DNA of 6,839 bases. Source: an uncultured Ruminococcus sp. (GTDB lineage: Bacteria > Bacillota > Clostridia > Oscillospirales > Acutalibacteraceae). The stretch is taken from assembly GCA_902773265.1 (NCBI GenBank), contig CACYDZ010000215.1, forward strand, positions 1-6,839, in the 5' to 3' direction. Below the pieces are notes generated by a model. That model was not told where the DNA came from and did not search any database. It saw only the letters and a list, made by a program, of their open reading frames with translations. Positions 1-6,839 of the stretch are shown piece by piece (position 1 is the first letter of the stretch; each line of letters opens with the position of its first letter). The position numbers were made by a program, and so were the translations under genes.

Positions 1-150
1 ACCAGACGGTTTATTGAAGCTATCCGTATTGACAACGAAATCAGAAAAATAAAGGGATTGCCGATACAGAAGTATGACACACACCGGCAAAGAGCTTATC
101 TTGAATATCCTGACGGGAGAAGAGAATATTTTGGAAACAACATATCGTAA
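1..150 (+). CDS. 3' end of a small hypothetical protein, likely partner of the zeta-like gene
   Basis: The window opens inside this gene. Frame 1 is open from base 1 and gives 49 residues before a TAA at 148-150; the start lies outside the window. The visible C-terminus is charged and helix-prone (RRFIEAIRIDNEIRKIKG), then has a short, probably beta segment with AYLEYPDGRREYF, and ends in GNNIS. I recall small proteins with this kind of ending just upstream of short zeta-toxin-family kinases in Clostridia, where they are plausible antitoxin or partner candidates. That role is inference from position only. The gene overlaps the next one by 20 bases if the latter starts at the TTG at 131, which fits translational coupling. 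No catalytic motif is visible. Confidence is high that the frame is coding and low for the function. Confidence 0.6.
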   Translation, partial: TRRFIEAIRIDNEIRKIKGLPIQKYDTHRQRAYLEYPDGRREYFGNNIS

Positions 151-702
151 ACCTGAACTGATAATTTTTGCCGACCCTAATGGCAGCGGAAAATCTACTA
201 TCACTAAAATGGCTAAGACTGTCGGTAAATATATCAATGCTGACGAAATCAAAAAGACGATTTTTTGTACTGACCTTGAGGCAGCTCAAATTGCTGAAAA
301 ATTAAGAAATTCGTCAATAGATAAGCATGAAGAATTTACTTTTGAGACAGTGCTTTCCACACCACGAAACCTGAATTTGTTGAAAAGAGCAAAGGAAGAG
401 GGATATTTTATAAGAGGAATTTATGTATTGACAGCTAATCCTTATATCAATGTGGCAAGAGTGAAAGCAAGGGTAAGTTTTGGCGGTCATGATGTACCCG
501 AAGAGAAAATTTTAAGTCGTTATGACCGTGCCTTAGAATTAATTCCGCATTTGTTGAAGTATGTGATGTTGTGCATATTTACGATAATACTGTTTCTCCG
601 TTCAGAATATTCAAAAAGCGTAAAGATGTTTATTATCGGTGGCAGAACGAGTTTTGGAGTAACCGGAGAATTGAAGAATTAACAGGCGTTACTGATTTCT
701 GA
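131..702 (+). pseudogene. Zeta-toxin-like P-loop kinase, frameshifted and with altered Walker A
   Basis: This resembles the short (about 190 residue) zeta-toxin-family kinases, whose classical members phosphorylate UDP-activated sugars. Seen directly: the P-loop LIIFADPNGSGKST (residues 10-23), NADEIK (36-41), FTFETVLST, then GYFIRGIYVLTANPYIN and RVKARV-FGGHDVPEEKI. After LELIPHLL the reading frame turns into unrelated hydrophobic sequence and stops at 680-682. From base 559, frame +1 instead reads VCDVVHIYDNTVSPF, RIFKKRKDVYYRWQNEFW and RRIEELTGVTDF, ending at TGA 700-702. This is a convincing family C-terminus, so one base (probably a G near 557) has been lost. The first Gly of Walker A is also Asp (GAC at 173-175), which should impair ATP binding. 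Start: TTG at 131 is preferred because GGGAGAAGAG (115-124) precedes it and the family begins just before the P-loop. The upstream ATG at 74 has no ribosome site at the right distance. A sequencing error could explain the frameshift but is less likely to explain both lesions. Confidence 0.8.
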
Positions 703-777
703 CCAAAAAACGGTTGTGAAAATTAAGAAGATTTTTAGTCGAAAATTTGGATATATTATAAATTTTTACTAATTCTA

Positions 778-806
778 TTGAAATTTCTTTCCGGGATTGT
801 TATTAT
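778..806 (+). promoter_or_regulatory. Sigma-A-type promoter of the glg operon
   Basis: TTGAAA (778-783) is followed after exactly 17 bases by TATTAT (801-806). A TG at 798-799, one base ahead of the -10 box, makes it an extended -10. The predicted transcript would start near 812-814, giving a 5' leader of about 47 bases before the glgB ATG. The position, between the decayed kinase gene and glgB, makes it the likely main operon promoter. It also means the longer open frame from 797 cannot be fully translated from this promoter. Confidence 0.65.
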
Positions 807-859
807 ATTATTGTGGGCATTTTGTTATTGGGAAAATAAAAAGAAAGGAAAATTTCATT

Positions 860-2857
860 ATGGATTATGTAACGGAAAACAGACATCTGCAACTGTTTGG
901 CAGTGGAGAAGATATTACAGCTTATGAATATATGGGCGTTCATAAAGTAGATGACGGAAATTGTTATGTATTCAGGGTATGGACACCGAATGCGGTAGCG
1001 GTATCGGTTATAGGAAAGTTCAATGGCTGGAACGAAAATGCCAACCATATGTCAAGGATAGGCAACGGTGATGTATGGGAATGTTATATCAACGGTGTCA
1101 ATGAATTTGATGCCTACAAGTACTGTATTGTCACGCAGAACTATGAACGCTTATATAAATCAGACCCTTATGCGTTTCACTTTGAAACAAGACCTGATAA
1201 TGCCAGTCTTGTCTATACGATTGAGGGATTTGAGTGGAATGACGAAAAGTGGGTAACGCAGAGAACACAAACCACAATCAGCAATCAGCCGATGAATATT
1301 TATGAAATTCACGCAGGTTCGTGGAGGAAATATCAGGACGGAAATTTCTACAACTATCGCAGACTGGCAGACGAATTAATCCCATATGTTATGGATATGG
1401 GCTATACACATATCGAATTAATGCCGGTTATGGAATATCCTTTTGACGGTTCGTGGGGATATCAGCCGACAGGTTACTATGCACCTACTTCACGATACGG
1501 TCAGCCGAAAGACTTCATGTATTTTATCGACAAGTGTCACCAGAACAATATTGGTGTGATTATGGACTGGTCAATCACAAACTTTCCGAAAGACGATTAC
1601 GCTTTGAAATGTTTTGACGGTACTTGCTGTTACGAATATCACGACCCCCTGAAAGCCAACAGGGAAGATACGGACACGCTTGTTTTTGACTATGCCAGAT
1701 ATGAAGTCATCAGTTTTCTGTTATCGAGTGCGGTATTCTGGGTGGACAAATATCATATAGACGGGTTGAGGCTTGATAATATTGCGTCTATGCTCTATCT
1801 TGACTACAACAAGTCGGGAAAAGCGTCAGCAGTGAACAAATTCGGCGGAAAAGAAAATCTGGAAGCGGTAGCCTTTGTGCAAAAATTCAATACAGTCATT
1901 CATGACAATTTCAAAGGCGTTATCACGATTGCGGAGGAATCTACCGCATGGCCGATGATATCCAAACCTGTCAAAGAGGGTGGTTTAGGCTTTGACTTCA
2001 AATGGAATGTAGGCTGGGTGAACGATATGCTGAATTATATAGCGATTGACCCGTTTTACCGTCCGTTCAACCACGCAAGCCTGATATTTTCTTTGCAGTA
2101 TGCGTTTATGGAAAATTTTGTGTTACCGCTCTCTCATAACATAGTTATCAGCGGTAAGAAATCGTTGTTGAGTAAAATGCCCGGAGATAATGACAGTCAG
2201 TTTGACCATGTGAAAACATTCATGGCATATATGATGATGCATCCCGGTAAGAAACTTACTTTTATGGGCAACGAAATCGGACAGACAGAAGAATGGAATA
2301 CAGATTCCCAACTGTCTTGGGAAGAAGTGCAGTATCCCAAAAACGGAAAATTACATTATTTTATCAAATGTTTAAATAAATTTTATCAGAACAATCCATG
2401 TATGTATGAGATTGAAAATTCGAGAGAAGGATTTCACTGGATACATCATGATGATTTTACACAGTGTATTATGGCATTCCGCAGAATGGATAAACATGGT
2501 GACGGAATTATTGCCTTGTGTAATTTTCTCCCCATCAAGCGAGAAAACTACAGTATAGGTGTTCCCTACAAAGGAATATACGGCGAAATATTCAACACAG
2601 ACAGCACCGAATTTGGCGGTAAAGGTATTACCAACGGCACCGAAATTCTGTCGGTTGATACGCCTATGCACGGTTATGACAAAAGCATTGTTCTGAGTAT
2701 TCCGCCGTTATCGGTGATGTATTTTAAATGTCATAAGAAATACAGTGATATTGATATTAAGTCCATAGAAATTTCCGAACAGGATAAGGAAACGATTGAC
2801 AAAATTCAGGAACTCAACAAGAAAATTGCTGTTATGACAGAAAACGAAAACTCCTGA
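860..2857 (+). CDS. glgB: GlgB-family 1,4-alpha-glucan branching enzyme homologue with substituted active site
   Basis: This is a 665-residue member of the glycogen branching enzyme family (GH13), which normally cuts alpha-1,4 chains and re-attaches them as alpha-1,6 branches. Start: ATG at 860, with AGAAAGGA at 842-849. The frame is open back to 797 but that lies inside the promoter. Domains: N-terminal CBM48-like module (about 35-115, FRVWTPNAVAVSVIGKFNGW); catalytic barrel with YEIHAGSW and PFDGSWGYQPTGYYAPTSRYG; C-terminal beta domain to about 623; then a charged tail of about 42 residues. Of the seven invariant residues (E. coli D335, H340, R403, D405, E458, H525, D526), D236, R304, nucleophile D306, E359 and H426 are kept. 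The region I His is Asn241 (DWSITNF) and the region IV Asp is Asn427 (LSHNIVISGK). Other conserved positions near the active site also differ. The open frame and preserved scaffold argue for a maintained protein, but its branching activity is doubtful. Family assignment is sure; catalytic function is not. Confidence 0.9.
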   Translation: MDYVTENRHLQLFGSGEDITAYEYMGVHKVDDGNCYVFRVWTPNAVAVSVIGKFNGWNENANHMSRIGNGDVWECYINGVNEFDAYKYCIVTQNYERLYKSDPYAFHFETRPDNASLVYTIEGFEWNDEKWVTQRTQTTISNQPMNIYEIHAGSWRKYQDGNFYNYRRLADELIPYVMDMGYTHIELMPVMEYPFDGSWGYQPTGYYAPTSRYGQPKDFMYFIDKCHQNNIGVIMDWSITNFPKDDYALKCFDGTCCYEYHDPLKANREDTDTLVFDYARYEVISFLLSSAVFWVDKYHIDGLRLDNIASMLYLDYNKSGKASAVNKFGGKENLEAVAFVQKFNTVIHDNFKGVITIAEESTAWPMISKPVKEGGLGFDFKWNVGWVNDMLNYIAIDPFYRPFNHASLIFSLQYAFMENFVLPLSHNIVISGKKSLLSKMPGDNDSQFDHVKTFMAYMMMHPGKKLTFMGNEIGQTEEWNTDSQLSWEEVQYPKNGKLHYFIKCLNKFYQNNPCMYEIENSREGFHWIHHDDFTQCIMAFRRMDKHGDGIIALCNFLPIKRENYSIGVPYKGIYGEIFNTDSTEFGGKGITNGTEILSVDTPMHGYDKSIVLSIPPLSVMYFKCHKKYSDIDIKSIEISEQDKETIDKIQELNKKIAVMTENENS

Positions 2858-2860
2858 ATG

Positions 2861-2905
2861 TCGGGGACTTTGTCCCCGAACCCTTTCAGGGGCTTTGCCC
2901 CTGAA
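2861..2905. repeat. Tandem pair of GC-rich palindromes
   Basis: The first is TCGGGGAC-TTT-GTCCCCGA (8-bp stem, 3-base loop, 2861-2879). The second is TTCAGGGGC-TTT-GCCCCTGAA (9-bp stem, 3-base loop, 2885-2905). Each is followed by AACCC, so they are also direct repeats of one another. They begin four bases after the glgB stop. Neither has a following T-run, so they are not classical intrinsic terminators. In RNA they would be very stable and could block 3' exonuclease. Confidence 0.8.
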
Positions 2906-2910
2906 CCCCA

Positions 2911-3027
2911 CAAACTTTTTGAAAAAAGTTTGACAAAAACTTTCAAGACTCACTTCGTTCGGAATGATTAGCTAAGTGTCAGCTATGACAATTAAAAGTT
3001 TTTTGTCCACTTTTTTTCAAAAAAGTG
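2911..3027. repeat. Imperfect inverted-repeat element with a short core
   Basis: The left arm 2911-2946 starts with CAAACTTTTT-GA-AAAAAGTTTG and continues GACAAAAACTTT. The right arm 2992-3027, read on the other strand, is CACTTTTTTGAAAAAAAGTG followed by GACAAAAAACTTTTAA. The two agree over most of about 36 bases with a few indels. Each arm is itself a palindrome. The core 2948-2990 carries a small dyad, TGTCA-GCTA-TGACA (2977-2990). The shape is that of a small MITE-like or REP-like element, but no target-site duplication was recognised. Confidence 0.6.
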
Positions 3028-3051
3028 AAAGGCATAGCCTTTTTCGGCGGG

Positions 3052-3074
3052 CAAAATCGCTTATAGCGATTTTG
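3052..3074. repeat. 10-bp hairpin CAAAATCGCT-TAT-AGCGATTTTG
   Basis: Perfect 10-bp stem with a 3-base loop, downstream of the A/T-rich inverted repeat. There is no T-run after it, so it is not called as a terminator. It probably belongs to the same composite intergenic repeat. Confidence 0.7.
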
Positions 3075-3086
3075 GAACGACAGCTC

Positions 3087-3115
3087 TTTAGCGGGATTTT
3101 TAAAAATGGTAATAT
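3087..3115 (+). promoter_or_regulatory. Possible secondary promoter for glgC-glgD-glgA
   Basis: TAATAT (3110-3115) is preceded by TGG, an extended -10 configuration. Seventeen bases upstream is TTTAGC (3087-3092), a poor -35 match of three in six. Transcription would begin near 3122, leaving a leader of about 87 bases that includes the dyad at 3132-3150. The hairpin-packed gap behind glgB makes an internal promoter plausible, but the -35 is weak. No better promoter was found in the gap. Confidence 0.3.
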
Positions 3116-3131
3116 ATCGCTAAGTCAGATT

Positions 3132-3150
3132 AACTCTTTATATAAGAGTT
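3132..3150. promoter_or_regulatory. Dyad AACTCTT-TATAT-AAGAGTT upstream of glgC
   Basis: A 7-bp inverted repeat around a 5-base AT spacer, followed by TTTTC. It could be an operator or a weak leader hairpin. It lies just downstream of the possible promoter at 3087-3115 and about 60 bases before the glgC start. No regulator is identified. Confidence 0.4.
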
Positions 3151-3208
3151 TTCATCAATATAAAGACCTACCATTTACACTTATACTAAAAAGGAGGAAC
3201 AATAAAAA

Positions 3209-4426
3209 ATGTATCCAAAACAAAAAACAGTGGCAATGATACTGGCAGGCGGTCAGGGCAGTCGTCTTGGCGTGCTGACAAGAAAATTAGCGAAACCTGC
3301 CGTACCATTCGGAGGAAAATATAGAATTATTGACTTTCCGCTGTCAAACTGTGTCAATTCGGGCATTAAGGCAGTAGGTGTCCTGACACAATATCAGCCG
3401 TTGGTACTCAATGAGTATATCGGCAACGGTCAGCCATGGGATTTGGACGGTACTTATGAAGGTGTAACCTGTTTAAGTCCTTATCAGCAGATGGACGGTG
3501 CATACTGGTATTCGGGAACAGCTAACGCTATCTACCGCAATATCAACTTTATCGAAAGATATGACCCTGAATATGTCGTTGTCCTGTCAGGTGACCACAT
3601 TTACAAGATGGACTACTCCAAAATGATTAAACAGCACAAGAAAACGAATGCTGCTTGTACGATTGCTGTCATTGAAGTTTCTAAAGAAGAAGCATCAAGA
3701 TTTGGTATTCTGAACACCAATCCCGACGGTTCTATCTACGAATTTGAGGAGAAACCCGCACACCCGAAAAGCACCAATGCGTCTATGGGTATCTATGTAT
3801 TCAGCTGGAATAAACTGAGAAAATACCTTGAGGCTGATGCTGCTGACGAAAAATCCAGCAACGATTTCGGTAAAGATGTTCTTCCCGCCATGCTGAATGC
3901 AGGTGAAAGAATGTTCGCCTATGCGTTTGACGGTTACTGGAAAGATGTCGGTACTATCGACAGTCTTTGGGATGCCAATATGGATTTACTCAACCCGAAT
4001 GTTCCCATTGACCTTAGCGGTGAAAAAGACAAGATTTATTCCCGCAACCCTGTTATGCACCCGCAGTATATCGGCGAAAATGCCAACATTCAGAACTCAC
4101 TTGTTGCTGACGGTTGTGAAATTGATGGTAATTTGGAATTTTCCGTACTCTTTCCCGGCGTAAAAATCGGCACAGGAGCAACCATTACAGATTCTATTCT
4201 CATGCCCGGAGCAGTTGTTGAGGACGGTGCAACCATAGAATATTCCATTATTGCCGAAAATGCGGTTATCCGTAAAAATGCCCATGTCGGAGCAAAACCC
4301 GAAGAGTTCGACAATCGTGATGAATGGGGAGTTGCTGTTATCGGAGAGGGTGTAAATGTAGCAGAGGGTTGCAGTGTAGCCCCTAAAGCGATGATTGATA
4401 CAGATGTAACGGGAGGTAATCAGTAA
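3209..4426 (+). CDS. glgC: Glucose-1-phosphate adenylyltransferase, catalytic subunit (ADP-glucose pyrophosphorylase)
   Basis: Makes ADP-glucose and pyrophosphate from ATP and glucose-1-phosphate, the committed step of bacterial glycogen synthesis, in the cytoplasm. The 405-residue protein is of normal length. Seen: nucleotide-binding loop [10 protein letters not shown] (12-21), [19 protein letters not shown] (29-47), the catalytic-site stretch [10 protein letters not shown] (127-136) with D129 at the catalytic Asp position of E. coli GlgC, FEEKP (179-183) with K182 at the sugar-phosphate Lys, and [10 protein letters not shown]-terminal left-handed beta-helix region of hexapeptide-like repeats runs from about 285 to the end. 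All catalytic residues look intact, so this is the active subunit of the pair with GlgD. The start is set by AAGGAGG (3191-3197), 11 bases ahead of the ATG. The stop overlaps the glgD ATG by one base (TAATG), implying coupled translation and paired production. Confidence 0.96.
4411..4416 (+). promoter_or_regulatory. glgD ribosome binding site inside glgC
   Basis: GGGAGG lies within the last codons of glgC, nine bases before the glgD ATG at 4426. It fixes the glgD start and supports translational coupling across the TAATG junction. Confidence 0.8.
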
Positions 4427-5541
4427 TGAAAAACAATGTACTTGGTCTTGTGTTCGGTAACAACCATGCCGACAGAATAGAATCCCTTACTTCACACCGT
4501 GCAGTTGCATCTGTTCCTTTCGGCGGTAAGTATCGGCTGATAGATTTTACTTTATCCAACATGACAAACAGTGGTGTACGCAATATTGGTATTATCGTCA
4601 ATAAGAACTTCTTTTCTCTGATGGACCATGTCGGTTCAGGTAAGAGCTGGGATTTGTCCAGAAAAAATGGCGGTGTTCATCTGTTACCGCCGTATATCCA
4701 GTCAGGAAGAGGAATGGGCAGTTCTGAAATTGAAGCCATTTACGCTATCGAGCGTTTTCTTCATGATTCCAATGAAGAATATGTTCTGCTGTGTGAATGT
4801 GGTATGGTAGCCAACATTGATTTTGAACCCATGATACAACAGCATGCAGATACCGAAGCAGATTTTACGGTTATGTATGTCAACAATCTGGACAGTGAGG
4901 GCAGAAAAGACGCATTGTCGATGAAAATGAACTCTGAAAACAGAGTGGAAGAATTTTCCATTGTACCGTGTGCAAAATCAGGTGAAAATGTTACTGTCGG
5001 AGCTATTCTGACCAACAAGAAATTGCTGATGAAAGTAGTTGAAGAATGTATCAGTACCAACAAACTCAACTATATGAAAGATGTACTCCAGTCTGAAGTC
5101 CAGAAATACAGATGTTTCGGCTATCATTTTAACGGCTATTATTCCTTGATTTCGTCACAGGAAGAATATTTCTATGCCAACATGAGCCTTCTCAAAAAAG
5201 AAAACCGTCAGGCATTATTCAACGATACAAAACCTATCTACACCAAAGTTCGTGACGATATGCCCAGCCGTTACGGTTTAGGGTCATCAGTCAAGAACTC
5301 TCTCATCGCACAGGGCTGTATCATTGAGGGTGAAGTCGAAAACAGTATTATTGCCAAAGGAGTAACCATAGGCAAAGGGGCAAAAGTCAGCAACTGTATC
5401 ATCATGCAGGATACAAAAGTCGGCGATAACGCTACTCTCGGTTATGTTATCGCTGATAAAGATGTTGTCATCAAGGACAACAGAACATTATTCGGTTATG
5501 ACACATTCCCTATTTACATTCCCAGTGAAAAAGTGTTATAA
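4426..5541 (+). CDS. glgD: GlgD, non-catalytic regulatory subunit of ADP-glucose pyrophosphorylase
   Basis: A 371-residue paralogue of the upstream GlgC. It keeps the fold signature ([20 protein letters not shown], about 24-43), the DHVGSGKSWDLSRKNGGVHL block and a C-terminal hexapeptide-repeat domain (about 280-355). It lacks the catalytic features: the glycine-rich GGxGxRL loop is replaced by LVFGNNHADRI, and the [10 protein letters not shown] motif by CECGMVANIDF, so the catalytic Asp is gone. In characterised Firmicutes systems such as Geobacillus, GlgD is poorly or not active alone but forms a complex with GlgC and raises its activity. The same role is inferred here. It is one base into the glgC stop codon and 36 bases ahead of glgA, so it is co-transcribed with both. 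The loss of catalytic motifs is a family trait and not local decay. Confidence 0.93.
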   Translation: MKNNVLGLVFGNNHADRIESLTSHRAVASVPFGGKYRLIDFTLSNMTNSGVRNIGIIVNKNFFSLMDHVGSGKSWDLSRKNGGVHLLPPYIQSGRGMGSSEIEAIYAIERFLHDSNEEYVLLCECGMVANIDFEPMIQQHADTEADFTVMYVNNLDSEGRKDALSMKMNSENRVEEFSIVPCAKSGENVTVGAILTNKKLLMKVVEECISTNKLNYMKDVLQSEVQKYRCFGYHFNGYYSLISSQEEYFYANMSLLKKENRQALFNDTKPIYTKVRDDMPSRYGLGSSVKNSLIAQGCIIEGEVENSIIAKGVTIGKGAKVSNCIIMQDTKVGDNATLGYVIADKDVVIKDNRTLFGYDTFPIYIPSEKVL

Positions 5542-5560
5542 TAAATAAATATAAAAAGAT

Positions 5561-5566
5561 GGAGGT
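5561..5566 (+). promoter_or_regulatory. glgA ribosome binding site
   Basis: GGAGGT in the 36-base glgD-glgA gap, 11 bases before the ATG at 5578. It supports that start. No promoter or terminator was recognised in this short gap, so glgA is read as part of the operon. Confidence 0.8.
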
Positions 5567-5577
5567 AGATAGATAAC

Positions 5578-6839
5578 ATGAAAATTCTTTATTGTACAAG
5601 TGAAGCGAACCCCTATGCAGGTTCAGGCGGACTTGCTGATGTTGCGGCTTCCTTACCGAAAACACTCAGACAGCGTGGTGTGGATTGTCGTGTAGTTATG
5701 CCTTTGTACGGCGATATTCCGCAGTATCTCAGAGATGGTATCAACTACATTACCAATTTCACTGTTCCTGTATCATGGAGAAGACAGTATTGCGGTCTTT
5801 TCTGGGCTCAGTATGACGGTGTGACATTCTACTTTATCGACAATGAGTACTACTTCAAAAGAAAAGGTCTGTACGGTTTCTATGATGATGCAGAGAGATT
5901 TGCCTTTTTCTCCAGAGCTATCATGGAAATGTTGCCTTATATTGATTTCCACCCCGACCTTATCCACACCAATGACTGGCAGACCGCTTTAGTACCTACT
6001 TACTACTATTTCTTCTATTCCAAACTCCCTTGGTATCAGAATATCAAGAGTTTGTATACTATTCACAATATTCAGTATCAGGGTATGTATGGCTGGGATG
6101 TCAATAAAGAATGTGTAGGACTTCCGGCTGACTGTACCCAAATGATTGAAATGGACGGCAAACTTAATATGTCCAAAGGTGCTATCGAAACTTCTACCAG
6201 AGTTTCTACCGTAAGCCCGTCCTATGCCAACGAAATCCTTGACCCTTGGTTCTCACACGGTCTTGACCAGATTCTCAAACACCGTGCCTATAAACTTTGC
6301 GGTATTCTCAACGGTATCGACAACGACAGCTATAATCCCGCAACAGATATGCATATGTATGCTCACTATACCCCCGAATATCCGCAGGGCAAAGCGGAAT
6401 GTAAACGCAGATTGCAGGAAAGATTAAATCTTCCTCAGCGTGGCGATATTCCGATGATTGCTATGGTAACAAGACTTGTCAGCCATAAAGGACTGGATTT
6501 GGTCAAGGGCGGTATTGAAGAAATCATCTATCATAATGATGTACAGTTTGTTGTTCTGGGTTCAGGCGATAAGGAATATGAAGATTATTTCTGGTATCTC
6601 AACAACAAATATAAGGGCAAAGTCTGTTTCTGTCCGGGATTTGTTCCCGAGCTGGCAAGAAAGATTTATGCAGGGTCTGACATATTCCTTATGCCGTCAA
6701 AGAGTGAACCTTGCGGACTTTCTCAGATGATTGCTTTGCGTTACGGCAGTATTCCTGTTGTCAGAGAGGTTGGTGGTCTCAGGGATTCCATTCACGACAG
6801 TCAGGACGGTTTTGGTAACGGCTTTACTTTCAAGAACTA
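5578..6839 (+). CDS. glgA: Glycogen synthase (ADP-glucose type, GT5), 3' end outside the window
   Basis: Transfers glucose from ADP-glucose to the end of an alpha-1,4-glucan. The frame is open for 420 codons and runs off the window edge; the family is usually about 475-490 residues, so some 60 residues are missing. Seen in order: N-terminal MKILYCTSEANPYAGSGGLADV, HTNDWQTALVP (130-140), TIHNIQYQGMY (161-171), VSTVSPSYANEI (209-220), GILNGIDNDSYNP (242-254), MVTRLVSHKGLDLV (296-309) with R299 and K304 at the ADP-phosphate-binding positions, and PSKSEPCGLSQM (373-384) with E377 aligned to E. coli Glu377. One oddity is that the usual KTGGL near the N-terminus is GSGGL, so E. coli Lys15 is Gly15 here. 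The two-domain GT-B fold is otherwise complete up to the cut. It receives its substrate from GlgC/GlgD encoded just upstream. Confidence 0.95.
   Translation, partial: MKILYCTSEANPYAGSGGLADVAASLPKTLRQRGVDCRVVMPLYGDIPQYLRDGINYITNFTVPVSWRRQYCGLFWAQYDGVTFYFIDNEYYFKRKGLYGFYDDAERFAFFSRAIMEMLPYIDFHPDLIHTNDWQTALVPTYYYFFYSKLPWYQNIKSLYTIHNIQYQGMYGWDVNKECVGLPADCTQMIEMDGKLNMSKGAIETSTRVSTVSPSYANEILDPWFSHGLDQILKHRAYKLCGILNGIDNDSYNPATDMHMYAHYTPEYPQGKAECKRRLQERLNLPQRGDIPMIAMVTRLVSHKGLDLVKGGIEEIIYHNDVQFVVLGSGDKEYEDYFWYLNNKYKGKVCFCPGFVPELARKIYAGSDIFLMPSKSEPCGLSQMIALRYGSIPVVREVGGLRDSIHDSQDGFGNGFTFKN

Follow-up and report, generated by a model that had tools for sequence, protein, structure and literature searches.

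With moderate confidence, the branching-enzyme homologue encoded in the glg operon of an uncultured Ruminococcus sp. can be viewed as a paralogue held by selection that likely no longer branches and would instead bind glucan as a partner of the proteins that make glycogen, with branching left to a second GlgB. The window, as the whole stretch of DNA analysed is called here, is 6,839 nucleotides long and is contig C215 of a draft genome (1.79 Mb, 388 contigs, 76.8% complete). Its glg genes lie in the order glgB, glgC, glgD, glgA, all on the + strand: the glgB-like gene (860..2857; 665 aa), whose likely non-catalytic product has a CBM48, a GH13 barrel and a C-terminal beta domain; glgC (3209..4426; 405 aa) for the catalytic subunit of ADP-glucose pyrophosphorylase; glgD (4426..5541; 371 aa) for a GlgC paralogue; and glgA (5578..6837) for glycogen synthase, of which the contig covers the first 420 codons before ending. 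Relative to the window's own GlgC, GGQGSRL has become NNHADRI in GlgD and SGDHIYKMD has become ECGMVANID; absence of the GGxGxRL nucleotide and GDH motifs is the pattern expected of what would be a non-catalytic subunit. On the 5′ side of the operon an ORF at 74-682 (+) has a weak Zeta_toxin domain (residues 23-154 of 202, 32.7 bits with a cut-off of 22.3), and an Rfam scan of the window gave nothing at the gathering threshold.

The preliminary description had the glgB-like frame as undisrupted and its scaffold as family-like, and both points are borne out. From the ATG at 860 the frame is stop-free for its 665 aa, PF02922 (CBM48), PF00128 (GH13 catalytic) and PF02806 (C-terminal all-beta) each score above their Pfam cut-offs, the NCBIfam GlgB model NF008967 gives 829.6 bits (cut-off 577), and the fold predicted by AlphaFold is intact, with 626 residues aligning to 5gqu at 1.8 Å. 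Assignment to the isoamylase/GlgX type (GH13_11, of which we take GlgX to be a member), and so to the ISA2 family itself, was considered and rejected: against TIGR02100, the model for GlgX debranching enzymes, the protein scores 47.3 bits, far below the cut-off of 640.9, and the best families are GlgB equivalogs.

It is in the active site that the protein departs from its family. With E. coli numbering counted on an alignment to 4lpc_A (offset of 116 from the chain range), Y300, D335, H340, H525 and D526 are window residues 201, 236, 241, 426 and 427. Within what we take to be the GlgB catalytic set (Y300, D335, H340, R403, D405, E458, H525 and D526 in E. coli numbering), six of the eight positions are kept, and H340 and D526 are both Asn. 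Tyr201 (TAT, 1460..1462, +) is retained. Region I, DWSITNF (1565..1585, +), starts at residue 236 (D236, GAC) and has Asn241 (AAC, 1580-1582) for the His; region II, DGLRLDNIA (1760..1786, +), retains Arg304 and the nucleophile Asp306 (GAT), with Ala307 changed to Asn; region III, AEEST (1931..1945, +), retains the acid/base Glu359 (GAG); and region IV, LSHNIVISGK (2129..2158, +), which starts at residue 424, retains His426 and has Asn427 (AAC, 2138-2140, +) for the Asp, followed by Ile for Glu428. Both replacements, their equivalence to E. coli His340 and Asp526, and the persistence of D306, E359, R304, D236 and H426 are thus as first described. In GH13 chemistry the region IV Asp stabilises the transition state and the nucleophile forms the intermediate. 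Because of that role of the region IV Asp, and because the plant homologue MKIP1, considered below, is without activity, the window protein is likely inactive as judged from its sequence. AlphaFold confidence falls below 50 at 195-204, 268-270 and 427-432; in a canonical control, P0020 (same 60 rows), none falls below 50 there, yet it shows a similar dip in the loop that corresponds to 195-204 (block means of 54 and 65 vs 48 and 67 for the window protein), and low predicted confidence at the cleft is a weak sign.

How unusual such replacements are was gauged by alignment to GlgB sequences, a check proposed in the preliminary description, using 232 reading frames, duplicates included (some loci hold the same gene). 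The region I His is absent from all 28 rows with at least 67.9% identity to the window protein; among the other 204, all of less than 63% identity, both His and Asp are kept in 202, His being absent only from L050 and L074, of a parallel group dealt with below, and Asp from none. These 204 rows provide the fair count, as the 202 ‘canonical’ rows were chosen by catalytic residues and those columns are conserved in them by construction. Position 206, which is non-catalytic, differs in seven of the 202 otherwise canonical rows. Every Asn-type row is altered at 13 more near-invariant columns, and the altered columns in these rows include V238S, P239I/V, W271T/N, A307N, W323S and E428I/M/T. In clade I, made up of the window protein and its close relatives, the altered near-invariant columns are not significantly clustered in GH13 motifs (6/15, p 0.16), nor is there significant preferential loss of catalytic columns (p 0.21). 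For clade II, the parallel group, 5/7 altered columns are in GH13 motifs (p 0.013); its p of 0.006 for preferential loss counted Tyr201, replaced by Phe in 108 of the 122 rows of that clade, below the 90% rule, and so is not relied upon.

Relatives were sought in 60 genomes (the source genome and 59 others), of which 49 had a match, some solely to distant GH13 proteins. The preliminary description had looked to sister species, where orthologues with His and Asp in place would speak for recent decay or error. What was found is that all six sampled genomes of the genus have a GlgB of the window type from which the region I His is missing, the Asp also being gone in three: Gln stands at the His position with Asp kept in G001, G004 and G005, Asn at both positions in G000 and G002, and Asn with Ser in G003. 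No stops occur inside the match in any of the six, and within the clade identity to the window protein ranges from 68 to 100%. In four of the genomes (that of the window, G001, G004 and G005) glgC, glgD and glgA adjoin the gene, and in G002 and G003 the contig stops after glgB. The nearest canonical relatives, G025, P0019 and P0020, have the full catalytic set. Nesting of the Asn group within clade I (support 99 in one tree, and 100 in another, there beside a Gln lineage with 93) suggests that His was lost first and Asp later. The His to Gln proteins, those of half the sampled genus, may be active.

A search for a second, canonical GlgB, also proposed at the outset, found one. Contig C280 of the same genome has a GlgB frame of 808 codons in which the motifs read DWVPAHF, RVDAV and LSHDEVVYGK; none of the other glg genes turned up on its 13 kb. 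The idea that the operon GlgB is the sole GlgB of a genome that has lost branching was accordingly dropped. Another GlgB is present in all six genus genomes, in one of them partly seen. Orthologues of the C280 protein are complete and canonical at all eight positions in five (the source genome, G001, G002, G004 and G005), with no glg neighbours in the latter four within the fetched 10 kb. In G003 there are two pieces on short contigs, canonical (RDEHD) over the stretch from R304 to D427 that they cover, the His position being outside coverage. An ORF adjoining the second GlgB (L001, 502-978, − strand) resembles by eye a transposase fragment.

Where it can be estimated, dN/dS for the operon GlgB, a measurement likewise suggested beforehand, is about 0.07-0.12, which is purifying selection. 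Pairwise values are 0.071 to 0.088 (NG86) and 0.069 to 0.118 (YN00) for the pairs whose dS could be used, 4 of 15, dS being saturated in the other 11. For the second GlgB they are 0.040 to 0.074 (NG86) and 0.060 to 0.089 (YN00) for the 4 of 15 pairs usable by both methods, two of which rest on the G003 fragment. The values are mostly higher for the operon GlgB than for its canonical paralogue, as with the pair G000-G002 by NG86 (0.088 vs 0.045). Among pairs separated by 0.05 to 0.25 in GlgC, median divergence of GlgB relative to GlgC is 2.39 for clade I (6 pairs), 2.94 for clade II (77 pairs) and 1.96 for canonical proteins (128 pairs). The operon GlgB is constrained, yet somewhat faster than its canonical counterparts, and given the higher dN/dS and the mildly raised divergence, part of this could be relaxed constraint.

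A wide parallel, as read from the protein sequences, is offered by the Ruminococcus bromii group, in a second genus of the same family. In L050 (Ruminococcus sp. HAN027) and L074 (UBA7075) the nucleophile Asp is Gly and the region I His is Asn; both genes are beside glgC, glgD and glgA, and a canonical GlgB is elsewhere in the same genomes. A survey of 398 family genomes with exact patterns, no mismatch being allowed so that its counts are lower bounds, found the Asn form in GlgB of at least five genomes (G000, G002, G003, G287 and G345) and the Gln form in at least three (G001, G004 and G005); the further hits L148 (Asn type) and L151, L152, L156 and L157 (Gln type) had no match to GlgB and were dropped. 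G287 and G345 have Gly at the nucleophile too, plus a canonical second GlgB. With the L050 GlgB as query, the best 120 of 7952 relatives, a ranking by similarity and not a prevalence, all lack the nucleophile (119 Gly, 1 Ser). Among the nucleophile-less matches listed is P0227, named Ruminococcus bromii (640 aa), which is above the NCBIfam equivalog cut-offs despite its loss. The most degenerate active site among the matches listed is that of P0196, also of clade II, with Ser at the nucleophile and in region I, and Gln at the acid/base. Genomes G456 (L169) and G455 (L170) have nucleophile-less GlgB 94-95% identical to P0227 and beside glgC, with a canonical GlgB elsewhere in both, that of G456 being cut by contig ends. 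Five other positions of the clade II site are well kept (in 48 thinned rows D236 47, R304 46, E359 46, H426 48 and D427 48), and with its nucleophile lost the clade II protein is almost surely inactive.

Copy number was followed in the genus of G287, from which 60 genomes of a larger group were sampled, 59 having GlgB at E 1e-60 or better; many are incomplete and the copy numbers are lower bounds. A nucleophile-less, His-less GlgB is present in 15 of the 59, each of which also has a canonical GlgB (that of G474 read from two fragments), and 29 show one GlgB, canonical at the positions covered, so that loss is seen in 15/15 with a canonical copy vs 0/29 single-copy genomes (Fisher p 6e-6, kinship uncorrected). 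The nucleophile-less gene adjoins glgC in 12 of the 15, that is wherever the flank was seen, the stretches from G453, G473 and G474 being too short. A further 15 of the 59 have two GlgB genes, each with canonical residues wherever it could be read; some of the copies in these single-copy and two-copy genomes are fragments. Such a state could be the stage preceding loss in one copy, and its occurrence in 15 genomes means that a second copy does not force loss. The 15 are G214 (L210 and L250) and 14 others of genus g97; G389 likewise has two canonical GlgB. In G479 the non-catalytic position 206 is Met, and by its coordinates G424 looks like a second entry for the assembly G061.

Did inactivation arise once or twice? 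Trees separate clades I and II and parsimony counts two changes; a single clade was not rejected by the AU test in either of two analyses (p 0.075 and 0.144). The inactivating changes differ: some clade I proteins have lost the region IV Asp, those of clade II the nucleophile and, in 108 of 122 rows, Tyr201 as well. Having two groups with different inactivating changes makes convergence testable.

For the window protein the scheme we favor has branching lost via replacement of the His in region I and the Asp in region IV, the second GlgB with its complete active site doing the branching, and the operon GlgB being kept as a glucan-binding partner of glycogen-making proteins, much as ISA2 is to ISA1 and GlgD to GlgC. 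A CBM48 that is still intact, a place in the operon and continued purifying selection together point to a role in glycogen making via binding of glucan and not its cutting. Binding is suggested by what the protein retains: CBM48, the C-terminal domain and the other active-site residues. Its operon neighbours GlgC, GlgD and GlgA, together with the ISA1/ISA2 and GlgC/GlgD precedents, suggest that it may act as a partner or regulator, and first guesses for the protein contacted would be the second GlgB or GlgA. The maintained pseudoenzyme of the preliminary description is supported to this extent, with loss of the His in all six sampled genomes of the genus, purifying selection and a canonical second copy arguing for it.

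The same features bear on other explanations. As D306, E359, R304, H426, D236 and Y201 are kept in 15/15 thinned clade I rows, a changed activity also fits, such as slow hydrolysis, disproportionation or transfer onto some special acceptor in a cleft rebuilt around Asn241, Asn307 and Asn427, and the replacements V238S, P239I/V and A307N and those of W271, W323 and E428, being common to the clade, are in keeping with such rebuilding. We think this unlikely, though deserving of serious thought: MKIP1 with the same region IV Asp to Asn change is described in PMC13172542 as without branching activity, though it has other losses too, and the parallel group shows that the same gene position tolerates loss of catalysis. 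That the protein is instead an ordinary branching enzyme of lower efficiency in which the replacements are tolerated would agree with its high NCBIfam and Pfam scores as GlgB; it is improbable in the face of Asp being lost in none of the 204 outside rows and His in the two of the parallel group only, and of the other canonical GlgB in every genus genome, one seen in part.

Decay after duplication, with the frame open only through recent origin, would account for dN/dS being mostly above that of the second copy and for the long stem at the base of clade I (0.51 changes per column). It is a shade less probable again, as all six genomes are stop-free, dN/dS is about 0.1 and the clade spans 68 to 100% identity; neither disrupted copies in the six genus genomes nor a dN/dS near 1 in the estimable pairs was found. 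A draft genome of 388 contigs and 76.8% completeness naturally raises the thought of assembly or sequencing error, but separate assemblies, among them L033 at 91% identity, carry the replacements too. Together with the absence of the His from all six sampled genus genomes and the low dN/dS, this makes error scarcely credible and led us to set it, and fresh decay, aside.

The selected, glucan-binding paralogue is thus the reading carried forward. A bolder generalization, which we offer tentatively and would not be surprised to see fail, is that in Ruminococcus-like bacteria, R. bromii included, the glg-operon GlgB has repeatedly become a dead glucan-holding subunit once a second GlgB was present; the operon would then encode two dead partners, GlgD with GlgC and the operon GlgB with the second GlgB, the latter a bacterial counterpart of ISA2 tuning glycogen architecture without catalysis. 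There is a practical side. Annotation models label both the window protein and P0227 as active GlgB, and with equivalog scores above cut-off, models of rumen and gut glycogen may assign branching to the wrong gene. A literature search covering mainly open-access papers, at the level of listings and passages, found no report of dead GlgB paralogues in these bacteria. What is described here is a conserved, probably non-catalytic branching-enzyme paralogue; the pairing of dead beside live is itself already known.

Against GlgB proper (NF008967, TIGR01515) the operon protein has the same CBM48, GH13 barrel and C-terminal domain at full length, the same operon position and the same fold, and differs in being without the region I His, the region IV Asp and the 13 further near-invariant residues. 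Several known systems share part of its character. As given in PMC13172542, MKIP1, a class III branching enzyme of land plants, lacks branching activity and has N682, the counterpart of Asn427, beside a retained H681; its second triad Asp is also changed (H558), it is ~30% identical to canonical enzymes, some 150 residues are inserted behind its CBM, and it functions in intron splicing. The operon GlgB has no insertion of this type: most of its length pairs with canonical GlgB proteins that are 53-62% identical to it, and its gene remains among the other glg genes. Criblamydiaceae and Waddliaceae have, according to PMC11046441, a glgA-glgB fusion whose branching-enzyme domain is reported inactive, a bacterial case like the present one in that respect; it came with rearrangement and loss of glgC and glgP, whereas the operon GlgB is free-standing, altered by point replacements and beside glgC, glgD and glgA. 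R. bromii Amy13 (CBM48-GH13, 639-641 aa in strains from humans, with glycogen as its presumed function) resembles P0227 in size and domains, the features by which they are likened, and the passages of PMC5814915 on it do not mention lost catalytic residues. Nearest at hand is GlgD, in Firmicutes a dead GlgC paralogue that modulates GlgC in a partnership known experimentally (PMC9093745); it is a non-catalytic paralogue within the same operon, though of other fold and reaction. ISA2, in PMC12510319, is a non-catalytic plant isoamylase paralogue. ISA1 reportedly binds it, and it has persisted from the last shared ancestor of green plants and algae onwards, for a reason described as not understood. 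Like it, the operon GlgB is a long-conserved GH13 paralogue with catalytic residues lost beside a live paralogue (His in 6/6 genus genomes and Asp in 3/6, with nucleophile and His in 15/15 of the parallel group); ISA2 differs in being an isoamylase whose complex with its live paralogue is shown, that of the operon GlgB being a guess. If these proteins are dead partners, they provide a bacterial test of why selection keeps a non-catalytic glucan enzyme.
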